From Methanomassiliicoccus sp. (GTDB taxonomy: Archaea; Thermoplasmatota; Thermoplasmata; Methanomassiliicoccales; Methanomassiliicoccaceae), in the NCBI GenBank assembly GCA_033485155.1, contig JAWQJJ010000005.1:124001-188000 (forward strand): DNA of 64,000 nt, read 5' to 3'. The notes below the pieces were generated by a model, which was not told the DNA's origin, made no database searches, and saw nothing but the letters and a program-made list of their open reading frames with translations. Positions 1 to 64,000 of this stretch are shown here, piece by piece (position 1 is the first letter of the stretch; every line of letters begins with the position of its first letter). The position numbers and the translations under genes are program-made.

Positions 1-1
1 C

Positions 2-367
2 GATGTCGATCGACGTCTAGACGAACGCATGGTAGAGATCGCCCGATCCGGGGACGATCTCCTTCTGGAAGGGCGCCTCACCGCCCACATGCTGACCATG
101 CACGGCATCCCGGCCTTTAGGGTGTACATGGGAGCTGACCTCGAGGTCCGCGCGGCCCGAGTAGTAGAGAGGGAGGGGGGCACCCAGGCCCAGAGGAAGC
201 AGGAGATCGTGGAGAGAGAAAAATGCGAGGCCCGCCGGTACCGCGCCTATTATGATATTGATATAAACGACCGGAACATCTACGATCTGGTGATCGATAC
301 CACTGATAAGACCCCTGAGCAGGTGTCTGAACTCATCTGCGACGCGGCGGTGGCCTACCATGGCTGA
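2..367 (+). CDS. cmk: Cytidylate kinase (archaeal CMP kinase), C-terminal part
   Basis: This is the C-terminal part of an archaeal (d)CMP kinase, which phosphorylates CMP/dCMP to the diphosphates in the cytoplasm. The frame is open to the left edge, so the true start lies outside the window; the first in-frame ATG (29) falls inside the conserved region. Visible family features are the LEGRL segment after the Asp/Arg-rich stretch, the arginine-rich LID region and the YxIDxxDRxxYDLVIDT segment typical of the family. The stop overlaps the start of cbf5 by 8 bases. cmk followed by cbf5 is a common archaeal order, so the two are probably co-translated. Confidence 0.88.
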   Translation, partial: DVDRRLDERMVEIARSGDDLLLEGRLTAHMLTMHGIPAFRVYMGADLEVRAARVVEREGGTQAQRKQEIVEREKCEARRYRAYYDIDINDRNIYDLVIDTTDKTPEQVSELICDAAVAYHG

Positions 368-1313
368 TGTGCTGATCCGTGACAAGAGCCCCCTGGGCGT
401 GAACGCCGGGAAGAAGCCGTCGGAGAGGACGATAGAGGAGCTCCTGGAGGCGGGGGTCATCATAATGGACAAGCCGATGGGTCCGACGTCCCATCAGGCG
501 ACGGCGTGGGTCCGGGACATCCTGCACATCGAGAAGATCGGCCACGGAGGCACTCTCGATCCCAAGGTGTCCGGCGTGTTGCCCATCGCCACCGGCCGCG
601 CGGTCCGCGCGCTCAACCTCGTACTGCGCTCGGACAAGGAGTACGTCTGCCTCATGCGCCTGCACCGCGACCGGAAAGAAGAGGACGTCCGCCAGGTCAT
701 GGCCACCTTCATCGGCCGGATCTACCAGACCCCCCCGGTGCGCTCGGCGGTCAAGCGGCAGATGCGGGTGCGGACGATCCATACGCTGAACATCCTCGAG
801 ATCAAGGGACGCGACGTCCTGTTCCGCGTGGAATGCGACGCCGGCACCTACATCCGGACGCTGTGCGTAGACATCGGCGATGCTCTAGGGGTGGGGGCGA
901 GTATGGAAGATCTCCGCCGAACGCGATCGGGAGACATGCTCGAGGACAAGGCAGTCACTCTGCAGGACATCAAGGACGCGTATGTCGAGTGGAAGGAAGG
1001 GGACGAGCGGTGGCTCCGTTCGATGCTCCTGCCCATCGAGGTGCTTTTCGACCCCCTGCCCAAGGTCGTCATCAAGGACAGCGCGGTGGACGCCGTGTGC
1101 CACGGCGCAGACCTCGCCGCGGTCGGAGTGGCCAAGGTGGACGCGGCGGTGAAGAAGGACGGCATGGTGGCGATGTTCACCGCCAAAGGAGAAGCGGTGG
1201 CAGTCGGCACGGCATCGATGTCCCCCGAGGAGATGGTAAGGGCCAAGGAAGGCGTGGCCGTCTCCACCGACCGCGTATACATGCCAGCCAGCACCTACCC
1301 CAAGATGTGGTAG
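360..1313 (+). CDS. cbf5: tRNA/rRNA pseudouridine synthase Cbf5 (TruB family)
   Basis: Cbf5 is the catalytic subunit of archaeal H/ACA ribonucleoproteins and also modifies U55 of tRNA. The TruB catalytic motif GGTLDPKVSGVL, with its essential aspartate, lies near residue 65. The conserved AGTYIRTL segment follows around residue 160, and the last ~80 residues look like a PUA RNA-binding domain. The 317-aa length is usual for archaeal Cbf5. The ATG at 360 overlaps the end of cmk, which supports translational coupling. A 282-aa open frame on the same strand across this gene is a high-GC shadow. Confidence 0.95.
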   Translation: MADVLIRDKSPLGVNAGKKPSERTIEELLEAGVIIMDKPMGPTSHQATAWVRDILHIEKIGHGGTLDPKVSGVLPIATGRAVRALNLVLRSDKEYVCLMRLHRDRKEEDVRQVMATFIGRIYQTPPVRSAVKRQMRVRTIHTLNILEIKGRDVLFRVECDAGTYIRTLCVDIGDALGVGASMEDLRRTRSGDMLEDKAVTLQDIKDAYVEWKEGDERWLRSMLLPIEVLFDPLPKVVIKDSAVDAVCHGADLAAVGVAKVDAAVKKDGMVAMFTAKGEAVAVGTASMSPEEMVRAKEGVAVSTDRVYMPASTYPKMW

Positions 1314-1391
1314 CGACCGCTGGGCATTCTTTCAGCCCAGATACTTATTCATAGATGTCCATTTTCAGTCGGTCGGACCAATCCGCCGTTC

Positions 1392-1425
1392 AGATTTAAT
1401 ACTCATCTCCGTCCGAACATGTTCG
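1392..1425 (+). promoter_or_regulatory. TATA box and palindromic operator candidate before the leader ORF/MFS gene
   Basis: A TATA-like element (ATTTAATAC, about 1393-1401) is followed by a perfect 12-base palindrome, CGAACATGTTCG, at 1414-1425. That is where transcription would start, about 8 bases before the leader ORF at 1433. A palindrome at the start site is typical of a repressor operator. The binding protein is unknown. Confidence 0.45.
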
Positions 1426-1432
1426 TCACCTA

Positions 1433-1510
1433 ATGGAAATAACCACCCAGGCATCTAGCTCGCAACGGCTCATCGGCTTGTCCGATGAGGTGAGGAGGGT
1501 TATTGAATGA
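1433..1510 (+). CDS. Possible 25-aa leader peptide coupled to the MFS transporter
   Basis: A short ORF starts with ATG about 30 bases after a TATA-like element, so it would be read leaderless. It ends with TGA at 1508-1510, which overlaps the transporter ATG at 1507 (ATGA arrangement). The peptide contains a SDEVRRVIE tail. Its 3' half holds an 8-bp hairpin, CTCATCGG/CCGATGAG (1470-1490), directly followed by the transporter's Shine-Dalgarno-like GAGGTGAGGAGG. The layout suggests that translating the leader controls access to the transporter start. No family was recognised, and conservation is the test of whether it is real. Confidence 0.4.
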   Translation: MEITTQASSSQRLIGLSDEVRRVIE

Positions 1511-2844
1511 CACTGGAAAAGAGTAAAGTACAGAAGGTCCTGCGATACCGGTGGGCGGTGTTCGGGATTATGGCGTTCGCCTACTTCTTTGTGTACTTCC
1601 ACAGGGTGTCCACATCGGTCGTCTCCAGCGACCTTCAGGACACTTTCGGAGTGGGCGCAGCGTCCATCGCGCTGTTGAGCTCGGCGTACTTCTACGCCTA
1701 TACCGTCATGCAACTACCGTCGGGCATACTGACGGACAGCTGGGGACCGCGCAGGACGGTGAGCCTGTTCACTCTCGTCGCTGCGGTCGGCGCCATACTG
1801 ACCGGGGTCGCCACGGACTTCGAACTGGTCATCGTCGGCCGTGTGATGATCGGCGTGGGCGTGGCCATGGTGTACATCCCCATCATGAAGATCCTGGCCA
1901 CCTGGTACCGCAAGAACGAGTTCGCCTCGCTCAGCGGAATCCTGCTGGCGGTCGGCAACATCGGTGCCCTGAGCGCCGCCGGCCCCCTGGGCATCCTGTC
2001 CGAAGCCATCGGTTGGCAGCAGGTGTTCTTCATACTTGGCGTCCTGTCCGTGGTGCTGGCCATTGTTGCCTACCTGATAATACGGGACCGCCCCGCGGAA
2101 ATGAACCTCCCGACCATCCAGGAGATCGAGGCCGAGGAGAAGGGGGAGCCTGTTCCCGAGGCCAAGGCGGCGGAGAAGATCCCCATGGTCAAGGCCCTGA
2201 AGATGACCTTCGGATCAGGCATGAACTTTTGGCCGCTGGCGATCTGGTTCTTCTTCATGTACGGCAGCATCATGGTGTACCAGGGACTGTGGGCCGGGCC
2301 GTTCTACAAGGATGTGCTGGGATGGGACAAGACGACCTACAGCACGGTGCTGACCTTCATCGGCATAGGCATGATCTTCGGATGCCCCCTGGCCGGAATA
2401 CTCTCGGATAAGGTCCTGAAATCCAGGAAGAAAGTACTGATCGTAGGCACTCTGATCTACACGGCGGTGTGGGGCATCATATGGCTTGCCGGGGCGCAGA
2501 TCACCAGCACTGTGGCGTGGATGGGCATCAACTTCCTGTTCGGCTTCTTCGGCGGGTTTTTCGTGGTGAGCTATGCCCAGATCAAGGAACTGTTTCCCAT
2601 CACCATCGTGGGTACCACTACTGCAGCGCTCAACATCTTTCCCTTCGCCGGGGGCGCTGTGCTGCAGCAGGTCTCTGGCCTCATGCTCACCACCCGCACC
2701 GCGGAGGGCTACCAGCTCATCTGGCTGTTCATGTTCGCCTGCATGCTGATCGCCTGCGTCGGGGCATTCCTCTCTCGGGAGAAGACCCATGTGCCGGAGA
2801 CCACCGCGACGGATGTGACCAAGAAGGGGCAGGCCTCCCATTAG
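1507..2844 (+). CDS. Major facilitator superfamily transporter
   Basis: This is a 445-aa integral membrane carrier with about 12 hydrophobic segments in two halves. The loop between TM2 and TM3 carries the MFS signature (SGILTDSWGPRRT, near residues 74-86). A charged cytoplasmic loop (EIEAEEKGEPVPEAKAAEK) separates the halves around residues 205-225. The N-terminal sequence resembles the organic anion/sugar-phosphate type of MFS. The substrate cannot be read from sequence. A methylcobamide:CoM methyltransferase-like gene follows 100 bases downstream, so uptake of a methylated compound is an attractive guess only. The start is fixed by a GAGG-rich ribosome site and overlap with the leader ORF. 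Confidence 0.85.
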   Translation: MTLEKSKVQKVLRYRWAVFGIMAFAYFFVYFHRVSTSVVSSDLQDTFGVGAASIALLSSAYFYAYTVMQLPSGILTDSWGPRRTVSLFTLVAAVGAILTGVATDFELVIVGRVMIGVGVAMVYIPIMKILATWYRKNEFASLSGILLAVGNIGALSAAGPLGILSEAIGWQQVFFILGVLSVVLAIVAYLIIRDRPAEMNLPTIQEIEAEEKGEPVPEAKAAEKIPMVKALKMTFGSGMNFWPLAIWFFFMYGSIMVYQGLWAGPFYKDVLGWDKTTYSTVLTFIGIGMIFGCPLAGILSDKVLKSRKKVLIVGTLIYTAVWGIIWLAGAQITSTVAWMGINFLFGFFGGFFVVSYAQIKELFPITIVGTTTAALNIFPFAGGAVLQQVSGLMLTTRTAEGYQLIWLFMFACMLIACVGAFLSREKTHVPETTATDVTKKGQASH

Positions 2845-2859
2845 GCTGCTAACGTCTTC

Positions 2860-2882
2860 GGGGGGTCCCCGCCCCCTTATTC
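2860..2882 (+). terminator. GC hairpin with T-rich tail after the MFS gene
   Basis: A GGGGG/CCCCC hairpin (2861-2865 with 2872-2876) is followed by TTATTCATT, 16 bases after the transporter stop. It may be a weak terminator separating the transporter from the methyltransferase gene. No clear long T-run is present. Confidence 0.35.
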
Positions 2883-2948
2883 ATTCATGCTAAGGATGCA
2901 AGTGAGAATATGATTACAAGATCAAAGAAGGACGAGAACGGAGTAACG

Positions 2949-3965
2949 ATGCGGGAACGCATGATGCGGGCCCTGGCATGCAAGGAGAACGACCGGCCTC
3001 CGGTGGCCGGCATGACCACGAGCGGAACGACCCAGCTCATGGACTACGCTGGAGCGGCGTGGCCCGAGGTGCACACTGATGCAGTCAAGATGTCCAAATT
3101 GGCGCTGGCGGCATACCCATTCCTGGGACTGGAATCGGCGCGGGTTCCGTACTGCCTCAGCTATGAGGCCGAGGCGCTGGGCTGCAAGGTCTTCCTGGGC
3201 ACCAAGAACAGCACCCCCATGGTGAAGGCGCATCCTTACCGGGACGATCCCGATGCTGAGCTGGTGCTCCCAAAGCGCTCGGAGATCCCCGAACTCGCCA
3301 GGAACAAGGTGGTGCTGGAGGCGGCCAAGCTAATGAAGGCCGGCGCGGGTGAGCTGCCGACCATCGTGGGCGTCACCGGGCCGTTCACCATCGCCGGCCA
3401 TCTGGTGGGAACGGAGAACCTTCTGTTGTGGGTGGCCACCGACCCGGAGAAGGTGCACAAGTTCGTCAAGTTCGCCGCCGAATATGAGAGAGAGTGGCTC
3501 AAGATCATCGACACCCTGGGCATTGACCTCATCCAGATGAGCGAACCATCCGCGTCCTGGGACATGCTGTCAGAGGAGATGTTCCGGGAGTTCGCCCTGC
3601 CCTACATCCGGGAGACATTTAGCGGAATGGAGAGCACCAAGAAGGTGCTGCACATCTGCGGCAACATGACCGAGGAGCTGGATAATATGGTGGCGACGGG
3701 GGCGGACGGGCTCAGCATCGAAGAGAAGAGCGACCCTTACCGCTCGGTCAAGCTCGTGAACCATCGGGCCGCCCTCATAGGCAACGTGGGCGTGGTGCGT
3801 CCACTGCTTCAGGGCACCCCGGAGCAGGTTCGCGAGATGACCATGAGGTCAGTGGACGCCGGGTTCAACATCATATCGGCCGGATGTGGCCTGTCGGCGA
3901 TGATCGACAAGGCCAACATCAAGGCCATGGTCGACACGGTGAAGAGCCTGCCCAAGAAGAAGTGA
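2949..3965 (+). CDS. Methylcobamide:CoM methyltransferase, MtaA/MtbA type (UroD superfamily)
   Basis: This family transfers the methyl group from a methylated corrinoid protein to coenzyme M in methylotrophic methanogenesis. The protein is a UroD-fold barrel. The zinc site is visible: an HIC (His-x-Cys) motif near the middle of the C-terminal half and a further Cys in SAGCGLS near the end. The segment GMTTSGTTQLMD near the N terminus is typical of MtaA/MtbA. I chose ATG 2949 (338 aa, the usual length) because GGAG sits six bases upstream; an in-frame ATG at 2910 would add 13 residues. Whether it serves methanol, methylamines or another donor cannot be decided, since no substrate-specific methyltransferase lies beside it. 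Confidence 0.85.
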   Translation: MRERMMRALACKENDRPPVAGMTTSGTTQLMDYAGAAWPEVHTDAVKMSKLALAAYPFLGLESARVPYCLSYEAEALGCKVFLGTKNSTPMVKAHPYRDDPDAELVLPKRSEIPELARNKVVLEAAKLMKAGAGELPTIVGVTGPFTIAGHLVGTENLLLWVATDPEKVHKFVKFAAEYEREWLKIIDTLGIDLIQMSEPSASWDMLSEEMFREFALPYIRETFSGMESTKKVLHICGNMTEELDNMVATGADGLSIEEKSDPYRSVKLVNHRAALIGNVGVVRPLLQGTPEQVREMTMRSVDAGFNIISAGCGLSAMIDKANIKAMVDTVKSLPKKK

Positions 3966-4021
3966 TCCCACGGCGGGGCGCGCCCATTCCCTTTTCCTCC
4001 CGCCCCGCCCGAAACCCTTTC

Positions 4022-4666
4022 TTAAGAGCGCGATAGGTAATCAGCCAGGACCTTGCGCTCGGCTCGCCTGAGAATGACGTTGAGGGTGGACTTGGAGCAC
4101 TTGATGCTGGGAGCCATCTCCTGCAGCGTGGTCCTCTGCGGAATGTCGTAGAACCCGAGGTCGAAGGCAAGTAACAGCGCTTGCTTCTGCCGGAAGGTGA
4201 GGGCGTTCCGCGACTCCTGTTCCCGGGTGCAGTGGACCTTGACGTCCCGACCGCTGTCCTTCAGCTCACCGATGAGCCGACGGATGGAGTCGGCGTCCGG
4301 TCCCATCAGATTCCATATCACGGTCCCATCCTCCCTCATGGTGCATGATTCCAGGAAGCAGTGCGAGCCGGTGATGATGTGGCATATGGCACAATCATGG
4401 TTGGAGACCATAGCGATATAGTCGCCGGGCGCGGTCTTGGAGATCTCGACAGTACACCAGTCACCGACCCGATCCTTGATGTCCGCAAGCTCGGTCTCGC
4501 ACAGCTCATGAGGTCCCTGGATCCTGACCAGGCTGTGCCCGAAACGCGGACCGACGGGGGCACATCGCAGCACGCTGACGCTCATGCCGCTCTTCACCAG
4601 GCTGGGCAGGAAGTTGCTGCAGATATGCTCGTTCACCATCTTGTACGATAGAATAACCCTCCGCAA
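4022..4666 (-). CDS. HTH_10 (Bat-type) transcriptional regulator
   Basis: This is a 214-aa DNA-binding regulator with a sensor-like N-terminal region (about 1-150) and a C-terminal helix-turn-helix of the bacterio-opsin-activator class. The latter is recognisable by LTFRQKQALLLAFDLGFYD, then a second helix pair ending CSKSTLNVILRRAERKVL. Several cysteines/histidines in the sensor half (CAICHI, CFLESC) could bind metal or sense redox. That is inference. The gene converges with the methyltransferase gene and is a candidate regulator of it or of its own divergent neighbour. Confidence 0.8.
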   Translation of the reverse strand: MRRVILSYKMVNEHICSNFLPSLVKSGMSVSVLRCAPVGPRFGHSLVRIQGPHELCETELADIKDRVGDWCTVEISKTAPGDYIAMVSNHDCAICHIITGSHCFLESCTMREDGTVIWNLMGPDADSIRRLIGELKDSGRDVKVHCTREQESRNALTFRQKQALLLAFDLGFYDIPQRTTLQEMAPSIKCSKSTLNVILRRAERKVLADYLSRS

Positions 4667-4773
4667 TCACACCACAGATGCTGTACATTACGGGAAAAGA
4701 AATAAACTTGCTCCGAAGGTCACGCAAGTCGGTTGATGTGTTAGAAATGCATAACAAATCTTAAATATCAAAG

Positions 4774-4792
4774 TTATGTATATCGCACATAA
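4774..4792. promoter_or_regulatory. AT-rich inverted repeat in the promoter of the DUF2178/HTH pair
   Basis: TTATGT (4774-4779) and ACATAA (4787-4792) form an inverted repeat around TATATCG. Further copies of ATAACATAAC and CATAAC lie on either side (4750-4810). This is the AT-rich promoter between divergently read regulators, and the repeats are the natural candidate operator of the small XRE-type protein encoded downstream. Confidence 0.35.
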
Positions 4793-4821
4793 AGTTAGAA
4801 TAACATAACATTGGTGATGTC

Positions 4822-5271
4822 ATGGAAATGACCGGTTCGAAAACCGAGGAAAAGAGCCCAGTGAGGGGAAACAAGAGCATTAGCATGGTCAGGGCGAGAA
4901 CGATAAGCATGGTGCTGGGCGGAGGGCTGCTGATCGCCTGTGGTATCCTTATGCTGATAGAGGACACCATAGACGACATCCTGTGGGTGGAAGTGTTCAT
5001 GGGGTTGGGCCTCTTCGGCGGTGGCCTGTTCGAGTACCTCGGCCTACGTAAGCCACTCAAGGACGAAAGGACCGCCCGGATCGGCACTCTGGCAGCGACC
5101 TACTCATGGTATACCGTGCTGGTCGTGGTCGGCTTCCTTAGCATGGTCTATGGTATGGGCGGGGGCCACAAGATCTCCATGTCTCAGGCTACCGGGGCCG
5201 TCCTCATTACCATGGTCATATCCATCATGGCCTTCAACTGGTACCTCGGTCGCAAAGGGGACGTGGAATGA
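4822..5271 (+). CDS. DUF2178 family membrane protein
   Basis: This is a 149-aa protein with four predicted membrane segments (near residues 30-49, 55-77, 88-112 and 118-140). A conserved charged loop, [13 protein letters not shown], after TM2 is the hallmark of DUF2178. Its function is unknown. Family members are commonly encoded next to a small XRE-type repressor, as here, where the next gene starts inside its stop codon. Such pairs look like membrane-signal plus regulator modules. The ATG follows GGTGAT with a three-base gap. Confidence 0.72.
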
Positions 5272-5483
5272 GGACCACCATCAAGGAGCACCGGGCGCGG
5301 ATGGGCCTGACGCAGGAGCAACTAGCCGATAAGGTCGGAGTGAGGCGGGAGACCATCGTCTTCCTGGAGAAGGGTAAGTACAACCCCTCGCTCCGCCTCG
5401 CCCATGACGTGGCCTCTGTTCTGAGGGTCAAGATCGACGATCTATTCTTGTTCGACGACGAAGGTGCCGCTCACCAGGGGTGA
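5268..5483 (+). CDS. Small XRE-family helix-turn-helix regulator
   Basis: This 71-aa Cro/CI-type DNA-binding protein consists almost entirely of the HTH domain ([19 protein letters not shown], residues 12-30; [11 protein letters not shown] following). It ends with an acidic tail ([10 protein letters not shown]) typical of the small archaeal/Firmicute regulators paired with DUF2178 membrane proteins. It overlaps the upstream membrane-protein gene by four bases (ATGA), so the two proteins are probably made in a fixed ratio. It likely binds its own AT-rich promoter. Confidence 0.85.
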
Positions 5484-5514
5484 GATTAATCTAGGTTCCG
5501 GAGATTCAGGATCC

Positions 5515-6006
5515 ATGGCCGAGAGGACCGAGGGTCTTAGCATCGTGAAGGTCGATCGCAGCAACGCCGACCGGTACATCGAACTCATCAAAGCGCTAGC
5601 CGACTTCGAATCCCTCGACCCACCAGACGAAGAGGGAAAGGCAAGACTGATCCGGGATCTGACCTCCGATCCGCCCATGTTCCACGCCTACCTCGCCATG
5701 CTGGAGGGCGCCCCGGTCGGCTACCTGGCATTCTACTTTACCTACTCCACGTTCCTGGCCCGTCCGACGCTGTTCTTAGAGGATATTTTCATCCTGGAGG
5801 AGCACCGTAAGAAGGGGATCGGACGGGAGCTGTTCCGCTTCTGCGTGCGCGAGGCTGAACGCCGGGGATGTGGAAGGATGGAGTGGACCGCCCTCAACTG
5901 GAACACCCCAGCCCACCAGTTCTACGAGGGCATGGGGGCCAAGAAGCTAGACTGGTACCTCTTCCGCCTCGTTGCCGGGGATTTCAGCATAGCCCTGGAC
6001 CGCTGA
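5515..6006 (+). CDS. GNAT-family N-acetyltransferase (diamine acetyltransferase-like)
   Basis: This acetyl-CoA-dependent N-acetyltransferase has 163 aa from the ATG at 5515. The acetyl-CoA-binding motif A is clear: LEDIFILEEHRKKGIGRELF, with the R/Q-x-x-G-x-G pattern, followed by the NTPAHQFYEGMGAKKLDWY motif B. The arrangement resembles spermidine/spermine or thialysine acetyltransferases (SAT family). A polyamine or amino-acid analogue is a plausible substrate but not provable. A GTG start at 5464 would overlap the preceding regulator gene and add 17 unconserved-looking residues, so it was not chosen. Confidence 0.82.
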   Translation: MAERTEGLSIVKVDRSNADRYIELIKALADFESLDPPDEEGKARLIRDLTSDPPMFHAYLAMLEGAPVGYLAFYFTYSTFLARPTLFLEDIFILEEHRKKGIGRELFRFCVREAERRGCGRMEWTALNWNTPAHQFYEGMGAKKLDWYLFRLVAGDFSIALDR

Positions 6007-6031
6007 AGTCACTTAGAAGTGAAAGGTAAGC

Positions 6032-6277
6032 TCAGCGCTCGTACTTCGACTCCTCGATGCGGCGCTTCAGCGTCTCCTCTTCACTCTCTGATGCCATCTC
6101 CGGCGCCGTACTCTCCGCCTCGAGCTCTGGAGCAGCGGTTCCGTCACCCCAGATGTACAGCGGAGTAAGCTTACCGCACGCCCCGCAGCGCCGTATCCTG
6201 ACCACGAACAGGTTCAGACCGAAGTAGCCGGGGACGAACAGCCCGCCACATCGCCGGCAACGCCTTATGCTGGCCAT
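6032..6277 (-). CDS. Small zinc-ribbon protein with acidic tail
   Basis: This is an 81-aa protein. Two CxxC pairs (Cys7/Cys10 and Cys31/Cys34) frame a short beta-rich region and would bind one zinc. The C-terminal half is acidic and low in complexity and ends in a charged helix (ETLKRRIEESKYER). No specific family was recognised. It is divergent from the PH-domain gene pair and shares a 120-base promoter region with it. A role in nucleic-acid or protein binding is only a guess. Confidence 0.55.
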   Translation of the reverse strand: MASIRRCRRCGGLFVPGYFGLNLFVVRIRRCGACGKLTPLYIWGDGTAAPELEAESTAPEMASESEEETLKRRIEESKYER

Positions 6278-6338
6278 GACCGAACATGGCGATACATAAT
6301 ATATCTTAACGCTCGCGGGACCGAGCCATGTTCAGGTC
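6278..6338. promoter_or_regulatory. Divergent promoter flanked by a 13-base inverted repeat
   Basis: GACCGAACATGGC (6278-6290) and GCCATGTTCAGGTC (6325-6338) are inverted copies of each other apart from one extra base. Between them lies the AT-rich element ATACATAATATATC, which can serve as TATA box for the zinc-ribbon gene and/or the PH-domain pair. The repeat abuts the zinc-ribbon start codon. It is either an operator or a transcript hairpin. Confidence 0.35.
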
Positions 6339-6400
6339 TGTAAATGGTACGGTCACATTGAAGCCTTGGTCACGCATCCGGGACCCCTAGGGGTGCGCTC

Positions 6401-6934
6401 TTGGTCGATAATGGTGAAGTGAAGACAGGCGAAGCGGGCGAAGGTTATCGACGTCTGAACCGGAAATGCTTGCCCGCCATGTACCTCGGCAACGGGATCA
6501 CGTACGTCATTCTGCTGACCGTATTCCTTCTGGTAATGAACTACGCCCGGGAGGGGCTCGGTCCGGCTGGCGGCACCTTATGGCTAGTGGGCATCGCCGT
6601 GCTGGCGACGGTGCTCGTCTACATGCTGGCGGCACCGCAGGTCTTCTATGCCCGTTACCGGTACGTGATCACCAGGGACAAGGTGGACGTTCGCTACGGC
6701 GTCCTGGTTCTAAGACACATCCTGGTGCCCATTGAAAGGGTGCATCAGGTCGAGGTGACGAGAGGGCCGATCGATAACATGTTCGGACTGGGGCACGTCA
6801 GCATCACGACCGCCGGGGGCACTGCCAAGATCAGGTACCTGGAGATCGACGAGGCGGAGAAGATAGCGGACCGCCTAAACGAGCTGGTCGGCACCATGTT
6901 GCGAGAAAGGGAGGGAACGTGTCCGACCCCCTGA
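6401..6934 (+). CDS. PH-domain membrane protein (bPH2, YdbS-like)
   Basis: This 177-aa protein has two N-terminal membrane segments (about residues 25-45 and 52-75) followed by a bacterial PH-like domain. Its conserved core is visible as RYRYVITRDKVDVRYGV, PIERVHQVEVTRGPIDNMFGLG and VSITTAGGTAKIRYLEI. Pairs of YdbS/YdbT-like proteins are found in bacteria and archaea, and their role at the membrane is not well defined. The start is a TTG preceded by GGGGTG; a GTG six codons later is an alternative. The stop overlaps the next gene by 16 bases. Confidence 0.72.
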   Translation: MVDNGEVKTGEAGEGYRRLNRKCLPAMYLGNGITYVILLTVFLLVMNYAREGLGPAGGTLWLVGIAVLATVLVYMLAAPQVFYARYRYVITRDKVDVRYGVLVLRHILVPIERVHQVEVTRGPIDNMFGLGHVSITTAGGTAKIRYLEIDEAEKIADRLNELVGTMLREREGTCPTP

Positions 6935-8391
6935 GGTGCCACCCTACGGTTATCGCGGAGAATTCCCTCCGCCTGCTCTTCTCCCTGGCGGTCATCATCC
7001 TACTGGTGGGACGGCTGGACCTCACTCTGATGGCGTGGGTATGCGCAGCCGTCCTGGTGCTGGTCGTCCTCTTCAACTACCGCCAATGGAAGATGACGCT
7101 GATACACTTCAACGAGACGGAGCTGGTCATCGAGAGGAACACCCTGTTCAAGCTCAAGAAGACCCTGCCATACGACAGGATCGCAGCCGTGAACCTCAAC
7201 CGCGGGGTGTTGAACAGGGCGTTCGGGACCTCCAAACTGATGATCAACATCAACTCCGGCCATCACGCCATGGCTCCCGAAGCGTCTCTGACGTTCAGGC
7301 AGGAAGTGGCAGAGCAACTGAGAAATGATGTGTCACGGCGCCTATACGCGCATCATCTTGCTCCGGAGGAGGAGGGAAAGGTCGAGACGCTGGTATCGTT
7401 TTCCCCGGCGGACGTCGTCATCCACAGTCTGTTCAGCGTCCCGACTTTCCAGAACCTGCTGGGCGCTTTGTTCCTGGCGAACTCCGTCTTCGAGCTGTAC
7501 CGTTCAACAGTGGACGCAGGATCGTTGGGTTCGGCGCTGACGTCCCTGGGCATGTTCTTCCTGGTCCAGGTGGTGCCATCAGGGTTGCAGCTGTTCCGCT
7601 ACTACAACTTTAGGGTATACCGCAGAGGAGATATCATCTACCTACAGCACGGCCTGATCCAGACATACAGGACGTCGTTCAGCATATCCAAGATCAACGC
7701 CGTCCGGGTGAAGAGCACCTTAGCTTCCAGACTGATGCACCGATCGTGCATCGAGGCCGAGGTGGTGGGCATCGCATCCAACGATGGCAATGGCAACGCT
7801 CGGCCAGTCATATGCCTGCTGAAGGACGACGCGACGATCGGCCGGCTGCTCGGTGAGCTGGTGCCGGAGTTCATTTACGAAGGCCGGCCGAGCAGACAGC
7901 CGAATGGAGCGAAGTGGGTACTTCTGGCCCGGGCAGCCATCGCCTCTCTGGCCCTATCCGCGATCATGGTCTATCCCTCGATCGCCGTTCACCGCCAGCT
8001 TACATCTCAGACTGGACTCCTGGGAGCGATGGCGTACGCTCTGCCGCTGTTCACGGCGATGTCCGTCCTGGCCTTCTTCTACGCTGCGCATCTTTCGTAC
8101 AAGGTCCGGGAGATCGACCTCGATGACAACCTGTTCACCTTCGTTAACGGCATCCTGGACCGTGAGACCGTGGTCATGAGCTATGACAAGGTGCAGATGG
8201 TGCATGTGAGCAGGGGCCCGATCGCCAGGAGGTTCAAGGTATCGCAGGCCACGGTGTACATGCTCTCCTCCACCGGAACGAAGAGCGTTTCCTCCGGGCT
8301 GTTTCCAGAGGACCAGCTTGACAGGATCGGTGACATCGTGATGGACCGGATCACCGCGGGCAGGAGCGACCGCCGTACGAAGGAAGTCTAG
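6919..8391 (+). CDS. PH-domain membrane protein with several bPH2 repeats (YdbT-like)
   Basis: This is a 490-aa membrane protein with three bPH2-type modules. One follows the first TM pair (IERNTLFKLKKTLPYDRIAAVNL). One is in the middle (RRGDIIYLQHGLIQTYRTSFSISKINAV). One is at the C terminus (LDDNLFTFVNGILDRETVVMSYDKVQ is the region; note MVHVSRGPIARRF). TM pairs precede each module. It is the large partner of the YdbS-like protein. The GTG start at 6919 has GGGAGGGA just upstream. The function is unknown; a membrane scaffold or stress role is inferred from bacterial relatives only. Confidence 0.72.
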   Translation: MSDPLRCHPTVIAENSLRLLFSLAVIILLVGRLDLTLMAWVCAAVLVLVVLFNYRQWKMTLIHFNETELVIERNTLFKLKKTLPYDRIAAVNLNRGVLNRAFGTSKLMININSGHHAMAPEASLTFRQEVAEQLRNDVSRRLYAHHLAPEEEGKVETLVSFSPADVVIHSLFSVPTFQNLLGALFLANSVFELYRSTVDAGSLGSALTSLGMFFLVQVVPSGLQLFRYYNFRVYRRGDIIYLQHGLIQTYRTSFSISKINAVRVKSTLASRLMHRSCIEAEVVGIASNDGNGNARPVICLLKDDATIGRLLGELVPEFIYEGRPSRQPNGAKWVLLARAAIASLALSAIMVYPSIAVHRQLTSQTGLLGAMAYALPLFTAMSVLAFFYAAHLSYKVREIDLDDNLFTFVNGILDRETVVMSYDKVQMVHVSRGPIARRFKVSQATVYMLSSTGTKSVSSGLFPEDQLDRIGDIVMDRITAGRSDRRTKEV

Positions 8392-8402
8392 GCGACCAAC
8401 CG

Positions 8403-9380
8403 TCAGAACTCGAGGAGCGACCTCTGCCCGCGGATCAACGGTCGGGCCTCGATGCCCAGCCTTGCCTTGATCTCGCAGGCCAGGGAATCGGCGAAGCCAT
8501 GATGGGTGATGACAACCTCCGGCTCGCAGGCCTTGACGAACGCTATGAGGTCGTTGAAGTCGGCGTGGTCAGAGAATGGGAACGCCTCGTCCACGCCCAG
8601 ACGAGCCCTGTAGCCGCTGTCCAGGGCCCACCCTGATACTGCGAGGCGCTTGGGGTTCCTGCGGCGCAGCACCTCGGCGTTCTGCGTCCGGTTCAGCCAC
8701 GGGGAGCAGATGACCACGAACGGGTCGTTGGGGTCCTCCCCATCCCACAGCCTGCACTCCAAGGGATCATCTTCGCTGCGCACCAGGGCGGTGGCGTTAT
8801 ACACTGAGCGATCAGCGTACGGCCCGAACTCACGAAGCACACGGAGCATGTCCTGGGACTTGCCGAAAGGATAGGCATAAAGCGACACCGGACGCCCCTG
8901 AGAGATGATGTCCTCGACCTCGTCCCGTACCAGCGAGGCGATGATATCGCTGGGCGGGAACACATAACGCGGCTTGCCGTAGGTGGACTCGATAATCAGC
9001 ACGTCCGTCTTCACCGGCCTCGCCCCCTTGCTTCCGCAGCGGTCCCTGGTGCATAAGTCCCCGGTGTACAGTACCTGGCGGCCATCGACCTCCACTTGGA
9101 ACATACGCGATCCGGCCATGTGCCCGGCGTCGAACTCCTCGATGCCGTTGGCCTGGCCCATGGTCAGCTGCTTCTTGCTCCGGCTATTAAGGCAACGGAG
9201 GGTAACCTCTGAGGCGACCACCTGGGTGCCGACCACGCGCTTGGGCAGGTGATCGGAGTGGGCGTGGGATATGCAAAAGGTGCCGCAGGCTTCGATGACG
9301 TCGGCGTCAAAGTAGTAGGCCTCGTCTCCCAGGACCTCTACGCCGTTCCCCAGGCGTATGGTCAGCGCTCTCCCCGGCAT
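8403..9380 (-). CDS. Beta-CASP metallo-beta-lactamase nuclease (mRNA 3'-end-processing/exonuclease-like)
   Basis: This 325-aa hydrolase carries the metallo-beta-lactamase signature HAHSDH near residue 39, a second ligand in DAGHMAGS (near residue 107), YTGDL, and a distal His in the SDHADFNDL and THHG motifs. The compact beta-CASP-like region lies between them. Archaeal relatives are annotated as YSH1/SNM1-like exonucleases. It is shorter than the KH-domain-containing aCPSF proteins and has no KH domain, so it is the minor archaeal beta-CASP class. It acts presumably on RNA or DNA 5' ends; the exact substrate is unknown. Confidence 0.75.
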   Translation of the reverse strand: MPGRALTIRLGNGVEVLGDEAYYFDADVIEACGTFCISHAHSDHLPKRVVGTQVVASEVTLRCLNSRSKKQLTMGQANGIEEFDAGHMAGSRMFQVEVDGRQVLYTGDLCTRDRCGSKGARPVKTDVLIIESTYGKPRYVFPPSDIIASLVRDEVEDIISQGRPVSLYAYPFGKSQDMLRVLREFGPYADRSVYNATALVRSEDDPLECRLWDGEDPNDPFVVICSPWLNRTQNAEVLRRRNPKRLAVSGWALDSGYRARLGVDEAFPFSDHADFNDLIAFVKACEPEVVITHHGFADSLACEIKARLGIEARPLIRGQRSLLEF

Positions 9381-9430
9381 CTCGGTTTCGATGCTGGATA
9401 GAGTAGTTAAAAGTATCTACAGGACCCCGG

Positions 9431-9553
9431 CGACCGGCGAAAGAAGCCTGCCTGTGCCGTCCGGGAGATAGGAAGTTGGCCGGGAGCACGCCCCCGGCCT
9501 CTGTGCCCTCGGGTGACGGCACCGCCACAGCCAGCTCGTGGGGTGCCTGGCGG
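9431..9553. other. GC-rich structured intergenic region, RNA candidate
   Basis: TGCCGTC (9455-9461) pairs with GACGGCA (9515-9521), enclosing a perfect hairpin GGCCGGG/CCCGGCC (9478-9484 with 9493-9499). The same GGCACC (9518-9523) can instead pair with GGTGCC (9542-9547), and CCGCCA (9522-9527) with TGGCGG (9548-9553), so two folds are mutually exclusive. A TTAAAAGTA element at about 9411-9420 could be its TATA box or that of the nuclease gene on the other strand. It may be a small RNA or a leader. No known family was recognised. Confidence 0.3.
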
Positions 9554-9564
9554 TTCACGGGACT

Positions 9565-9747
9565 CTAGCTCTGCAGCCTCATCGGACTGCCGCAGCAGTC
9601 GAAGGAGCAGCCCTCGACGCACCCGCAGGACTGGGACGAGGAGGTCTCGGTGCCGCACTCACTGCACTCCTTGACCACCCTGAGCTCCAGTCCACAGCTC
9701 TCGCAGACATATACCTGGTCCATCTTCATCTCGTTGCAGCTTGGCAT
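9565..9747 (-). CDS. Desulforedoxin-like cysteine-rich mini-protein
   Basis: This 60-aa protein starts at ATG 9747, which has GAGG seven bases upstream. It begins with YVCESCG and ends with CCGSPMRL, the two halves of the desulforedoxin/desulfoferrodoxin N-terminal rubredoxin-type iron site. Between them is an insertion with extra cysteines (ECSECG, SCGCVEGC), giving ten cysteines after the first. The iron site may act in electron transfer or superoxide defence. The extra cysteines suggest a second metal. An upstream ATG at 9765 adds only six residues. Confidence 0.65.
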   Translation of the reverse strand: MPSCNEMKMDQVYVCESCGLELRVVKECSECGTETSSSQSCGCVEGCSFDCCGSPMRLQS

Positions 9748-9983
9748 TGTTAGTCCTCGATGCAACTACGTTGCCAGTGCATAGATAAGACTATCTCCCG
9801 AGCCCGACTGGACATTCGGGGGAGATGTGCTCCATATCGACAGGTCATCGCTCGTGGTCCAGCCTGCGGATCATTATGCTCCTTAGCCCCATCGTATCCC
9901 GTGCAGAGTATTTTTCCCGGCTATGGCATCTAAATCGTCAACAGATTATACATGAATGAATATGGTTAGACTGGTGGGAGAAG
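9748..9983. other. Intergenic region with AT-rich promoter
   Basis: No gene is visible. ATCTCCC and GGGAGAT form a loose inverted repeat (about 9791-9825). AT-rich elements around 9910-9960 (ATTTTTCCC, ATTATACATG) provide a plausible TATA box for the secreted protein that starts at 9984. Confidence 0.4.
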
Positions 9984-11009
9984 TTGAACGGTCTTAGAAG
10001 CAAGATCAAGATCGCCTCGATCTTGATCGTCGCATTCGTCATCATGATAGCAGCTCTGATGTACTATCCCTACAGGAAGGATAGCGTAGCTCACGATAAT
10101 AACAATCCCATAGTGCTGACGGTTCATGGATTAGTCACCGATGAGAATGGAACGCCGTTGGAGAACGCTTCGGTCATTGTTACGGGCCCGGGAGTTATCA
10201 CCAAGATGACAAATGCTAGCGGCTTCTATTCCATAACCTTCAATGCCGTATTGGAGCTTAACATATCGGCAATGGCTTCAGGTCACTGGGTGGAATACGC
10301 TACAATCTATCCTAATGATCAGAAGACTGATATTTTCGCGAACTTCACCCTATGGAAAAGCACGATCATCAGCGTGCCGTTGGGAATAGCGACGTTCATC
10401 GATTCCCCCGACGGCTCGTCCCGTTTTACGCTGAACATCAACGTTACCAACAGCTGTTATATCATCAAGCAGGCAGGCTCGGATGAATCCATTCCTATGT
10501 ATCTATCCGCTGGCAATCTCACATGCAATACGTCGGTCGGTAGTGGTCCGACGATACTGTACATGAACGTCAGCATTTTTGGATCGTACTGGATGACGAA
10601 CAAGACGATCAGAGGGTTTGGTTGTGAAGCAATAGGTCCTGCTTACGGCGTCCCCTTGAATATGGTTAATCCTGACACGACCACATCATCCTGGAACCAT
10701 ACAACTTTTGATCTTAAATATGGGGAGCGAGGAAATGTGACACTAGCTGCAAAGAATGATTCTTACTCATTTCCGACGAACTTTGCTCCTACGTTCACAG
10801 TGGATGCTCTTGGTAAGAACATCACGTTCCATGAGATCGGTGTGCAGACATTCGATTACATCATTGAAAGGGAACAACTCGTCAATGTCAGTGGCGTGGT
10901 GGCTTCAATGGATGTCACTCCCTTGACGAGCGGGAACCACGCATATGATGTATACGTCGAGGACGGCTGCATGATCTGCCTCAGAGAGGTCGCTTCCAAT
11001 CACTCATGA
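9984..11009 (+). CDS. Secreted or membrane-anchored protein with carboxypeptidase-regulatory-like domain
   Basis: This 341-aa protein has a single N-terminal membrane segment (about residues 11-29, SILIVAFVIMIAALMYY) and an extracellular body rich in Asn-x-Ser/Thr sites. Residues 45-110 (VHGLVTDENGTPLENASVIV... then NASGFYSITFNA) match the carboxypeptidase-regulatory-like beta-sandwich common in archaeal surface proteins. The remainder is beta-rich and unrecognised. The start is a TTG preceded by GGTGGGAG. Base composition is clearly lower in GC than in neighbours, with many AT-ending codons, suggesting recent transfer or relaxed selection. Confidence 0.6.
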   Translation: MNGLRSKIKIASILIVAFVIMIAALMYYPYRKDSVAHDNNNPIVLTVHGLVTDENGTPLENASVIVTGPGVITKMTNASGFYSITFNAVLELNISAMASGHWVEYATIYPNDQKTDIFANFTLWKSTIISVPLGIATFIDSPDGSSRFTLNINVTNSCYIIKQAGSDESIPMYLSAGNLTCNTSVGSGPTILYMNVSIFGSYWMTNKTIRGFGCEAIGPAYGVPLNMVNPDTTTSSWNHTTFDLKYGERGNVTLAAKNDSYSFPTNFAPTFTVDALGKNITFHEIGVQTFDYIIEREQLVNVSGVVASMDVTPLTSGNHAYDVYVEDGCMICLREVASNHS

Positions 11010-11201
11010 CCAGCGTCCATCAGGCGACCTGATCTCACCGATCGCTAGATGGCAAGGTGACGGCCCACCGGTACCGGTCTTCACCCGGGCAACGTTTCGG
11101 CGCCCGCTGACGTTCCCAGCCCACCGGAAGCGAAGGGCTACTTTCGGGGACCTCCCCCGGCTCCGGCTTAATATTCATAAGGCAGGCATGATAAAGGGAG
11201 A
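11010..11201. other. Intergenic region upstream of the polymerase cassette
   Basis: It contains a perfect 12-base palindrome, ACCGGTACCGGT (11067-11078), and small hairpins (GGGC/GCCC near 11088-11105; AGCCC/GGGCT near 11118-11140). A TATA-like element CTTAATATTC lies at about 11167-11176, roughly 25 bases upstream of the first cassette gene. The palindrome is a candidate operator for the cassette. Confidence 0.35.
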
Positions 11202-11933
11202 ATGAGCATAGCAACGAGGGAAGCGGGGGCGCTGGCCATCGGGTCGCGCCGGGAGTTCACCGACCACCTCACGGTCCGCACCTCCATACCCACCCTGGAC
11301 GCATTCTTCGACGGAGTGCGGTGCAGGGCCATGACCCTCATCGATTCTTCCGACCGCATGCTCTTTGACCTGACTCACATCCTGTGCGTCAACGGCGTCA
11401 GCACGCTGGGCCGGGAGGTAGTGTGGATCGACGGCGGGAACTGCGTCGATCCCTACGAGCTGGGAAGGATCAGCAAGCGCTTCGGCCTGGACCGGACCGA
11501 GGTGCTGGACAGCGTGCGGGTGGCAAGGGCGTTCACCGCCTATCAGCTCGTCTCCCTGATCGACGAGCGGCTGGAGGACGAGGTGCGACGCACCGGGGCG
11601 GGAATGGTCATCGTGTCCTGCCTGCCAGATATGTTCCAGGACAAGGAAATGCACTGGTCCGAATCATACCAGCTGATCAAGCGATGCGTGGAGAGGCTGC
11701 ACGATCTCTCGCGACGGGAGGGGACGGCGACTTTGGTGACGAACTATGGATTAATGAAGATCCTGCAGCGCAAGAGCCTGAAGGGCTTGCTGTACGGCAC
11801 CGCGGACGATATCGTGCGCATCGAGAACGCCGCGGGCTGCCTGCGCATCGTCCTGCCGAACGACCAGGAGAGCATGCTGTACCATCCTGTGCCACACAAC
11901 CAGACGACACTCGAAGAGTTCATGGGGCGATGA
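11202..11933 (+). CDS. RecA/RadA-superfamily protein lacking Walker A, linked to DNA polymerase B
   Basis: This 243-aa protein has a Rad51/RadA-like core. The opening IPTLDAFFDGVRCRAMTLID (residues 29-48) matches the start of the ATPase domain. VVWIDGGNCVDPYELGRI (73-90), the RVARAFTAYQL segment (106-116) and the Walker-B-like GMVIVSCLPDMF (134-145) are typical. Where the P-loop should be there is DSSDRMLFD, without the GK(S/T), so ATP hydrolysis is doubtful. It is the first gene of a three-gene run ending in a B-family polymerase. A RecA-like partner beside a mutagenic polymerase recalls bacterial ImuA. The analogy is inference. Confidence 0.72.
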   Translation: MSIATREAGALAIGSRREFTDHLTVRTSIPTLDAFFDGVRCRAMTLIDSSDRMLFDLTHILCVNGVSTLGREVVWIDGGNCVDPYELGRISKRFGLDRTEVLDSVRVARAFTAYQLVSLIDERLEDEVRRTGAGMVIVSCLPDMFQDKEMHWSESYQLIKRCVERLHDLSRREGTATLVTNYGLMKILQRKSLKGLLYGTADDIVRIENAAGCLRIVLPNDQESMLYHPVPHNQTTLEEFMGR

Positions 11934-11934
11934 T

Positions 11935-12174
11935 ATGGGCCGCACCGTACCGACCTACCGGATGACGCTGGAGTCGATCGTGCAGAGCTGGGCGGACTTC
12001 CGTCGAGCGCTTCCCAAGGAGGACCGGGAGGTCTTCGATCAGATGGTCAACCGGGCAAGAATGCACTCTTCCGCCGCATCTTACGCGGCGTTCTCCGACC
12101 CGGTGGAGGGCGCGTTCCTGTCCATCTTGCTGGAGCAGGAGAAGGAGATCCGCCGCTTGAAGGGAAGGGAATGA
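11935..12174 (+). CDS. Small helical protein of the RecA-like/polymerase cassette
   Basis: This is a 79-aa predicted mostly helical protein with charged ends (DFRRALPKEDREVFDQMV; LLEQEKEIRRLKGRE). It starts one base after the stop of the RecA-like gene and overlaps the polymerase start by four bases (ATGA), so all three are probably one translational unit. No family was recognised. Its position suggests an accessory or bridging role with the polymerase. Confidence 0.65.
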   Translation: MGRTVPTYRMTLESIVQSWADFRRALPKEDREVFDQMVNRARMHSSAASYAAFSDPVEGAFLSILLEQEKEIRRLKGRE

Positions 12175-14363
12175 GGGGCTGGGTCCTGGACTGCTACGCC
12201 GACATGACGGAGAACCGCATGGTCACCTGGGTGAGGACAAACCACGGCATGCGAAGAGTGGTCGAGGACTTCGTCCCTCGCATCTACGTCCAGGCGCCGA
12301 GGGACCGCCTGGAGAAGCTGAAGGATGATCTGGCGATGATCGGGGTCGAGGATACCGCCTTCGTCCGGCGCCGCACCGGGCTGGGGGAGAGAGAACGAGA
12401 GGTGCTCGCGGTGGCGGTGCATGACTACTCGACGATACAGCCGTTGGCGGTGACCATCGACTCCTGGGGCCACTATCGTCAGAACCTGCTGTACGACGTC
12501 GATCTGCGCATGGACCAGCGGTACTTCCTGCACAAGGGCATATTCGCCATGGGGCTGGTGGAGCTTCCCGCCCTGAGGTCCCTGGACTCCAATCTGCGCA
12601 TCGACTATCCCATCCCGGCGCTGAGCTCCCTGGACCTCAAGGTACGGACCGCCGGGGTGGGGATACCGACCTTCGACGACCGCATCGCCGCAGTGGAGGC
12701 GAACGGCATCGTCCTGGACGGCTCTGAGGACTCCATCCTGGAGCAGTTGCAGGCGCTGGTCGGCAAGGAGGACCCTGACATTATCTACACCGCCAAGGGC
12801 GACAGCTTCTACCTTCCGTACCTTAGGAAGCGGGCGGCCGAGAACGGCATGGGGCTGGAGCTCGGCCGGGAGAGGGGGGAGCGAACCTCCCGGGGGAAGA
12901 GCTTTTTCACCTACGGCCGCATCGTATACAAGCCGCCAGGCCACAAGCTGAGGGGCCGGGTGCACATCGACCGCGAGGCGTCGTTCACCTTCCGGGAGAG
13001 CGGGTTGCACGGCCTCATCGAGCTGTCGCGGCTGTCGATGATCCCGCTGCAGGACCTCTCCCGCCTTTCGCCCGGCAGTGCCATCAGCGCCATGCAGGTC
13101 AACGAGGCGGTACGCACCGGGCACATCATCCTATGGAAGAAGAACCGGCCGGAGGACTTCAAGACCGCCGGGGCGCTGATCGTTTCCGACCGCGGAGGGT
13201 TCATCTACGAGCCCCGGGTCGGCGTCCATGACGGCGTCTGGGAGGTGGACTTCTTCTCTCTCTACCCGAGCATCATGGTGGTGCACAACATATCGCCGGA
13301 GACCATAATGTGCAGTTGCTGCCCCCGGTCCTCGCGGACCGTGCCGGAGCTCGGCTACCGCATCTGCGAGCAGCACACCGGCCTGGTGCCCAAGGTCCTC
13401 GAGCCGATACTGAACCGCCGCCGAGCGTACAAGGAGCTGAGGAAGCAGGGTGGGCACAAGGGAGAGATGTACGACCAGCGATCCAAGGCGTTGAAGTGGG
13501 TGCTGGTCACCTGCTTCGGCTACACCGGCTACCGCAACGCACGGTTCGGCCGCATCGAGTGCCACGAGGCCATCACCGCATTCGGTCGGGACATCTTGGT
13601 GCGATCGGCGGACCTCGCCGAGCGGCGGGGGTTCGAGGTCCTCCATGGCATCGTCGACTCGCTGTGGCTGAAGGGCGAGGGAGACATCACCTCGTACTGC
13701 GAGGAGATCGGCCGAGAGATCGGGATCCAGCTCAGCCTCGAGGGCCGCTATGCATGGATCGTCTTCCTGCCCAACATCTCCACTGGGGTCGGGGCGCTGA
13801 ACCGCTACTACGGAAGATTCGAGAGCGGCGGGCTCAAGGTACGAGGCATCGCCGTTCGGAGGAAGGATACTCCCGCCATGGTGGAGGACCTCCAGCAGGA
13901 CATGCTCGCCCACCTCTCCGTCGCCGGCGACGCACGCTCTTTCCTCGACCTCGTGCCTTCGACCCTGAACGTCCTGGACCGTTATGTGGAGGAGGTGCGG
14001 TCAGGGACCGTGAGCAGGGATCGTCTGGTCATGAGGAGAAACATCTCCCGCCGCCTGGAAGAGTATACTCAATTCAACGACTCGGTGGCCGCGCTCCGCC
14101 AGCTCCACGACCGGGGCTTCGAGCTGCAGCCGGGACAGGCGGTGGAGTACCTGATCACCGACTCCAAGAGCGGCAGCTCCTGGCAGAGAGTGCGGGCGGC
14201 GCCCTTCCTGGATGGGGACGAGCGGTACGACGCCGAGCGCTATGTGGAGCTAGCGCTGCGCGGGGCGGCCGAGCTCCTCTCTCCCTTCGGATGGGGCTTC
14301 CAGGAGCTGCGAGACAGGGACGATCGCGAGAGGTCAAAGCACCGCCAGGAGAGATGCCTCTAG
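12171..14363 (+). CDS. B-family DNA polymerase with degraded exonuclease motifs (PolB2/Dpo2-like)
   Basis: This is a 730-aa polymerase-B-family protein. Motif A is intact (DFFSLYPSIM, residues 360-369). Motif C reads IVDS (494-497) instead of DTDS, keeping the second, metal-binding aspartate (Asp496). Motif B is altered (LKWVLVTCFGYTGY, 441-454, where the Asn-Ser is expected). The proofreading domain is ruined: Exo I DxE is DLK (155-157) and Exo II NxxxFD is KGDSFY (210-214). Archaeal PolB2 enzymes show similar decay. The Sulfolobus member Dpo2 is reported as a damage-induced translesion polymerase, so low-fidelity synthesis is more likely than a dead protein. The 3' end overlaps the convergent TctA-like gene by 30 bases. 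Confidence 0.8.
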   Translation: MRGWVLDCYADMTENRMVTWVRTNHGMRRVVEDFVPRIYVQAPRDRLEKLKDDLAMIGVEDTAFVRRRTGLGEREREVLAVAVHDYSTIQPLAVTIDSWGHYRQNLLYDVDLRMDQRYFLHKGIFAMGLVELPALRSLDSNLRIDYPIPALSSLDLKVRTAGVGIPTFDDRIAAVEANGIVLDGSEDSILEQLQALVGKEDPDIIYTAKGDSFYLPYLRKRAAENGMGLELGRERGERTSRGKSFFTYGRIVYKPPGHKLRGRVHIDREASFTFRESGLHGLIELSRLSMIPLQDLSRLSPGSAISAMQVNEAVRTGHIILWKKNRPEDFKTAGALIVSDRGGFIYEPRVGVHDGVWEVDFFSLYPSIMVVHNISPETIMCSCCPRSSRTVPELGYRICEQHTGLVPKVLEPILNRRRAYKELRKQGGHKGEMYDQRSKALKWVLVTCFGYTGYRNARFGRIECHEAITAFGRDILVRSADLAERRGFEVLHGIVDSLWLKGEGDITSYCEEIGREIGIQLSLEGRYAWIVFLPNISTGVGALNRYYGRFESGGLKVRGIAVRRKDTPAMVEDLQQDMLAHLSVAGDARSFLDLVPSTLNVLDRYVEEVRSGTVSRDRLVMRRNISRRLEEYTQFNDSVAALRQLHDRGFELQPGQAVEYLITDSKSGSSWQRVRAAPFLDGDERYDAERYVELALRGAAELLSPFGWGFQELRDRDDRERSKHRQERCL

Positions 14364-15887
14364 GCCCAGGTAGAAGAGGGCCGATGGGACCAGGAGGCAG
14401 CCGACCAGGTGCACCCGACCCACTCCGAGGCGGGGAGGCAGGGAGCCGAGGAGAGTGGCGATACCCAGCACCACCAGGCCGGGCAGGCCGCAGAATGCCA
14501 CGACGAGGGCGACCAGGAGGGCCAGGATCCCGCGGTTCAGGAGACGGAGGTCCGCCCCGCCGGCCGCTCGGGCGAACCAGCGGCCGAGGACCAGGGTGAA
14601 GCGATAGGATACGGCGGCGGAGACGAGGACGGAGACCAGGAGCAGGGGGAACCACGGGGAGGGCGGGGCAACCGACCCGGCGCCTTCCGGCCCCAACACC
14701 TCCTTGGCGGCAAGCATGGCGCCGGAACGGCCCTTGAAAGCTACGGCCAGGGCCAGCAGGCCGAGGACGGTGGACGCCGTACCCACCGCCGAGACCATGG
14801 TCAGGTAGCGCCGGGCGTCGTTCTCCCTCCCTCTGCCCAGTGCCGAGGCCAGGATGACCCCGGTGGTCGAGGATATGCCCGGGAACCAACCCACCAGCGC
14901 CCCGGAGAATGCTCCACGGAGACCGGCGGCCAGGTCCCGGTCTTCCTTGACCTCACGATCCTGCGGGGGCACCGAGAAGCGGCTCAGGGAAGCGAGGATG
15001 GAGGGCATGCCGAAGAGCCCGGTGAGGAGCGGAAAGAGGATGCTTTGGCCTAAGCCTTCGAAAACTCCGGAGAGGGGCAGGGCGGCGTTCATGCAGGTGA
15101 GCCCCAGGACGCCGGAGAGCAGTAGCAGCAGCACGGCCAGAGAGCGTTCCCTCCGGGCAATGGGGCGCACCTTCCACCGGCCGTCCACCCGAACCTCGCC
15201 TGCGAGGCCACGAGCCCACAGCAGCCTCCAGCGACCGCCCGAAGTGCAAAGATGGCGCACGCCCAGAGGTCCCCTCTCCACCCTGCCGGTCAGGGAAACC
15301 GCCTGCCCATCGATCGGCACCGGGCGAACGATGCTCACTACCGAGGTGGACGAGGCGGCCAGGACCACGAGACGGGCCTCGACCCTCCGTCCCCGTTCCG
15401 ACAGGACGAGCGTGACCAGGGCGACGACCACCACTGCCGGGGTCACCTGGTCCAGGAGAGAAAAGAGGTTGAGGGGCGGACCGAGGAGCAGGGACAGGGG
15501 AAGGCAGGCGACCACAGCCGCGGTTGCCCCTACCAGGCTGCCGTAGGCAGAGGATACCACGGCTGCCATCCCCCGGCCCTCGAGGAGCAGGCGGTGCCCG
15601 GGGAGCATGCTCAGCGCGGTATCCTCCTCGGGAGCGCCGAGGAAGACCGAGGGCAGGAAATCAAGAAAGGAGTGGGCCACCGCTGCGGAGACGATCATCG
15701 AGACCAGCAGCAGGGGAGCGCTCTCTCCGCCGATGCTCTCCAGCATGGGAAGTAGCACCGGCGAGGACGCCACCAGCACCAGGGCCAGAGTGTTGACGTG
15801 GACGCCCGGGGCGAGTCCGGTGAGGGTGCCCAGACCCGCTCCCAGCAGCGAGATGTATAGGACGGTCATCATCAGTAGGAGGTCCAC
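14334..15887 (-). CDS. TctA-like multi-spanning membrane protein
   Basis: This is a 517-aa integral membrane protein related to the TctA subunit of tripartite tricarboxylate transporters (archaeal COG1784 type). The conserved LGAGLGTLTGLAPGVHVNTL near the N terminus and GALVGWFPGISSTTGVILAS in the second half are the paired TctA signatures. A soluble insertion of roughly 60 residues (about 195-250), rich in beta strands, sits between the halves and may be an OB-like domain. No TctB or TctC partner is nearby, as usual for the archaeal stand-alone forms. The substrate is unknown. Confidence 0.72.
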   Translation of the reverse strand: MDLLLMMTVLYISLLGAGLGTLTGLAPGVHVNTLALVLVASSPVLLPMLESIGGESAPLLLVSMIVSAAVAHSFLDFLPSVFLGAPEEDTALSMLPGHRLLLEGRGMAAVVSSAYGSLVGATAAVVACLPLSLLLGPPLNLFSLLDQVTPAVVVVALVTLVLSERGRRVEARLVVLAASSTSVVSIVRPVPIDGQAVSLTGRVERGPLGVRHLCTSGGRWRLLWARGLAGEVRVDGRWKVRPIARRERSLAVLLLLLSGVLGLTCMNAALPLSGVFEGLGQSILFPLLTGLFGMPSILASLSRFSVPPQDREVKEDRDLAAGLRGAFSGALVGWFPGISSTTGVILASALGRGRENDARRYLTMVSAVGTASTVLGLLALAVAFKGRSGAMLAAKEVLGPEGAGSVAPPSPWFPLLLVSVLVSAAVSYRFTLVLGRWFARAAGGADLRLLNRGILALLVALVVAFCGLPGLVVLGIATLLGSLPPRLGVGRVHLVGCLLVPSALFYLGLEASLLAVL

Positions 15888-15979
15888 GGGCCTGCTTTCT
15901 TCCGGGAAGGATGAAATTGGTGCCCCTACTCGTAGCCTGCGTCTAGTGTTTTAAGGAGCAGCAAGAATACCGTACCTAC

Positions 15980-16894
15980 ATGTCGGTGGTGTCCGCGAGG
16001 AAACTGGTGAAGAAGTATGACGGGCTAGTCGCCGTGGACCATATCGACTTCGACATCCAAGAAGGAGAGATATTCGGCTTCCTTGGGCCCAACGGTGCGG
16101 GCAAGAGCACCACCATGCGCATGATCCAGGGGGTCTCGCCCATCACCTCCGGCAAGTTGGAGGTCCTGGGCATGGACGTGGCGAAGAAAAGCAAGGAGGT
16201 CAAGGCCCTCATCGGCGTGGCGCCTCAGGAGAACAACCTGGACCCTGATTTCCCGGTCATCCGCAACCTCACCACCTATGCCCGGTACTTCCGCGTCCCT
16301 CCGGCAGAGGCGGAGAAGCGGGCCCGCCGGCTGCTGGAGTTCATGCAGCTGAAGGACAAAGCTGACGCCGAGGTCGAGGAGCTGTCTGGAGGGATGAAGC
16401 GCCGGCTCATCGTGGCCCGGGCACTGATCAACGACCCTCGCCTCCTGATCCTCGACGAGCCGACCACCGGCCTCGACCCACAGGCCCGGCACCTCCTGTG
16501 GGAGCAGATCAGGGACCTCCGCAAGAACGGGGCCACCATCATCCTGTCGACGCACTACATGGACGAGGCGGAGCAGCTCTGCGACCGGCTGGTCATCATG
16601 GAGAACGGGCGCTTCCTGGTCGAGGGAAAGCCGAAGGACCTCATCCAGCAGGTGGTCGGTCCGTGCGTCATGGAGGTCATCGAGCCGGGGGAGGGCAAGG
16701 AGAAAGACGCCTTCCTGGCCGCCAACGGCGACCAGGTGGAGCGCTCGGCCGACCGCATCTACGTGTACTCGAAGCAATGTCAGACGGTGCAGGCGGAGTT
16801 TCGCCGACGGTACCCTGATACATACTCCACCGTCCGCCCCGCCACCCTCGAGGATGTATTCCTGAAACTCACCGGAAGGAGGTTGAAGGAATGA
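15980..16894 (+). CDS. ABC transporter ATP-binding protein (ABC-2/DrrA type)
   Basis: This 304-aa ATPase has Walker A GPNGAGKST (residues 38-46), signature LSGGMKRRLIVARAL and Walker B LLILDEPTTGLDP, plus the switch His in STHYMDEAEQL. The C-terminal ~80 residues form the extension typical of DrrA-like exporters. It pairs with the permease gene that starts four bases before its stop. The pair would export a drug, lipid or other hydrophobic compound from the cell. The substrate is not determinable. Confidence 0.9.
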   Translation: MSVVSARKLVKKYDGLVAVDHIDFDIQEGEIFGFLGPNGAGKSTTMRMIQGVSPITSGKLEVLGMDVAKKSKEVKALIGVAPQENNLDPDFPVIRNLTTYARYFRVPPAEAEKRARRLLEFMQLKDKADAEVEELSGGMKRRLIVARALINDPRLLILDEPTTGLDPQARHLLWEQIRDLRKNGATIILSTHYMDEAEQLCDRLVIMENGRFLVEGKPKDLIQQVVGPCVMEVIEPGEGKEKDAFLAANGDQVERSADRIYVYSKQCQTVQAEFRRRYPDTYSTVRPATLEDVFLKLTGRRLKE

Positions 16895-17694
16895 GTTTGC
16901 TCTCCAACATTGACTCGGGTGCGGTGCTGGTGTGGCGGCGGAACGCCGATGTATTCTTCAAGACCTGGAAGACGAACTTCCTACCCTCGATCATCGAACC
17001 CCTTCTGTACCTGGTGGCCATGGGCGCGGGGCTGGGAGGCCTTATCGTGGGCCTCACCTACGCCGGGCAAGACATCAACTACGTGCGCTTCCTGGCCCCC
17101 GGCCTGGTGGCCATCTCGATCATGTACGGCGGGTTCTTCGAATGCACCTACGGGTCGTTCGTGCGCATGCACTATCAGAAGACCTTCGACGCCATCGTAG
17201 CCACCCCGGTCAGCCTGGAGGACGTCATCGCCGGCGAGATTCTGTGGGGAGCGAGCAAGAGCTTCCTCAACTCCAGCATCGTGCTGCTGGTCATCGAGAC
17301 CATGGGACTGACTCTCGTGCCCGAGGTGTGGTACGCTTCTCCCACAGTCCTCCTGGTGCCACTGCTGGCGTTCCTCGGCGGATTGATGTTCTCATCCATT
17401 GCCATGATCTTCACCGCGGTGGTTCCCAACATAGACTCCTTCAACTATCCGTTCTACCTCCTGGTCACGCCCATGTTCCTGCTGGGGGGCACCTTCTTCC
17501 CCATCTCCCAGCTAGGGGCGGCGGAGCCCATCGCTTACATCTTCCCGCTGACCCACGTGAGCATCCTGGTGCGGAACATGTGCCTCGGGCTAGTGGGGTG
17601 GATCGACCTCGCCGCCCTGGTGTATGTGACGGCGGCGACCGTCATCACCTTCATTCCCGCGGTGTATCTGATGAGGAAGCGCCTGGTGCGGTGA
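16891..17694 (+). CDS. ABC-2 type permease
   Basis: This 267-aa membrane protein has six predicted spans and the ABC-2 family signature near the C-terminal half (PMFLLGGTFFPISQLG). The N terminus (WRRNADVFFKTWKTNFLPSIIEPLLYL) matches NodJ/DrrB-type permeases. The ATG is preceded by GGAGGTTGAAGGA and overlaps the ATPase gene. The last 44 bases overlap the convergent hypoxanthine phosphoribosyltransferase gene, an unusually long tail-to-tail overlap in which both frames stay open. Confidence 0.88.
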   Translation: MSLLSNIDSGAVLVWRRNADVFFKTWKTNFLPSIIEPLLYLVAMGAGLGGLIVGLTYAGQDINYVRFLAPGLVAISIMYGGFFECTYGSFVRMHYQKTFDAIVATPVSLEDVIAGEILWGASKSFLNSSIVLLVIETMGLTLVPEVWYASPTVLLVPLLAFLGGLMFSSIAMIFTAVVPNIDSFNYPFYLLVTPMFLLGGTFFPISQLGAAEPIAYIFPLTHVSILVRNMCLGLVGWIDLAALVYVTAATVITFIPAVYLMRKRLVR

Positions 17695-18253
17695 TCTGGT
17701 CCACGACCTCGAGGCGGCCGCCGTGGACCTCCACCTTGACCAGTGCGCGAATGACGAGACCGAGCTCCCGTTCCAGGCCGGGCCGCGTGTCCCCTTTCTC
17801 CACCGCCACCAGGACGTCTACCACCACCGCCCCGGCCGCCCTGAGCGCCAGGATCAGCGGGCGAAGGGTCCCCCCGGTGGACAGGACGTCATCCACGATG
17901 ACCACGCGGTCACCCGGCCCCACACCGTTGATGTACAGCTTCCCCTTGGAGTAGCCAGTGGTCTGTCCCACCTCGATCTCCCCCGGAAGACCATAACGCC
18001 GCTTTCGCACCACCGCGTAGGGGACGCCCAGCTCCTGGGACAGGGCTACCGCCAGGGGGATTCCCATGGCCTCCGGGCCGAGGATGAGATCGCAGTCGAA
18101 GTCACCGATCCGGAGCATAGCTTGGACCACTTCCGACAGGATCGCGGGAGAGACTCTGGGGACGCCATCGGTGAGAGGATGAATGAAATAGTCGTACCCA
18201 CCCACGTCGATGATGGGAGCGCTCTCCAGGCTGGCCTTGAACCGCTCGAGCAT
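17651..18253 (-). CDS. hpt: Archaeal hypoxanthine phosphoribosyltransferase, copy 1
   Basis: This 200-aa type I phosphoribosyltransferase of the archaeal Hpt family converts hypoxanthine (and perhaps guanine) plus PRPP to the nucleotide. The PRPP-binding motif VVIVDDVLSTGGTL is at about residues 117-130. The family-specific YFIHPLTDGVPRVSP near the N terminus and LILGPEAMGIPLAVALS are present. It lies directly downstream of a guanine/xanthine phosphoribosyltransferase-like gene, and a second copy of the same family lies upstream in the same cluster. The C-terminal ~15 residues are unconserved-looking and lie in the overlap with the ABC permease gene. Confidence 0.85.
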   Translation of the reverse strand: MLERFKASLESAPIIDVGGYDYFIHPLTDGVPRVSPAILSEVVQAMLRIGDFDCDLILGPEAMGIPLAVALSQELGVPYAVVRKRRYGLPGEIEVGQTTGYSKGKLYINGVGPGDRVVIVDDVLSTGGTLRPLILALRAAGAVVVDVLVAVEKGDTRPGLERELGLVIRALVKVEVHGGRLEVVDQITAPGASSSDTPRE

Positions 18254-18269
18254 GGGACCAAACGAGGCG

Positions 18270-18938
18270 TTACCGCCCCTCCGCCCGGGCCCAGCTGCCC
18301 TTCGTCCTGATGATTTTGCCTCCCTCTTTGAGCTCCCTCAGCGTCGAGCGCACCAGCGGCAAAGGGACGTTGATCTTGAACTGGGACTTGAACGCCCGGC
18401 GTATGCCCGCGTCATCCCGGGCCTCGGTAAGGGTCTTGGGCAGAAGGGTCCGCATGTCCTCGTGCAGATTCCAGGGGAAGATGAACCACGTCCACTGATC
18501 CTCAGGCACCCGAACGGAGTAGTAGTCCGGCTCCATCTTGGAGTGGGCGATGTGCAACAAGGTGGAGGTTTTGATGGCCCTCGGGTGCTTGTTGGACAGG
18601 TGTGCAGTGGCTAGAGTAAGCGATTCCCCGGTGTCGGTAATGTCGTCTACGATGAGCACCGACTCATCCTTCACGTCGGTGCTCAGCTCCTGGGTCAGGA
18701 GCGCCTTTCCGTCCTGGTTGGCAGTCACTCCCCAGTGCTCGGTCTTCACCGCGTACAGCTTCTTCACGCTGAGGGTGTCGCACAGCAGCCTGGCCGGCAC
18801 CCAGCCTCCCCGGGTCAGCCCGACGATGACCGACGGCCGGTAGCCGCTGGCCTGGACCTGTTTGGCAACGTCCATGGTCCACCTGGCGATCTCATCATAA
18901 GTGACCAACTTGCACCTGAAGCTCTCAACCTCTCCCAT
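18270..18938 (-). CDS. Xanthine/guanine phosphoribosyltransferase-like protein
   Basis: This is a 222-aa protein with an N-terminal phosphoribosyltransferase domain: VGLTRGGWVPARLLCD and the PRPP loop VLIVDDITDTGESL (near residues 93-106). The C-terminal ~70 residues (from about 150) resemble a small winged-helix-like segment (PLPLVRSTLRELKEGGKIIR). This two-part form is known among archaeal Gpt-like proteins; it may salvage guanine or xanthine. It sits between two Hpt paralogues on the same strand, 16 bases upstream of copy 1. The 99-base gap before copy 2 holds a GGCCCC/GGGGCC hairpin. Confidence 0.8.
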   Translation of the reverse strand: MGEVESFRCKLVTYDEIARWTMDVAKQVQASGYRPSVIVGLTRGGWVPARLLCDTLSVKKLYAVKTEHWGVTANQDGKALLTQELSTDVKDESVLIVDDITDTGESLTLATAHLSNKHPRAIKTSTLLHIAHSKMEPDYYSVRVPEDQWTWFIFPWNLHEDMRTLLPKTLTEARDDAGIRRAFKSQFKINVPLPLVRSTLRELKEGGKIIRTKGSWARAEGR

Positions 18939-19037
18939 GTCGAACCTCCGTGCGCCGGGCGCCGTCGGCCCCCTCGGGGCCCCACGGCCTGGGCATCGGT
19001 GATGCTGGCAAACGATGTGGCCATCATTAATCTTTCG

Positions 19038-19640
19038 TCATCCATTTTCATCGGCGGGGAGAGGTTCCGACACCACGGCCCTCCCGTTCCGTACCTCGAC
19101 CCTCAGCAGGGTCTTGATGCGCACTCCCAGCTCCCGCTCCAGAGCCGGCCGGGCGCCGCCCTTCTCCAGGACGGCAACAACATCCACGATGCGTACGCCA
19201 ACTCGCCGCAGCGTGGATACGACGCACCGTAGGGTTCCCCCAGTGGACACGATATCGTCCACGATGACCACGCGGTCACCGGACCCCACGCCGTTGAGGT
19301 ACATCGTGCAGCGCGAGTATCCCGTGACCTGTTCCAGCTCTACCTCCCCCGGGAGACCGTACCGGCGCTTGCGCACCACCGCGTAGGGGATCCCGGTGCG
19401 CAGCGAGAGAGAAACTGCCACCGGAATGCCCATGGCCTCCGGGCCGAGTATGAGGTCGCAGTCGAGGTCGGCGACCGCCATGATGCCGTCGGTGATCTCT
19501 GCCAGCATCAGGGGGTCGACCCGGGGAACGCCATCGGTGATCGGGGTGACGACGTAGCTGTAGTCTTCCCGTTTCACAACCGGCGACCTTTCCACCGAGC
19601 TTCGGAGCAGGGGCAGTCTTGCCTCAGGGGCTGGCATCAA
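19038..19640 (-). CDS. Archaeal hypoxanthine phosphoribosyltransferase-like protein, copy 2
   Basis: This 200-aa paralogue of copy 1 has the same landmarks: YVVTPITDGVPRVDP, LILGPEAMGIPVAVSLS, and the PRPP loop VVIVDDIVSTGGTL. The N terminus is more divergent than in copy 1. It overlaps the end of the adenine deaminase gene by 17 bases, so the two are translated together; deamination of adenine would feed hypoxanthine straight to this enzyme. Having two Hpt-family copies suggests different base preference, for example adenine or hypoxanthine versus guanine. Confidence 0.82.
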   Translation of the reverse strand: MMPAPEARLPLLRSSVERSPVVKREDYSYVVTPITDGVPRVDPLMLAEITDGIMAVADLDCDLILGPEAMGIPVAVSLSLRTGIPYAVVRKRRYGLPGEVELEQVTGYSRCTMYLNGVGSGDRVVIVDDIVSTGGTLRCVVSTLRRVGVRIVDVVAVLEKGGARPALERELGVRIKTLLRVEVRNGRAVVSEPLPADENG

Positions 19641-21327
19641 CGATCAACTCGGGTTCCCGTTCCCCCACCACCGGGCTCACCGGGACGCCGCGTACCGTGT
19701 CGTAGAGGCCACGGTCCCCCAGCTTGAGGTCCGGCACGGTGAGCAGGGATTGGAAGGAGAGAGTCATGAACGGAGCTGGCAGAGGACATCCCATGCCCTC
19801 GAGGAAGGCGGTGATCTCTTCCTCCTTCCGGATCACCTCGGCCCAGGGGGCTGCGGTCATGAGGCCCGCCACCGGCAGCTCCAACCTAACGTCCTCCGCT
19901 CCGTCTGTCGCGTAATAACCTCCACCCTGGGCCACGACGGCGTTGAGGGCCTGGGCCAGCAGGACGGGGTCGGTGCCCACGCCGATCAGGTTGTGGGAGT
20001 CGTGGGCGACCGAGGAAGCCATCGCCCCTCTCAGCAGGCCAAAGCCCTTGGCGAAGGCCACCGCCGGGGGCGCCGGCTGGTAGCGGTTGGCGACGGCGAT
20101 GAGCAGCACGTCCTGTTCGGGATCCGGGATAACGGTCCCGTCCTCCACCTCAAGGTCCGCGGTGGCGGCCAGGCTGGCGATCTGTCCGGGCAAGGCCTTT
20201 ATCGCCCTCACCGTTGCCTTCATCCGGCCCGACGTGACCCTGAGGTCCCTCGACAGGACCTCGACCGGCGCGATGGCCGGAGGCACGATGGTCGGCGTCC
20301 CGGTGAACAGGGGCACACCGTCCTTGGCCACGAGCTCACCCCCGATCCATGTTTCCAGCACTCGGAAGGTGGAGAGGTCGGAGACCACGGTCAGGTCGGC
20401 CGGGCCGCCGTCGTACAGCGAGCCGCCCGGCAGACTGTAGTGCTCGGCCGGCCACCGCGTCACCGCCCGCACCGCGTGGATGGGGTCCATCCCCCCCGCA
20501 ATCGCCTTCCTTAGGAGAGCGTCCACATGACCCTCGGCCATGTCCTTGGCCCGCAGGTCGTCGGTGACCAAGAAGTGCTTGTTCTCCTTAGCGAATGGCA
20601 GTAACTCCTCGAAGTCCTGCGCGGCGCTCCCCTCCCGCACCATGATGGTCATGCCCTTGCGATGCTTCTCCTCCGCCTCCCTCAGGGTCGCGCACTCATG
20701 ATCGGTGGAGATCCCGGCCATCATGTACCGGTCGAGATCGTATCCAGTGAGGCCGGGGCAATGGCCGTCGACCGGCTTGCCGAGTTGGGAGGCCACCTCG
20801 ATCTTGGCCATGAGCGCGGGGTCCTCCGTCAGCACCCCGGGTATGTTCATGACCTCGCCCAAGGCCACGAACTCCTCGCTCGAAAGCATCCTCTTGACAT
20901 CTTCCCAGCCGATTACCGCTCCCGCCGTCTCCATGGCGGTCGAGGGGACGCTGGATGGAGCTGTGTAGTAGAAGTGTAAGGGAGTATCCCTCCCGTCATC
21001 CAGCATGTACTGGATGCCTGGCATGCCCATGACGTTGGCTATCTCGTGAGGGTTCGCCACCACCGCGGCGGTGCCATGGGCCACCGCCAGCTCGGCGTAT
21101 CGGTATGGTGTCAAGAGGGACGATTCGATGTGCACGTGCGCGTCGATCAGTCCAGGTAAGATGAAGCGCTGGGGGGCGGCGATCTTGCGTTCGATCCTCA
21201 CGATGACCCCCTGGTAGAAGTTGACGCATGCCGGATGGATCTCGCCACTGAGCACGTCCACCAACTGACCATCGACATGCTTGACCACGATCGAGCCCAA
21301 CGTGTCATCGTACGGATGCGAAGCCAT
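19624..21327 (-). CDS. ade: Adenine deaminase
   Basis: This 567-aa amidohydrolase converts adenine to hypoxanthine. The metal-binding motif IDAHVHIESSLL (near residue 62) and the following ANPHEIANVMG are characteristic of the Ade family. GHCPGLTG and DHECATLREA supply later histidines. The C-terminal region (SSVAHDSHNLIGVG) is also typical. It heads the salvage cluster ade-hpt2-gpt-hpt1. Length is normal for the family. Confidence 0.93.
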   Translation of the reverse strand: MASHPYDDTLGSIVVKHVDGQLVDVLSGEIHPACVNFYQGVIVRIERKIAAPQRFILPGLIDAHVHIESSLLTPYRYAELAVAHGTAAVVANPHEIANVMGMPGIQYMLDDGRDTPLHFYYTAPSSVPSTAMETAGAVIGWEDVKRMLSSEEFVALGEVMNIPGVLTEDPALMAKIEVASQLGKPVDGHCPGLTGYDLDRYMMAGISTDHECATLREAEEKHRKGMTIMVREGSAAQDFEELLPFAKENKHFLVTDDLRAKDMAEGHVDALLRKAIAGGMDPIHAVRAVTRWPAEHYSLPGGSLYDGGPADLTVVSDLSTFRVLETWIGGELVAKDGVPLFTGTPTIVPPAIAPVEVLSRDLRVTSGRMKATVRAIKALPGQIASLAATADLEVEDGTVIPDPEQDVLLIAVANRYQPAPPAVAFAKGFGLLRGAMASSVAHDSHNLIGVGTDPVLLAQALNAVVAQGGGYYATDGAEDVRLELPVAGLMTAAPWAEVIRKEEEITAFLEGMGCPLPAPFMTLSFQSLLTVPDLKLGDRGLYDTVRGVPVSPVVGEREPELIVDASP

Positions 21328-21381
21328 GGTCCATACTAGGGTGCGGAATCCTAAAATTCTTTTCTAGACCTATGGAACGCT

Positions 21382-21630
21382 ATGCCCTTTCCCCGCGATG
21401 TGCTGAACCGGGTGCGCTGGACCGAGGGGGACCTCAGGGGAGTCGTCATCACCTACCTGCACCGCGGGGCGCCGGAGGATCGAATGAGCGTTAGGGGTGA
21501 GGACATCGTGGAGCTGGGGCGGTCGTTCTTCGTGACCGCGGACAGCAAGATCCCGTACCACCGTATCAGGGTCATCGAGCGTGGAGGCGAGGTGCTGTAT
21601 CGGGAAAGGGGCGAAAATAGGGATTGGTAA
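21382..21630 (+). CDS. UPF0248 (DUF504) family protein
   Basis: This 82-aa archaeal protein has the UPF0248 landmarks: the VLNRVRW opening, VVITYLHRGAPEDRM and the C-terminal IPYHRIRVIERGGEVLY. The family is small, archaeal and eukaryotic, and of unknown function; eukaryotic relatives are RNA-associated. It is a single gene between divergent adenine deaminase and a convergent zinc-ribbon membrane protein. Confidence 0.82.
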   Translation: MPFPRDVLNRVRWTEGDLRGVVITYLHRGAPEDRMSVRGEDIVELGRSFFVTADSKIPYHRIRVIERGGEVLYRERGENRDW

Positions 21631-21645
21631 GAGGTTTGGTCCTGT

Positions 21646-22302
21646 TCACCGGGGCGCACCGCAATTCGGGCAGTTCCTCATGAACGCCGGATACTGGACG
21701 CCGCAGTTCTTGCACTTGATCATCTCCGACCTCTGCTGCTGAGGAGCCTCCGGAGCGGGGGCGGCGGGGGGCGGGACAGGCGCCTGGTACTGCTGCGGGG
21801 GAGCCGGATGCTGCTGCGCAGGGGCCTGGTACTGCCCGGGGGCCTGAGGCTTCTGAGGATACTGCTGCGGCTGCTGATAGTATTGGGTCGGGTACTGCTG
21901 GTATTGGGGCTGGAAGACCTCCTGCAAGCGGACGAACGCCAGGAGCAGGAAGATGCCCGGGATCACCAGGAAGATCAGGCCTAGGATGCCCCATATAAGG
22001 AGCTTGTCGCTGGCCTCACGGAACTTGCCCTGATCGAGCGGCTCGAACACGGTCTTGCCCATCATGTAGAAGAGGAAAGCCAGGACCAGCATGGCGAGGA
22101 TGAAGTACAGGCCCGTTACCCACTCGCCGGTGACAAAGCTGACGACAGCCATGATCAAAGCGATTACAGACATCACGCCGGTAATCAGTTGCCCCCAGTA
22201 CGCGAACTGGCGGGCATCCCTGGCGGCGGCCGGAAGCCATGCTGGCCCGGTGCTGCTTGCTAGGAATGGTATGTTTTGCATATTCGGTATATTAGACGAC
22301 AC
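21646..22302 (-). CDS. Membrane protein with Pro/Gln-rich linker and C-terminal zinc ribbon
   Basis: This 218-aa protein has three hydrophobic segments (about 38-60, 65-81 and 101-124), then a long low-complexity Pro/Gln/Tyr/Ala linker (about 130-190), then a zinc ribbon CKNCG...CPNCGAPR at the extreme C terminus. This tail is typical of many small archaeal/bacterial membrane proteins. It may be a membrane-tethered adaptor. No specific function can be given. Confidence 0.65.
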   Translation of the reverse strand: MSSNIPNMQNIPFLASSTGPAWLPAAARDARQFAYWGQLITGVMSVIALIMAVVSFVTGEWVTGLYFILAMLVLAFLFYMMGKTVFEPLDQGKFREASDKLLIWGILGLIFLVIPGIFLLLAFVRLQEVFQPQYQQYPTQYYQQPQQYPQKPQAPGQYQAPAQQHPAPPQQYQAPVPPPAAPAPEAPQQQRSEMIKCKNCGVQYPAFMRNCPNCGAPR

Positions 22303-22500
22303 GCTCTCCCTCCCTGGTTGTCTGGAAACCAGTCGTATGACGCCGAATGCCCCTCCGAAATAAATAATCTATCCATACTGATGCTGCCAGCAGGGACCTA
22401 CCAGTCCTGATTGAGGCGGTCACCGTTCTTGTTATCGATATGTTTAATATACGGCAACAATTACGAAAAATAACCAAGATCTAGAGGATGAACGAGACTT
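22303..22500. promoter_or_regulatory. Divergent AT-rich promoter region
   Basis: This 198-base spacer lies between the zinc-ribbon membrane protein and the TPD nuclease gene. AT-rich elements near 22362-22375 (AAATAAATAATC) face the left gene, and GATATGTTTAATATACGG at 22436-22453 faces the right gene, about 50 bases before its ATG. No RNA gene is visible. Confidence 0.4.
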
Positions 22501-23301
22501 ATGAAGTTTGAAGAGTTCAAGGCCCTCTATGACCGGCTGAACACCCATGAGGATGTCAAAGCCCTGTCAGTGGAGACCGGTCTTGATGAGGAGCTTCTCA
22601 ACGTCATCTATACCCAGAGGACGGTCCGAGAGGCGACCAAGCGCTATCACGTGGTGAAACGGAACGCTCCGCGATTGCTACGGGAGTGGAAGAACGGGAC
22701 CAGCCTGCTGGATATCTCGAGGAAGTGGAACTTTCCCCCTATTCTCACCGCCCTGCTCATCTTTCAGGAGAACGGCTTCTCCAAGAAGCAATTCTGGAAG
22801 TACATCCGAGAACCGGAGTCCATCCCCAACCCCCGGACCAAGCGGGAGGTAGAGGAGATCACCAAGGCGGACACCATCTACTCACCGTGGGGCAACGAGA
22901 TCCAATATAAGAGGGGAACATGGGGCGAGGAGAAGCTGCACGAATGGTTGAACGCGCATAATATCACCTACCGCACGGAGAAGGACCTCCGCGGCAAGTT
23001 CACAAAAACCCCCGACTGCCTGCTCGATGAACCGCTCAAGGTCAACGGCTGGACCATCAACTGGATCGAGTCCAAGGCCTCCTTCGGCGACCGCACCGAG
23101 TTCAACAAGAACATCCGCGGGCAACTGGGTCAGTACGTGGACATGTTCGGCCACGGATTAGTAGTATACTGGTTCGGGCACGTGGATGAGGTCGATTGCC
23201 CCCCGGGCATCGAGATCATCGACGCCAACCTGTGCACCATGGACTGTGAGAAGACCACGGGCGAGGATTTCTGCCCGGAAGAGATCACCGACGACCCCTA
23301 A
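22501..23301 (+). CDS. TPD-domain nuclease-like protein, homologue of human CDIN1 (C15orf41)
   Basis: This 266-aa protein has a helical N-terminal region (1-110) that looks like paired helix-turn-helix segments, and a C-terminal PD-(D/E)XK nuclease-type domain. The diagnostic TPD is at residues 170-172 with catalytic Asp172, followed by WIESKASFGD (189-198) supplying Glu190 and Lys192, then GQLGQYVDMFG. This matches the CDIN1/C15orf41 family, whose human member is mutated in congenital dyserythropoietic anaemia. The archaeal role is unknown. A second nuclease-fold gene follows 70 bases downstream on the same strand, suggesting joint action. Confidence 0.75.
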   Translation: MKFEEFKALYDRLNTHEDVKALSVETGLDEELLNVIYTQRTVREATKRYHVVKRNAPRLLREWKNGTSLLDISRKWNFPPILTALLIFQENGFSKKQFWKYIREPESIPNPRTKREVEEITKADTIYSPWGNEIQYKRGTWGEEKLHEWLNAHNITYRTEKDLRGKFTKTPDCLLDEPLKVNGWTINWIESKASFGDRTEFNKNIRGQLGQYVDMFGHGLVVYWFGHVDEVDCPPGIEIIDANLCTMDCEKTTGEDFCPEEITDDP

Positions 23302-23371
23302 CCGGGGTCCGTTCTGATTTTCAAACATTGGTTCAGGTAGGCTAAGATAGGTCTAGGCCGATGCCCGACCG

Positions 23372-24346
23372 ATGCCGGGCATCTCCGCCGGGGACTTAGA
23401 GAAGTTCTGCTACTGCCCCCTCAGCTGGAAGCTGAGCGACACAGAGAACGGCGGTGCCAACCTGGCCGAGGGGAGTGCTCGCCACCAACACATGGCGGGG
23501 GAGCTGGAAAGCATCGTGGAGGGGGAGCACCGGGCATCCATGTACGAGCGGGCGGTCATCGTCACCTCCCTGCTGGCCACCGCTCTCGCTCTCGTCGGCC
23601 TGTTCATCTTCGCCTCCACTGACCTCGCCCTGCGCGGCCGGGTATTGAGCATTTTGGCCATTCTGTGGGTGTTGTTGGCTCTCTTCTCGTTGTACGCCTC
23701 GGCCCGAGCCCGCCCTCCCTGGGATAAGGAGAAGGGAGACGTCATCGTCAGCACCCTGGCCATACTGGCCATGATCATGGCCCTGAACGCCGTCCAGGTC
23801 TTCGGGGTCAGTGAGAGCCAAGGCCTGCTGGCTCAGGCCCTCGCCCTGGTGCTCCTGATCGGCGCCTCACTGGCCCTGTATCTGTCGCAGGCGAATCGGG
23901 AGGGTGCCGAGAGAGCGAGGAAACGCTCCAGGGTCCGAGGACAGATCGCCTACATCGGGGAGGTGAGCTCGGCCCCGGTCCTCAGGTCCGAGGAGCATGG
24001 CCTCTCCGGCCGCCCGGACTATATCTTGGAGATCGATGGCAGTCTCGTGCCGGTGGAGGTCAAGACCGGACGGGTTCCCCGCGGCCCTCATTTCTCGCAC
24101 ATCATCCAACTCGCCGCCTACTGTCTTTTGTTAGAGAAGAGGGGCACCGTCAACTACGGCATTCTGAGGTACGGGGATGTGGAGCATATCATAGCCTACG
24201 ACAACAACCTCCGTGCCCTTCTGCTGACGAAGATCGAGGAAATGAGGGCGGCTATGGCCTCAGGCGAGGTGCACCGCGATCATGATCGACCGGGCAAGTG
24301 CCGCTCGTGCTCCCGGCGTGACACCTGCCCGGAGAGGCTCGACTAG
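23372..24346 (+). CDS. Membrane-anchored Cas4-like PD-(D/E)XK nuclease
   Basis: This 324-aa protein has Cas4/RecB-family parts split by a membrane domain. The N-terminal helix carries Cys13/Cys15 (FCYCPLSWKL). Four predicted TM segments follow (about 61-83, 91-109, 124-143, 152-171). The nuclease core is then complete: GRPDYILEI (Asp216), VEVKTGR (Glu229, Lys231) and QLAAYCLLLE (Gln246, Tyr250). The C terminus has CRSCSRRDTC (Cys310, 313, 319), which with an N-terminal Cys would form the Cas4-type iron-sulfur cluster. No CRISPR array or cas gene is nearby. It probably acts at the membrane on DNA ends. The role is unknown. Confidence 0.75.
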   Translation: MPGISAGDLEKFCYCPLSWKLSDTENGGANLAEGSARHQHMAGELESIVEGEHRASMYERAVIVTSLLATALALVGLFIFASTDLALRGRVLSILAILWVLLALFSLYASARARPPWDKEKGDVIVSTLAILAMIMALNAVQVFGVSESQGLLAQALALVLLIGASLALYLSQANREGAERARKRSRVRGQIAYIGEVSSAPVLRSEEHGLSGRPDYILEIDGSLVPVEVKTGRVPRGPHFSHIIQLAAYCLLLEKRGTVNYGILRYGDVEHIIAYDNNLRALLLTKIEEMRAAMASGEVHRDHDRPGKCRSCSRRDTCPERLD

Positions 24347-26133
24347 TCCACCGTGACGCTCTTGGCTAGGTTCCTGGGCTTGTCGATCGAGCAGCCCCTT
24401 TTCTTCGCAGTATAGTAGGATATCAGCTGCACCATCACGGTCAGGGGGACCGGTGACAGTATGGGGTTGACGGTCGGCACGCTCACCGTGGCGTCGGCCA
24501 CCGCAGCCAGATCGCTGTCGCCCTCGATGCCGATGGCGAGGATGGGGCTGCCCCTGGCGGCGACCTCGGAGATGTTAGCCAGCATCTTCTCGTAGGTGTG
24601 GTCCCGGATACACGCCGCCACTACCGGGGTGGAGGCGTCCAGCAGTGCTAAGGGCCCATGCTTGAGCTCTCCCGCGGCGTAGCCCTCGGCATGAATGTAG
24701 GAGATCTCCTTGAGCTTCAGAGCGCCCTCCAGCATCGTGGGGTAGTTGATGTTGCGTCCGAGGAAGAAGACGTCCCGGGCGGGGACGAGCATGGCGGTGG
24801 CCGCTTCCACCTCCGGCGCCCGGTCCAGCACCTTGCCTATGTACCGAGGCATGCCCCTCAGCTCCGAGGTCAGTTCCCTCACCTCATCCCTCCCCAGGGT
24901 GCGGCATAGCTGTCCCAGCCTGATGCCCAGCAGATACATGGCCATCAGCTGAGCGGTGTAGGTCTTGGTGGCGGCGACTCCGATCTCCGGGCCGGCCTTA
25001 GTGTAGAACACTCTGTCCACCTCCCGGGCGATCGTGCTGCCGACCACGTTGGTCACGGCCAGGGTCGGGCATCCTCTACGGCGGGCCTCCCGCGCGGCGG
25101 CCAGGGTGTCGGCGGTCTCTCCGGACTGTGTCAACAGTACGGTCAGGGGGTTCTCCCCGGTGCCCGGTGAGTAGCGGTATTCCGATGCCAGCTCCACCGT
25201 GGTGGGGATCTTGGCTAATGCCTCGATGATGTACTTGCCAACCATCGACGCATGGTACGAGGTACCGCAGGCCACCAACTTGACCGAGGCAGGCTCACGG
25301 TTGACCATCAGACACCCTGTCTCAAGCTCGTCCAGGCTGCCCAGGAGAGAGTTGTGGATAGCGGTGGGCTGCTCAAAGATCTCCTTGAGCATGTAGTGCT
25401 CGAAACCGCCCCGCTTGGCGTCATCCACAGTCCAGGTGATGATGCATGGATCCCTCTCCACCGTCTTGCCGTTGCTATCGTAGACGGTGACCTTGTCCGA
25501 ACGGAGAACCACGGTCTCCCCGTCCATGATGTACATCGCCTTGTTGGTGTAGTTGAGCATGGCGGTGACGTCCGAGGCGATGATGTTCTCCCCCACTCCC
25601 AGGCCGACCACCAGGGGGTTCTCTTTGCGTGCCGCCACCAGCTCCTTCCCGTCCGCCCGGATGGCCACGACGGCGTAGGTGCCTTTGACCTCCCTCAGCG
25701 TTTCCTTGAGCGCGGCGTGGAGATCGCCTTTGTAGTGCTTTTCCAGCAGGTGGACGAGGACCTCGGTGTCGGTCTCCGAGGTGAACACGTGACCTTCCTG
25801 GGTGAGCTTCTCCCTCAAGGCCAGGTAGTTCTCGATGATCCCGTTGTGCACCACTGCGATCTGACCGGTGCAGTCCAGGAAGGGGTGGGCGTTCTGCTGG
25901 GACGGCTTACCGCAGGTCGCCCAGCGGGTGTGGCCCACGCCGAGGTGACCCGATAGCCGGGGCATGCTGTCCGCGAGCTTGGAGATCTCTCCCTTGTCCT
26001 TGAACACCTTTAGGCCGCTCCCCACGACGGCCACACCGGCGGAGTCGTAGCCCCTGTACTCAAGCCTCTTGAGCCCATCCAGCAGGACCTCCTGCGCTTC
26101 GCGGTAGCCCGCGTAACCGATGATGCCGCACAT
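24343..26133 (-). CDS. glmS: Glutamine--fructose-6-phosphate aminotransferase (isomerizing)
   Basis: GlmS makes glucosamine-6-phosphate from fructose-6-phosphate and glutamine, the first step to UDP-GlcNAc. The 596-aa protein has the class II glutaminase N terminus (MCGIIGYAG, catalytic Cys2), then two SIS domains (TQSGETADTLAA in the first; LGRNINYPTMLEGALKLKE in the second), and the conserved end PRNLAKSVTVD. It is followed upstream in transcription by the nucleotidylyltransferase gene, one base apart. Its stop codon overlaps that of the Cas4-like gene in a CTAG. Confidence 0.96.
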   Translation of the reverse strand: MCGIIGYAGYREAQEVLLDGLKRLEYRGYDSAGVAVVGSGLKVFKDKGEISKLADSMPRLSGHLGVGHTRWATCGKPSQQNAHPFLDCTGQIAVVHNGIIENYLALREKLTQEGHVFTSETDTEVLVHLLEKHYKGDLHAALKETLREVKGTYAVVAIRADGKELVAARKENPLVVGLGVGENIIASDVTAMLNYTNKAMYIMDGETVVLRSDKVTVYDSNGKTVERDPCIITWTVDDAKRGGFEHYMLKEIFEQPTAIHNSLLGSLDELETGCLMVNREPASVKLVACGTSYHASMVGKYIIEALAKIPTTVELASEYRYSPGTGENPLTVLLTQSGETADTLAAAREARRRGCPTLAVTNVVGSTIAREVDRVFYTKAGPEIGVAATKTYTAQLMAMYLLGIRLGQLCRTLGRDEVRELTSELRGMPRYIGKVLDRAPEVEAATAMLVPARDVFFLGRNINYPTMLEGALKLKEISYIHAEGYAAGELKHGPLALLDASTPVVAACIRDHTYEKMLANISEVAARGSPILAIGIEGDSDLAAVADATVSVPTVNPILSPVPLTVMVQLISYYTAKKRGCSIDKPRNLAKSVTVD

Positions 26134-26134
26134 A

Positions 26135-27328
26135 TCAGACCACTACGCTGTTGTTGTCAAGATTTGCGCTCACCCTCACACCGTCCTCGACGCGGCAACC
26201 CGCCCCGATGACTTTGCCTGAAGAGATGACCACCCGGGACCCGATCCTGGTGTCCTGGCCGATCAGCGCCCCCACGTCCGGGAGCTTGAATACCTCGCGG
26301 TCCACCACCGCATGGGTGGAGCCGGTGGGGGCGGTTAATCCCGGCCCGACCTTCACTCCGTCATCCAGCACTGAGTGCGAGACATGGGAATGCGAGCCGA
26401 TCCGGACGCTGCTCATGATGAGGCAGTTGTCGATGTAGGTATACGGGGCGATGATCACTCCGTTGCCTATGCTGGTGGACGGCATGATGGTGACGTTCGG
26501 GCCGATGTCGCAGCCTTCCCCGATCGCCACCGGACCCTCGATGTACGAGCCGGAACGGATACGGGTACCGGTGCCAATGGATACCGGACCTTTGATGGTG
26601 ACCCCGTTCTCCACCGTCCCGTTGATCCCCTGTCCGTGGAACTCCAGGGCCGATGAATTAATTCCCAGGAGGTCCCATGGATACACCGCGTCGATCCATT
26701 TGCCCTTGGTCTTCACCGGGGTGAAGTCGAGCTTGGAGATCATTGGTGCGAGAACCTGAGTGATACCTCGTTCCATATCGAAGGTCTGCTCGGTGAAGTA
26801 CTTCATCAGGTCGCTCTTGAAGCGATAGACCCCCGTGTTGATGATGTTGCCCACCCTGACCTCCGGCTTCTCCACGATGTTGCTGATCCTGTCGTCTTTG
26901 ATCTGGACCACGCCATACTTGGCCGGTATCTCTGACTCGGTGACCACCAGCGAGGACCCCTTCTTCTTGGCCAGCAGATCGGCGATCAGTCGGGCATCGA
27001 TCAGGTTGTCCCCGGCTACGGTTAGAAAGTCCTCTCCGTTCAGGTGCCGGGCGGCCAGGGAGAGAGCGTGAGCGGTCCCCAGCTGCTTGTCCTGGGTAAC
27101 GTACTCGATGCGGGCGTCGAACCGCCTACCATCCTCGAAGTGGGACAGGATGGTGTCCTTACGGTAACCGACCACCATGACGATGTCCTTGACCCCGTTA
27201 TGGACCAGCGCCTCGACGATGTATTCGAGGATGGGTCGGTTCCCGACCGGTATCATTCCTTTGGGCCTAGACATAGTGAAGGGACGCAATCTGGTCCCTT
27301 CCCCAGCAGCCAGTATTACCGCTTTCAA
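26135..27328 (-). CDS. glmU: Bifunctional sugar-1-phosphate nucleotidylyltransferase/acetyltransferase (archaeal GlmU type)
   Basis: This enzyme would acetylate glucosamine-1-phosphate and couple it to UTP, giving UDP-GlcNAc. The nucleotidyltransferase signature KAVILAAGEGTRLRPFT is at the very N terminus, and the C-terminal half shows left-handed beta-helix hexapeptide repeats (isoleucine/valine-x-x-G patterns). I chose the TTG at 27328 because GGGAGG lies upstream and the family begins at this point. The longer frame to 27439 adds 37 unconserved residues. It is co-directional with glmS and one base away, so an operon is likely. Confidence 0.87.
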   Translation of the reverse strand: MKAVILAAGEGTRLRPFTMSRPKGMIPVGNRPILEYIVEALVHNGVKDIVMVVGYRKDTILSHFEDGRRFDARIEYVTQDKQLGTAHALSLAARHLNGEDFLTVAGDNLIDARLIADLLAKKKGSSLVVTESEIPAKYGVVQIKDDRISNIVEKPEVRVGNIINTGVYRFKSDLMKYFTEQTFDMERGITQVLAPMISKLDFTPVKTKGKWIDAVYPWDLLGINSSALEFHGQGINGTVENGVTIKGPVSIGTGTRIRSGSYIEGPVAIGEGCDIGPNVTIMPSTSIGNGVIIAPYTYIDNCLIMSSVRIGSHSHVSHSVLDDGVKVGPGLTAPTGSTHAVVDREVFKLPDVGALIGQDTRIGSRVVISSGKVIGAGCRVEDGVRVSANLDNNSVVV

Positions 27329-27498
27329 CCTACTTCCTCCCAGAGTCGATTCGGCTTTCAGCTCATAAACCTTTTTGACCCAATGATTACCGGCGCCACT
27401 CGGACCCGAGATGTTATCACTTATAGTACTGTGCAACAAAGGTTTAAACCGCTCCCCAGGGCTTTTATTCAGGCCTTTAGTTAAAAAGAGGCCATTCC

Positions 27499-28971
27499 AT
27501 GCAAGAGCCGATGAGGTTGAAGATACCCGCCGAGGTTTACCAGTTCTTCACCAATCCTGGTGGGCACTCGCTGATCGTGCGGGGCACGGCCGGTGCTGGC
27601 AAGACCACCTTCGCGCTTCAGACCATCGAGGAGCTGTCCCCGGTGGAATGGGGGTTCTACCATTCGACCCGAGTGTCCGACGCCAGCCTGCTGACACAGT
27701 TCAGCTGGCTCAAGGAGAAGAGCAACCACTTGGTGCGTACAGACAGCTTCTCTGATTCGAATCAGGGCGATGGGGTGAAGCGAACCGGGCTGAGCGACCT
27801 CAAGGGAGTGAAGAACCCGCCGATGGAGATAGCGAAGGTCGGCGGTCTCGCCATCTCCATAGGTAAGGACCTGGGCGAGCTGGAGATGCTCTATCGCTGC
27901 ATCGAAGGCAACCTGCCGGCCAAGGGGCTGGTGGTCATCGACTCGATCGACGCCCTGGCCGATAAGTACAACATCGGCTGCTCCAAGCTCATCACCACGA
28001 TCCAGAGGGACATCGTGGAGGGTTACGGTTCCAACGTCATGTTCGTACTGGAGACCTCCAACCCGGAGATGGACTACCTAGGAGACGGGGTCGTCAACTT
28101 CTCCTCCACCGAGTATAACCGCCGGCGCCTCCGGGAGCTGGAAGTGGTCAAGCTGAGAGGTTGCGAGATCCAGCAGCCGAAGTTCATCTTTACCCTTGAC
28201 GGCGGGCGCATCCAGACATTCAGCTATAACCACCGCCAGTCGGCCCATCCTCCCCGCGGCCAGTGGAAGCCGATTCCCGACCGCGAGGAGCGCGTGTCCT
28301 GCGGACTGGGGGACCTGGACGTATCGCTGAACGGCGGCCTGGAGAAGGGATCGATCACCCTCATCGAACTGGGACAGGGGGTCCCGACGACGGTTAGCAA
28401 CGAGCTCGAATCGTCACTGGTGTGCAATTTCGTTTCCCTCGGCCGGGGGGTACTGTGGGTCCCCATGCGGAAAGCATCGGCGGAGAATGCCCGAGCCAAG
28501 ATCGCCCGCTATCTTCAGGGGACAGAGGTCGACCGCCTGGTGAGGATACCCGAGAAGGCCGATCAGATGACCTCGAGCATCGGCGGCTGCGTCGTGCCCG
28601 TGGAAGGTGCCAACGCGTTCCTGGATTTCAAGTGGCAGAACATCGAGTACTCGCTTAGCAGCGCGAAGAAGCCCCTACTGACGCTGATGGGCTTCGACAC
28701 TATGCAGTCGATGTACGGCAATGATGTCAGCGAGCAGCTGATGGACTTCCTCGCCTTGGTGCGCAGGAACAACGGCATCTTCGTCGCCCTGGCTCCATCC
28801 TCCAGCGCCGCCACCGGACGCCTGGCCGACCTGGCCACCACTCACCTGAAGGTCGACCGCATCGGGGGCACGGTCCTGCTCTACGGCGAGGAACCGTTCA
28901 CCGAGTGCTATGCCCTCAACTTCGAAGAGAAGGAGGCCGGAGGAGATGTATCCCTTGCCCGCATCCTCTGA
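27499..28971 (+). CDS. KaiC/GvpD-like double RecA-domain ATPase
   Basis: This 490-aa protein has two RecA-like domains. The first has a good Walker A (GTAGAGKTT, residues 29-37) and Walker B (LVVIDS, 144-149). The second begins at about 270 with the KaiC-type LGDLDVSLNGGLEKGSITLIE, but its P-loop is decayed to GQGVPTTVSNE. The overall plan resembles GvpD, the gas-vesicle regulator, and other archaeal Rad55/KaiC relatives. It precedes a third RecA-like protein without Walker A. A signalling or regulatory ATPase is more likely than DNA repair. GAGG lies seven bases before the ATG. Confidence 0.72.
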   Translation: MQEPMRLKIPAEVYQFFTNPGGHSLIVRGTAGAGKTTFALQTIEELSPVEWGFYHSTRVSDASLLTQFSWLKEKSNHLVRTDSFSDSNQGDGVKRTGLSDLKGVKNPPMEIAKVGGLAISIGKDLGELEMLYRCIEGNLPAKGLVVIDSIDALADKYNIGCSKLITTIQRDIVEGYGSNVMFVLETSNPEMDYLGDGVVNFSSTEYNRRRLRELEVVKLRGCEIQQPKFIFTLDGGRIQTFSYNHRQSAHPPRGQWKPIPDREERVSCGLGDLDVSLNGGLEKGSITLIELGQGVPTTVSNELESSLVCNFVSLGRGVLWVPMRKASAENARAKIARYLQGTEVDRLVRIPEKADQMTSSIGGCVVPVEGANAFLDFKWQNIEYSLSSAKKPLLTLMGFDTMQSMYGNDVSEQLMDFLALVRRNNGIFVALAPSSSAATGRLADLATTHLKVDRIGGTVLLYGEEPFTECYALNFEEKEAGGDVSLARIL

Positions 28972-28980
28972 GGTGAGCGC

Positions 28981-29661
28981 TTGATAAAGGCCACCTTTCC
29001 CGAGCACTCGGCCATGCTCATGATCGGGAGCCCGGGCATCGGGATGCTGGAGTTCTCCGTCAGCATCGCGAAGGACTGGATGGAGCAGGATAGCATGGTG
29101 ATATTCGTTACCGTGGACCTGCTGCCGAGCGATCTGCTGAACGTGATGACCTCGTTCGGGGTTTCCTCGGAGGTGCTGGGCCGCAATCTGTTCATCATCG
29201 ACTATCACTCCTCCCTGCTCGGCTCCTCGGACGCTCCGACCAGCTGCAACGGTACCGAGATCCGAAGGGTTTCGGACCTCGAGGGCATCATGTTCAACAT
29301 ATCGGCCCTGGCGGAGAGCACCAAGCGGCCGGTGAAGATCATCATTCACTCCCTGTCCACGCTGTTCCTGTACAACCAGTCCAACGTCGTACTCAAGTTC
29401 TTCCAGATTTCCTCGTCCCGCATACGCAATGAGTTCGGGACCGCGTTCTTCACCATCCACGAGGGCGTTCACGACGAGAGGACGGTGAATCACCTGATGG
29501 CCATTGCCGACGGGGTGCTGGAGCTGAAGTTCGACGAAGAGCTCAACCGGCGGATGCGGGTACGTAACATGCGGGGCTGCGTGACCTCCTCGCAATGGAT
29601 ACCATTCGAGATTAAGCAGGTGACAAGCGAGCAATCGCCCTCCGTGCTAGAGTGGCGATGA
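28981..29661 (+). CDS. KaiC-like single-domain protein with inactive P-loop
   Basis: This 226-aa RecA/KaiC-superfamily protein has GSPGIGMLEF (residues 17-26) in place of the Walker A motif, with Met instead of Lys. VKIIIHSLSTLF (near 118) occupies the Walker B position. The TTG start is preceded by GAGGTGA, and the gene follows the double-domain ATPase after nine bases, so they are co-expressed. It may be a non-hydrolysing partner that assembles with the active ATPase, as in hetero-oligomeric KaiC/Rad55-type systems. That is inference. Confidence 0.68.
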   Translation: MIKATFPEHSAMLMIGSPGIGMLEFSVSIAKDWMEQDSMVIFVTVDLLPSDLLNVMTSFGVSSEVLGRNLFIIDYHSSLLGSSDAPTSCNGTEIRRVSDLEGIMFNISALAESTKRPVKIIIHSLSTLFLYNQSNVVLKFFQISSSRIRNEFGTAFFTIHEGVHDERTVNHLMAIADGVLELKFDEELNRRMRVRNMRGCVTSSQWIPFEIKQVTSEQSPSVLEWR

Positions 29662-29674
29662 TAATCGCCTGAAA

Positions 29675-29706
29675 ATGTTAAAAAAGGAGGTCCCTGACCG
29701 GGACCT
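29675..29706 (-). terminator. Intrinsic-type terminator after the glp operon/Cys4 gene
   Basis: On the minus strand AGGTCCC/GGGACCT (29688-29706, five-base loop) is followed by CCTTTTTTAAC. This is a classic hairpin with T-run seven bases past the stop of the Cys4 protein gene. It may also stop transcripts of the convergent KaiC-like pair. Confidence 0.7.
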
Positions 29707-29712
29707 ATGAGA

Positions 29713-29925
29713 TCACTCGAACTCTTCGGCCGCCATGGTGCCATAGATCGAGGCCTTGAAGCTCTCACGGTTCTGCGCGGTCGCCCGGACGTAGACCTCG
29801 CACTGGGTCTTGGGCCTGACCACCAGCTTCTTCGACTGGCAGTAGATCAGGCCCTCGTTCACCCCTGCCTCGGGCCTCTTGTCAGAGTACAAGCAGGTAA
29901 AGCACAGATACTGGTCTTTGTTCAA
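29713..29925 (-). CDS. Small Cys4 (zinc-finger-like) protein
   Basis: This is a 70-aa protein with four cysteines (Cys8, Cys11, Cys29, Cys42) spaced as a possible zinc site and an unconserved acidic tail (AAEEFE). It starts with TTG 26 bases after the glpC stop, so it is the last gene of the glp transcript or has its own promoter in the AATAAATAAATA stretch between them. A clear terminator follows. No family was recognised. Confidence 0.55.
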   Translation of the reverse strand: MNKDQYLCFTCLYSDKRPEAGVNEGLIYCQSKKLVVRPKTQCEVYVRATAQNRESFKASIYGTMAAEEFE

Positions 29926-29951
29926 CGGGCTTGCGCAGGGAGTGTACCTAT

Positions 29952-30998
29952 TTATTTATTCTGTCCTGGGCCCAATCTTTCGGCTAAGAAAACGGTGAGG
30001 TCCTGGACCTCCATGCCTCCCGCCCGGCGGAGGTTGACGACGCAGAAGGGGCAGGGCGCGAGAAGCAGGTCGGCCCCGGCATCGCGGGCTGAGCCGATCT
30101 TCCTCCGAGCCATGGCCTCGGCGACCTCCGGCCGGGAAGAAGCGACTCCCCCGCCCCCGCCGCAACAATCATCCTGGCCATCGTACTCAACGACCTCAAC
30201 CCCGGGAACCCGGGCCAGCAGATCCCTTGCCATTTCCATGGTATGCGGTCCCACCACCCGGGCCAGGTGACAGGGGCGGTGCAATGCCGCCCGGACCGGC
30301 GGGGCGTGGGGGTCGAAAAGGTCTCCCGGCACCCCGCCCACGGCGTGCAGGTGCTCGATGATATGCCAGGCATCCATCCCGTGGGCGGTACGTAGCTGGA
30401 CGGTGCACCCCGGGCAGGTAGTGACCACCTTCGCGACACCGAGGACGCGAGAGTTGATGCCCTTCACCGTCTCCACCAGCGACGATGCGCCGATCTTCTC
30501 CAGGGGCGAGCCGCAGCATGCCCATCCTTCGGGAATGTACGGCCGAGCGCCGGCAGCCCGGAGGAGCCTCAGGGCCGCGACGATGGTCTCGGGAAGGCGG
30601 GCGTGGGCGATGCATCCCGGGAAGAGCATGAGGTCCCCGGTCGTGGGGACCGAGGCCGGCGGTCCGGAGGGAACGACGGTCCGCCCGGTGGCGACCACGT
30701 TCTCCATCATACGCTCCTGCCCCTCCGGCCGCTCATCGCCCTCCAGGACGAGGGAGCGCACCCTCACGAGCGCTTGAGGTAGGGGCAGGCGGGAGGGGCA
30801 AACCTCCTCGCAGCGGCCACAGGTAGTGCACAACAGGAGGGACGAACGCAGTGCATGCAGCTCACCATCGAAGCGGGGAGCCTCCACCGCCAGCCGGCGA
30901 GGACCGGGAAAGGCGTCCCGGCCCTGCTGGGCGATGATTGGGCAGACCCGGACGCACGCCCCGCACTTGATGCAGCCGTCCAGCACACGCTCGGTCAT
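29952..30998 (-). CDS. glpC: Anaerobic glycerol-3-phosphate dehydrogenase subunit C-like iron-sulfur protein
   Basis: This 348-aa protein has two 4Fe-4S motifs at the N terminus (CIKCGACVRVCP, residues 9-20; CTTCGRCEEVCP about residues 58-69) and two CCG domains (CCGSPLEKIG; CCGGGGGVASSR), the layout shared by GlpC and HdrD/LldE-type proteins. Because it directly follows glpB- and glpA-like genes with ATGA overlap, it is most likely the membrane-side electron acceptor of the Glp complex. In a methanogen it could pass electrons to a quinone-like carrier or to the heterodisulfide system. The acceptor is unknown. Confidence 0.85.
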   Translation of the reverse strand: MTERVLDGCIKCGACVRVCPIIAQQGRDAFPGPRRLAVEAPRFDGELHALRSSLLLCTTCGRCEEVCPSRLPLPQALVRVRSLVLEGDERPEGQERMMENVVATGRTVVPSGPPASVPTTGDLMLFPGCIAHARLPETIVAALRLLRAAGARPYIPEGWACCGSPLEKIGASSLVETVKGINSRVLGVAKVVTTCPGCTVQLRTAHGMDAWHIIEHLHAVGGVPGDLFDPHAPPVRAALHRPCHLARVVGPHTMEMARDLLARVPGVEVVEYDGQDDCCGGGGGVASSRPEVAEAMARRKIGSARDAGADLLLAPCPFCVVNLRRAGGMEVQDLTVFLAERLGPGQNK

Positions 30999-32107
30999 AG
31001 CGCCTCCGCGGTCAGCTCGGCGGCCCGGAGGGCCGAGGAGACGACCTCTCCGATACCTTTTCCCAGGACGAAGGACTGGCCTGGGAGCGATGAGCCGGCC
31101 ACCATCACGTTCTTCAGCTTCGTTCCGTCGGCGCGGAGCACGTGCCCGTCCTGCTCCAGGATACCTGCGGACAGAGCGGCGGAGAGCACTGGAAGGCCGG
31201 TCTCGGACCCCTGCGGACCCCCCACGGCGAAGAGCCCCAGGGGGTCGACTGCCCTCTCTTCCCTGACGACCAGACCGCCACTGACAAGGCCTCCCGCAGC
31301 CAACACTGCGGCACGGAACTGGATGGTCTGCTCGCGGAGGCCGGAGGTCACCTCCGCCGAGGCCGCCAGAGAGCCATGGAACCTCATACTCCGAACCTCA
31401 CGCCCGGCGAGGAGGCGGCAGCCGGACCGGATGGCATGGGCCTCCAGGCAGGCCTGTAGCCGTCGGCCGGGGTTCGACAGCGGGGTTGCCGCCTCACGCA
31501 CCCTTCGGCCGCTGGCGCTCTCCAAGACGGTGAGCGCATGATCGTAGAGCGGACCGACGAACAACGGGGGAAGGACCACCGTCTCCGGACCTACCTCCGA
31601 GATAATGCCACTCAGCCTGTCGATCGCCTCCCTGGCCTCATCCGATAGAGTAATGCCTCGGCCGGCGTCGACCGATCGGGCGATGCCAGGGTCGGCCCAC
31701 AGCGGAGCGCACTCCGTTGATGGGGCCCGGTAGGAGAGGGAACGGCATGCCAGGTCTGGGTCCAGGTCCTCGTTGCCCCTCAGCCCCAGCACCGCCACCC
31801 GGTCCCCAGGAACGGCTAGCCAGTCGTGGTTCGAGGTCAGGTCCTGGTGTCCCAGGGTCCCGACGTTGGTGACCGCTTCCCCTTCCTGTCCGGAGAGGTA
31901 GAGACCGTGGTCCCGCCCTGCCGACCTGAGAATATCGGCCGCCCTGCTGTTTCCCAGAGCGATTCGTCCCGTGGACAGTTCCGTTGCCGTGGTCCCTCGA
32001 CCGACCATTATCACGTCCAGTCCTCTGCCGGCCAGGGCGGCCGAGACCACGCACCCGGCGGCCCCGTGGCCGATGACCAGTACATCGCAGGACGCCCCGG
32101 CGATCAT
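30995..32107 (-). CDS. glpB: Anaerobic glycerol-3-phosphate dehydrogenase subunit B-like flavoprotein
   Basis: This 370-aa protein has the N-terminal FAD-binding motif DVLVIGHGAAGCVVSAAL and the C-terminal segment MVAGSSLPGQSFVLGKGIGEVVSSALRA is typical of GlpB (note GKGIGEV). The ATG at 32107 overlaps the glpA stop (ATGA), and its own stop overlaps the glpC start the same way, which fixes both ends. Longer versions reaching 32215 run inside glpA and were rejected. In bacteria GlpB binds flavin and helps transfer electrons from GlpA to GlpC. Confidence 0.85.
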   Translation of the reverse strand: MIAGASCDVLVIGHGAAGCVVSAALAGRGLDVIMVGRGTTATELSTGRIALGNSRAADILRSAGRDHGLYLSGQEGEAVTNVGTLGHQDLTSNHDWLAVPGDRVAVLGLRGNEDLDPDLACRSLSYRAPSTECAPLWADPGIARSVDAGRGITLSDEAREAIDRLSGIISEVGPETVVLPPLFVGPLYDHALTVLESASGRRVREAATPLSNPGRRLQACLEAHAIRSGCRLLAGREVRSMRFHGSLAASAEVTSGLREQTIQFRAAVLAAGGLVSGGLVVREERAVDPLGLFAVGGPQGSETGLPVLSAALSAGILEQDGHVLRADGTKLKNVMVAGSSLPGQSFVLGKGIGEVVSSALRAAELTAEAL

Positions 32108-33705
32108 CGCTGCCCTCCCTTGGTGTGATCGATCCCGTAGCATCGCAGAAGGTGGGCCCGGAAGACCTCTTGCCTGAGCTGCTCCCCCTGCAACACCGGA
32201 TCCACTCCCTTCCACCGCTCATCCATGAAGGCCAACGCTCCCTCCGCCGGATCGCCCTCTTCCAGGGCCCCGGCCAGGCGGAAGGCGCATAGTCCTCCCT
32301 GGCAGAATCCCATCCCCGCCCGGGTGCGGCGCATGAGGTCCGCCGGGGACCGGACATCAGGGGAGGAGGCGAAGTACTCCAACTCCCCCCGGGAGACGCC
32401 TTCGCACGAGCACACCTCATCCATTCCTAGCGGCGTTCGCTGGCAGAAGGACCAGATGGCATCTGCGAGCCCCCCGTACTTGGAGGCCATCATTGACCGG
32501 AGGAATGTCGAACTATCCTTAATCGGCGGAAGGATCTCTTCGAGCATGGTGCGGCAGCTTTCCCGCTTACCCAGCTTAGACATCGCCACATCGGAGGCTT
32601 TCTCAGCCATCAGGCGGTAGGTGGTCAGCTTCCCTCCTACCACGCTCACCAGGTTGTCCACCCCATCCTCTGAATGGTCGATGATGCTGAAGCCCCGGGA
32701 CGCCTGCCGCCCTACTCCTCCTGTCGACAGCAGGGGGCGGACCCCGGCATACGCACGGACCATCCTGGCGGTGGCCATCCCCGGGGAGACTGCGGTCGCC
32801 TCCCTGGTCAGCCTCTCGACCTCCGCCCGGGTCGCCCGGACGTCATCCAGGTCCCCCGGCCCCGATGTCGTCCCCAGGATAGTGGAGGAGCGATGGGGGA
32901 CCATGATGTCCCCGTCGGACGGCGACCGCAGGCGGTTCACCAGGCCATTCACCGTTCGGCCGTTGAATACGATCATGCTTCCCTTGTCTAACTGCATGTC
33001 GATCCTCACCCCGGCCATCGCCGCGGTCCGGCCGCACCAGGCTCCGGTTGCGTTGATCACCATCTCCGGCCGGACGGCCACCGTTCGGTTCCCGATACCC
33101 AGGACCGCCTCGGCGATGCGGCCCTCGCGTACCTTGAGGGAACGAAGGGGGAGGTGTGTGTGAATCTCCGCCCCGGCCTCCCTTGCCGACTCCACGTTCC
33201 CCCATGCTAGGAAGAAAGGATCGATCGAGGCGTCAGCCACCCTGACTGCCCAGCGGACCTCCCGGCTCAGATTGGGCTCGTCCCGGAACGCTTCCTCGGC
33301 GGTTATCTCCTCCGTCCACACCCCAGCCCCGCGGCAGGCGGTGAGGAACGCGCCGATATATTCCGGGTCATCTGGAGGCAAGGAGACGAACAAACCGCCA
33401 CAGTCCTCGATGCAATAGCGGGCGATGCGCTTGAGCACCGCCCCCTCGGCCGCACATTCTGCCGCAGCCTGGGAATCCCTTACCGCGTACCGGCCTCCAG
33501 AGTGGAGCATCCCGTGGTTTCCTCCCGAGGCCCCGGCACACAGGTCCCCGGCCTCAACCAGGAGGACCTCCACCCCCCTCATTGCCATGTCCCTGGCGAT
33601 GCCCGTCCCGGTGACACCACCACCGATTATCAGGACCTCGGGGGCGGGCCGTCGCACGCGTCTCATGCTACTCGTGAGCAGCAACCTGGCATTTAGCATT
33701 TTCAT
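32104..33705 (-). CDS. glpA: Anaerobic glycerol-3-phosphate dehydrogenase subunit A-like FAD protein
   Basis: This 533-aa FAD oxidoreductase oxidises sn-glycerol-3-phosphate to dihydroxyacetone phosphate. The dinucleotide fold is IIGGGVTGTGIARDMAMRG near residue 26, followed by the GASGGNHGMLHSGGRYA flavin segment. The C-terminal part carries a BFD-like 2Fe-2S site (CSCEG ... GFCQGGLC), as in E. coli GlpA. The ATG at 33705 overlaps the stop of the DUF1622 gene (ATGA). Archaeal lipids use glycerol-1-phosphate, so this enzyme points to use of external glycerol-3-phosphate. The operon was probably acquired from bacteria. Confidence 0.88.
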   Translation of the reverse strand: MKMLNARLLLTSSMRRVRRPAPEVLIIGGGVTGTGIARDMAMRGVEVLLVEAGDLCAGASGGNHGMLHSGGRYAVRDSQAAAECAAEGAVLKRIARYCIEDCGGLFVSLPPDDPEYIGAFLTACRGAGVWTEEITAEEAFRDEPNLSREVRWAVRVADASIDPFFLAWGNVESAREAGAEIHTHLPLRSLKVREGRIAEAVLGIGNRTVAVRPEMVINATGAWCGRTAAMAGVRIDMQLDKGSMIVFNGRTVNGLVNRLRSPSDGDIMVPHRSSTILGTTSGPGDLDDVRATRAEVERLTREATAVSPGMATARMVRAYAGVRPLLSTGGVGRQASRGFSIIDHSEDGVDNLVSVVGGKLTTYRLMAEKASDVAMSKLGKRESCRTMLEEILPPIKDSSTFLRSMMASKYGGLADAIWSFCQRTPLGMDEVCSCEGVSRGELEYFASSPDVRSPADLMRRTRAGMGFCQGGLCAFRLAGALEEGDPAEGALAFMDERWKGVDPVLQGEQLRQEVFRAHLLRCYGIDHTKGGQR

Positions 33706-34088
33706 GGGTTGCTGTGCAGGTGGTGGTCATCCGGGATGCCTGGTGACATCAGCATCTCCCGCTCCTCGGCCCTGAGCTCGGCCTCCTCCTTGGAGAGCAC
33801 GAAGGTGAGCACCGTACGAATGAGGACTATGCCTCCAAGGCGGATGACCTCGTCAATGTTCGGAGCGTTTATCGTGCTCACGATGTCCGAGGCGATGAGG
33901 AAATCAAGCCCGAAGATGATCTTCTTGGCGAACTCTCCCCGGATCCGGGTGAAGGTCTGCCCCTTCCCCTTCCTGACACCCCGGATGACGGTCTGGGCCA
34001 ACGCTACCACCCCGCCGTAGGCGATTATCAGGACGCCAGAGTAGGCCAGGAACATGGCGATGAGGTCAAGAATTTCGGAGACATCCAC
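33702..34088 (-). CDS. DUF1622 family membrane protein
   Basis: This 128-aa protein has three membrane segments (about 8-30, 54-72 and 82-97) and the family segment RGEFAKKIIFGLDFLIASDIV. The family is widespread and uncharacterised. It is the first gene of the glp unit and its stop overlaps glpA. The coupling may be accidental or may reflect a membrane anchor for the Glp complex. The C-terminal tail is acidic and ends with a His-rich stretch (DDHHLH). Confidence 0.78.
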   Translation of the reverse strand: MDVSEILDLIAMFLAYSGVLIIAYGGVVALAQTVIRGVRKGKGQTFTRIRGEFAKKIIFGLDFLIASDIVSTINAPNIDEVIRLGGIVLIRTVLTFVLSKEEAELRAEEREMLMSPGIPDDHHLHSNP

Positions 34089-34142
34089 GAGATATCCTAG
34101 GACAATACCGACAATTAACCATATCGAAAGGTAAAGAAAGAG

Positions 34143-34217
34143 TAGCGGGGGGTCGATTTGAACGACCGGTCTCCGGGTTATGAGCCCGACGGGATGTCCT
34201 GGCTACCCCACCCCGCT
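34143..34217 (-). tRNA. Initiator tRNA-Met (CAT)
   Basis: A 75-nt cloverleaf is read on the minus strand. Acceptor AGCGGGG pairs with CCCCGCT, with the A1-U72 pair of archaeal initiators. The anticodon loop is CTCATAA with stem GGG/CCC pairs next to the loop, the initiator hallmark. The T arm contains GGTCGTTCAAATCGACC. CCA is not encoded. A TATA element (CTTTATATG on the minus strand, about 34244-34252) lies about 30 bases upstream. No intron is present. Confidence 0.95.
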
Positions 34218-34283
34218 ATGTAGTCCCGCTATTGCAAGACCCCATATAAAGCTTTGTGAGATTGCCTCTCGACCGAGCACGGT

Positions 34284-34619
34284 TCAGAAGAGGCTCCTCA
34301 GGCGAAGCATGTCGTCGATGCTGCCCTTGAGCTTCAGCTTCCTCAGCGCCACTGCCTTCATGGGCTTGATCTTGCCGGAGATAAGGCCTTCCATCGTCGC
34401 CGGGTCGGACAGGATGGTGATGTCGGGGTCCGCTATCTCCCCCGTCTGGAAGTCGTTGACCCTCTCGTTGCGCAAGTGGAAGTTGTACTTCTCGCTCTCC
34501 AGATCGATGAGGACCTTGCGGTCCACCCCTTTGAGCTCGTTGCGGATCTTCTCGTCTTTCTCGACCTTGTCGTTGAACTTCGCTATAAGTTCCTGAAGCT
34601 GTGGCTCTACCGTCATCAT
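34284..34619 (-). CDS. SCP2-like small protein
   Basis: This is a 111-aa protein from the ATG at 34619, which overlaps the rnhB stop (ATGATGA). The pattern YNFHLRNERVNDFQTGEIADPDITI followed by the TMEGLISGKIKPMKAVALRKLKLKG block (read around MEGLISGKIKPMKA) resembles the sterol-carrier-protein-2 fold, a hydrophobic-ligand-binding domain common in archaea. The longer frame to 34730 lies inside rnhB and is not used. Ligand and role are unknown. It is probably co-transcribed with rnhB. Confidence 0.68.
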   Translation of the reverse strand: MMTVEPQLQELIAKFNDKVEKDEKIRNELKGVDRKVLIDLESEKYNFHLRNERVNDFQTGEIADPDITILSDPATMEGLISGKIKPMKAVALRKLKLKGSIDDMLRLRSLF

Positions 34620-35290
34620 CCATCCGTCCAATCTGTCAACTTGGTAACCTTGCTTAGTGAATATAAGTCCTTGGCCGTCTTCCAGGAGGTCCGCACATGT
34701 GGGGGGAACGAACCGTTCTCCTTGAGCCACCCGCGGATGAACGCGAGGGTCACCTCATCGTGGGCGTACCCGGAACCTATGGGGCGTCCAATCGCTTCCT
34801 GAATCGTATCCATGGTCCGGTCCCGCAACACCTTGGCCACGATCGACGCGGCGGACACCACCGGGAACTTGACGTCGGCGTGATGGCTGCACACTAGCTC
34901 CGGTCGGCAGGTGATGCGATCCATGATGTTGCGGCCGAAGCGTTCCTCGACCACATCGGCAGCGTCCACGAACGCTCGCTCCGGGTGAAGGCGTTCGATG
35001 AGGGCGGCGAAGCGCTCCACCTCCAAGACGTTGAGGGTATCGCCTTTCATGAACTCGTCGATCTCCGCCGCGGTGACGACGGAGACCTCCACCATGGCAA
35101 TCTCCCGGATCTTGAGGTCCAGCTCTTCCCTCTTCGGGTGGGAGAGGAGCTTGGAGTCCTTCACCTTGAGCTTTCTGAGGGCCCGGTCGTTCTCGACCAT
35201 GACCGCAGCCACTACCAGGGGCCCCATCACCGGGCCGCGGCCAGCCTCGTCAACCCCGCAGATCACAGCACCGCCCAATTTTCTCACCAT
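34616..35290 (-). CDS. rnhB: Ribonuclease HII
   Basis: This 224-aa archaeal RNase HII removes RNA primers and single ribonucleotides from DNA. The catalytic DEAGRG motif is at residues 14-19 (GVDEAGRGPVMGPLV), and the further acidic residues lie in FVDAADV and in the SAASIVAKVLRD region. Length is normal. A second, type I RNase H is encoded at 62.7 kb, so the genome has both classes. Confidence 0.95.
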   Translation of the reverse strand: MVRKLGGAVICGVDEAGRGPVMGPLVVAAVMVENDRALRKLKVKDSKLLSHPKREELDLKIREIAMVEVSVVTAAEIDEFMKGDTLNVLEVERFAALIERLHPERAFVDAADVVEERFGRNIMDRITCRPELVCSHHADVKFPVVSAASIVAKVLRDRTMDTIQEAIGRPIGSGYAHDEVTLAFIRGWLKENGSFPPHVRTSWKTAKDLYSLSKVTKLTDWTDG

Positions 35291-35317
35291 ATATAGCGAT
35301 ATCGACGAGAGGGATTG

Positions 35318-35491
35318 CCCCGGGCGAGGTCGGACTACCGAGCAAGTCCGGTCGATCGCCCGAACCCGGGGACGGTAACCTAGATGGGCGATGCGATCGC
35401 CATACGGCGGTCCGCCGGGGAGCGGACGGAGAAGCTGGCTCCGGGGCCACCAAGGCCCGGCAAGGTAGCTACGCCCTTAGGCTGTAGCTAC
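35318..35491 (+). ncRNA. Candidate structured non-coding RNA (five hairpins) between rnhB and mptA
   Basis: Five stem-loops follow one another. CCCC+GGGCGA/TCGCCC+GGGG encloses CGGAC/GTCCG (35318-35371). Next come GGCGAT/ATCGCC (35387-35401), GTCCGC/GCGGAC (35410-35427), CCGGGGCC/GGCCCGG with one bulge (35441-35460), and GTAGCTAC/GTAGCTAC (35465-35491). An ATATATAG TATA box at 35289-35296 sits about 25 bases before the first stem. It overlaps the rnhB start codon, so it cannot serve rnhB. mptA has its own TATA at about 35497-35503. No known RNA family was recognised. It could also be a long mptA leader. Confidence 0.42.
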
Positions 35492-35545
35492 ATAATCTAT
35501 ATTGACCTACAGCGGTTAAACTCGGATGCATAATAAGGTGATAAT

Positions 35546-36424
35546 ATTACGACCGACGTTCAGAACCGCAAGCTGGCCAACGGCTACATGCTGACCCGGG
35601 TAGGGGTCACCGGAGTCAAGAAGCCGATACGCATCACCAGGGCCGGCAGGAACAACATCCTGTTCTGCACCATCGACGTCTTCGTCGACCTCCCGGCGAC
35701 CCAGAAGGGGTCTCATCTGTCCCGGAACCTCGAGGCCATCAACGAGACCGTCAACCGCAGCATGGTCGAGGCCATCCCGGGGATCGAAACGGTGGCGGCG
35801 GACATCTGCCGCTCATTGCGGGACAAGCATGAGTACTCGACCTACGCCGAGGTCCACCTGGTGGCCGACTACTTCGTTGAGCGGCCTGGACCGAGCGGAA
35901 AACGGAACCTCGAGGCCTTCAAGATCATGGCCAATGCCGTCAGCAGGAACGCGGATGGCTTGAAGAAGACGATCGGGGTCGAGGTCGTGGGGATGACCGC
36001 CTGCCCGTGCGCCATGGAGACCGTGCGGGAGCAGTACGGCAACAGCATCACCTTCGAGAACGACCTGCCGGTCATCAGCCACAACCAGCGCAACATTGCC
36101 ACCGTCCTGGTGGAGGTGCCCGAGGAGTGCGATGTGGAGGCCAACGACCTCATTGATCTGGTGGAGTCGTCCTTCTCCTCGGCGACCTATGAGGTGCTGA
36201 AACGGTCGGACGAGGCGGCGGTGGTGCTGCAGGCCCACCAGCAACCTAAGTTCGTCGAGGACGTGGTCAGGACCATGCTCGCAAAGCTGCTGGTACGGCT
36301 GGAGGGCCTACCCGACGAGGTTCAGATCACCGTCCGCAGCGAGAGCGAGGAGTCCATTCACAAGCACAACGCCTTCGCCGAGAGGGTTACCAGCCTCGGG
36401 ATGCTGCGCAGCGAACGCAATTAG
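35546..36424 (+). CDS. mptA: GTP cyclohydrolase MptA, apparently starting at ATT
   Basis: MptA (GTP cyclohydrolase IV/IB type) makes the cyclic phosphate precursor of methanopterin from GTP. Family motifs are LTRVGVTGVKKPIRI, FVDLPATQKGSHLSR, the metal Cys in MTACPCAMETV, SHNQRNIATVLVEVP and the end SIHKHNAFAER. The conserved N-terminal DVQ lies upstream of the first ATG (35588), in a frame that has no ATG, GTG or TTG before the stop at 35534. AAGGTGAT is followed after three bases by ATT at 35546, the same spacing as in gatB and the DUF2178 gene. I therefore place the start at ATT. Starting at 35588 would lose DVQ. Confidence 0.82.
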   Translation: MTTDVQNRKLANGYMLTRVGVTGVKKPIRITRAGRNNILFCTIDVFVDLPATQKGSHLSRNLEAINETVNRSMVEAIPGIETVAADICRSLRDKHEYSTYAEVHLVADYFVERPGPSGKRNLEAFKIMANAVSRNADGLKKTIGVEVVGMTACPCAMETVREQYGNSITFENDLPVISHNQRNIATVLVEVPEECDVEANDLIDLVESSFSSATYEVLKRSDEAAVVLQAHQQPKFVEDVVRTMLAKLLVRLEGLPDEVQITVRSESEESIHKHNAFAERVTSLGMLRSERN

Positions 36425-38733
36425 AGCATCGACTTGGCCTCGCTGGTGACGGCCGGGAGGAGGACCACAAACCGCGCCCCCTTGGATGAATCTCCAGGAA
36501 CGCGGTCCTCCACCCACACTCGGCCATTGAGATCCTCCACCAGCTTTCTTACCAAGTATAGGCCGAGGCCGCTGCCAGTGGTCTTGGTGCGCCCCCTCAT
36601 CTTTCGCTGGAACAGCTTGCTCTTCAGATCGTCAGGGATACCTGGACCGTCGTCCTCCACCCATACCTTGTAGTACTCCCTTCCGGACTCAAAGACCTTG
36701 TTGAGCACGATCGAGATCTCCACTGGCCCGGTGGAGTGCTTGATGGCGTTGCTCAGGAGGTTGGTGAACACGTCCCTAAGCAGCTCCCCGGCCATGACAT
36801 ACTTCTTGATCGAGGTCTTATAGCTGATCTTGACCTCCCGGCCGGGGTAGTGCTCGTACTCCGAGCGTACGTCCTCCAGCAACCACCCCAGATCTACCAG
36901 CCCGTACCTCGAGTCGTGGCTCTCCACTTTCTGGATCTTGCGCACCGTCTCGATGAGCTCGTTGCTGTTGGCCAAGATCTCCTGGGACTTGGTGAAGAAG
37001 TGCATGTTCCTTTGATCGATGTCGATCCTGTCCACCGCTGCCTGAAGATACGAGGAAACGGCGGCATTCATGTTGCTGATGTCGTGCGACAGCAGGTCGA
37101 TGTATAACTCCGCCTGCTCCTTGGCCTCGATGGCGTCATGCTCCAGCTTCCTTTGCCGGGTGATGTCCTGGATGACGCTCACCCCACCGATGATCCTGCC
37201 CTCGCCGTCCCGGATGGGGGCGGCCGAGCACAAAATCGTTCCCCGGCTGCCGTCGAGCCTCTGGATATCGATGACGTTCCCTACCGGCGTCTCTCCCTTG
37301 CGGATGGCCAGGGCGATCGGCCATTCGTCCGGCCGAACAGTCATGCCGTTGTCGGCCCACCAAGCCTTGAGGATACGATAGTCCTTCAAGCTGGACAGGG
37401 CGGGCAGCCTACCTCCCCAGATCGTGTCGATCAGGTCGTTGCTCATCGTCGTCCGTCCGTTGATGTCGGAGACGTTGACCCCCACTGGGAGGTTGTCGAG
37501 GATCGTCCTCACCCACCGCTTCTCGGCGTCCGCCCGCACTGCCATCTCCTCCATGCGGTTCTTTGCCGACACCTGTTCGGTCACGTCGGTCAGGAGGACC
37601 AGGGCGCCCTTCTCCCCCGCCTTCAGCTGGATAGGCACGATGGAGGTGTGAAGGAAGGTGGGCTTGCCGTTGACCATGACCGTCTCGACCTCTGTCTCGT
37701 TGGTCGGGGTGTTGGTCCTCAGCACGGCCTGAACCTTCTCGTTCAGCCGAAGTGGCGGGGACGACAGATGGGTGAGCGGCTTGCCGGCCATCAGTTCCGA
37801 CCACTGATCGCCTCCGCAGACCTCAGCGAAGGCCTGATTGGCCCACCGCACCTTGAGGTCATGGCCCGACAGCGCCAGGATGCCGGCTGGGGCGTTCTCG
37901 ATGACCGTCTGCAGCATCCCCCGTTGCTCCTCCACCTCCTGGGCTAGACGGGCCCGCTCCTCCTCGGCCCGCTTGCGGTCAGTGATGTCGTGCACGATCG
38001 AGTACATGTAGGTGCGGTTCTCGATGTGGATCGGGCCGGTGATGACCTCAACATCGCGCAGCTGGCCGTCGGCCAGCCGGTGTTTGATGAAGAGCGGCTC
38101 CTTTTCCGTCGGCGCGGCCTCCGGGCACCGGATATCCATCAGGCCCTTGCCGATGAATTCCTCCCGATCATAACCGTAGAAGTCCACTGCCGCCTGGTTG
38201 ACATCCACTACCTTGTTCTCCACCGGGTCGACCAGGAACATGACCGCGTGGTTCTCCTTGAACAGGCTGACGTACCGGTCGTTGCTCTCTCTCAGCTCCT
38301 CCAGCATCCTCTTCCTCTGGATAGCGTATCGTATCGCCCGTTCCAGGCCGGCGCTGTCCACCTCTCCTTTGACCAGGTAGTCCTGCGCCCCTATGGTCAT
38401 GGCCTTGACCCCCAGCTCCACATCGGTCAGGCCCGTGAGCACAATGATCGGCACTTTGGTGAGGCTCGCGCTCATCGTTTCCAAGGTCCTTAGGCCGCCC
38501 GAGTCCGGCAGCCCGAGGTCCAGAAGGACAATGTCGGGAGGATTGGTCTCTGCCGACTTGATGGCCTCGCTCAGCCGGGACGCCGAGGACAGCACGAACT
38601 CAGCCGAACGGGACTCGGCCAACATCTCCTTCATCAAGAGCACGTCCCCCTTGTTATCCTCGACCAGCAAGACCTTGACCGTATTGTTCGTCGCCTCACC
38701 CAGATGTTCCTTACCTTCGATCTCCACCATCAT
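36421..38733 (-). CDS. Hybrid sensor: response-regulator receiver, PAS domains and histidine kinase
   Basis: This 770-aa cytoplasmic signalling protein has no membrane span. Domain order is: receiver (about 18-140, phospho-acceptor Asp72 in IVLLDLGLP, Lys in DYLVKG), three PAS/PAC modules (about 145-265, 275-385, 395-530), a dimerisation helix with the phospho-His in LLSHDISN, and an HATPase (NLLSNAIKH, DDGPGIPDD, GSGLGLYLV). Such receiver-PAS-kinase proteins are common in methanogens. The output partner is not encoded nearby. Its stop overlaps that of mptA (TTAG). Confidence 0.88.
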   Translation of the reverse strand: MMVEIEGKEHLGEATNNTVKVLLVEDNKGDVLLMKEMLAESRSAEFVLSSASRLSEAIKSAETNPPDIVLLDLGLPDSGGLRTLETMSASLTKVPIIVLTGLTDVELGVKAMTIGAQDYLVKGEVDSAGLERAIRYAIQRKRMLEELRESNDRYVSLFKENHAVMFLVDPVENKVVDVNQAAVDFYGYDREEFIGKGLMDIRCPEAAPTEKEPLFIKHRLADGQLRDVEVITGPIHIENRTYMYSIVHDITDRKRAEEERARLAQEVEEQRGMLQTVIENAPAGILALSGHDLKVRWANQAFAEVCGGDQWSELMAGKPLTHLSSPPLRLNEKVQAVLRTNTPTNETEVETVMVNGKPTFLHTSIVPIQLKAGEKGALVLLTDVTEQVSAKNRMEEMAVRADAEKRWVRTILDNLPVGVNVSDINGRTTMSNDLIDTIWGGRLPALSSLKDYRILKAWWADNGMTVRPDEWPIALAIRKGETPVGNVIDIQRLDGSRGTILCSAAPIRDGEGRIIGGVSVIQDITRQRKLEHDAIEAKEQAELYIDLLSHDISNMNAAVSSYLQAAVDRIDIDQRNMHFFTKSQEILANSNELIETVRKIQKVESHDSRYGLVDLGWLLEDVRSEYEHYPGREVKISYKTSIKKYVMAGELLRDVFTNLLSNAIKHSTGPVEISIVLNKVFESGREYYKVWVEDDGPGIPDDLKSKLFQRKMRGRTKTTGSGLGLYLVRKLVEDLNGRVWVEDRVPGDSSKGARFVVLLPAVTSEAKSML

Positions 38734-39032
38734 GATGACGCCCCCCCCTTGATCAAGCCGTTCGATCCCTGCCCTTATTCAATATCACGCCCGATAGGTC
38801 TGGAGCGTTGCCGCCATGGAACATCGGTTGAATCCCATCCGCGTCGTTACCCCCTATCGACGCCGGTCCGTACTGAGTTGAGTTTTCCTCACCGAACGGT
38901 CAAACCGGACGTTGATAAATGAGGGCTCAAGTTATATATCCTAATCGTCGGAACGAAAGCGGCCACCCGGTACCTCATGGGTGGGATAACGATTTATGTC
39001 GCTCCCACGATGGCCGGAGCGGCGAACCGAGA
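38734..39032. promoter_or_regulatory. Divergent promoter and structured leader of the phosphatase gene
   Basis: A TATA box (GTTATATATCC, about 38931-38941) lies about 100 bases before the phosphatase ATG, leaving a leader of roughly 70 bases. In the leader CCACCC (38963-38968) can pair with GGGTGG (38979-38984), while GTGGGA (38981-38986) can instead pair with TCCCAC (39003-39008), and GCTCC/GGAGC (39001-39005 with 39016-39020) can form next to the start. The first two are mutually exclusive, as in a switch. The left part holds the kinase promoter and nothing else seen. Confidence 0.38.
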
Positions 39033-39704
39033 ATGAGCATAAAAGCGGTGGTAGTGGATATCGACGGCACGTTGACCGACATGAACAAGGTGATGTTTAC
39101 GTCGGGCATCGAGGCCTTGCGCAAGGTCCAGGAGCGAGGCGTTCCGGTCAGCCTGGCCTCCGGCAACGTGCTGCCAGTGGCCTACGGCCTCTCCACGTAT
39201 CTGGGACTGAAGGGGCCCATAGTGGCCGAGAACGGCGGAGTGGTCTCGTATCGCGAGCAGATATTTCAGGTCTCCGAAGGCGTCCTGCCGGAGAGGGCAT
39301 ATGAGTACCTCCGCTCCCGAATGCCCGTGGAGCGCCTGTTCACTGACAACTGGAGGCGCACTGAGGTCGCCCTCCGGCGATCGGCTGACCTGAACCGAGT
39401 CCGGGATGAGCTGAAGGACTGGGACGTCACCATCGAGGCCACCGGCTTCGCCATTCATATCATGGACCCCGGGCATGGCAAGCTGGCCGGAGTCAGGAAG
39501 CTGGCGGAGATAGTGGGGATCGACCTCTCCCAGATTGCGGCGTTCGGGGACTCCGATAACGATGTGGGGATGCTGAGGGAATGCGGTGAGAGCGTCGCTG
39601 TGGGGAACGCCTCAGCGGCGGCCAAGGCCGTGGCGAAGTATGTGAGTCCGTACAACCACGCCGACGGCGTCATCGACGGATTGAAGCGCCTCGGCCTGCT
39701 GTGA
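39033..39704 (+). CDS. Phosphoglycolate phosphatase (archaeal HAD family)
   Basis: This 223-aa HAD-superfamily phosphatase of the archaeal PGP type has motif I DIDGTLTD (residues 8-15), motif II in VSLASGN, the VAENGGVV cap entry and motif IV FGDSDNDVGML. It would remove phosphate from 2-phosphoglycolate or a related small phosphate ester. The start at 39033 places the HAD motif where the family expects it; the 38 extra residues of the longer frame are not conserved-looking. Confidence 0.88.
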   Translation: MSIKAVVVDIDGTLTDMNKVMFTSGIEALRKVQERGVPVSLASGNVLPVAYGLSTYLGLKGPIVAENGGVVSYREQIFQVSEGVLPERAYEYLRSRMPVERLFTDNWRRTEVALRRSADLNRVRDELKDWDVTIEATGFAIHIMDPGHGKLAGVRKLAEIVGIDLSQIAAFGDSDNDVGMLRECGESVAVGNASAAAKAVAKYVSPYNHADGVIDGLKRLGLL

Positions 39705-39719
39705 AAAGAGTAAGGGGTT

Positions 39720-40223
39720 TTACTTGCGCTGGAGCAGTTCCAGCGCGCCCGCCTCGTCCAGACCGATGGACAGGAGCAGGTATTTCAGGGACTTCTTCAT
39801 GACCATCTCCTCGGTCTTGTCGTCCATGTAGGCCTCCATGACCACAGGGGCACGCTTGAAGTACTCCACCCCGAACTCGGAGTAATAATAGGGGGCGTTG
39901 TCCGGGTCCAGCTCGGCGGCCTTCTTGTAAGCGGCCTCGGCGTCGTTGAACAGTCCGGCCTCCACGCAGAACGAACCCATCGAACTATGATACATGGGGT
40001 TCTTGGGGTCCAGCTCGGCGGCCTTCTTGTAAGCCGCCAGGATGTCCTCGGTCTTCACCTTGGGCACCAGGACAGCCGCCTCAGCCTTGCCGAACCAGGC
40101 CTCCGCGTTGCTTGCATCGGTCTTGGTCACCTTCTCGAACTTTGATAACGCCTTCTGATAATCGCCCTCTCCGAGCAATTGATAAGCCTGTTTCATGAGC
40201 TTGTCGGAACTCTCCTCAGCCAT
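39720..40223 (-). CDS. TPR-repeat protein
   Basis: This 167-aa protein is built of tetratricopeptide repeats: AYQLLGEGDYQKALSKFEKV, then two copies of AAYKKAAELDPxN (near residues 64 and 98). TPRs form a helical scaffold for protein binding. GGTGAT lies five bases before the ATG. It is convergent with the phosphatase gene, with 15 bases between stops. The partner is unknown. Confidence 0.8.
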   Translation of the reverse strand: MAEESSDKLMKQAYQLLGEGDYQKALSKFEKVTKTDASNAEAWFGKAEAAVLVPKVKTEDILAAYKKAAELDPKNPMYHSSMGSFCVEAGLFNDAEAAYKKAAELDPDNAPYYYSEFGVEYFKRAPVVMEAYMDDKTEEMVMKKSLKYLLLSIGLDEAGALELLQRK

Positions 40224-40343
40224 AGGATATCACCTTCGATATGATTTCTGATGTAAGGCCATGGAATTGATAAATCTTATTGCTCCATGGGTCTCCGGCG
40301 ATATCCACGAGAAGAGCGTTCCCGATGTCTCCTGGACGAGGTC

Positions 40344-40387
40344 TAGGCGCACCTCTTTTGGCACGTGCCTGGGGAGGGGTGCGCCTA
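40344..40387. repeat. 10-bp perfect inverted repeat with nested palindrome
   Basis: TAGGCGCACC (40344-40353) pairs with GGTGCGCCTA (40378-40387). The loop contains the palindrome GGCACGTGCC and a CTC/GAG extension. It lies in the 281-base gap between the TPR gene and gatC. It could be part of an RNA or a protein-binding site. A GATAAATC element near 40268-40275 may serve as TATA box for either direction. Confidence 0.4.
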
Positions 40388-40452
40388 CCGGCCTTCGATA
40401 TGTTCCCGAACTCGGGTCCCCGCAAGGTGGCCTGGCCGTGCCCGCGGATAGT

Positions 40453-40486
40453 GTTAAATATCGATGCCCTAATGCTAAAGGGCATC
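40453..40486 (+). promoter_or_regulatory. gatCAB promoter with inverted repeat at the start site
   Basis: The TATA box GTTAAATA (40452-40459) is followed by GATGCCC (40463-40469) and its inverted copy GGGCATC (40480-40486), which ends about where transcription should begin. A repeat in this place is a candidate operator for control of the amidotransferase operon. Confidence 0.45.
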
Positions 40487-40504
40487 CCAAGCCAGGAGAA
40501 TTGA

Positions 40505-40780
40505 ATGATGGACAGGGAGACAGTAAGCAAGGTTGCTAAGGTGGCCAGGTTAAAGCTCACCGATGCGGAGATAGAGCAGTACGCTGCCGACCTGGAGGAT
40601 ATCATCGAGGCCTTCGCGGTGCTCGACGAGGCACCAGTGGTGGAGGAGTACGACCTCGGGCCGATCAAGGTCGAGGACATCCTGCGCGAAGATGTGGTCT
40701 GCCGCGATTCCGACCCCGCCGAGCTGCGTGAGGTCATGGGCACCAAGGACGACTGGGTAAGGGGGCCGAGGCTATCGTGA
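40505..40780 (+). CDS. gatC: Asp-tRNA(Asn)/Glu-tRNA(Gln) amidotransferase subunit C
   Basis: GatC is the small subunit that holds GatA and GatB together. The 91-aa protein shows VSKVAKVARLKLTDAEIE near the N terminus and a conserved LREDVV segment in the second half. GGAG lies six bases before ATG 40505 (ATG 40508 is possible too). The stop overlaps the GTG start of gatA. Confidence 0.9.
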   Translation: MMDRETVSKVAKVARLKLTDAEIEQYAADLEDIIEAFAVLDEAPVVEEYDLGPIKVEDILREDVVCRDSDPAELREVMGTKDDWVRGPRLS

Positions 40781-42102
40781 CCACCTTCCCCACCGCCGAC
40801 CAGCTAAGGTCGATCGACGAGAGGCATCAAGTCTTCTGCGAGCGTCTCGAGGACCCCTTGGCACTGGATCAGGGAACATTTCACTTCTCGGCCAAGGACA
40901 ACCTGTGCTCGCGCGGGTTCCAAGCCCGGGCGGGGAGCAGGATCCTGAAGGGATATCGGCCGCCCTTCGATGCCACGCCCATCCGGAAATTGAGGGAGAG
41001 CGGCGGGCTTCTGCTTGGCAAGACCAACATGGACGAGTTCGGGTTCGGCACCTTCAGCACCAACTCCGGATTTGGGGTGCCGCGCAACCCGTTCGATCCG
41101 GAAAGGAGCTGCGGAGGGTCCTCGGGCGGAGCGGCCGCCGCGGCCTCGCTCATCCCCCAGCACGTCGCACTGGGAGTCAGCACCGGAGGTTCAATCTCCT
41201 GCCCTGCCGCGTTCTGCGGCGTCATCGGCCTCACCCCGACCTACGGGAGGGTGTCGCGCTGGGGACTGATCGATTACGGTAACTCGCTGGACAAGGTCGG
41301 GCTGCTGACACGCACGGCCCGGGACCTGGAACGATACCTGCCGGTGATCTCTGGTCCCGACCCCAAAGACCCCACCTCTCTCACCCAGCCGGTACTCGAT
41401 ATGAGAGGCGAGGTGGAAACAGTAGCGGTGCCGGACGAGGCACTTGTCGGCCTGTCACCTGAGGTGGCGGCATCGTTCCGCGAGGCCCTCAAGGAGTTGG
41501 AGAGAAACGGCGTGAAGGTCAGGGAGGTCAAGATGCCCTCGCTGCGCTACGCCATCCCTGCCTACTATATCCTGGCGACCTCAGAGGCGTCCACGAACCT
41601 GGCGCGTTACTGCGGTATGCGGTTCGGGGCGATGAACCAGGAGTTCGATCAGGGATTCAACGACTTCTTTGCCCAGACGCGGTCGGAGGATTTCGGGCCG
41701 GAAGCAAAGAGAAGGATCCTTCTCGGAACCTTCTCGCGCATGGTGGGGTTCCGCAACCGCTACTACATGAAGGCGCTGCAGGTGAGGCAGCTGATCATCC
41801 GCGAGTACCGCAGGGTGTTCGACAGCTGCGACGCCGTCCTGACGCCGACCATGCCCTTTGTCGCCCCGCGGTTCGATGAGATCGCCCGCATGCGGCCGCT
41901 GGAGATGTACCAGGCCGACTTCCTTACCGTTCCCCCTAACCTCGCTGGAATGCCCCACCTGTCGCTGCCCTGCGGGTACTCCCATGGGATGCCCGTCGGC
42001 ATGCAGGCGGTGACCCCACAGTGGACCGAGGGCTCGCTGGTGGGTCTCGCCCGCTTCTGGGAGGAAGAATTCCACTACCGCTTTCCCGAGGTGATGGTAT
42101 GA
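40777..42102 (+). CDS. gatA: Asp-tRNA(Asn)/Glu-tRNA(Gln) amidotransferase subunit A
   Basis: GatA is the glutaminase of the complex and releases ammonia for GatB. The 441-aa amidase-signature protein has the catalytic Lys in FHFSAKDNL and the Ser-cisSer stretch in CGGSSGGAAAA, with GKTNMDEFGFG between them. It begins with GTG inside the gatC stop and ends overlapping the gatB ATG, so gatCAB is a single translational chain. Confidence 0.95.
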   Translation: MTTFPTADQLRSIDERHQVFCERLEDPLALDQGTFHFSAKDNLCSRGFQARAGSRILKGYRPPFDATPIRKLRESGGLLLGKTNMDEFGFGTFSTNSGFGVPRNPFDPERSCGGSSGGAAAAASLIPQHVALGVSTGGSISCPAAFCGVIGLTPTYGRVSRWGLIDYGNSLDKVGLLTRTARDLERYLPVISGPDPKDPTSLTQPVLDMRGEVETVAVPDEALVGLSPEVAASFREALKELERNGVKVREVKMPSLRYAIPAYYILATSEASTNLARYCGMRFGAMNQEFDQGFNDFFAQTRSEDFGPEAKRRILLGTFSRMVGFRNRYYMKALQVRQLIIREYRRVFDSCDAVLTPTMPFVAPRFDEIARMRPLEMYQADFLTVPPNLAGMPHLSLPCGYSHGMPVGMQAVTPQWTEGSLVGLARFWEEEFHYRFPEVMV

Positions 42103-43439
42103 AGATAGGTCTAGAGATCCACGTGCAGTTGCCCACCCGGTCCAAGCTGTTCTGCGGGTGTTCCACCGCCGGTGAGACCCCCAACAGCTCGGTGTGCCCG
42201 ACATGCCTGGGACTGCCTGGTTCCCGGCCGTTCCTCAACCGCCAGGCCCTGGAGATGGGCGTGCTGATCGCTAAGTTCTTAAACTGCAAGATCGCCGACC
42301 GAGTGTGGTTCGCCCGCAAGACCTACTTTTACCCGGACCTTCCCAAGAACTTCCAGATCACCCAGTACGATTCGCCCCTGGGCACCGACGGCCACTTCAC
42401 GGTCGGAGGGAGGAGCATTGGTATCTGGAGGGTCCATATCGAGGAGGACCCCGGCAGGATACGTAGGGTCGGCCGTTCCGGAGAAGAGGTCGCTCTGGTC
42501 GATTATGATCGCTCGGGCATTCCCCTGGTCGAGATCGTCACCGCACCGGACATGAGCTCTCCGGCCGAGGCAAGGGACTTTCTCACCGACCTCATCATCG
42601 AGCTCCGCCGCCTCATCGGCGTCACCGGGGAGGAGCAGACCATGCGGGTCGATGCTAATATCTCGGTGGGCGAGGAGAGGGTGGAGATCAAGAACATCAC
42701 CGGCATGCGCAACGTGGAGAAGGGTTTGAAATCCGAGGTCAACCGGCAGACGAAGATGTTGGCCGCGGGGAAGCGCATCGTACGGGAGACCCGGCACTTC
42801 GACGAGGAGCGAGGAGTGACCATGCCCGGCCGGGAGAAGGAGTTCGAGGAGGACTACGGCTACATCGGAGAACCAGACCTCGGCACCTACCGCATAGGTC
42901 CCCTGGCCGCCTCCATGGCTATCCCCGAGACCCCTCTGGTCCGCGCCGCCCGGCTGTCGAAGGAGTGGAGAATGGGCGATCAGGCCGCCCGGCAGATCGT
43001 CCTCACCGACTGGGCCCTGGCAGACATGTTCGAAATCCTCGCCGCCAAGGTGGGGGGAGAGGCGGCGATGAGCTGGACCATGGGTCCCCTCAGCTCGAGC
43101 TGGAAAGACCTCAGGGGTCGCCTCCTCGATCTGAAGGGCGGCATCGTCGACATCGTTGTGTCCGTTGCCTCGGGCGAGATGACCGACAGCGAGGGGCGGA
43201 TGCGCATATCGGCGCTGTCCAGCGGCAAGGAAGCAGAGGCTCCGGGCGAGAATGAAGGGGACCTCGATGCCATCATCGTCCAGCTAGTTGACGAGCACCC
43301 TGAAGTGGTCAAGGATTACCAGGGCAACGAGCGGGCGGCCAACTTCCTCATCGGCCAGGTGATGAAAGCGATGAGGGGGAAATATTCCTCCAAGGTGGTC
43401 GCAGAAAGGATGAAAAAGGAATTAGAGAAAAGGGTTTAG
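42099..43439 (+). CDS. gatB: Asp-tRNA(Asn)/Glu-tRNA(Gln) amidotransferase subunit B
   Basis: GatB phosphorylates and amidates the mischarged aminoacyl-tRNA. The 446-aa protein starts IGLEIHVQLPTRSKLFCGC and has the zinc-ligand Cys pairs (FCGCS; CPTCLGLPG), the YFYPDLPKNFQITQYD block and a C-terminal YqeY-like tail domain (VVKDYQGNERAANFLIGQVM). GAGGTGAT is three bases from the ATG. The 3' end overlaps the convergent aspS by four bases. Confidence 0.96.
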   Translation: MKIGLEIHVQLPTRSKLFCGCSTAGETPNSSVCPTCLGLPGSRPFLNRQALEMGVLIAKFLNCKIADRVWFARKTYFYPDLPKNFQITQYDSPLGTDGHFTVGGRSIGIWRVHIEEDPGRIRRVGRSGEEVALVDYDRSGIPLVEIVTAPDMSSPAEARDFLTDLIIELRRLIGVTGEEQTMRVDANISVGEERVEIKNITGMRNVEKGLKSEVNRQTKMLAAGKRIVRETRHFDEERGVTMPGREKEFEEDYGYIGEPDLGTYRIGPLAASMAIPETPLVRAARLSKEWRMGDQAARQIVLTDWALADMFEILAAKVGGEAAMSWTMGPLSSSWKDLRGRLLDLKGGIVDIVVSVASGEMTDSEGRMRISALSSGKEAEAPGENEGDLDAIIVQLVDEHPEVVKDYQGNERAANFLIGQVMKAMRGKYSSKVVAERMKKELEKRV

Positions 43440-45268
43440 TTCTTTTCGTCCTCTTCGTCACCTACCAGGCAGAGGAGCTGGAGTTCGGAGAGCTTGCCCT
43501 CCTCCACCTTCGCCGGCGAGCCGTCCATCGGGCACTGGAACTTCTTGTTCTTGGGGAAGGCGATGACCTCGCGGATGGTATCGCAGCCCAGCAGGATGGA
43601 GACCAAGCGGTCGACGCCCAGGGCGATACCGCCATGGGGCGGGGCACCGTAACCCAGGGCTTCGAGGAAGAACCCGAAGTCGTTATCGATCTTCTCGTCG
43701 GACATGCCCAGGAGCTTGAACACCTTGCGTTGGACTTCGGGATCATGGCACCTCACCGAGCCGGAGCCGATCTCCGAGCCATCGAGGACCAGATCGTAGC
43801 TCAACCCCTGGATGGAAGTAAGGTCCTTGCATTCCCCTAGATTCATGTTCTCCGGCCGGACGAAGGCATGATGGAACGCCTCCAGCTGACCGGATACACT
43901 GTCCTTCTGGAACAGCGGGCAGCCGACCAGCCATACGAACTGATGCCCCTTGCCCTCGGTTAGGCGGAGGTCCTTGGCGAGCTTACGCCTGAGCTCTCCG
44001 CCGGCCTTGAGCGCGGCGATCTCCGAGCCCGCCAGGAACAGCAACAGGTCGCCCTCCTGGGCGTTCATCTGCTGTTCCAGCGCGGTGGTGACCTCCTTGG
44101 GGAAGTACTTGACGATGTTGCTCTGCAGTCCCTCGGAGGTCATGCGCATCCAGGTCAGACCGCCCATGCCCTGGGACTTAGCCCACTCGATGAGCCTATC
44201 CACTTCGTTGCGGCCGACCGCGGACTCGTCGCCAGCAGTCGACCTCATAAGATCGGCCTTGACGTTCATGCACTCGACCCGCCCGCCCTTGGAGAGTATC
44301 CGCTTAAAGATCTCGTAGTTCGCTCCTTTGACGATCTCAGTGACATCGCGGAGCTTGAGATCATAACGGATGTCCGGGGCATCGGTGCCGTAGCTGTGCA
44401 TCGCCTCGTAGAAGGTGACCCGGGGGAACGGCGTTTTCAGCTCGGTTCCGTAGATTGCGCGCCACATGGAGGACAGAACCTCCTCGATGAGCGCCTGCAC
44501 GTCGCGGTCGTCCACGAAAGACATCTCCACGTCCAGCTGAGTGAACTCCGGCTGGCGGTCGGACCGCGAGTCCTCGTCCCGGAAGCATCGGGCCACTTGG
44601 TAGTACTTGTCCATGCCTCCCACCATCAGCATCTGCTTGTACAACTGGGGGGACTGAGGAAGCGCATAGAAGGTGCCGAGCGAGATCCTCGACGGCACGA
44701 TGAAGTCCCTGGCTCCCTCCGGCGTCTGGCGGCACAGGATGGGTGTCTCGACCTCGACGAAGCCGAGATCGTCAAGCGCCCGCCTTGCCGCGGCCACAAG
44801 GCGATGTCGGAACCGCAGGTTGTTGGCCATCTGGGTCCGCCTGAGGTCAAGGAACCGGTACTTGAGACGGAGGTCCTCCGACGGCAACAGGGACCCTTTC
44901 TGATCGGCCACCTCAAAGGGCAGGGGTCGGGAAGAGTTCAGCAGCCTAGCGTCCTCGATGAGCACCTCTAGCTGCCCGGTGGGGTTCCGAGAATCCTCGG
45001 TCCCGGGCACACGATTCCTGACCACTCCGGTGACCGAGATTACAGACTCTCGGCCGAAGGACTTGAGCATCCTCTCTAGGCTCTCGCGGCCGTCCCCTCT
45101 CGACATGGCCTCAGGGTCGTACACCACTTGGGTGGTGCCGTACGCGTCCGCCAGGTCAAAGAAGAGCACCCCGCCATGGTCTCGGGAGAACCTGATCCAG
45201 CCGGCCAGCTGTACATGCTTGTCCAGATGATCGGCGCGCAGTTCTCCGCAGGTGTGTGTCCTCATCAT
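43436..45268 (-). CDS. aspS: Aspartyl-tRNA synthetase, bacterial type
   Basis: This 610-aa class II synthetase charges tRNA-Asp (and tRNA-Asn if non-discriminating). It has the long bacterial architecture: N-terminal OB fold (QLAGWIRFSRDHGGVLFFDL), then the catalytic core with YRFLDLRR, TPEGARDFIVPSR, ALPQSPQLYKQMLM, FRDEDSRSDRQPEFTQLD, a GAD-type insertion (about 320-430), and motif 3 GIALGVDRL. Archaeal AspRS normally lacks the GAD insert and is about 430 aa, so this gene looks acquired from bacteria. It faces gatCAB tail to tail, which suggests the pair supplies Asn-tRNA by transamidation. Confidence 0.93.
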   Translation of the reverse strand: MMRTHTCGELRADHLDKHVQLAGWIRFSRDHGGVLFFDLADAYGTTQVVYDPEAMSRGDGRESLERMLKSFGRESVISVTGVVRNRVPGTEDSRNPTGQLEVLIEDARLLNSSRPLPFEVADQKGSLLPSEDLRLKYRFLDLRRTQMANNLRFRHRLVAAARRALDDLGFVEVETPILCRQTPEGARDFIVPSRISLGTFYALPQSPQLYKQMLMVGGMDKYYQVARCFRDEDSRSDRQPEFTQLDVEMSFVDDRDVQALIEEVLSSMWRAIYGTELKTPFPRVTFYEAMHSYGTDAPDIRYDLKLRDVTEIVKGANYEIFKRILSKGGRVECMNVKADLMRSTAGDESAVGRNEVDRLIEWAKSQGMGGLTWMRMTSEGLQSNIVKYFPKEVTTALEQQMNAQEGDLLLFLAGSEIAALKAGGELRRKLAKDLRLTEGKGHQFVWLVGCPLFQKDSVSGQLEAFHHAFVRPENMNLGECKDLTSIQGLSYDLVLDGSEIGSGSVRCHDPEVQRKVFKLLGMSDEKIDNDFGFFLEALGYGAPPHGGIALGVDRLVSILLGCDTIREVIAFPKNKKFQCPMDGSPAKVEEGKLSELQLLCLVGDEEDEKN

Positions 45269-45392
45269 TTCCAGACCTCTTTAGAAGTCGCGGTCGTCCA
45301 AATATGTGGCCCCAAGATAAACCATTCGGTGCGGGGCCTTCAATTATCGATAGTGTGAAAGAAATATGGGTTGGGTTGGGCCCGAGACCCGA

Positions 45393-45872
45393 TCATAGGA
45401 TCTCATCCTGATGGTCCCCGGCGATATTCAGATCGGGGATGAACTGGTAGGGATCCTTGATCATGTTCAGCACCACGTAGGTGTTGGTCTTCTTGATGCC
45501 GTGGATGGTAAGCATGCGCTTGATCAGGTCAGAGAACTGGTCGCGGTTTTTGCAGGCCACCCAGGCGACCGAATCGCATTCCCCGGTGACGTCGAAGATG
45601 GCGAGCACGTTATCCATCGCCTTGATCTTGGCCTGCACGTCGAGGATATCTCCCTCGGTGTAGATATGCACCAGGGCCATGAACTCATATCCTAGCTTCA
45701 GGTAGTCGACGTTGGCTCGGTATCCCTTTACGATGCCCTGCTCCTCGAGATTCTTCACTCTTTGGATCAGAGTGGTGGGGTGGACCCCCAACCTCTTGGC
45801 GATCTGACGGTAGGAGCCCTGGCTGGATATGCAGAGTTCCTCGATGATGCGCTTGTCAAGCTCGTCTAGCAT
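45393..45872 (-). CDS. Lrp/AsnC family transcriptional regulator
   Basis: This 159-aa regulator has an N-terminal winged HTH (QIAKRLGVHPTTLIQRVKNLEEQGIV, residues 22-48 region) and a C-terminal RAM/AsnC ligand domain (ALVHIYTEGDILDVQAKI; VTGECDSVAWVAC). It probably senses an amino acid. It lies upstream of aspS on the same strand but with a 124-base gap. glnA is 1.4 kb away on the other strand. The target is unknown. Confidence 0.88.
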   Translation of the reverse strand: MLDELDKRIIEELCISSQGSYRQIAKRLGVHPTTLIQRVKNLEEQGIVKGYRANVDYLKLGYEFMALVHIYTEGDILDVQAKIKAMDNVLAIFDVTGECDSVAWVACKNRDQFSDLIKRMLTIHGIKKTNTYVVLNMIKDPYQFIPDLNIAGDHQDEIL

Positions 45873-46000
45873 TTTAACTACCCTACTGGATGGTTGTCTA
45901 ATGAGGATGGGGGTATAAGTAACTATTAGAGAGGGAGCGGTCCCGCCGGATTGTTATAGCCGGCCCGTAATCGTTAATAGCGGCCAATGATTAGCCACCG

Positions 46001-47191
46001 ATGATGACCGTTTGCCTTTACCAGACCGATCCCAACTGCCGCCATTTCGAGTCTCGGGTCACGGAGGTGCGGGGTGACTGGATAGTCCTCGAGAGCACCG
46101 CTTTCTACCCCGGCGGAGGTGGACAGGACCCTGACCGGGGGACGCTCTCGGGAGCGGCTGTGGAGGAGGTCAAGAAGGACAACGGCAATGTGCTGCACAA
46201 GGTCCCCGGCCATCATTTCACGGTCGGAGACGTGGTGCAGGGGAAGATAGATTGGACGAGGCGATACGACCTCATGCAAGGGCATACCGGCGAACACCTG
46301 CTGTTCTCCAGTCTCTCCCGGGTCAGCCCGGAGCTCAAGGTGGTCAAGATCGCCATCACACCGGAGAAGAAGAGCGTCATCGTCTCCGGGGAGCTGGACT
46401 GGGAGAGGGTCAAAGAGGCCGAGCGGCTGGCCATGGAGGCCATCGCCCGCGAGCTGGCCATCACCGAACGGATCGTGGGACGGGACGACCCCTACCTGGA
46501 GGAGACGCGGGTCAAGCTGGACCGCATCCACGGAGACAGCGTGAGGATCATCGAGATCGGGGACGTGGACCGGGCGGCCTGCTCCGGCGTGCACGTGGAG
46601 AACACCCGGGAGCTGGAAATGCTGCTGGTCACCGGGGTGACCTCGGCCCGCCCGGTGGGGGACCTGGAGGTCGAGTTCCAGGTCGGGAACCGGGCGAAGA
46701 TGAGCGCGGCCGAGCTGGCCATCACGGCCCTACGCGCGGCCGAGGCCCTGGGGTCCACGCCTAACGATCTCTTGGGGGCGCTTGGTAACCTGATCAGGGA
46801 TCGGGAGAGAGCGACCGCTGCGCTCCGCAAGTACGGAGCTAAAGCGCTGGAGGAGCTCGTTCCCTCGGACATCAACGGCGTCAAGCTGTACTCGGGCATC
46901 TTCGAGAATATGGATAAGAAGACCATCACGGACGCCGCCACTCGGTTCATAAGGGACCGCGCGGCTTGCGTGCTGGGCACGGTAGGCGAGCGCTTCATGC
47001 TCATCGTGGCCTGCGATCCGTCGATCAAGGTCAACTGTGTTGAGGTGCTCAACAAGGCCCTGGAGAAGGTTGGGGGGCGGGGAGGCGGTAAGTCCAACTT
47101 CGCCACCGGGGGCGCTCCAGAGTCCAAGGGGGCGGAGGAGGCCATTGTGGTAGCCATCGCATTGGTCACCGATGCACTCATGAATGAGTAG
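46001..47191 (+). CDS. Alanyl-tRNA editing protein AlaX, long form with DHHA1 domain
   Basis: This trans-editing hydrolase removes Ser or Gly from mischarged tRNA-Ala. The 396-aa protein has an N-terminal beta domain (FYPGGGGQDPDRGTL), the editing-site HxxxH (HTGEHLL, His95/His99), a second metal pair in ACSGVHV, and a C-terminal DHHA1 domain ending in the glycine-rich GGRGGGKSNFATGGAP. The synthetase core is absent, so this is AlaX-L. A TATA box at about 45971-45980 makes the transcript essentially leaderless. Confidence 0.88.
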   Translation: MMTVCLYQTDPNCRHFESRVTEVRGDWIVLESTAFYPGGGGQDPDRGTLSGAAVEEVKKDNGNVLHKVPGHHFTVGDVVQGKIDWTRRYDLMQGHTGEHLLFSSLSRVSPELKVVKIAITPEKKSVIVSGELDWERVKEAERLAMEAIARELAITERIVGRDDPYLEETRVKLDRIHGDSVRIIEIGDVDRAACSGVHVENTRELEMLLVTGVTSARPVGDLEVEFQVGNRAKMSAAELAITALRAAEALGSTPNDLLGALGNLIRDRERATAALRKYGAKALEELVPSDINGVKLYSGIFENMDKKTITDAATRFIRDRAACVLGTVGERFMLIVACDPSIKVNCVEVLNKALEKVGGRGGGKSNFATGGAPESKGAEEAIVVAIALVTDALMNE

Positions 47192-47292
47192 ACCTGACGC
47201 CGACGTCCAGTTGATTGAGCTGCCCGCCCTGACATTCGCAAGGCGTTGTTCAATCAGAAAGACTCTTTACCAAGCTTATCATACTATCATTT

Positions 47293-48636
47293 ATGCCAGC
47301 CGCTAATGGGTTCTCGAGAGAGGACATCATAAAGACAGTCAAGGAACAACACGTCAAGTTCATCGAGATGCAGTTCTCGGACATCTTGGGCGCGGTAAAG
47401 ACCGTCGCCCTTCCCACGTCCAACATCGAGAAGGCGCTGGATGAGGGCGTGTACATCGATGGGTCGTCGATCCTGGGCTATGCGACCATCGAGGAGTCGG
47501 ATATGAGGGCCCAACCCATCCTTTCATCGTTCCAGGTATATCCTTGGACCGCCAATGGGAGCATCAAGACCGCCCGGCTCTTCTGCCAGATCTTCGACCA
47601 CTCCGGCAACCGGTTCAAGGGAGATCCGAGGTGGGTGCTGGAAAAGATGGTGGCCAAGGCCAAGGAGAAGGGCTGGACCGTAAACCTGGGCCCGGAGTTT
47701 GAGTTCTTCCTCTTCAACCTGGATGCCTGCGGCAACCCGGTGGCCGCGCCCTCCGATTCGGCCGGCTACTTCGACCTCATGGCCCTGGACAAGGGGGAGG
47801 AGGTCCGCAAGAGCATCATGCTCAACCTCGATGAAATGGGGTTCGACTGCGAAGCCTCTCATCACGAGGTCGCCCCTGGCCAGCATGAAGTGGATATGCG
47901 CTACAATGATGCCCTGACCGTTGCCGACCGCATCATGACCTTCAAACTGGCGGTGAAGACCATCGCCCTGCAGCATGGACTGTGGGCCAGCTTCATGCCC
48001 AAGCCCATGTACAGAATGTCAGGGTCGGGGATGCACGTCCATCAGAGCCTAGCGGGATCCAAGGGGAACGCTTTTGACGACCCGTCCGGCAAGTTCGGGC
48101 TGAGCGAGAACGCCATGAAGTACCTCGGGGGGCTCCTCGCCCACTCCAAGGAGACCTGCGCCATCCTCAACTCCCATGTGAACTCCTTCAAGCGCCTGGT
48201 GCCTGGCTACGAGGCGCCATGCTATATTTCGTGGGCCAACATGAACCGCTCCGCGCTGATCCGTGTGCCCGCCGGAAGGGGCGTAAAGACGAGGATCGAA
48301 CTGCGTAATCCCGATCCCGCAGGGAACCCCTACCTGCAGTTCGCAATGATGATCGCCTCTGGCCTCGACGGAATCGAGAAGGGCCTGTATCCGCCCGAGC
48401 CAGTGGAGAAGGACATCTTCCACATGAACAAGGAGGAACGCCACCGGAACAAGATCGACTCCTTACCCGAGAACCTCGGCCAGGCGCTGGACGTGATGGC
48501 GGAGAGCGAACTGGTGCGGAAGACCCTGGGCGATCACGTGTTCAACCACTACCTCAAGATCAAGGGGGACGAGTGGGACGAGTACCGCACCTTCGTGACC
48601 GATTGGGAGGTCCAAAGGTACCTGAAGTTCCTTTAA
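47293..48636 (+). CDS. glnA: Glutamine synthetase type I
   Basis: Makes glutamine from glutamate, ammonia and ATP. The 447-aa protein has the beta-grasp N domain (FIEMQFSDILGAVKTVALP), the GSSILGYATIEESD segment, the active-site ASHHEVAPGQHEVD, GSGMHVHQSL, and the ATP/glutamate-site region RGVKTRIELRNPDPAGNPYL. The length is that of GSI-alpha. No adenylylation-loop Tyr was obvious. An AT-rich promoter element CTTATCATAC sits about 20 bases upstream, implying a leaderless start. A terminator hairpin follows. Confidence 0.95.
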   Translation: MPAANGFSREDIIKTVKEQHVKFIEMQFSDILGAVKTVALPTSNIEKALDEGVYIDGSSILGYATIEESDMRAQPILSSFQVYPWTANGSIKTARLFCQIFDHSGNRFKGDPRWVLEKMVAKAKEKGWTVNLGPEFEFFLFNLDACGNPVAAPSDSAGYFDLMALDKGEEVRKSIMLNLDEMGFDCEASHHEVAPGQHEVDMRYNDALTVADRIMTFKLAVKTIALQHGLWASFMPKPMYRMSGSGMHVHQSLAGSKGNAFDDPSGKFGLSENAMKYLGGLLAHSKETCAILNSHVNSFKRLVPGYEAPCYISWANMNRSALIRVPAGRGVKTRIELRNPDPAGNPYLQFAMMIASGLDGIEKGLYPPEPVEKDIFHMNKEERHRNKIDSLPENLGQALDVMAESELVRKTLGDHVFNHYLKIKGDEWDEYRTFVTDWEVQRYLKFL

Positions 48637-48647
48637 GTAAACCTTTT

Positions 48648-48670
48648 ACGGCCTTCGGGCCGTCCTTTTC
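48648..48670 (+). terminator. Terminator after glnA
   Basis: ACGGCC-TTCG-GGCCGT forms a six-base-pair UUCG-capped hairpin (48648-48663) followed by CCTTTTC, 12 bases past the glnA stop. UUCG tetraloops are very stable in RNA. Confidence 0.65.
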
Positions 48671-48704
48671 ATATATTATGGGCACAAATAGTCCTCATCC
48701 AGGT

Positions 48705-50000
48705 ATGGACATGTTCGCCTGGAAAAGATCGGCGATCGCCCTGGTGACGACGGGCGCCATCCTTCTGATGTTCACGACCGCGGCATCCGCTATTTCTGGA
48801 GGCCCGATGGCCGTCAGCGGGCATGAGGAGGACGGAAAGGTGGTCCTGAGCTGGCTTCCTCCCGAGACCTCGCCTGCCACCATCAATCAGACCGGTTGTG
48901 ACTCCATGAACATGTCCATGAGCTACATCTACTCCAACTTTACTGCCCTCTACCCCAACATCACGGTGATGCTCCGCGGTGGTGGGAACGACCTGGGCTT
49001 CGCGCGATGGATCGCCGGAGAGTCTGATATCGACCAGGCGTCCAGGGCCATAAGCGTTTCGGAGACGGAGATGGCCATGGCCGAGGGCATGAACGTGACG
49101 GATACCAAGGTCGCTGTGGAAAGCGTGGCGGTCATCGCTGACCCCAGCTCCGGGGTCACCGAGCTATCCTTCGACCAGCTCAGGGGGCTGTTCAACGGAT
49201 CGATCGCCAACTGGAAGGACGTGGGTGGGGCAGACCTGGCGGTAAAGGTGTTAGTGCCGCCGGCCACCGGCAGCCCCAACCTATTTTTCAACAAGTCAGT
49301 CATGGGCGCCTCAACGTTCGCATCCTCTGCGATCGCCATCGATGATGGTAAGGAGCTGGCCAGCGCAGTGGCCAACACCACTGGGGCGGTAGGCTTCGTC
49401 CGAGCTGGTTTCGCCGATCAGACCGAAGCTCGGTGCCTTGCGATCAAGAGCACGGCGGACGGGAAAGCCGTCCTAGGGAACGATACCGCCGCTGCGTACA
49501 ATGGTACCTATGCCCTGTCCCGGTACTACCGCCTGTACACGAACGGCACCATCCAGGGCGCGCAGGCAGTATGGGCGGCATTCATCCTTGACCCCGGATA
49601 CGGGCAGAGGGTCCTGGCCGACAATGGTTTCCTCCCCCTCCAGGATGGGGACAGGGAGAACAGCACTAGGAACGTCGACCTGACCTCCACCGAGGTCGGG
49701 TACCGCATCGTTCGGCAGTCGTCCGACGGATCGTCAGTGACCATCGATGTTAACAGCACCATGTACGTCGATTCCAACGTCACCGCGGGGAGCACCTATA
49801 CCTACGCCGTGAGCGCGATCAACGATGCGGGGCAGGAATCCAGTGCCTCACCCATTTCTGTGACCGTGAACCAAACGGGAGGCTCGCAGGGAACGCCCCT
49901 AGCTGCTTCCATCTCCAGTCTGGGTGTCCTCATGTTGACGGTGACGGCGGTCGTGGCGGTCATGGTGGCGGTAGTGCTGGTCCGCCTGAGGCGCGAGTGA
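48705..50000 (+). CDS. PstS-like substrate-binding domain nested in a split FN3 domain, membrane-anchored
   Basis: This 431-aa protein starts at ATG 48705, placed by a TATA element at 48669-48677 and the signal peptide (AWKRSAIALVTTGAILLMF). Residues 33-53 (GPMAVSGHEEDGKVVLSWLP) are the first strands of a fibronectin III domain. Then comes a PstS-type periplasmic-binding domain (about 60-315; VMLRGGGNDLGFARWIAGES, DIDQASRAIS, LFNGSIANWKDVGG). The rest of the FN3 fold follows (VGYRIVRQSS; GSTYTYAVSAINDAGQE). A C-terminal TM anchors it. It probably binds phosphate or another oxyanion outside the cell. No pst genes are adjacent. Confidence 0.72.
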   Translation: MDMFAWKRSAIALVTTGAILLMFTTAASAISGGPMAVSGHEEDGKVVLSWLPPETSPATINQTGCDSMNMSMSYIYSNFTALYPNITVMLRGGGNDLGFARWIAGESDIDQASRAISVSETEMAMAEGMNVTDTKVAVESVAVIADPSSGVTELSFDQLRGLFNGSIANWKDVGGADLAVKVLVPPATGSPNLFFNKSVMGASTFASSAIAIDDGKELASAVANTTGAVGFVRAGFADQTEARCLAIKSTADGKAVLGNDTAAAYNGTYALSRYYRLYTNGTIQGAQAVWAAFILDPGYGQRVLADNGFLPLQDGDRENSTRNVDLTSTEVGYRIVRQSSDGSSVTIDVNSTMYVDSNVTAGSTYTYAVSAINDAGQESSASPISVTVNQTGGSQGTPLAASISSLGVLMLTVTAVVAVMVAVVLVRLRRE

Positions 50001-50079
50001 GGTTGAAACCCCTTCCGTCCCCCGCTCCTCTCGGCCGAAAAGGTTTAACTAGACCAAGGCAATCACAAGGGTCGTTGCC

Positions 50080-50454
50080 ATGATGCCAGGTATGAGGGGT
50101 GTGAACCCTCGGCAGATGAAGCAGGCCATGAAGCGCATGGGTATCACCACCGAGGATATCAACGGCGTGGAAGAGGTCATCATCCGGACCAAGGACAAAG
50201 AATATGTCATCAAGGACGCCGCTGTGACCGTCATGGAGGTTCAGGGCCAGAAGACGTTCCAGGTCATCGGAGAGGCTTCCGTTTCGCCCAGGTCGGCCGC
50301 TCCCGCGGCGAAGAGCGGGGAGGTCCAGCTGCCCGAGGAGGATATCGAGCTGGTGATGGCGCAGACCGGAGCCGGGCGGGAGCAGGCGGTCAAGGCCCTC
50401 AAGGAGAGCGGCGGACAGCCAGCCGAGGCCATCTTGAAGATCATGTCAGCGTGA
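50080..50454 (+). CDS. nac: Nascent polypeptide-associated complex protein (archaeal NAC)
   Basis: This 124-aa ribosome-associated chaperone forms homodimers at the exit tunnel in archaea. The NAC domain begins MRGVNPRQMKQAMKRMGI and includes VIIRTKDKEYVIKDAAVTVM and the TFQVIGEA strand. A C-terminal UBA domain (EEDIELVMAQTGAGREQAVKA) follows a flexible linker. A TATA-like GGTTTAACTA lies about 30 bases upstream. hypC follows after six bases, giving a probable two-gene transcript. Confidence 0.93.
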   Translation: MMPGMRGVNPRQMKQAMKRMGITTEDINGVEEVIIRTKDKEYVIKDAAVTVMEVQGQKTFQVIGEASVSPRSAAPAAKSGEVQLPEEDIELVMAQTGAGREQAVKALKESGGQPAEAILKIMSA

Positions 50455-50460
50455 GGAACT

Positions 50461-50694
50461 ATGTGCTTAGCTGTACCAGGTCAAGTCGTCTCCGTCGACA
50501 GCAATCAGGCTGACGTCGATTTCGGAGGCGTGGTTAGGAAAGTCAATGTGTCCCTGGTCGACGCCAGGGTGGGCGAGTGGGTCGTCGTGCACGCTGGCTT
50601 CGCCATCGAGAAGATGGATGAGGAGGAGGCACGGGAGACCCTCAAGCTCTGGTCGGAGATGCTGGACCTGGAAGAGGAGATCTCTGGGCAGTAA
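50461..50694 (+). CDS. hypC: Hydrogenase maturation chaperone HypC/HupF
   Basis: This 77-aa protein begins MCLAVPGQVVSV, the invariant HypC N terminus whose Cys2 holds the iron-cyanide intermediate during NiFe-hydrogenase maturation. VNVSLVDARVGEWVVVHAGF and the helical end are also typical. It implies that NiFe hydrogenases are present in the genome, although none is in the window. A hairpin terminator lies just past its stop. Confidence 0.93.
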   Translation: MCLAVPGQVVSVDSNQADVDFGGVVRKVNVSLVDARVGEWVVVHAGFAIEKMDEEEARETLKLWSEMLDLEEEISGQ

Positions 50695-50700
50695 TGAAAT

Positions 50701-50725
50701 AAAAAAGGAAGGGGCGGACCCCTTC
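50701..50725 (-). terminator. Bidirectional hairpin terminator
   Basis: GAAGGGG/CCCCTTC with a four-base loop (50708-50725) separates convergent hypC and the DUF1847 gene and overlaps the DUF1847 stop codon. On the minus strand it is followed by CCTTTTTTATTT, the stronger direction. Confidence 0.65.
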
Positions 50726-51371
50726 AATATTTCTTCAATATCTCCGAGAAGAATCCAGAGTACAGCGGCGCTATCGTATTGTTACCGGTCATGCGGTCCT
50801 TGACCGACAGCGTGGTCACGTAGGCTTTGGAATTCTTCGTGAACAGCATATCATGGCCGACGCAGAGTCCCAGCACGATGTTCAGCTGTGTACCTGCCTG
50901 GTTCAGCAGCTCGGCCTGGTAGACAGGATTGCACACCGACTCCATCTCACTCTTAATGCAGTTCTCCTTGGGAATGTCGAACTCCACCTTCTTCATGGAA
51001 AAGTTACGGCAGATGACCGAGCATACCTCGAACCCTCGGGCCTCCAGCACCTTGGTCAGCTTGATCCCCTCGTCCCTGGCGGCCAGGCAGAATGCCACTC
51101 CGATCTTTTTCCATCCCATCTGGTCGGCGAAAGCCATGATCTCGGATATGCGCGGCCTGATGGGAGTGAGTACTCCATTCACCGGCTGCAAGGTCCCCCG
51201 CTCGACCTTGGCCGCGGTCTGCATGATCTTCTGGGTCTCCGGTTCATGGTAGCGCTCGATAATCTCCTCTCGAGTCACCTCGGAGACGTTGGTCGGGCAA
51301 TCCTTGAATTTGCCGGGCTCGCCGGCCTTGCATCCGGCATCCCCGCACCTATCGCATCTTGGAAAATCCAT
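50724..51371 (-). CDS. DUF1847 metal-binding-type protein
   Basis: This 215-aa protein has an N-terminal cysteine cluster (CDRCGDAGC, then CP) and a core with GVAFCLAARDEGIKL, EVCSVICRNFS and LGLCVGHDMLF, which define DUF1847. The repeated cysteines suggest a metal or iron-sulfur site. The family occurs in anaerobes, including methanogens, and its function is unknown. It is monocistronic, ending in a terminator. Confidence 0.8.
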   Translation of the reverse strand: MDFPRCDRCGDAGCKAGEPGKFKDCPTNVSEVTREEIIERYHEPETQKIMQTAAKVERGTLQPVNGVLTPIRPRISEIMAFADQMGWKKIGVAFCLAARDEGIKLTKVLEARGFEVCSVICRNFSMKKVEFDIPKENCIKSEMESVCNPVYQAELLNQAGTQLNIVLGLCVGHDMLFTKNSKAYVTTLSVKDRMTGNNTIAPLYSGFFSEILKKY

Positions 51372-51481
51372 CAGTTCACCGTTATCGAATCTTTAGGGGA
51401 GTTAATATAGTCTGCCCCAAAATGTGCCACAAGCCTATTTTATTGAAAAAGCTTAAAAAGGAAGAATGAAGGGGTTTAGGC

Positions 51482-52423
51482 TCAGTGCTTGGATAGCCGG
51501 ATGAGCTCGTCCCACTTGCGGTCCACGTTGGCCTGGATCTCCTCGACCAGCGCGGAGTGCTTGGGATCCATAAGGTGCTTGAAGCGGCCCTGGGACTTCA
51601 GCCAGTCCATGATCGGGCGCTTCTCCGCCTTGCCCTCGGCGATGCGCTTGCTCTCAGCGGTGATCCTCCACTTGCCGTTGTCGTACTCGTAGAGAGGCCA
51701 CAGGCAGGTCTCCACCGCTAGTTTGGACATATCGATGGTCAGCGCCGAGTCGTACCTCCACCCGCGGGGGCAGGGTGAGATGACGTTGAGAAAGGCGGGG
51801 CCGCCTGCCTCAAAGCCCTTGGCGGCCTTCTCGATCAGGTCCTTCCAGTTGTGCGGGGACGCCTGAGCGGCGTACGGCAGTTCATGGGCGGCGACAATCT
51901 TGGTGATGTCCTTGGGGAACTCCCGCTTCCCGGGAATGCAGGTGCCCGATGGGCAGGTCGTGGTAGACGCTCCCTTCTCGGTCGCCCCGCTCCTTTGGAT
52001 GCCGGTGTTCATGTACGCCTCATTGTTCATGCACACAAAGAGGAACTGGTGACCGCGCTCGATGGCCCCGGACAGCGCCTGGAAACCGATATCGTAGGTC
52101 GCACCGTCGCCGGCGAAGCAGACGAAACGCATGTCATCCTTAATCTTTCCCTTACGCTTGAGCACGCGGTACGCCGATTCGACCCCGGAGATCGTGGCGG
52201 CGGTATTCTCGAACGCACTGTGGATCCATGGGACGTTCCATGAGGAATACGGGTAGCCAGAGGTGGAGACCTCGAAGCACCCAGTGGCGTTAGACACGAC
52301 CACCGGCTTATCCGTCGCCAGGAGCACCTGCTTAGCGACAACAGGCTCCGAGCAACCGGCACACAGGCGGTGACCCTCGGTGAGCCTGACCGGCTTGGCC
52401 GTCATCTCCTTGATGGATATCAT
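51482..52423 (-). CDS. porB: Pyruvate:ferredoxin oxidoreductase beta subunit
   Basis: This 313-aa thiamine-diphosphate-binding subunit has GHRLCAGCSEP at the N terminus (cysteines for an iron-sulfur cluster), the TPP motif FAGDGATYDIGFQALSGA and MNNEAYMNTGIQRSGATE are diagnostic for PorB. The FLNVISPCPRGWRYD segment supplies a further Cys. It is the last gene of porGDAB. The complex links pyruvate and acetyl-CoA, and in a methanogen it mostly runs in the reductive direction for biosynthesis. Confidence 0.94.
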   Translation of the reverse strand: MISIKEMTAKPVRLTEGHRLCAGCSEPVVAKQVLLATDKPVVVSNATGCFEVSTSGYPYSSWNVPWIHSAFENTAATISGVESAYRVLKRKGKIKDDMRFVCFAGDGATYDIGFQALSGAIERGHQFLFVCMNNEAYMNTGIQRSGATEKGASTTTCPSGTCIPGKREFPKDITKIVAAHELPYAAQASPHNWKDLIEKAAKGFEAGGPAFLNVISPCPRGWRYDSALTIDMSKLAVETCLWPLYEYDNGKWRITAESKRIAEGKAEKRPIMDWLKSQGRFKHLMDPKHSALVEEIQANVDRKWDELIRLSKH

Positions 52424-53580
52424 TGCTTCACCCCCAGATAATTGATGTTCTTGGCCGTCCCGGCCTCCATCTCCCTGAACACGACCTTCAGGTCCTCGAC
52501 CCCCACGTCCCTGCCTCCGAGACCATAAACATAGTTCACAGTCCGAGGGTGAATGCGGTTGTCGAACTCGGCCGAGCGCACGTCGGAGAACAGCGGCCCG
52601 ACAGCTCCGAAGCTTATGACCCGGTCCATGACCGCCACGGCCTTCTTACCCTCAAGGGCCTTTGCGATCTCCTGGTAGGGGAACGGACGGAACAGCCGCA
52701 CCTTGATGCAGCCGACCTTGTGACCCTCCTTGCGGAGGTCATCGACCACGGCCTTCAGCGTGCCGGCGGTGGAACCCATGGCCACCGCCACGTATTCGGC
52801 GTCGTCGACCATGTACTTCTCGATAAGATCGTACTTCCGTCCGGTCAGCTTCTCGAACTCGGCGGCGACCTCCTTGAACACCGGGATGACGTTGTTCATG
52901 GCCATGGCTTGCTGGTACTTGTGCTCGTAGTAGTAGTCAGGCATGTCGAATGGCCCGTAGGAATGGGGGTTCTTCCAGTCCAGTAGGGGCAGAAGCGGCT
53001 TGTACTCCCCGACGAACTTCTTGACCTGGTCGTCCTCCACGGGGGTGAAGGACTCGATAGCATGGGTCACAATGAACCCGTCCAGACAGTTCATCACCGG
53101 CAGGTGGACGTCGGGATGCTCGGCGATGCGGAAGGACATCAGAGAGTTATCGTAGGCCTCCTGCACGTTCTCGGCGAAGATCTGCACCCAGCCGCTGTCC
53201 CTCGAGCCCATGGCATCGGAGTGGTCACAGTGGATGTTGATCGGCCCGGAGAGCGCCCGGTTGGCCACGGTCATGACGATCGGCAAGCGCATGGAAGCGG
53301 CGATGTAAAGCATCTCCCACATGAACGCCAGGCCGGCCGAGGCGGTCGCGGTGACCGATCTGGCACCAGCGGCGGCGGCACCGATGCAGATGCTCATGGA
53401 GCTGTGCTCCGATTCGCTGCACACGTACTCGGTGTCGACCTCGCCGTCGGCGACGTAGTCCGAGAACGCTTCCACAATGATGGTCTGCGGCGTAATGGGG
53501 TACGACGCGCACACATCCGGGTTTATCTGCTTCCAGGACAGAGCCACTGCCTGGTCCCCGTTCGCTGCGATCCTCTTCAC
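52420..53580 (-). CDS. porA: Pyruvate:ferredoxin oxidoreductase alpha subunit
   Basis: This 386-aa subunit has the conserved opening NGDQAVALSWKQINPDVCASYPITPQT and YVCSESEHSSMS, which form the pyruvate/TPP site. I chose the GTG at 53580 because it overlaps the porD stop (GTGA) and has GAGGGAGA upstream. The longer frame runs into porD. Its end overlaps porB by four bases. Confidence 0.93.
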   Translation of the reverse strand: MKRIAANGDQAVALSWKQINPDVCASYPITPQTIIVEAFSDYVADGEVDTEYVCSESEHSSMSICIGAAAAGARSVTATASAGLAFMWEMLYIAASMRLPIVMTVANRALSGPINIHCDHSDAMGSRDSGWVQIFAENVQEAYDNSLMSFRIAEHPDVHLPVMNCLDGFIVTHAIESFTPVEDDQVKKFVGEYKPLLPLLDWKNPHSYGPFDMPDYYYEHKYQQAMAMNNVIPVFKEVAAEFEKLTGRKYDLIEKYMVDDAEYVAVAMGSTAGTLKAVVDDLRKEGHKVGCIKVRLFRPFPYQEIAKALEGKKAVAVMDRVISFGAVGPLFSDVRSAEFDNRIHPRTVNYVYGLGGRDVGVEDLKVVFREMEAGTAKNINYLGVKQ

Positions 53581-53840
53581 TGCTCTCCCTCCTCGACCAT
53601 AACGATAGCGTTCTTGGGGCATTGGTTGGCGCAGATGCCACAGCCCTTACAATGAGATAGCTTGATTCCCTTCATCTCTCCGCCCTCGACCAGGATGGAG
53701 TTGTCCGGGCAGTACATCCAACAGAACATGCAGTTGATGCACTTCTCCTTATCCACGACCGGCCGCTTGGACCTCCAGGAGCCGGTCTTGTATTCCTTGG
53801 CAGTGCCAGGTTCCATGATGACGGTAATCTTAGCGGACAT
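53577..53840 (-). CDS. porD: Pyruvate:ferredoxin oxidoreductase delta subunit (2x4Fe-4S ferredoxin)
   Basis: This 87-aa protein has two CxxCxxCxxxCP motifs (CINCMFCWMYCP, residues 34-45; CKGCGICANQCP, residues 64-75) that pass electrons to ferredoxin. The ATG overlaps the porG stop in a TGATG arrangement. A large same-strand frame in another register covers it and part of porG but is a shadow apart from this region. Confidence 0.93.
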   Translation of the reverse strand: MSAKITVIMEPGTAKEYKTGSWRSKRPVVDKEKCINCMFCWMYCPDNSILVEGGEMKGIKLSHCKGCGICANQCPKNAIVMVEEGEQ

Positions 53841-54391
53841 CAGTCCACCTCCTCGTAGGCACGCTCGACGCTGAGGATGTTCTTCTCCACGACCTTCTCC
53901 GGGAGCTTTCCGCCCAGCTTGTTGCGCAGCTCCTTCTTGATGCTGTCCAGCTCCAGGACGCCTGAGACCTTGACCAGCGCGCCCAGCATGGCGGTGTTGG
54001 CCAATGGCTTCCCTATAGTCTCCAGGGCGATCTTGGTCGCGTTCACGGCATGAACGTCCAGATCGGTCGCCAAAGCCCGTCTCAGGCTCTCTTTGCCCTC
54101 GGCGTAGTTGGCCACCAGTGCGCCTTCCTTCTTCATCCCCTCGAGCACGTTGATGTTGCCGATGAGGGTAGGGTCCAGCACGACAACGTAGTCGGGGAAG
54201 TAGACCTGGCTGTGCACCTTGATGGGCTCCTCGGAAATGCGGGCGAATGCCCGGATGGGAGCTCCCATCCTTTCCGGCCCGAACTCGGGGAAGGCCTTCA
54301 TGTACTTGCCCTCTTCGAGCGCGGCACCGGCCAGGATCTCGTTCGCGGTGACAACTCCTTGTCCACCCCTGCCGTGCCATCTTATCTCCAT
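53840..54391 (-). CDS. porG: Pyruvate:ferredoxin oxidoreductase gamma subunit
   Basis: This 183-aa subunit begins EIRWHGRGGQGVVTANEILA, the family signature, with FPEFGPERMGAPIRAFARIS following. I chose the ATG at 54391, three bases after GAGG; a TTG at 54400 would add three residues. It heads the porGDAB operon. Its promoter is the TTATATATT element on the minus strand near 54433-54441. Confidence 0.93.
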   Translation of the reverse strand: MEIRWHGRGGQGVVTANEILAGAALEEGKYMKAFPEFGPERMGAPIRAFARISEEPIKVHSQVYFPDYVVVLDPTLIGNINVLEGMKKEGALVANYAEGKESLRRALATDLDVHAVNATKIALETIGKPLANTAMLGALVKVSGVLELDSIKKELRNKLGGKLPEKVVEKNILSVERAYEEVD

Positions 54392-54400
54392 GGTCCTCAA

Positions 54401-54755
54401 CTTAGTCCCTCGCTGGGCTCCGTGTAATCTTGAAAATATATAACCTTATCTTAAAAACGGCTATTTATTGCCCAAATTTCTTCGATTAAGCATATAGAGG
54501 AGAGAGTTATTCGGAAACGATTGAAGGATATCGCAGCTGACTGCATACCCAGTATATGCTTACCATCCGGAGATCGCTAACGTCCAGTTCCTCGGCCTTC
54601 CCGCGGACCCAGGCGGTCCGCGGCCTGGAAGGGGCGATACGGCCAGTATATTTTAAAAAATTTCGATAGATGTCCTGCAAAAGATTAGGTTTAAGACCAT
54701 TGACTTTATGTTGGCGATGCTCCATGCAATCACAGGAGTCGACCGGGGATCGTAC
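54401..54755. promoter_or_regulatory. Divergent por/pps control region with repeats and a strong hairpin
   Basis: This 355-base gap between porG and ppsA contains the por TATA (54433-54441) and the ppsA TATA (TATATTTTAAAAAA, 54647-54660). A direct repeat CCAGTATAT occurs at 54549-54557 and 54643-54651. A perfect nine-base-pair hairpin CCGCGGACC/GGTCCGCGG (54601-54623, loop CAGGC) lies between the repeats, extended by CCTTC/GGAAGG. The repeat may mark tandem promoters or a regulator site, and the hairpin may belong to a short RNA started at the first copy. A 134-aa minus-strand frame here looks spurious. Confidence 0.4.
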
Positions 54756-57062
54756 ATGAGACGGATCATGAGCATCAAAGACCTTGGAGTAAATGACATT
54801 CCGATCGCAGGCGGCAAAGCCGCAAATCTGGGAGAGCTTACCTCCGCGGGGTTCAAGGTCCCGCCGGGATTCGTTCTGACGACGGAGTCGTATGATTACT
54901 ATCTCACTCACAACGACCTGACCACGGTCATCGAGAAGGCCCTGGCTGGCCTGGATGTATCATCGGATGCCTCCTTGCAGGAGGCTTCCGGCAAGATCCG
55001 CAAGGCGTTCGAGGAGGGCGATATGCCCAAGGACCTCGAGACCGCCATACTGGAGGAGTACAAGAAGCTGGGCAAGGGCAAGAACCCCCTTGTAGCAGTC
55101 CGCTCCAGTGCCACCGCCGAGGACCTTCCCACCGCGTCCTTCGCCGGACAGCAGGATACCTACCTCAACGTGTCTGAGCCAGCATCCCTCCTTCTGAGCG
55201 TCAAGAAGTGCTGGGCCTCCCTGTTCACCCCCCGGGCCATCGCCTATCGGGTGTCTAAGCACTTCGAGCACGACAAGGTTAAGCTTGCCGTCGTGGTCCA
55301 GCGCATGGTCAACTCTGACATCTCCGGGATCATGTTCACCATTGACCCGAACTCCGAGCTGCCCCACATCATTATCGAGGCCGGTTACGGTCTGGGAGAG
55401 GCGTTGGTGGGCGGCAAGGTCACTCCCGATACCTATGTCGTCGACAAGTTCCACAGCAAAATCCTCAACCGCCGCATCTCCAACCAGACCTGGAAGCTGG
55501 TCCGGGGGGAGAGCGGGGAGTGCATGCGCAAGGACGTGCCCGTGGAGCTCGCGAAGCGGCAGAAACTCACCGACGAGCAGATCCTGAAGCTTGCCGACAC
55601 TGGCAACCAGATCGAAATGCACTACGGCAGGCCGATGGACATCGAGTGGGCCATGGAGGGCGACGATATGTTCATCGTCCAGGCCCGGCCAGTCACCACC
55701 CTGACCAACGGCAACGGGAACAAGGAGCCCAAGAAGGAGGAGAAACTAGAGTCCGCCCGTAACATCCTGATCAAGGGCCTGGGAGCCAGTCCCGGCAAGG
55801 CCTGCGGACCGGTGCGGATCTACACCGACGACATGAGCCTGGACGCTGTCAAGCAGGGCGATGTCCTGGTCACCCAGATGACCACTCCTGACATGGTACC
55901 GGCGATGACCCGGGCGATCGCCATCGTCACCGACGAGGGTGGAATGACCTGCCATGCTGCGATTGTGGCTCGCGAACTCGGGATACCCTGCATTGTCGGT
56001 GCTATCGAGGCCACCAAGGTACTGAAGAATGGTATGGGCGTCACCGTCCACGGGCAGATGGGCGTAGTGTACGAGGGTCTGGAGAAGGAAGAAAAACCTG
56101 CCACCGTAGTAGCGGCCGCTGCGGCGACCGCTGTGGCCACGCCGATCACCGCTACCAAGATCATGGTCAATGTCGGCGTACCGCAGAAGGCCGAGGAGTA
56201 TGCCCAGCTGCCAGTGCAGGGCGTCGGCCTGATGCGCATCGAGTTCCTCTTCACCTCATATATTCAGGAGCATCCATGCGCGCTGATCGAGCAGGGCAGG
56301 GAAGACGAGCTTGTAGAGAAGCTGTCCCAAGGCATCGCCATGGTGGCCAAGGCCTTCTACCCCCGCCCCATCATCCTTAGGACTAGCGACTTCAAGACCA
56401 ACGAGTATCACGACATGAAGGGCGGCTCAAAATACGAACCGAAGGAGCAGAACCCCATGATCGGCTGGCGCGGCTGCTCACGGTATGTATCAGACAGCTA
56501 CCGGGCGGCGTTTCTCGCGGAACTCAAGGCAGTCAAGAAGGCGCGCGACGAGATGGGCCTGAAGAACGTCTGGGTCATGCTACCGTTCGTTCGCACGGTG
56601 GATGAGGTCAAGCAGATCGAGAAGATGATGAACGGGGTGGGTCTGTACCGGGGCAACGACTTCAAGCTCTATCTCATGGCCGAGGTACCGGTGATCGTCT
56701 TCATGGCCGAGGAATTCGCCTCCGTGTGCGACGGTTTCTCCATCGGATCGAACGACCTTACCCAGCTGACCATGGGCGCGGATCGCGACTCGGACATCCT
56801 GGGCCGGATGGGCTACTTCGACGAAAGGTATCCGGCGATCAAGCGGGCCATCGCCCACCTGATCAAGCATGCCCATGCCAAGGGCATACCGGTCGGCATA
56901 TGCGGGCAGGCGCCCTCGGTATATCCGGAGTTCTGTGAGTTCCTGGTGCGCTCGGGAATCGACTCAATCTCGTTGAACGCGGATACCGTGGTGAAGACCA
57001 TCAACTATGTCGCCGCGGCCGAGCAAAGGATGATCCTGGAGTTGATAAGGAAGCAGCTCTAA
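54756..57062 (+). CDS. ppsA: Phosphoenolpyruvate synthase
   Basis: Makes PEP from pyruvate and ATP, the gluconeogenic step after POR. The protein is about 768 aa from ATG 54756 (ATG 54768 is also possible). Domains are: ATP-grasp (IPIAGGKAANLGELTSAGF; AVRSSATAEDLPTASFAGQQ), the swivelling phospho-His domain (GGMTCHAAIVARELGIP), and the C-terminal PEP/pyruvate barrel (GLMRIEFLF, RTSDFKTNEY, GSNDLTQLTMGADRDS, GICGQAPS). An Ala-rich insertion links the last two, as in other archaeal PpsA. It is divergent from por, so both may share regulation. Confidence 0.95.
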   Translation: MRRIMSIKDLGVNDIPIAGGKAANLGELTSAGFKVPPGFVLTTESYDYYLTHNDLTTVIEKALAGLDVSSDASLQEASGKIRKAFEEGDMPKDLETAILEEYKKLGKGKNPLVAVRSSATAEDLPTASFAGQQDTYLNVSEPASLLLSVKKCWASLFTPRAIAYRVSKHFEHDKVKLAVVVQRMVNSDISGIMFTIDPNSELPHIIIEAGYGLGEALVGGKVTPDTYVVDKFHSKILNRRISNQTWKLVRGESGECMRKDVPVELAKRQKLTDEQILKLADTGNQIEMHYGRPMDIEWAMEGDDMFIVQARPVTTLTNGNGNKEPKKEEKLESARNILIKGLGASPGKACGPVRIYTDDMSLDAVKQGDVLVTQMTTPDMVPAMTRAIAIVTDEGGMTCHAAIVARELGIPCIVGAIEATKVLKNGMGVTVHGQMGVVYEGLEKEEKPATVVAAAAATAVATPITATKIMVNVGVPQKAEEYAQLPVQGVGLMRIEFLFTSYIQEHPCALIEQGREDELVEKLSQGIAMVAKAFYPRPIILRTSDFKTNEYHDMKGGSKYEPKEQNPMIGWRGCSRYVSDSYRAAFLAELKAVKKARDEMGLKNVWVMLPFVRTVDEVKQIEKMMNGVGLYRGNDFKLYLMAEVPVIVFMAEEFASVCDGFSIGSNDLTQLTMGADRDSDILGRMGYFDERYPAIKRAIAHLIKHAHAKGIPVGICGQAPSVYPEFCEFLVRSGIDSISLNADTVVKTINYVAAAEQRMILELIRKQL

Positions 57063-57081
57063 ACAATACGGGCCGGCGGGC

Positions 57082-57897
57082 TCACTTTTTCTCGCTCGCC
57101 GGCTCCTCGTCCTTCAACAATCTGGAATACACTTGAACCAGGGGGTGGTGCGAGCTCTGGATGATCTTAACGTCATCAAGAGTGTGTACACCCATCTCAT
57201 CGGCCGACTTCTCCATCCCCAGTTCGATCTCGCGGTCGGGTTCCAGGACGAAGGCCTGGAACTGCCGTACCCCCATGTCCCTGGCCGCCAGAACACGGTG
57301 GTGGCCGTCCACCAGTACGTAGTGGTTGTTCTTCTGGATAACAATAAGAGGCTCGACCAGGCCCCGCTTGATCTCGTACTGCCTTCCCCTCAGCTCGTCA
57401 GCAAAAACCTCATGCTGGGTCGGCCTGATCATCTCGATGGGGATCACCCTCCGCTTAATGGCAATGCTGACCCCGTGCTTCTTCTCTAAGAAAGTCTTCA
57501 GCATGTTGATCTTGTTGGGGGTGGCCTTCTCGATGTGCGAGCGGATGATGTCGATATTTGACAGCATACCGACAGCAAGGCCGTTATCGTCGACCACCGG
57601 GACGTTCCTCAGCCCGTAACGGAAGAGGACCCTGGAGGCGTCATCGATGTCCATGTCCGGAGAGACGGTGATGGTGCCTACCTTGATGATATCCCGGACC
57701 TTGTCCTTGGGTCGGTCGATGGCCCTCAGCAGCTCCTTGGCGGTAACGAACCCGATGATATGTCCGTTCTCGGCCACCGGGAGACCGTGGAACTCGGTCT
57801 CGATCAATTTGCTCCGGGCCTGCTCCACCGTGTAGTCAGGAGGTATGGACACGACCTCCCGGACCATGTAATTGCTGACCTTCAGCTTCCCGTCCAT
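57082..57897 (-). CDS. CBS-domain pair fused to a ParB/sulfiredoxin-like domain
   Basis: This 271-aa protein starts at ATG 57897, preceded by GGGAG. Two CBS repeats occupy about residues 5-125 (VSIPPDYTVEQARSKLIE; TVSPDMDIDDASRVLF) and would bind an adenine nucleotide. The second half is a ParB/Srx-fold domain (IPIEMIRPTQHEVF; YVLVDGHHRVLAARDMG). Archaeal relatives of this fold include the free-serine kinase SerK as well as DNA-binding ParB proteins, so a nucleotide-controlled small-molecule kinase is as likely as a DNA-partition role. It is convergent with ppsA. Confidence 0.75.
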   Translation of the reverse strand: MDGKLKVSNYMVREVVSIPPDYTVEQARSKLIETEFHGLPVAENGHIIGFVTAKELLRAIDRPKDKVRDIIKVGTITVSPDMDIDDASRVLFRYGLRNVPVVDDNGLAVGMLSNIDIIRSHIEKATPNKINMLKTFLEKKHGVSIAIKRRVIPIEMIRPTQHEVFADELRGRQYEIKRGLVEPLIVIQKNNHYVLVDGHHRVLAARDMGVRQFQAFVLEPDREIELGMEKSADEMGVHTLDDVKIIQSSHHPLVQVYSRLLKDEEPASEKK

Positions 57898-58060
57898 GGG
57901 CTCCCTGCCACCCACATAACCAAGGGAGACACATAAAGTTGATGCACATTTCGTGTACCCAGGGCCGGGAAGTGCGTGACGGCATCATCAAAAAAGGTAC
58001 CAGCAATCAGGGCGTCTCGCAAACGCATATATAGGACTAACATATTTGGGTCAAAAGCAA

Positions 58061-58136
58061 GCCCTGGTAGTGTAGCGGCCTATCATGAAGCCCTGTCGAG
58101 GCTTCGACTCGGGTTCAAATCCCGACCAGGGCGCCA
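58061..58136 (+). tRNA. tRNA-Asp (GTC)
   Basis: The cloverleaf has acceptor GCCCTGG pairing with CCAGGGC, anticodon loop CTGTCGA (anticodon GTC) in stem GAAGCC/GGCTTC, and T arm CGGGTTCAAATCCCG. Discriminator G is at 58133, as expected for Asp, and CCA follows at 58134-58136. A TATA box CATATATAG (58027-58035) lies about 28 bases upstream. Confidence 0.96.
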
Positions 58137-58157
58137 ATCGTTCTCATTCTCCTGTGT

Positions 58158-59252
58158 TCAAGCGAACCGGATCATCTTCTCCACCATCGGTAGGGCGATC
58201 TCCTCCTGCCGGGCGATGACCCTGTCAACTTCGGCCATAATCTCCGGTGAGGGTTCCTGGGTCTCTCGATCGTGGAGGGCAGCCAGCCGCTCGTCCTGGT
58301 CCGACGGCCATCCCGCCATCTCCCCGAACATGATGGTCCAGGTACGGCGGGTGGCGTCGATGTCGTAGCCCCCTCCCCCGACCACCAGGTATCGGCCATC
58401 GCACAGCTCGTGAGCGAGACCATGCATGGTGCGCGCTAGCTCAGCATATCCCAGGGTGGTGAGACCAAGGCCGACCAGGGGGTCCTTGTAGTGTCCGTCA
58501 GCGCCGAATTGGTGAATGATGAACTGCGGCTGGTAGGCCTTGAGCGCAGGGAGGGCTATGGTACGGTAGGCCTCCATGTATGTCCGGTCGTCGGTCCCCG
58601 GAGGCAGGGGGATGTTGATGTTGTAGCCCTTCCCCTCGTCCGTTCCCCTTTCATCCATGTTCCCCGTACCAGGGAAGAAACCCCGGCTGAAGCGATGAAG
58701 GGAGATCGTCAGCACGCTCTCCCCGTAAAAGATGTCCTGTGTTCCGTCCCCATGGTGGCCGTCGATATCCACCACCGCTATGCGCTGCAATCCGAACTCC
58801 CTCTGGAGGCAGCGCACCGCTACCGCGATATCATTGAACACACAGAAACCCGATACCGCTTCGGGATGAGCGTGGTGCAGCCCGCCGGCGGGATTGAAGG
58901 CGTGCTCGAACTCACCGTTCATTATGCCCTCGACCCCCCGAACCGTGCCGCCGACCGCCGCCAACGCCCCGGTGAACAGTCCGGGGTTTCCAGGGGTGTC
59001 CCCCCGATCCAGGAGGCTCCCTGCGATGCATCCTCGCTCGACCTCGGTCACGAAGCTGGGCGGGTGAACCCGGTTGAGCCGCTCCATGCTCACCAGGGGG
59101 GGCGTGACCTCTCTGGCCTGGCCATCCAATATGCCCAGCGAGCCGAGGGTGTCCTTGGTCAGCCGTTCCCTGATCGGCTGGAAGGGGTGCCTGGGACCGA
59201 ACTGGTACAGCATGTACTCATCTGTGTAGATGAACGCGGAATCGCCGGACAT
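58158..59252 (-). CDS. Histone-deacetylase-family protein (AcuC-like)
   Basis: This 364-aa zinc hydrolase of the class I HDAC/AcuC type has the opening DEYMLYQFGPRHPFQPIR, GGLHHAHPEAVSGFCVFND, zinc ligands in VDIDGHHGDGTQ and FGADGHYKDPL, and the GGGGYD loop near the C terminus. AcuC-like enzymes deacylate proteins such as acyl-CoA synthetases in bacteria. In archaea they may act on acetylated chromatin proteins or enzymes. The gene lies alone behind tRNA-Asp, convergent to it. Confidence 0.88.
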   Translation of the reverse strand: MSGDSAFIYTDEYMLYQFGPRHPFQPIRERLTKDTLGSLGILDGQAREVTPPLVSMERLNRVHPPSFVTEVERGCIAGSLLDRGDTPGNPGLFTGALAAVGGTVRGVEGIMNGEFEHAFNPAGGLHHAHPEAVSGFCVFNDIAVAVRCLQREFGLQRIAVVDIDGHHGDGTQDIFYGESVLTISLHRFSRGFFPGTGNMDERGTDEGKGYNINIPLPPGTDDRTYMEAYRTIALPALKAYQPQFIIHQFGADGHYKDPLVGLGLTTLGYAELARTMHGLAHELCDGRYLVVGGGGYDIDATRRTWTIMFGEMAGWPSDQDERLAALHDRETQEPSPEIMAEVDRVIARQEEIALPMVEKMIRFA

Positions 59253-59308
59253 GGACCATTAACCATTGCAGGCCATCCGTCTTATAATTGTCCCGAGCGG
59301 CGTCCAGC

Positions 59309-60085
59309 CTATTCCTCGGTCTCTCCGCGGCACGACCGGATGATCGCCACGCTGTGAGCCCCGATACGCTCATCAAAATAAACTGAGGCCTCTATGCCGA
59401 ACACCCGGCGAAGGTTGGCCGGGGTCAGGGCGTCCATGACGTCCCCGGCGGCGACGACCCGACCTTTCTGCATGAGAACGAGCTTGTCGCAGTACCTGGC
59501 GGCGAGGGCGAGGTCATGGGTTACAAAGATGACGATGAGCTTCTCCGACCGGGCCAGCCCGGTGATCAGATCCAGGATGTCGAGCTGGTGGTTGACATCG
59601 AGGTGCAGGGTCGGTTCGTCGAGAAGCATGATGCGGGGCTTCTGGGCCAAAGCCCTGGCGATGATCACCCGCTGCCGCTCTCCCCCGCTCAGCTGGTCCA
59701 TAGGTCGACCGGCGAGGTGCTCGGTGTTGGTCATTTCCATTGCTTCCTGGACGATCTCCAGGTCCTGCTTGGACTCTGACTCGAAACGCTTAAGGGCGGG
59801 AGTGCGGCCCATGAGGACAATGTCCAGGGCGGTGAATGGAAAGTTGACGTTGGCGCTCTGGGGCACCGTTCCCATGCGGGTGGCGATCTCCCGTCGGGTC
59901 ATGTCACGGTAATCGCGGTCGTCGATGAGTACCGTGCCTGCTTTGGGCGATAGAGAGCGGTTCAGGCACTTGAGAAGGGTGGTCTTCCCCGAGCCGTTGG
60001 GACCGAGGATACCGATGATCTCCCCCTCCTTGGCATCGAGGTCGATGGCGGTGAGCACGTCCTTGCTCCCATAGCTGAAGCCCAC
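59309..60085 (-). CDS. ABC importer ATPase (cobalamin/iron-siderophore type, BtuD/FecE-like)
   Basis: This is an ATPase of about 258 aa with Walker A GPNGSGKTT, signature LSGGERQRVIIARAL, Walker B IMLLDEPTLHLD and switch VTHDL. It belongs with the FecCD-type permease upstream and the binding protein further up. The first standard start is GTG 60085, yet the family's first strand (KLSVTGVGFSYG) begins seven codons earlier, where the frame offers only GTA (60106) after GGGGTGGT. The N terminus is therefore uncertain. In a methylotrophic methanogen cobalamin-type corrinoids are a likely cargo. Confidence 0.88.
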   Translation of the reverse strand: MGFSYGSKDVLTAIDLDAKEGEIIGILGPNGSGKTTLLKCLNRSLSPKAGTVLIDDRDYRDMTRREIATRMGTVPQSANVNFPFTALDIVLMGRTPALKRFESESKQDLEIVQEAMEMTNTEHLAGRPMDQLSGGERQRVIIARALAQKPRIMLLDEPTLHLDVNHQLDILDLITGLARSEKLIVIFVTHDLALAARYCDKLVLMQKGRVVAAGDVMDALTPANLRRVFGIEASVYFDERIGAHSVAIIRSCRGETEE

Positions 60086-60107
60086 ACCGGTGACGCTAAG
60101 CTTTACT

Positions 60108-61148
60108 TTACCACCCCATGGACTTCTTGCGGGCCATCAACAGGTAGATGAAGAACGGCGCTCCCAACAACGAGGTTATTATGCCCACCGGCAGCTCGGC
60201 CGGGGCGATCACAGTACGAGCCAGGGTGTCCGTCCAGATGAGGAACAACGCTCCACCGACGATGGACGCAGGCAGCAGGATGCGGTGGTCCGGTCCCACC
60301 AGGATGCGGACCACATGCGGGATTATCAGCCCGACGAAGCCGATGACTCCGGACACTGAGACTGCCATGGCGGTGACCAGCGAGGAGGCCAGCAGGAGGA
60401 TCAGGCGGGTGCTGTTGACGTTGATGCCCAGGTTCCCGGCTTGTTCTTCACCGACCATCATGGCATTGAGGTCCCGGGCCAAGAGGGTGATCACCCCGCA
60501 ACCCAGAATGACCGCGGGTAGCGATATTACCACTTGTTCCCAGGTCGCGTCATTGAGGCCCCCCATTAGCCAAAAGACCACTCCGGACAGTTTCTCCCCA
60601 GCGAAGTACTGCATCGCTGAGACCAAGGCGCTGAACAGCGAACCGATTGCTATGCCTGCCAGCAACAGCGTTTCCACCGGCACGTACCCGCTGCGATTCC
60701 TGGAGATGGTGTACACCAGGAATAAGGTGATGAAGGAGAAGACGAAGGCCATGGCCGGGATAGCGAAGGCCCCGCTGGCCCACGATACTCCGAGCACTAT
60801 GGCCAGGGAGGCACCGAAAGCCGCACCCGACGATATGCCGATGACCGAGGGCGAGGCCATGGGGTTGCGGAACAGGCCTTGCATGGTGGCCCCGGCGACC
60901 GCTAACGAGGCTCCGACGATGGCCGCCAGGAGGATCCTCGGCAGCCGCAGGTTGATGATGACCTGCCGGTCGCGGTCCGTTCCCCCGCCCATCAGTACAG
61001 AGATTACCTGGTCGAAGGGAATGTTGATCACCCCGACGCTCAGGCATACGATGATGGTAACGAAGAGTGCCAGCAACAGCCCTACCAGGATGAGACTCCA
61101 GCGAGCCATCTTGCTCCTCTGCAGTTCAGCGATCTCGGTTGCTGACAT
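60108..61148 (-). CDS. FecCD/BtuC-type ABC importer permease
   Basis: This 346-aa membrane protein has about ten spans. The family motifs are LRLPRILLAAIVGASLAVAGA, FRNPMASPSVIGISSGAAFGA, and GFVGLIIPHVVRILVGPDHR (the cytoplasmic coupling region). It is in the typical order binding protein, permease, ATPase, with only a one-to-two-base gap before the ATPase's likely start. Substrates of this family are cobalamin, heme and iron siderophores. Confidence 0.92.
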   Translation of the reverse strand: MSATEIAELQRSKMARWSLILVGLLLALFVTIIVCLSVGVINIPFDQVISVLMGGGTDRDRQVIINLRLPRILLAAIVGASLAVAGATMQGLFRNPMASPSVIGISSGAAFGASLAIVLGVSWASGAFAIPAMAFVFSFITLFLVYTISRNRSGYVPVETLLLAGIAIGSLFSALVSAMQYFAGEKLSGVVFWLMGGLNDATWEQVVISLPAVILGCGVITLLARDLNAMMVGEEQAGNLGINVNSTRLILLLASSLVTAMAVSVSGVIGFVGLIIPHVVRILVGPDHRILLPASIVGGALFLIWTDTLARTVIAPAELPVGIITSLLGAPFFIYLLMARKKSMGW

Positions 61149-61227
61149 TCGGACCCTTATTCCTCTCTGATGATATTACCCAATCTATTTATAAATTAGA
61201 ATGAAAATAAGAATGGGTTTGGCTGTT

Positions 61228-62160
61228 CTAGGCGAACAGCTCGGGATGAAGCCACTTGGCCATCTGCTCCAGGGCATCTACGACCCGGGGGCTGGTGGTC
61301 AGGGTGGTCCCGTCGATGCGGTAGATCTTGTCGTTCGATACCGCACTCACCGAGGTGCCCAGCGTCGACTTCAGGTCATCGTTGGTCTTGGTGCTCTGGT
61401 TCTCGATGATGACGATATCCGGGTTTTCTGCAATAATGCTCTCGGCCGAGGCCTTCCAGTTCCCGGTGCCGTTGTTGAAGATGTTTACCCCGCCGGCCAT
61501 GTTGATGAGGTCGTTGGACATCGTGTTGTTGCCGACCGTCTGCCCGCCCTTGCTCATCAGCTCCAAGTAGACCTTGGGCTTCTCCGCGTTGGTCAGGTTT
61601 GAGGTCTTCTGGACGATGGCGTCGATGCGAGCCTGCATATCTGAGACCATGGCGTCGGCCTTAGCCTTCTCACCGATGGCCTCGCCCATGGCGCTGATGG
61701 TGTGAAGGATGGTTGGCACATTCTTAGGGTAGAACGCAACCACGGGGATGCTGGAGTTCTCCATGTTGCCGATGAAGTTGGCATACATATTGAAGTTCCA
61801 GACGACCACTAAGTCCGGATTCTGAGCGATGATTGATTCCACGCCGATGGAGCTGACCGCGCCGAGCTTGGTGATGTTGTCGGTGCTGTTAAGAAGCCAC
61901 TCCGACGAGGAGTCCACGGCCACCACGCGGCCCTTGGCGTCAAGGTCGAAGGCGATCTCGGTGAAGGCTGAGCCGAGGCACACTATGCGCTGGGGCGCCG
62001 AGGTCAGGTTAACGGTCTTCCCGCGGTCGTCCACGATGGAGATCGCTCCGGCGATGTTTCCCTTGGACCCGCCGCTGTTCAAGTACAATAAGGCAACGGC
62101 CGCGCTAGCAATGACCAGAACGGCAATGATTGCGACTACTGCTATCGCTCTCTTGTTCAT
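61228..62160 (-). CDS. Periplasmic-type substrate-binding protein of the corrinoid/iron importer (BtuF/FepB-like)
   Basis: This 310-aa protein is anchored by one N-terminal membrane segment (AIAVVAIIAVLVIASAAVALL). The binding domain shows VVDDRGKTVNLTSAPQRIVCLG (as VDDRGKTVNLTSAPQRIV), then SIGVESIIAQNPDLVVV and a long helix joining two lobes, the class III binding-protein plan. Several Asn-x-Ser/Thr sites suggest glycosylation outside the cell. It delivers cobalamin or an iron chelate to the permease encoded next. Confidence 0.9.
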   Translation of the reverse strand: MNKRAIAVVAIIAVLVIASAAVALLYLNSGGSKGNIAGAISIVDDRGKTVNLTSAPQRIVCLGSAFTEIAFDLDAKGRVVAVDSSSEWLLNSTDNITKLGAVSSIGVESIIAQNPDLVVVWNFNMYANFIGNMENSSIPVVAFYPKNVPTILHTISAMGEAIGEKAKADAMVSDMQARIDAIVQKTSNLTNAEKPKVYLELMSKGGQTVGNNTMSNDLINMAGGVNIFNNGTGNWKASAESIIAENPDIVIIENQSTKTNDDLKSTLGTSVSAVSNDKIYRIDGTTLTTSPRVVDALEQMAKWLHPELFA

Positions 62161-62321
62161 GATTATCCCCTATGTCTACTTTCCTAGGGCTTCACGCCCT
62201 TTACGAGGGGAAAGAGGGCAACCGATAAAAATATTCTGCAACTCAGCGGCCGCTCGCCCTCTCATCAGGACGGACGACCATTGACGGTGGAGAAAGGAAA
62301 AGCTTCTTGAGCTAGGGCAAC

Positions 62322-62699
62322 ATGCTCGAAGGTATGCGCAGCGTCCTCCGGGGTAAGATCCACCGCGCCGTGGTCACCCAGGCTGACCCAGATTATGTCG
62401 GTAGCATCGTAATAGACCAGGCTCTGCTGGATGAGGCGGACATATGGCCTGGAGAGCGGGTCCTCGTCTCCGATGTCAACAACGGAGCGAGGTTCGAGAC
62501 CTATGCGGTATCCGGAGAGCGGGGTTCGGGAGTCATCTGTGTCAACGGGGCGGCGGCCCGTCTGGCCCGCGTGGGCGACAAGGTCATCATCATGGCCTTC
62601 GAACTGACCGATCATCTCATCGAACCTCGTATCGTCCTGGTCGACGAGCACAACCGCCGGACCAAGGTCCTCCGCGCCCCTGGGCCGATGACACCATGA
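62322..62699 (+). CDS. panD: Pyruvoyl-dependent aspartate 1-decarboxylase (bacterial PanD type)
   Basis: PanD makes beta-alanine for pantothenate and CoA. The 125-aa protein matches the bacterial enzyme along its whole length: [18 protein letters not shown] with the self-cleavage site Gly27-Ser28 that yields the pyruvoyl group, then [20 protein letters not shown] and [14 protein letters not shown], and [11 protein letters not shown]. Most archaea use a PLP-dependent decarboxylase for this step, so this gene is probably of bacterial origin. The stop overlaps the RNase HI start. Confidence 0.93.
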
Positions 62700-63133
62700 G
62701 GCTCAAGGTCTACACCGACGGCGGATCCCGGGGGAATCCTGGCCCTGCCGCGTACGCCGTGGTCATCACCGATGAAGGGAACAAGATCGTAAGGGAATAC
62801 GGTCGGTATTTGGGCAAGATGACCAACAACGAGGCGGAGTACAACGGCGCCATTGCCGCCCTGAAGGAGGCGCTCGCCCTGGGTGCGGACGAGGTCGAGG
62901 TGTTCAGCGACTCTGAGGTCATGGTGCGCCAGGTGAACGGTGTGTACCGCTGCAAGGCTGCCAATCTGCAGCCCTTTTTGGACGAGGTCCGAGCGCTGAG
63001 GGCGAAGTTCAAGCAGACGACCTTCCGGAACGTTCCACGCGAGCATCCCATGGTCTCACGCGCAGATCATCTCCTCAACGAAGAGCAGGACACCATGAAG
63101 TCCCTCCTTCCTCGCGGTAAACCCAATCCTTAA
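62696..63133 (+). CDS. Ribonuclease HI family protein
   Basis: This 145-aa type I RNase H cleaves RNA in RNA-DNA hybrids. The catalytic residues are visible: Asp in [14 protein letters not shown], Glu in [13 protein letters not shown], Asp in [14 protein letters not shown], and Asp in the late SRADHLLNE. It is the archaeal/bacterial short form without an N-terminal hybrid-binding domain. The ATG overlaps panD (ATGA). A longer frame running back through panD is not coding. Confidence 0.9.
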
Positions 63134-63164
63134 GGTCAGGAGCTGCCAAGGTACATCGATCGCT

Positions 63165-63365
63165 ATGGTACAGAAGGTCGTGGAGATCGTCGGGATATCT
63201 GAAAAGGGTTTTTCCGAGGCTGCTCAGGACGCCATTACGGTGTGTGCTCGGACAGTCAGGGGCATCCAGTGGGCAAGGGTGACGGAGATGGAGTGCAAGG
63301 TGGAAGGTGAAAGAATCGTCGAGTATCGGTCGCTCATGCGCATCTACTTCGACGTCGAGAGTTGA
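63165..63365 (+). CDS. Dodecin family flavin-binding protein
   Basis: This 66-aa protein has dodecin features: VVEIVGISEKGFSEAAQDAI, VRGIQWARVTEMECKVEGERIVEYR (notably IQWARV with the flavin-stacking Trp), ending in a YFDV strand. Dodecins assemble as twelve-mers that store riboflavin or FMN. It stands 31 bases downstream of the RNase HI gene on the same strand. Confidence 0.9.
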   Translation: MVQKVVEIVGISEKGFSEAAQDAITVCARTVRGIQWARVTEMECKVEGERIVEYRSLMRIYFDVES

Positions 63366-63428
63366 CCTCGATTTCGTGCTCGAACCCAGTGCCGAACTAT
63401 CGCAAGATACGGCATGATAGGCGCAATC

Positions 63429-63540
63429 CTTATATAGAAGTGTATTATTGGTAATTATTAGTGCCCGAGGTCGGTGAACTCAACTCTCCTCTTAACAAGG
63501 AAATTTTCCTCCGAATCCCCACCAAACACCGACCTTGGGC
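63429..63540 (+). ncRNA. Candidate small RNA with 14-bp closing stem
   Basis: A TATA box CTTATATAG (63429-63437) lies about 26 bases before GCCCGAGGTCGGTG (63463-63476), which pairs with CACCGACCTTGGGC (63527-63540) with one G-U wobble. About 50 bases between them include the palindrome AGGAAATTTTCCT. The stem ends five bases from the hisS stop, so it could alternatively be a terminator-like hairpin for hisS. It resembles a tRNA acceptor superficially but no T arm or anticodon arm fits. Confidence 0.35.
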
Positions 63541-63544
63541 ATTT

Positions 63545-64000
63545 CTATTCGCATCTTATTGACGTGATAAGGTCCGCTAGGGATACCAATTTCTGCTCCC
63601 CGGTGGACATGTCCCTCACCGCTACCGAACCCTGGGCCAGTTCCTTCTCCCCCACGATGACCGCCTGGCGGGCGTTGATGGAGGCGGCGTACTTGAAGTT
63701 CTTGGATATGCTTCGGCCCATGAGATCGACCTCGGTGATCCTGCCGCTCCGGCGCAGCTGGGCCGCGATTCTGAACGCCTCGTCCTTCATCTTGTCGTTG
63801 ACCGGGATGACATATGCATCAACGTGATGCTGCGGCCCGGCGTACCCCTCTCGCTCCAAAGCTAGCAAGGTCCGGTCGAACCCGATCCCGAAGCCGGTGG
63901 AGAAGGTCTTCTCGCCCCCGAAGAGTTCGGTAAGCGAGTATGAACCGCCTCCGCAGATCTGCTTCTCCGCCCCCAGTACCGGAGCGTCCATCTCGAAGAC
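63545..64000 (-). CDS. hisS: Histidyl-tRNA synthetase, C-terminal part
   Basis: This class II synthetase charges tRNA-His; only its last ~150 residues are in the window, since the frame is open through position 64000. The conserved VFEMDAPVLGAEKQICGGG, the ELFGGEKTFSTGFGIGFDRT motif 3 (with GIGFDRTLLAL), and a C-terminal anticodon-binding domain (AYVIPVNDKMKDEAFRIA; RSISKNFKYA; AVIVGEKEL) are clear. The start lies outside the window. Confidence 0.95.
   Translation of the reverse strand, partial: VFEMDAPVLGAEKQICGGGSYSLTELFGGEKTFSTGFGIGFDRTLLALEREGYAGPQHHVDAYVIPVNDKMKDEAFRIAAQLRRSGRITEVDLMGRSISKNFKYAASINARQAVIVGEKELAQGSVAVRDMSTGEQKLVSLADLITSIRCE

Follow-up and report, generated by a model that had tools for sequence, protein, structure and literature searches.

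The stretch of Methanomassiliicoccus DNA analysed here (64,000 nucleotides, hereafter the window) carries a gene, mptA, whose predicted product is the GTP cyclohydrolase MptA (table 1), a pterin enzyme acting early in its pathway, with the 2',3'-cyclic phosphate as the expected reaction product. The protein's score against TIGR00294 (MptA) is 318.8 bits, above the curated cut-off of 220, and it reaches 255 bits against PF02649, where residues 6-281 match positions 2-260 of the 260 in the profile, that is, the full-length domain. It is a full-length, over-cut-off member of the MptA/FolE2 GTP cyclohydrolases (PDB 2r5r, 3d2o and 8g6c), from which it differs by its start codon only, the enzyme being otherwise ordinary. 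The FolE2 relatives of solved structure align from query residues 3-5 onwards, and thus the residues encoded before ATG 35588, the earliest in-frame ATG, belong to the region of the family's fold. The conserved N-terminal DVQ is likewise encoded upstream of this ATG.

As the earlier note had pointed out, the mptA frame, which ends in a TAG at 36422-36424, contains neither ATG, GTG nor TTG between the TAA at 35534-35536 and ATG 35588. After the tandem TAA TAA the sequence runs GGTGAT (35537-35542), AAT, ATT, ACG ACC GAC GTT CAG, so that GGTGAT does stand three bases before the ATT, as had been described. An ATG at 35526 and a GTG at 35538 are present shortly upstream, both out of frame.

Table 1. 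Features of the mptA start region, and further genes with apparent or likely near-cognate starts
Feature	Position	Strand	Remarks
TATA-like stretch AATCTATATTGA	35494..35505	+	about 48 bases upstream of ATT
In-frame tandem stops TAA TAA	35531..35536	+	close the mptA frame on the upstream side
Shine-Dalgarno-like AGGTGAT	35536..35542	+	spacer to start codon of 3 bases
Putative mptA start codon ATT	35546..35548	+	from frame, homology and relatives
mptA, predicted GTP cyclohydrolase MptA	35546..36424	+	292 codons counted from ATT, plus TAG
Earliest in-frame ATG, internal	35588..35590	+	as a start, not conserved in relatives
tRNA-Met	34142-34217	-	GGG/CCC anticodon stem, A1-U72
ABC transporter ATPase	59309-60106	-	apparent GTA start at 60106-60104, preceded by GGTGGT-AAA
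Hydantoinase-like gene	G009:C13 near 33245 (L180)		likely ATC start
Nitrilase-like gene	G003:C5, L147-L149 region	-	likely ACG start; ATG in G009

The ATT has a putative ribosome binding site at normal spacing (GGTGAT plus 3 bases; 3 or 4 among relatives), and the position of the TATA-like stretch suggests that the leader is short, about 20 nt. A leaderless AUG would be expected without a Shine-Dalgarno sequence and with a promoter about 25-30 nt upstream, whereas in the window mptA is preceded by AGGTGAT, and its TATA-like stretch lies further out, near -48. Taken alone, GGTGAT-N3-ATH does not exceed chance in the window (three occurrences against 1.62 expected), and so the case for an AUU start rests on frame, homology and relatives. 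In four compared genomes N3 is the most frequent spacing between GGTGAT and ATG. The same arrangement had been claimed for gatB and a DUF2178 gene of the window; it indeed precedes ATG 42099 (gatB, PF02934) and ATG 4822 (149 aa), but Pfam, at E<=0.001, gave no support for the name DUF2178. The mean unpaired probability of the start region is 0.41, a value calculated without a shuffled control, and no Rfam family matched near mptA.

The start codons of relatives strengthen the case. We searched 147 genomes of the order, found mptA in 137 and read the start site in 101; the 36 unread sites are 35 of family f2 and that of G021, where the match is split in two. The sites read are of two kinds, separated by a single change on the MptA tree: 49 leader-type sites (families f1 and f3-f6, and two genera of f2) and 52 others. 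At the homologous codon the leader-type sites have ATC (18), ATT (17), ATA (7) or ATG (3); the other four comprise one ACA and three genomes of genus f3g22 without ATH, where the start is likely a TTG or TTA adjoining the expected place. Through most of this order of methanogens an AUH start appears to have been retained, AUU, AUC and AUA substituting for one another. Within the window's genus (seven genomes) ATT occurs once and ATC and ATA three times each, the six other genomes always having GGTGAT plus three bases. The check that the earlier note had proposed, to look in related genomes for ATG at this codon, returned none in these six, which excludes a sequencing error at the ATT. Its central claim, a start at ATT 35546, is borne out by the frame closed upstream and by ATT, ATC or ATA at 42 of the 49 leader-type sites, and we regard AUU as very probably the start codon of mptA.

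Whole or partial, GGTGAT mostly lies 3 or 4 bases before the leader-type codon. Since these two spacings place it in different reading frames with respect to the start, it does not represent conserved coding sequence. Among the 42 genomes with ATT, ATC or ATA, 20 (the window genome and 19 others) have no ATG, GTG or TTG in frame between the stop and DVQ, and thus no usable AUG, GUG or UUG for the conserved N-terminus. Such a codon is present in the remaining 22, in some of them inside the Shine-Dalgarno sequence itself. In genus f1g3 an ATG at -7, found in all six genomes, could be the one actually used, and the ATC of G058 is preceded by ATG AGA. The 52 other sites, all of f2, have ATG at codon -5, for which the automatic search mostly placed no Shine-Dalgarno sequence, and by a crude scoring the median 5' edge of their TATA-like stretch lies at -34, versus -41 in the ATT/ATC/ATA group. 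These features are as expected of leaderless messages, which the 52 sites would resemble.

Other readings of the start have to be weighed against these data. ATG 35588 is the first standard start in the window genome, and mptA might begin there, the conservation upstream being incidental. However, of the 42 genomes with ATT, ATC or ATA, 13 (among them the window genome) have ATG at codon +11 and 29 do not, the earliest downstream ATG falls at least 50 codons inside the gene in 28 of the 42, and the 14 codons upstream of ATG 35588 show synonymous changes and align to FolE2 of solved structure; we consider an internal start very improbable. An upstream start followed by a frameshift or by stop readthrough into mptA could draw on the nearby out-of-frame ATG and GTG. 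In this order UAG encodes pyrrolysine. The preceding stops, however, are TAA here and TAG or TGA elsewhere, none of the upstream out-of-frame ATGs is conserved, and in eight genomes of genus f3g6 TGA directly abuts the ATT, which leaves this reading scarcely credible. The choice of ATT, ATC or ATA without ATG does have the appearance of a conserved isoleucine codon, as if AUH were read by a tRNA for isoleucine or by a special initiator and the first residue were Ile. Against this, a search of the genome with a single exact pattern, no mismatches allowed, found one initiator-type anticodon stem, with anticodon CAT, and no unusual second initiator tRNA, and some members have ATG or a different codon at the site; such decoding seems most unlikely. 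Sequencing or assembly error can be practically dismissed, for while many relatives are draft metagenome assemblies, the same arrangement recurs in more than 40 separate assemblies, including G027 in one contig. The comparison with relatives led us to reject a start at the internal ATG, a frameshift or readthrough from upstream, and a sequencing error.

We therefore return to initiation at the AUU, where decoding by the ordinary initiator tRNA appears highly likely. The initiator Met-tRNA (anticodon CAU) would pair with AUH with a mismatch at the third base, Shine-Dalgarno pairing on the short leader would hold it in place, and the product would begin Met-Thr-Thr-Asp-Val-Gln. The anticodon stem and A1-U72 pair of the tRNA-Met in the window presumably mark it as an initiator. 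Of 44 related loci scanned, 27 have a tRNA-Met gene upstream of mptA; as a correlate of the AUH state this neighbourhood was rejected, being also present in ATG members. In the Pyrococcus abyssi aEF1A model message, GGUGAU is followed by four bases and AUG (PMC6237735), and by analogy the spacing at mptA appears to be that of strong archaeal sites. The same source (PMC6237735), citing Sulfolobus work, has aIF1 favouring discrimination against non-canonical starts, from which it follows that AUH should be weak.

Control genes were read at 30 loci each (best matches). The start is ATG in 30 of 30 for both glmS and aspS, and for glnA a standard start is found by codon +3 in 28 of 30, the remaining two being cut by a contig end or affected by a broken alignment. 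A first screen for similar cases by BLAST ends alone put forward 39 of 172 genes of G000, nearly all false because alignments run on beyond the true starts into neighbouring sequence that is itself conserved; it was replaced by a scan for synonymous changes, as a sign of protein coding ahead of the first standard start, with 678 gene tests in four genomes. Four genes were convincing: mptA, a hydantoinase-like gene, an ABC transporter ATPase and a nitrilase-like gene. The GTA of the ABC transporter gene is replaced by ATG in three relatives, and the list of standard open reading frames begins this gene at GTG 60085. Near-cognate starts thus appear to occur now and then in these genomes, their orthologs, where comparable, having ATG.

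Outside the order, we examined 80 further start sites of Thermoplasmatota (the anchor is wrong for G212 and G236), of which 40 were picked after the first 20 had shown AUH, so that the outgroup AUH frequency is biased upwards. Most of these starts are ATG or GTG. In family f27, codon -3 is ATC or ATT in 13 of 16 members and ATG in the other three; ATA or ATC is found in both members of f28, ATA in G244 (f31) and ATC in G249 (f25), while in f41 G412 has ATA at the very codon where its sister G402 has ATG. Two f23 members, G286 and G214 (L276, L296), have a likely ACG start and G170 of f20 (L316) a likely GTA start, all behind strong Shine-Dalgarno sequences; in three further f23 members (L293-L295) a clear mptA start was not found. 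One haloarchaeal plasmid copy of mptA has standard starts. From this distribution, the AUH trait would be either old and often lost or arising repeatedly.

To our knowledge, AUU, AUC and AUA starts are thought almost absent from prokaryotic genes, and we found no earlier report of the mptA AUH start in the literature searched on archaeal non-AUG starts, Methanomassiliicoccus and MptA. In enteric bacteria infC (IF3) and pcnB have an AUU start. These are, like mptA, cellular genes with a kept AUU behind a Shine-Dalgarno sequence; unlike them, mptA encodes an archaeal metabolic enzyme, its codon varies among AUU, AUC and AUA, and self-feedback is not evident. Archaea, as far as we know, are without IF3. 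The nearest precedent found is the Asgard archaeal tubulin gene atubA, for which a likely ATT start was proposed, as here for mptA, on the grounds of its N-terminal homology and of a suitably placed ribosome binding site (PMC13394414). That case is one gene in one genome, mentioned there for cloning, whereas the mptA AUH is order-wide and recurrent outside the order. With GUG and UUG the AUH start shares the replacement of AUG by a weaker codon; these are common, unlike AUU, to which, in a comparison of 36 genome triplets, one of 61,358 ancestral AUG starts had changed (PMC5622118). The same study describes AUG as favoured by selection in prokaryotes generally (PMC5622118), which makes the long persistence of AUH surprising.

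An order-wide AUH start in a metabolic gene, recurring in relatives, offers a natural system for studying archaeal start-codon stringency and lets one ask what weak start codons are for. It also has a practical side, since gene finders limited to ATG, GTG and TTG would shorten MptA, by 14 codons here and by much greater lengths in certain relatives, or overlook the gene.

The pathway served by MptA bears on the meaning of a weak start. MptA has a role in archaeosine. Across 61 genomes of the group, RFAP synthase, of the dedicated methanopterin branch, gave no match over the cut-off and weak matches in seven, and arcTGT gave matches in all 61, of which 55 are over the cut-off. Archaeosine or another pterin is thus a likelier product of the MptA pathway here than methanopterin, and MptA may carry only a small flux. 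The methanopterin branch was rejected as a cause of the AUH/AUG split, because RFAP synthase is below the cut-off in both groups, the ATG family included.

Why has AUH been kept? Conservation of this choice makes an error unlikely, and the codon may govern the amount of MptA. Our preferred reading, unproven and given somewhat less than an even chance, is selection for low MptA output: a weak start would be retained because it keeps output low in organisms which seem to be without the methanopterin branch and would need little of the enzyme. As the earlier note suggested, the rarity of the codon may restrict the synthesis of MptA.

Alternatively, AUH might be tolerated rather than selected, with little MptA needed and drift among ATT, ATC and ATA since the ancestor of the order, a possibility that is real if rather doubtful. 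The third-base counts are compatible with it: among 45 leader-type rows G occurs in 3 (1 to 3 rows), with a minimum of 9-12 third-base changes on the tree, and the shortage of G, as a test for selection against AUG, is not significant (P 0.20-0.65). The sporadic near-cognate starts of other genes, GTA and ACG where relatives have ATG, point in the same direction. However, ATG is one third-base step away and favoured by selection in prokaryotes (PMC5622118), AUH has been retained in five families as well as in part of a sixth, and the GTG, CTG and TTG expected at the site under drift are hardly found.

It is improbable, in our view, that AUH acts as a regulated switch like that of bacterial infC, with output following start-codon stringency through aIF1 or the state of the initiator tRNA. 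The recurrence of AUH, ACG and GTA starts of mptA in several Thermoplasmata lineages would agree with a switch, as would the discrimination by aIF1 already cited; yet MptA is not an initiation factor, so a direct feedback loop is not evident, and the outgroup sample was partly picked after AUH had appeared. More specifically, and with considerably greater reserve, selection could have made AUH a translational valve that responds to the state of initiation. MptA would feed archaeosine, a tRNA modification, with the initiator tRNA gene adjoining mptA; poorly modified initiator tRNA or low aIF1 would relax start-codon stringency, raise initiation at AUH and so restore MptA. If true, Thermoplasmata would have arrived repeatedly at an archaeal equivalent of the infC loop.

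Two minor observations concern the surrounding sequence. The intergenic region between the RNase HII gene and mptA (window positions 35301-35500) is GC-rich and contains inverted repeats (GTAGCTAC...GTAGCTAC) which match no Rfam family. In genus f3g6 (L019, L023, L024, L029, L030 and L039), a minimal start-stop, ATG-TGA, abuts the ATT in most members; the remaining members have ATA-TGA or ATT-TGA and, in one, ATG-AGA in frame.
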